A stretch of DNA of 7,933 nucleotides from a bacterium. GTDB taxonomy: Bacteria; JAJVIF01; JAGGVT01. Position numbers and translations under genes: made by a program. Position 1 is the stretch's first letter, and each line of letters starts with the position of its first letter. The stretch covers positions 1 through 7,933 of the forward strand of contig JAGGVT010000110.1 of assembly GCA_021157815.1 (NCBI GenBank), given 5' to 3'. Positions 1 through 7,933 of the stretch are shown one piece after another. The notes beneath the pieces were generated by a model. It saw nothing but the letters and a program-made list of their open reading frames with translations. It did not search any database and had not been told where the DNA came from.

Positions 1-215
1 GCGTTCGCCCATTCGAGCGGATGAAGCCCTTTGGTTCCCTCTCTCAACTCGCGGTCAATCTGGTAGCAGTAATTGTAAACACGCTCACGAGCCATTTCGA
101 GCGTGTCAGCGTTTTTCAGAATAGCGAACAATTCAGGCGCCGCGTTCTTCAGCCGGGTAAACCTGTCCTTTTTCGGCTTTTGATTTGTATCTTCTGTTTT
201 CTTTTGCCTTATCAT
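1..215 (-). CDS. Hypothetical protein, N-terminal fragment cut by the window edge
   Basis: An open frame reads leftwards from an ATG at 215-213 and is still open at base 1, giving about 71 residues. The protein begins MIRQKKTEDTNQKPKKD, a charged Lys/Gln-rich leader with no signal peptide or membrane segment. It continues into a probably helical part (RFTRLKNAAPELF, then ADTLEMARERVYNYCYQI) and ends at the edge with LHPLEWAN. The ATG is the only usable start: the eight codons upstream include no start codon and are preceded by an in-frame TGA. No good Shine-Dalgarno is present. It lies on the same strand as the TPR lipoprotein gene, 191 bases downstream of it, so co-transcription is possible but not shown. 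I do not recognise the family. That it is coding is supported by the clean frame and the codon and amino-acid composition. Confidence 0.65.
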   Translation of the reverse strand, partial: MIRQKKTEDTNQKPKKDRFTRLKNAAPELFAILKNADTLEMARERVYNYCYQIDRELREGTKGLHPLEWAN

Positions 216-399
216 TGTATTATCACTTGGCGCATAATTTCCCTGTCAACAGCATGTGTTGGTTTTTTCTGTTCAGGAATGTCTCTTTAAATCCAAAGAA
301 ATCCCAGCTGTTTGTTACCAGAGGTTTCGATTAAGATATTAACACAAAAGATGAGTAACTGCATCAGGGGACAAACGATTCATTTGTCAGTTGAGGTTC

Positions 400-416
400 G
401 GAAGGCTCAGCCTTCC
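400..416 (-). other. Perfect hairpin with the TPR gene's stop codon as its loop
   Basis: GGAAGGC at 400-406 and GCCTTCC at 410-416 are exact inverted repeats of 7 bp. The three-base loop between them (407-409) is the stop codon of the minus-strand TPR gene. There is no T-run after it on the minus strand, so it does not look like a standard intrinsic terminator. A second, weaker hairpin (GACAAA at 370-375, TTTGTC at 383-388) follows about 11 bases further downstream in the direction of transcription, also without a T-run. Together they could stabilise or attenuate the 3' end of the transcript. Confidence 0.4.
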
Positions 417-1309
417 AATTTATCAAGCGTCTTCTGCTGCCATTCAAGAGCCTCAGGATATTCAGGATTAATCCCCAACGCCCTGTTGAAATCCTCAAGC
501 GCGTTTGTGTATTCCTCATTATTGAAATATACAAGTCCTCTAAGGTAATACGGTGACGCATGCTTGAAATGGATATTAACAAGCTCATCGCAAAATTTGA
601 TAGCTGTTTCGCTGTCACGGCTCATTTTAAATAACCACCAGAGTTTTCTGTATGCCTGTGTGATGTCAGGATCAAGTTTGAGCGCCGCCATGTAATCATC
701 AATCGCTTCGATGGAATATCCGCCCTGATTAAAAGCCAATCCCCTGCGGAAATACAACATCGCGCGTTTGGGTGACAGTTCGATAAGCCGGGAGAAATCC
801 TCCGTTGCAAGCTTGAAATGGCTTCCAATCTCATAATGCGCCATTCCACGATATTCAAGCGCGATTGCATTATCAGGTTGCAATTCCAGAACTCTGGTCA
901 TATTTTCAATCACTTTTGTAAAATAGCCCTCGGATGCCAGAGCGTTATCCGGTTTGGCTTTAATGCCTTTTTCATAGTATGCCCTGCCGCAATAGCAGTA
1001 TGATTCTACGTTTGCAGGATCCTTTTTAATAACCTTCGTGAACCATCCGATAGCGTCATCATAAGAGTTCATTTCAAACAGTCGAACAGCTTTGTCATAA
1101 CATTTACCGATTTCGATATCGATTTCCGGCTCTTCGACTTTCTCTTCAACCTCAACCGGTTTCGGAGTAACGGGTTGTTTCTTTTGAGCCACGCCGGAAT
1201 TATCATCCTGGACAACTGTGGTGTCAGGTTTCTTTTTTGAACACGCGACAATTGTGAAAATGCAGATAACTGAAATGATTATGAGTATGGAAAATGTCAG
1301 GTTACGCAT
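407..1309 (-). CDS. TPR-repeat lipoprotein
   Basis: A protein of 300 residues. Residues 1-23 form a lipoprotein signal peptide: hydrophobic core FSILIIISVICIF, then lipobox IVAC with the modified cysteine at residue 23 and Ser at +2. A low-complexity linker rich in Lys, Pro, Glu and Val (about 24-67) probably spans away from the membrane. The rest (about 68-298) is tandem tetratricopeptide-type helical repeats, seen from recurring A..DF...LEL.P patterns such as DDAIGWFTKVIKKDP, LATEDFSRLIELSP, IEAIDDYMAALKLDP and NALEDFNRALGINPEYPEA, roughly six units. TPR lipoproteins usually act as scaffolds for envelope complexes; the partner is unknown here. Two adjacent ATGs exist at 1312 and 1309. The GAGGAG Shine-Dalgarno (1319-1314) is one base from the first and four from the second, so 1309 is preferred. 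It is divergent from the Spy-like gene. Confidence 0.93.
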   Translation of the reverse strand: MRNLTFSILIIISVICIFTIVACSKKKPDTTVVQDDNSGVAQKKQPVTPKPVEVEEKVEEPEIDIEIGKCYDKAVRLFEMNSYDDAIGWFTKVIKKDPANVESYCYCGRAYYEKGIKAKPDNALASEGYFTKVIENMTRVLELQPDNAIALEYRGMAHYEIGSHFKLATEDFSRLIELSPKRAMLYFRRGLAFNQGGYSIEAIDDYMAALKLDPDITQAYRKLWWLFKMSRDSETAIKFCDELVNIHFKHASPYYLRGLVYFNNEEYTNALEDFNRALGINPEYPEALEWQQKTLDKLEG

Positions 1310-1370
1310 CATTCTCCTCGTTGATGAAATATTCTTAATCTAATAAAAGTTGGTTTGTCCAAGCAGGATG

Positions 1371-1379
1371 ATTTTATCA
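1371..1379 (-). promoter_or_regulatory. Candidate extended -10 promoter for the TPR lipoprotein gene
   Basis: On the minus strand, TGATAAAAT (1379-1371) matches an extended -10 (TGn followed by TAAAAT, 5 of 6 to TATAAT). No good -35 lies 17 bases upstream, which extended -10 promoters can tolerate. It would start transcription near 1364 and give a leader of about 55 bases before the GAGGAG ribosome site. This is based on motif reading only. Confidence 0.35.
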
Positions 1380-1405
1380 CAAACTGAAATAATATTCCCT
1401 TTTGT

Positions 1406-1433
1406 GTAACCTTATCCATACCCCAATCGACTA
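1406..1433 (+). promoter_or_regulatory. Candidate ECF-type promoter upstream of the Spy-like gene
   Basis: GTAACC (1406-1411) and CGACTA (1428-1433) are separated by 16 bases. This resembles the AAC-containing -35 and short -10 used by ECF sigma factors. The start would fall near 1440, about 40 bases before the ATG at 1482. It would fit control of the Spy-like gene by the ECF sigma encoded just downstream, but I do not find a convincing second copy before the sigma gene itself, so this is tentative. Confidence 0.22.
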
Positions 1434-1481
1434 CCTTACTGAAAGCAATTATTTAACTATCTTTTCTATAGAGGTGTTAAA

Positions 1482-1967
1482 ATGACGAAGAAGACATCGA
1501 TTTATATTAGTGTAGCATTAGTCGCTTTGCTTGGAATATTCGCGACTTGTGTTTATGCCGCGCCAAACGGGAAATCAGGCGGTTTCAAATCGGCGATAAA
1601 AGCCCACAAAGCGGCAAGGATGGGCGCGATGCTCGGAATCACTGACGAGCAGAAGGATGAAATCCGGGGAACGCTGGAAGGTTATCGTGATGATTTCAAG
1701 CCTCTTGTCGAGGGCATGATTGATGCTCAGCGGACATTGAGGGACACTGTTTCAGCGGATAATTTCAGCGAGAGCGCAATCAGGAAAGCATCCGATGGCG
1801 TTGGTGATTACAGGGCTGAACTGGCTGTTCTTGCCGGAAAGGCGTATCAGGATGTCAGCGATATCCTCACGCCTGAACAAATCGATATCGTTAAGGAGTT
1901 CAAGGAAATGCGTCGCAATCATATTGACGATTTTCTAGGATTTCTCGAAAAATTACCCGGTCTGTAA
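1482..1967 (+). CDS. Secreted Spy/CpxP-like LTxxQ periplasmic protein
   Basis: A protein of 161 residues. A Sec signal peptide occupies residues 1-26 (MTKKTS, hydrophobic core VALVALLGIFATC, likely cleavage after VYA). The mature part is mostly helical and carries the two hallmarks of the Spy/CpxP family: LGITDEQKDEI at about 51-61 and DILTPEQIDIVKEF at about 127-140. Members of this family act in the periplasm as chaperones or as stress or metal-linked sensors such as CpxP, Spy and ZraP. The ATG has a Shine-Dalgarno (GAGG at 1471-1474, seven bases before the start). It lies 88 bases upstream of the ECF sigma gene, separated from it by a strong hairpin, so it is probably its own transcription unit and a likely target or modulator of that sigma. 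The exact role cannot be read from sequence. Confidence 0.88.
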   Translation: MTKKTSIYISVALVALLGIFATCVYAAPNGKSGGFKSAIKAHKAARMGAMLGITDEQKDEIRGTLEGYRDDFKPLVEGMIDAQRTLRDTVSADNFSESAIRKASDGVGDYRAELAVLAGKAYQDVSDILTPEQIDIVKEFKEMRRNHIDDFLGFLEKLPGL

Positions 1968-1989
1968 TGATTTTGGCATCAACCTGAAG

Positions 1990-2040
1990 ACGCCGGCTTG
2001 GTAAAATTTGTAAATATAATAAGCCGGCGTTGTTCTTTTA
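1990..2040 (+). terminator. Intrinsic terminator-like hairpin after the Spy-like gene
   Basis: ACGCCGGCTT (1990-1999) and AAGCCGGCGT (2021-2030) form a perfect 10-bp GC-rich stem with a 21-base AT-rich loop. The T-rich TGTTCTTTTA follows (2031-2040). It starts 22 bases after the Spy-like stop codon. The loop is longer than usual and contains a perfect TATAAT (2015-2020), which is in a position to serve as a -10 for the sigma operon downstream. Confidence 0.65.
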
Positions 2041-2055
2041 TGAAACACGAACTAT

Positions 2056-2643
2056 ATGAGCGACATTCCTGACATAATTGAACTGGTTGATAGAGCAAAA
2101 GCAGGCGACCATCAGGCATTTGGAATAATCGTTGAGAATTACAAAACGATGGTTGCCGCGACGGTTGGACGCTTTGCCCGTAATGAGCACGATAGGGAGG
2201 ACCTCGCTCAGGAGGTTTTCCTGAAAGCTTACCAGTCGATTAAAAAGTTCAGAGGTTTGGGTTCTTTCGAGGGCTGGCTTAGAAAACTAACCGTTCACAC
2301 TTGCCTGGACTTTCTTAGAAAAACAAAACGCCAAAAATCAATCCCGCTCAGTGATCTGGGCAAGGAAAAAAGAAAACAGATTGAAACCAACACGCCTGAC
2401 CCGAGGGGATTTGAAGCTGAGAAGAAACTTGAATCGGAGGATGCCCTTAAAATACTCCAGGACGCTATGGCATCACTCTCGGCGGATGAACATCTCATAA
2501 TCGTTCTCAAGGAACTTGAGGACAGGAGCATAAAGGAAATCAGCGAGATTACAGGATTTACTCAAGGGAATATAAAAGTTAAAGCCCACAGGGCAAGAAA
2601 TAAATTGAAGGAAATCCTTATGAATAAAGGTGATTCAAAATGA
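2056..2643 (+). CDS. ECF-family (RpoE-like) RNA polymerase sigma factor
   Basis: A protein of 195 residues, the usual ECF size. Region sigma2 spans about 15-90. It includes the region 2.2 helix HDREDLAQEVFLKAYQSIKKF (45-65) and the promoter-melting and -10-binding segment GSFEGWLRKLTVHTCLDFLRK (69-89). A charged linker follows (about 90-128, rich in Lys and Glu). Region sigma4 (about 129-187) holds the DNA-binding helix-turn-helix, seen as DRSIKEISEITGFTQGNIKV (156-175) followed by KAHRARNKLKEIL. No sigma3 or extra C-terminal domain is present. The ATG at 2056 has no clear Shine-Dalgarno; no better in-frame start was found. Its stop overlaps the next start (ATGA), which implies translational coupling to the anti-sigma candidate. 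It probably drives the neighbouring envelope-stress genes and its own operon. Confidence 0.95.
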   Translation: MSDIPDIIELVDRAKAGDHQAFGIIVENYKTMVAATVGRFARNEHDREDLAQEVFLKAYQSIKKFRGLGSFEGWLRKLTVHTCLDFLRKTKRQKSIPLSDLGKEKRKQIETNTPDPRGFEAEKKLESEDALKILQDAMASLSADEHLIIVLKELEDRSIKEISEITGFTQGNIKVKAHRARNKLKEILMNKGDSK

Positions 2644-2951
2644 CAGGAGATATTCCAAACAACGATATAAACTCGGATGACAAACTCAATGAACTCTTCA
2701 ATGCCGCAGCGAAAGAGGAATGGCAGCCTTTTAACGGCTTTTCAAATCGTGTACTGGCGCGAATTGAGCATGAGGAAAGCTCAACGGTTCTGATTGACAG
2801 AATCGCCTGGCGGATTCTGCCCTTTACAGCGGCGGCATCGCTTGCTACTGCAGTTGTTGCCGCGATGGGGGATTCCATTCAATCCGTGATTTACTCAACG
2901 ATTTCAGACCCATTTGCCATTGAGCAGATAATCGCGCTGATATCGGGTTAG
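2640..2951 (+). CDS. Probable single-pass membrane anti-sigma factor
   Basis: A protein of 103 residues. The N-terminal cytoplasmic part (about 1-55) is acidic and helical and contains ELFNAAAKEEWQPFNGFSNR with VLARIE following (about 18-43), a pattern I associate with N-terminal sigma-binding helices of small membrane anti-sigma proteins. A single hydrophobic stretch follows at about 58-77 (RILPFTAAASLATAVVAAMG), then a short tail of about 25 residues that would be periplasmic. The zinc-binding HxxxCxxC motif of ZAS anti-sigmas is absent. The start overlaps the sigma stop by four bases, with AAGGTG about eight bases upstream inside the sigma gene. Position and topology, more than sequence identity, support the anti-sigma call; CnrY (about 95 residues, one membrane helix) is the closest known analogue in shape. 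Confidence 0.7.
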   Translation: MTGDIPNNDINSDDKLNELFNAAAKEEWQPFNGFSNRVLARIEHEESSTVLIDRIAWRILPFTAAASLATAVVAAMGDSIQSVIYSTISDPFAIEQIIALISG

Positions 2952-2960
2952 GTGAAAACT

Positions 2961-3425
2961 ATGAATAAAACACTGAAAACGATACTTGTGCTTTTGTTGA
3001 TCTTCATCTGCGGAATAGTAATCGGCGCGGGTGGAACGCTGATTGCAGAAAGGATTCTGATTAAACGTGCCATAGAGAATCCTGGAAAAGTAAGAGCGGT
3101 GCTTGCGCAGCGTATTGCAAGGCAATGCGACCTGACATCGGAACAGAAAGAAACAATAAAAAATATCCTCAATGATCAGGCGCGCGACTTTGCTCAAATT
3201 CGAATGGATGTCGCACCGGATATCGAAAGGGTTCTTCAAAATAGTCACGATAGGATTATGGGCAAACTGGACGAAGCCCAGAAAGTCAAATTCGAAAAGC
3301 ATTACTCAAGGATGATAGAGAAGTTCAGAAAATCCTATTATTCGTATGAACAGGATAGACTGGATGATACAACTGAAGTTGATGCCATCATGGAGAAATC
3401 CGATTCTGTGGAATCACAGGAATAA
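2961..3425 (+). CDS. Membrane-anchored CnrX/Spy-like periplasmic sensor protein
   Basis: A protein of 154 residues. The N-terminus is an uncleaved-looking signal anchor (MNKTLK, then a hydrophobic stretch TILVLLLIFICGIVIGAGG at 7-25). A helical periplasmic domain follows with LTxxQ-type motifs at CDLTSEQKETI (56-66) and KLDEAQKVKF (102-111), placing it in the Spy/CpxP/CnrX fold group. Two HxxxM pairs are visible, H96/M100 just before the second motif and H114/M118 just after it. In CnrX of Cupriavidus the metal-binding H119 and M123 are also an HxxxM pair located before the second helical-hairpin motif. A Shine-Dalgarno (AGGTG) lies six bases before the ATG at 2961. A GTG at 2952 would add three residues but belongs to that ribosome site. 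It lies nine bases after the anti-sigma stop, so it is the third gene of the operon. Confidence 0.82.
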   Translation: MNKTLKTILVLLLIFICGIVIGAGGTLIAERILIKRAIENPGKVRAVLAQRIARQCDLTSEQKETIKNILNDQARDFAQIRMDVAPDIERVLQNSHDRIMGKLDEAQKVKFEKHYSRMIEKFRKSYYSYEQDRLDDTTEVDAIMEKSDSVESQE

Positions 3426-3459
3426 CAGCTTGAGACCACTGAAAAAAGGAAATAAATTG

Positions 3460-3523
3460 TAGCCCGGTTTCTCATTAACCGGGGTAATGCGTGAATATTA
3501 CCCATGTTTTCCCGGTTAATGAG
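3460..3523. repeat. Inverted hairpin repeat, left copies of the intergenic unit
   Basis: CCCGGTT (3463-3469) pairs with AACCGGG (3477-3483) around a seven-base loop. CTCATTAACCGGG (3471-3483) is also exactly inverted by CCCGGTTAATGAG (3511-3523), so two alternative folds exist. GGGTAAT (3482-3488) pairs with ATTACCC (3497-3503). The stretch 3462-3483 is the exact reverse complement of 3781-3802 on the right side of the region. No T-run follows, so a terminator role for the sigma operon is uncertain; an mRNA-stabilising REP-like role would fit its place just after the operon. Confidence 0.75.
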
Positions 3524-3550
3524 GAGTCTGTCTCAGAACCTGGCTTTTTC

Positions 3551-3660
3551 TGTCATCCTGAGCGAAGCGAAGGATCTATTTTAGATAGTGTGGATTAGTT
3601 TCATCAGTTATAATCATCAACACAGTAGCAAATAGATTCTTCGCTGCGCTCAGAATGACA
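3551..3660. mobile_element. MITE/REPIN-like palindromic element without a coding gene
   Basis: A left arm (3551-3581, beginning TGTCATCCTGAGCGAAGCGA) and a right arm (3630-3660, ending GCGCTCAGAATGACA) are inverted copies of 31 bases with three mismatches, around a 48-base AT-rich centre. The TGTCATCCTGAGCG-type sequence is, to my knowledge, a recurrent intergenic palindrome in many environmental bacterial genomes. No open frame or transposase is inside, so if mobile it depends on an enzyme encoded elsewhere. I see no clear target-site duplication at its ends. It sits between the two groups of hairpin repeats. Confidence 0.65.
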
Positions 3661-3698
3661 AACCTTTTTGCTTATAATTGAGTTATGAGACACTTTCA

Positions 3699-3804
3699 TG
3701 AGAAACCGGGTTACGGGACTAATTTACGTAGTGCCCCGGCTAATGAGAAGCCGAGCTACGGGACTAATTCACGTAATGCTCCGGTTAATGAGAAACCGGG
3801 CTGC
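3699..3804 (+). repeat. 45-base tandem repeat, about 2.4 copies
   Basis: Copies begin TGAGAAACCGGG at 3699, TGAGAAGCCGAG at 3744 and TGAGAAACCGGG at 3789, a period of exactly 45 bases; the third copy is truncated at about 3804. The junction between copies forms a hairpin: CCGGTT (3781-3786) with AACCGG (3794-3799), and at the earlier junction CCGGCT with AGCCGA. The T-to-C and A-to-G changes at the second-to-last stem pair compensate each other, which suggests that the stem is maintained. The unit recurs inverted at 3460-3483. It lies 32 bases beyond the stop codon of the GH42-like gene, so it may also affect the 3' end of that transcript. Confidence 0.8.
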
Positions 3805-3835
3805 AATATTAAGAGTCTTTTTCAGAGGCCTTAGC

Positions 3836-6199
3836 TTAATCATCCGGTGTGAAATAGTCCTTAGGTTCGTGCATTGGTAGCGGTAGTGGAGCTCGGCGTC
3901 TTTTGCGGCGTTTCTTCGCGACTGTGGGATGATACAACTGGATAGTGAATAAAACCCCAAGAGTAATTACAATAACAGTCAGAATCAACGCGATTGGCAA
4001 CGATCTTTTCAGCAGTATCAGCCTGTGATATCTGTCTATTTCGAGGCGTTGTGCGATAACCGCTTCCTTGTATTTTTCCATCTTTGGCAGCCAGACAAGC
4101 AAAAAACAATCCTGCCTGTTGCCGGGAATGATGAAATCAAGGTCGCCGGATATTTGATTCAGTTTCAATGAGTTTTTAAAATCCCTGTCATTATAGGCGT
4201 CATAGAAAACCAGTGTATCACTGCCGCTTAACATTCTTCCGGAATCACTGTACTGGTTGAGAAGAATTCTCAAATCCTTCGAATTCTTTTTTGCTATATT
4301 TATAAACACATATGGCCAGTTCACAACGATGTTGCATTTGTTATTGAACAGTCCGTGATGTTTCACGCCACCGGTTGAGAACTTTTCCTGTATTTCCCGT
4401 TGTACTACCTGATCATCAAATTTGTTGCATATGAATGACTCGATAAGCTGCCGTTGAAGGACAAATGGCTCAATACCTGCATCCCTGAGCGCATCGAAAA
4501 ATTGAGAGACTTTTTGGGGCATGTATTCAGACATATTGGGGGCAAGTGGCGCGACATAATGAATGTCGCTAACCCATTCAGGGATTTCAACATCTTCGGT
4601 TTCATCATCTGTTTTGAGAATAGGAATGATTTCATCAGACGCTACCACTGTGAAATGGAATCCGGCATCCTGAAAAGCATCCAAAATCGCCAGCGACCGC
4701 TCCAGCTCTTTATCTTTCTCGGAGTAGAACTTGCTTAATTCAAAAGGATAATCCAAAACAGCGATTTCAGAGCGTTGTCTTTTATCCGGAAGAGGGAGCA
4801 GATTAAGATGAGTTGTTCGTTCGATTGCCGCTTTTTCCGCAAAGCTCCATGCGGGGGAACGTTCACTCATCGAGTTATGGGACCAGATGATATCGACGCC
4901 AAGCGCGACTGCCAAATGCGCGAGTTTATCTATATCTTTCAAACTCGGTGGTTTTCGCCATGATTTTTCAACAATCAATAACGGAACTTTGCCATGGCGT
5001 TGTGCCATCTCGACAGCGGCGCGCAACTGGTGAATGGAATCCATGTCATCAACGCCGGATGGGTAGTCGAATGTTCTTGAACTGAGCATAAACGGAATCA
5101 GGGCGCCATTAACATAGGGTTGCGTAAGCTGATAGTAATAATCATTCCCCCATACCTGTGACCGATATCCGTTGTCTTCCTCATATGCCATCACGCCCCA
5201 GAAGAGAACGAATATTGGATGATTAATATCGATATTGTAAATCTGCATCCCGAATTCATCCACAGTGGCTCGCCGCATATCACGCCTGAATTTGTTCCAT
5301 GCGAGCCATTCGGGGCGCAAATCCGGTGTTCCCTGTGATTCTCTCGCGATAGGTGTGTAGCCCTCTTCAATGCCGTAGTCGTCATAGAATTGAGACCTTG
5401 TATTCATGGAGTAATCAGCGAACCCGCCTACGCCATCCTTGCCGGCTCCCGGATAGTTCAACGGGCTGGATGGTGATGTCAGCGCCCAACCGAAAAGAGC
5501 GGGATGGTTTTTAAAATGATGGACAATATCGTTGATTACTTTCTTCGCGGCTTTCATGTAATCCGGATTATTCATAATCCCATAATCCAGGTCCGTGGAG
5601 TATTCATTTGCATTTTTTACAGCACCCATGGGACCTGATGTTTCCCGGAAAGGATTTATATGGGTCATGACACTGACGGGATTACCTTCCTTGAACCATG
5701 CGGGCGGACGATCCAGCTCAAGCGCGATGATTACCCTGACCTTGTGCCCATTCTCTGATGTCGCGTTGCGATTATCGATCTCATCCAGGAGATTGCCTAT
5801 TATGTTCAAATCACCCTGAACAAGCTGGTTTTCGACAGGTTCAACGGATGACCAGTCAATCCTGAGATAGACTATGTTGAATTTCCCCTTGTATGCCGCG
5901 TCTATTACCTCACGGATTTTCCTCAAGGACGTTTTTGAAAAACACTCCCCGACATCCCAACCGCTTAAATCAAATACCTGGCCCTTGGAACCCGGTTCAG
6001 GATACGATATTTCAAAATGTGGAAACTGCTTATAATCACCAAGGTCAAGGTTTATTGAGTAAGGCTGCTGAATATACTCACTTTGCGCCTCAAGTCGATT
6101 GCCATCAATGGTTGTGAATGCGAATATCAGGATTGCGGATATTAACACACTGAGGAGCCTGAATGGATTTATCTTTATTTTCCGGATTTTCTTTTTCAT
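3836..6199 (-). CDS. Membrane-anchored GH42-like protein lacking the acid/base Glu
   Basis: A protein of 787 residues. The N-terminus (MKKKIRKIKINPFRLLSVLI) begins a signal peptide or anchor, to about residue 40. A TIM-barrel region follows, about 77-465, resembling GH42 beta-galactosidase-type enzymes: DLSGWDVGE (77-85), IVYLRIDWSSVEP (109-121), RPPAWF (164-169), NNPDYMKAA (210-218), then HPALFGWALTSP (232-243), and FYDDYGIEEGY with PEWLAWNKFRRDM (271-308). In active members the HPA...W segment ends in Asn-Glu, the acid/base; here it reads TSP. A possible nucleophile Glu remains at 411 (LLIVEKSW). A second alpha/beta domain (about 477-590) recalls the GH42 trimerisation domain. A C-terminal membrane helix (about 732-755) and a basic tail with KKRRKRRR (762-769) end it. 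An upstream ATG at 6280 would add 27 hydrophilic residues before the signal; 6199 is preferred. Divergent from the EIIC-like gene. Confidence 0.88.
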   Translation of the reverse strand: MKKKIRKIKINPFRLLSVLISAILIFAFTTIDGNRLEAQSEYIQQPYSINLDLGDYKQFPHFEISYPEPGSKGQVFDLSGWDVGECFSKTSLRKIREVIDAAYKGKFNIVYLRIDWSSVEPVENQLVQGDLNIIGNLLDEIDNRNATSENGHKVRVIIALELDRPPAWFKEGNPVSVMTHINPFRETSGPMGAVKNANEYSTDLDYGIMNNPDYMKAAKKVINDIVHHFKNHPALFGWALTSPSSPLNYPGAGKDGVGGFADYSMNTRSQFYDDYGIEEGYTPIARESQGTPDLRPEWLAWNKFRRDMRRATVDEFGMQIYNIDINHPIFVLFWGVMAYEEDNGYRSQVWGNDYYYQLTQPYVNGALIPFMLSSRTFDYPSGVDDMDSIHQLRAAVEMAQRHGKVPLLIVEKSWRKPPSLKDIDKLAHLAVALGVDIIWSHNSMSERSPAWSFAEKAAIERTTHLNLLPLPDKRQRSEIAVLDYPFELSKFYSEKDKELERSLAILDAFQDAGFHFTVVASDEIIPILKTDDETEDVEIPEWVSDIHYVAPLAPNMSEYMPQKVSQFFDALRDAGIEPFVLQRQLIESFICNKFDDQVVQREIQEKFSTGGVKHHGLFNNKCNIVVNWPYVFINIAKKNSKDLRILLNQYSDSGRMLSGSDTLVFYDAYNDRDFKNSLKLNQISGDLDFIIPGNRQDCFLLVWLPKMEKYKEAVIAQRLEIDRYHRLILLKRSLPIALILTVIVITLGVLFTIQLYHPTVAKKRRKRRRAPLPLPMHEPKDYFTPDD

Positions 6200-6287
6200 A
6201 TATTTGCTACTCAATAGATTATAACGAGTCTTTAACCGTTTGTCATGATGCCTGCTCACATTAATTATATCAACCCGCATGCTGTCT

Positions 6288-6316
6288 TTGTATTAAACCA
6301 CCACATCTGTTAAAAT
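6288..6316 (+). promoter_or_regulatory. Candidate promoter for the EIIC-like gene, near-leaderless
   Basis: TTGTAT (6288-6293) and TAAAAT (6311-6316) are spaced by 17 bases. The -10 is preceded by TGT, giving an extended -10 (TGTTAAAAT), the same form seen before the TPR lipoprotein gene. Transcription would begin around 6323, only about two bases before the ATG at 6325, which fits the lack of any Shine-Dalgarno there. Based on motif reading only. Confidence 0.4.
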
Positions 6317-6324
6317 CTAATCAA

Positions 6325-7731
6325 ATGCCTGATGATTTCATAAGAGATTCAGATTTCAATCCTGATCGTATCGATGTGGAAAGAAAACACCGTGCGCTTT
6401 TCCGAATGAGCGATTTCGCCCAGCGTCGCGGACTTAAAGCGCTTTCCGATTCCCTGTTGGCAGTGCTTCCACTCGCGGTTATTTCAACGATTCTATATAT
6501 CGCAATCGCAATCGCGGATTTAGCCGCAAAACCCGAACTGATAAATGCAATCACTTCCCTGTCAGGTTCTTCGGATAATTTATCAACTGACCCATCCCTG
6601 TTTCTCTCATTTCAATACATTTCACCGTACTTGATTTTTTGCGCGCTGATTCCGGTTTTCTTTGCGGTCGCTTTTACTTTCGAATTGAGCAGAAAATTCC
6701 GTTCTCAGGATGCTCTTCCCATCAGCCTTATCAGCGGACTTATCACTTTCATCGCGCTATACTCACCTATGTTTCTGATAAGCGGGGAAAAGATCTCCAT
6801 CATGGAATTTCCATTTAAAATGATGGATGGAAATCCTGAATTTTTAAGCGGTGGAGTGTTTATCGCTGTTTTGGTTTCACTTTTAAACTACTGGATCTAC
6901 CGCCTGTTTGTCCGTAAAGGGGTGGTTACAGCTCTTCCGATAAATGTAAGCGATGCCATCCAGGGCGGATTTCGAACAGTCCTGCCCGGTACTGTATCAG
7001 CGTTAATCGTAATTGCGCTGGTTATTTTTGTTCACGAACCGTTTGGACAGATTATTTATCAATCCTCAGTTTGGATGACAAACGGCCTTTCAAGCATCTA
7101 TTCACTTGTAATAATTGTCATTCTCGTACAATTGTTCGCTTTTTTCGGAATACAGGGAGCATCATCGGTCTATTCGATTTTCTGGGTGCTTCTTCTGTCA
7201 GGCTCAATTGACCCGCCGCTGTGGGGTACTGAAACAACGGACACCGGATTCGCTACTCTATCCACAGTTTTCTTCTTCGTGATGATAGGCGGAACAGGCG
7301 CGACTCTCAGTTTGAATCTTGCTATGATGATGGCAAAGTCTGAGCAAATACGAAAACTCGGCAACATGACTCTGATTCCCAGCCTGATGAACGCGAACGA
7401 CCTGATTATATTCGGGCTGCCTTTGGCGTTTAATCGCCATTTCATTGTCCCATTTTTCACTGTCCCTTTGTTGAATCTTGGGATTACATACGCCGTGTTT
7501 ACATCCGGATTAATCACCGCGCCAGCGCTTTTCGTGCCGCCATACATTCCCGGTCCTCTCGGAGCGTTTCTCGCTTGTGGGGGAAACTGGACAGCGGCGT
7601 TTGTCAGCATCGTGAATATTCTGATAGGCACTGCAATCTATTCTTATTTCCTTATTCCTTACGACATGAAAATGCGTGAGTTTGAGGACATTCCTGAGAA
7701 AGATTCCTATCCAAGACGATTTGCGCAGTGA
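6325..7731 (+). CDS. PTS EIIC-like sugar permease with altered signature residues
   Basis: A protein of 468 residues with about ten hydrophobic segments, matching the length and order of the cellobiose/lactose-type EIIC family (ChbC/CelB). Recognisable blocks are LKALSDSLLAVLPLAVIST near 37-55, FAFFGIQG (271-278), GGTGATLSLNLAMMMAKSEQ (322-341), NANDLIIFGLP (356-366) and the C-terminal VPPYIPGPLGAFLACGGNW (404-422). In known EIICs the second block reads GIHG and the fourth NxNEPxxFG. Here the His is Gln (277), the Glu is Asp (359) and the Pro is Leu (360). These residues bind sugar near the phosphotransfer site, so the protein may transport or sense sugars without PTS phosphorylation. The N-terminus has an extra charged segment of about 25 residues before the usual family start. 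No EIIA, EIIB, EI or HPr is in the window. An ATG at 6406 is an alternative start. Confidence 0.9.
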   Translation: MPDDFIRDSDFNPDRIDVERKHRALFRMSDFAQRRGLKALSDSLLAVLPLAVISTILYIAIAIADLAAKPELINAITSLSGSSDNLSTDPSLFLSFQYISPYLIFCALIPVFFAVAFTFELSRKFRSQDALPISLISGLITFIALYSPMFLISGEKISIMEFPFKMMDGNPEFLSGGVFIAVLVSLLNYWIYRLFVRKGVVTALPINVSDAIQGGFRTVLPGTVSALIVIALVIFVHEPFGQIIYQSSVWMTNGLSSIYSLVIIVILVQLFAFFGIQGASSVYSIFWVLLLSGSIDPPLWGTETTDTGFATLSTVFFFVMIGGTGATLSLNLAMMMAKSEQIRKLGNMTLIPSLMNANDLIIFGLPLAFNRHFIVPFFTVPLLNLGITYAVFTSGLITAPALFVPPYIPGPLGAFLACGGNWTAAFVSIVNILIGTAIYSYFLIPYDMKMREFEDIPEKDSYPRRFAQ

Positions 7732-7933
7732 ACTGTTTTGATATGCAAAAGTATCTTATTATGTATGCGCAGGCACTATCTTTGGCTGCCTATGGATTAT
7801 AATTATGGGTCTTCAATAAATCGTGTGGGTTGAGTTTGGATTGAGTAAAAAAAGGGGACTGTCCCAACAAAGTGAATAAACACAGTATAAATAAGGGGTT
7901 TCAGCATAATATATTGATAACATCTGATTTGAA
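7732..7933. other. Right-hand intergenic region, no gene seen
   Basis: No convincing coding frame, RNA gene or strong terminator is present in these 202 bases. A weak 5-bp hairpin (AGGCA at 7771-7775, TGCCT at 7787-7791) follows the EIIC-like gene without a T-run. A run of seven A leads into the palindrome GGGACTGTCCC (7855-7865). Short GGGGACTGTCCC-type palindromes are, to my knowledge, frequent intergenic repeats in some environmental genomes. Confidence 0.5.

Follow-up and report, generated by a model that had tools for sequence, protein, structure and literature searches.

What does an operon detect that joins an ECF sigma factor to a small single-pass membrane protein and a membrane-anchored LTxxQ protein? 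The question was raised by a 7,933-nucleotide stretch of DNA (hereafter the window) from a 3.2-Mb genome in 221 contigs, in which a preliminary description had seen an analogue of the metal-sensing CnrYXH system with a new gene order. We examined the genes of the window, their relatives in other genomes and the sequences upstream of them.

The trio in the window and in other genomes

The ECF sigma factor, the 103-aa single-pass protein and the anchored LTxxQ protein were found on the plus strand exactly where the preliminary description had placed them. Absent from that description were a gene for a soluble Spy-like protein just upstream of the sigma gene and a promoter-like motif (Table 1).

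Table 1. Features of the operon region, with positions in the window
Feature	Position	Strand	Evidence or remark
Putative ECF-type promoter TGTAAC-N17-CGACTA	1405-1433	+	49 bp before Spy-like start codon
Soluble Spy/CpxP-like LTxxQ protein, 161 aa	1482-1967	+	PF13801 8e-11, PF07813 4e-8
Strong hairpin with T-rich tail	1986-2035	+	Separates Spy-like gene from sigma gene
ECF sigma factor, 195 aa	2056-2643	+	Sigma70_r2, Sigma70_r4_2 and TIGR02937 matches
Putative class-II-like single-pass anti-sigma, 103 aa	2640-2951	+	AlphaFold2, family alignment
Periplasmic tail of putative anti-sigma, conserved DP motif	2871-2948	+	D90-P91 at 2907-2912
Membrane-anchored LTxxQ sensor	2961-3425	+	154 aa from ATG 2961; 157 aa from GTG 2952

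The sigma factor was well matched by Sigma70_r2 (E = 1e-17), Sigma70_r4_2 (2e-12) and TIGR02937 (2e-30). Its stop codon and the start of the 103-aa ORF (2640) share an ATGA overlap, and the stop of that ORF (TAG, 2949-2951) is followed nine bases on by the ATG of the sensor at 2961. This ATG, preceded by a Shine-Dalgarno-like taggtg, is the best start, and the GTG at 2952 is an alternative. Downstream of the operon, repeated sequences of the type 'aaccgggct... / cccggttaatgag' were noticed by eye at 3460-3810. The rest of the window encodes an 814-aa protein of no clear family, with two predicted TM segments and weak glycoside-hydrolase-like matches only (3836-6280, minus strand), and a PTS EIIC-like membrane protein of the lactose/cellobiose family (6325-7731, plus strand), the window holding no other PTS gene.

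This set of three genes, identically ordered, recurred in genomes of many other families, which argues that the grouping is not due to chance. A search of 59 genomes with the sensor gave one distant match, and the genome concerned has a sigma, a 103-aa single-pass protein and a sensor in this order; a profile search gave matches in 38 of 289 genomes. Among 30 loci fetched in the first pass, the window included, 25 had an ECF sigma gene upstream of the sensor gene in the same orientation, and a single gene separated the two. Its product was a zinc anti-sigma at 11 loci; at the other 14 it lacked the zinc motif and was usually short. A sigma gene followed by the small protein and the sensor is therefore not a new order, being that of these relatives and also of the Azospirillum RpoE8 operon (PMC12826043) and the Acinetobacter SigAb-AabA-AabB operon (PMC12153292). 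Among the loci examined, it is the gene order of CnrYXH that is the exception.

Co-inheritance was also followed from the side of the sigma factor. In one other phylum, where 25 of 68 genomes had a sensor match, a search of the same genomes for the sigma clade yielded 37 matches whose scores were clearly separated from those of other ECFs. Thirty-four of these sigma genes were directly followed by a sensor gene, two lay at contig ends and one, a distant outlier, had no sensor, so that the sensor follows in 34 of 35 testable cases. Relatives keeping the sigma gene alone, which would have refuted the preliminary description, were thus not the rule in this phylum. No sensor was found in the other three genomes of the window's own class; ECFs from this class matched other paralogs of their own better, with one weak exception, and lie mostly beside zinc anti-sigmas. 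In the sigma tree, the window sigma grouped with the sigmas of short-anti-sigma trios (support 95/79; 98/95 including one ZAS row). CnrH, which has 24% identity to the window sigma, was placed in another part of this tree, although its branch is long. We conclude that the trio represents a branch of ECF signalling that is widespread and combines a sigma, a short anti-sigma and a tethered LTxxQ protein. A name for it was not found in the open-licence papers searched, and an existing ECF group name may apply.

The small protein and the tethered sensor

The 103-aa protein has one predicted TM segment and lacks the zinc motif HxxxCxxC (ZAS, class I), as had been described; the motif is absent from its short relatives as well. 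An AlphaFold2 model based on 28 relatives (pLDDT 83.9) predicted helices at residues 12-26 and 32-46 on the cytoplasmic side, followed by a long TM helix and a last helix at the end. The 28-member alignment gave a matching family layout, with two helical segments at the N-terminus, a single TM helix and a short tail. Class II (CnrY-type) ECF anti-sigmas are defined by a pair of cytoplasmic helices ahead of a single TM helix (PMC4598750), a layout that the modelled protein appears to share. The middle gene is alike throughout the loci of the clade (83-103 aa, one TM, no zinc motif), and its product shows the conserved pattern L..L..AR.E..P..DV...VL..IR followed by the DP motif. Sequence similarity of this family to CnrY was not detectable, Pfam has no family for the protein, and a structure search with the model (Foldseek/VIA-align) found nothing. 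NCBIfam gave a weak anti-sigma match for four family members, the window protein not among them. A match of the 103-aa protein to DUF5056 (0.019) was below the cut-off and was discarded. The small protein probably holds back the sigma.

The periplasmic tail is only ~15-25 residues long. A DP(L/M)xxLF-like motif, or a close variant with a hydrophobic stretch, was present in most of the 24 members outside a Desulfovibrio-like group. Such a conserved short C-terminal motif could be a docking signal for the sensor or for a protease. The latter would fit an alternative for the same module, in which an RseB-like sensor shields the anti-sigma from proteolysis and regulated intramembrane proteolysis, instead of an allosteric switch, sets the sigma free. 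The periplasmic part of RseA is much longer than this tail, whose shortness argues against the proteolytic route. A parallel to RseA/RseB has been drawn by the authors of the SigAb work (PMC12153292). We regard this route as possible but rather doubtful, and prefer release through an altered contact between sensor and anti-sigma.

The window sensor alone had no Pfam match, whereas 15 of 25 relatives matched PF07813 (LTXXQ) and 8 matched PF13801. A six-member sensor profile brought neither CnrX nor Spy above noise in the PDB; with all 25 members, E. coli Spy was reached at 1.7e-6. The family-profile match and two LTxxQ-type motifs place the third protein in the LTXXQ/Spy-CpxP family. In profile comparisons, the match was clear to Spy and weak to CnrX (prob 38). 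The AlphaFold2 model of the sensor consists of four helices (pLDDT 87.6). Foldseek gave no match to the PDB at E <= 0.001, and Foldseek with VIA-align gave generic helical matches only, in which CnrX, ZraP, Spy and CpxP were unlisted, a result that does not exclude them. In 46 aligned sensors, the GxxxG of the TM helix (G21, G25) and Q110 were invariant and Q65 was conserved in 44. Many sensors (L031, L029, L030, L011 and others) carry a proline-rich C-terminal tail with GPPPGPPP repeats, which the window sensor does not have.

The Spy-like protein encoded upstream begins with a hydrophobic, signal-peptide-like segment. Its matches exceed the curated cut-offs of both PF13801 (42.6 vs 29.2 bits) and PF07813 (34.3 vs 24.3 bits), and in the PDB it matched CpxP (3e-5) and Spy (3e-4). 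It and the sensor family matched each other (hhalign 94%), and it is the sole PF13801 (Metal_resist) match in the whole genome, adjoining the operon.

The family name 'Heavy-metal resistance' of PF13801 might be taken to favour a true metal-responsive analogue of CnrYXH, in which the sensor binds a periplasmic transition metal and frees the sigma for metal-defence genes. The GxxxG in the TM helix is common to CnrX and the window sensor, the Acinetobacter operon, which has a similar order, is responsive to copper (PMC12153292), and the related locus L105 has HlyD/CusB-like and MacB-like efflux genes downstream. The names of PF13801 and PF07813 are no proof of metal binding, because Spy and CpxP match the same protein. 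Moreover, no His, Cys or Met column was conserved among the 46 sensors (at best M121 in 16 and H76 in 14), which speaks against metal binding of the CnrX type. Signalling by CnrX depends on Met123 (PMC7689651), and the CnrX metal ligands (Met123 and others) had no conserved counterpart in the 46 sensors, the alignment to CnrX itself being weak. The window contains no metal-efflux gene, the genes examined for such a link being those of local neighbourhoods and of the two exact motif sites; the sigma did not group closely with CnrH, itself on a long branch; and the sensor family resembles Spy clearly and CnrX weakly. These results do not bear out the metal sensing proposed in the preliminary description, and we consider a metal-responsive system improbable. 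It is more likely that the module watches the cell envelope rather than metals.

Upstream sequences

The extended form of the promoter-like motif, TGTAACCTT-N14-CGACTA, occurs at exactly two sites in the genome, compared with none for a reversed control; the second site lies 40 bp before a secreted esterase-like gene. Of 26 related operons, 15 had the pattern GTAAC-N17-N[CG]AC[TC] upstream, where the expectation was 0.22; as these same loci had served to shape the pattern, the count is not free of bias. Spacers of 15, 16, 18 and 19 gave no motif among the 26 operons, so that only a spacer of 17 was seen. Among held-out loci of the clade, the strict motif was present in only one of seven, and TGTAAC with close variants in several more. 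It was absent from 45 other ECF loci (27 ordinary ECF loci and 18 sensor-linked ones, mostly of other branches). With relaxed promoter patterns, a regulon search of the window's own genome showed no excess over the control, and one relaxed site fell within a coding gene. Motif sites elsewhere precede genes whose products are secreted, among them esterases and a papain-like protease. At L121:1732-5980, the motif stands before four genes around the trio; three of these encode secreted proteins, one being a papain-like protease, and the four may form a local regulon.

In the window and at loci L100, L103 and L106, the motif precedes the upstream LTxxQ gene and not the sigma gene; directly before the window sigma gene it was searched for and not found. 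Between these two genes in the window lies the hairpin (-20.8 kcal/mol, z -4.0, 0 of 200 shuffles), a putative terminator or attenuator by its sequence. It was not among the hits of a simple terminator scan, which allows only shorter loops. Pseudopilin-like proteins with the start GFTLIELLVV are encoded beside LTxxQ genes of sigma operons at L100:2392-3336, L103:2847-3803, L106:5101-6057 and L107:5375-6331.

That the Spy-like gene is a chance neighbour of the trio with its own promoter and terminator seems unlikely: the strong hairpin would fit such a gene, and at most related loci the trio has no soluble LTxxQ gene beside it (only about a quarter have an extra LTxxQ neighbour), but the genome encodes no PF13801 protein other than its product, a homolog occupies the same position upstream of the sigma at locus L120 (phmmer 8e-10), and the motif common to trio operons stands before it and not before the sigma gene, as is also the case for the upstream LTxxQ gene at L100, L103 and L106.

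Proposed mechanism and comparison with known systems

We consider it reasonably probable that the whole is an autoregulated envelope-stress module made up of a sigma factor, a small membrane protein and a tethered sensor, with a soluble chaperone-like partner. From the computed gene content, gene order, co-inheritance, shared sequence family, promoter-like motif and TM topology, we infer the protein contacts, signal, release mechanism, read-through, feedback and the sigma that uses the motif as follows. At rest, the ECF sigma would be held at the inner membrane by the two-helix N-terminal part of the small protein, which the LTxxQ sensor may contact via its GxxxG membrane helix, the DP-motif tail or both. 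An envelope stress signal, most likely an envelope protein that is unfolded or damaged, or else a related hydrophobic ligand, and less likely a metal ion, would bind the sensor and alter its contact with the anti-sigma, leading to release of the sigma. The free sigma would then transcribe from TGTAAC-N17-CGACTA, so that the soluble Spy-like protein is made first and in large amounts and, where transcription reads through the hairpin, the sigma, anti-sigma and sensor genes are expressed as well. The soluble protein, being of the sensor's fold family, may compete for the same ligand and thereby close a negative feedback loop.

A more specific proposal, which we put forward only tentatively and hold to be on the doubtful side, is that this is an unnamed ECF branch in which one autoregulated operon provides two forms of one chaperone-like family, tethered and free, the free one titrating the ligand off the tethered one in the manner of a thermostat, and in which the DP tail docks the sensor. 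The soluble LTxxQ partner, the conserved DP tail of the small protein and the promoter motif have apparently not been described so far. Sensors of this kind tend to be annotated as heavy-metal sensors; here the metal ligands are not conserved, and chaperone-like or secreted proteins are found among the neighbours and as motif targets. Together with the conserved short tail and the candidate promoter, this opens the signal, docking site and regulon to direct tests.

The resemblance to CnrYXH of Cupriavidus metallidurans, on which the preliminary description was built, serves as a working analogy: both consist of an ECF sigma, a short non-zinc single-pass (putative) anti-sigma and an anchored periplasmic helical sensor. 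The analogy does not extend to a new gene order or to metal sensing. The order is Y-X-H on pMOL28, whereas it is sigma, anti-sigma, sensor in the window, and CnrX has metal ligands and efflux genes lie downstream on pMOL28. Spy and CpxP share the two LTxxQ-type motifs and match the sensor family as well as the soluble protein encoded upstream, but they are soluble proteins that act in two-component circuits (Bae and Cpx) and not with an ECF sigma. In Azospirillum brasilense, an upregulated operon encodes RpoE8, a hypothetical protein and a 'periplasmic heavy metal sensor' (PMC12826043); it has the same order and, by its annotation, a sensor that is probably of the same broad family, and was left uncharacterised in that paper. 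The SigAb-AabA-AabB operon of Acinetobacter consists of a sigma, a ~100-aa single-TM protein and a periplasmic third protein in an order tested experimentally; it is autoregulated, the anti-sigma activity was tested, and AabA is predicted to bind in a CnrY-like manner (PMC12153292). Compared by description, AabB is a periplasmic protein with a signal peptide, whereas the window sensor is a membrane-anchored LTxxQ protein; the two operons are alike in their order and in their overlapping genes.
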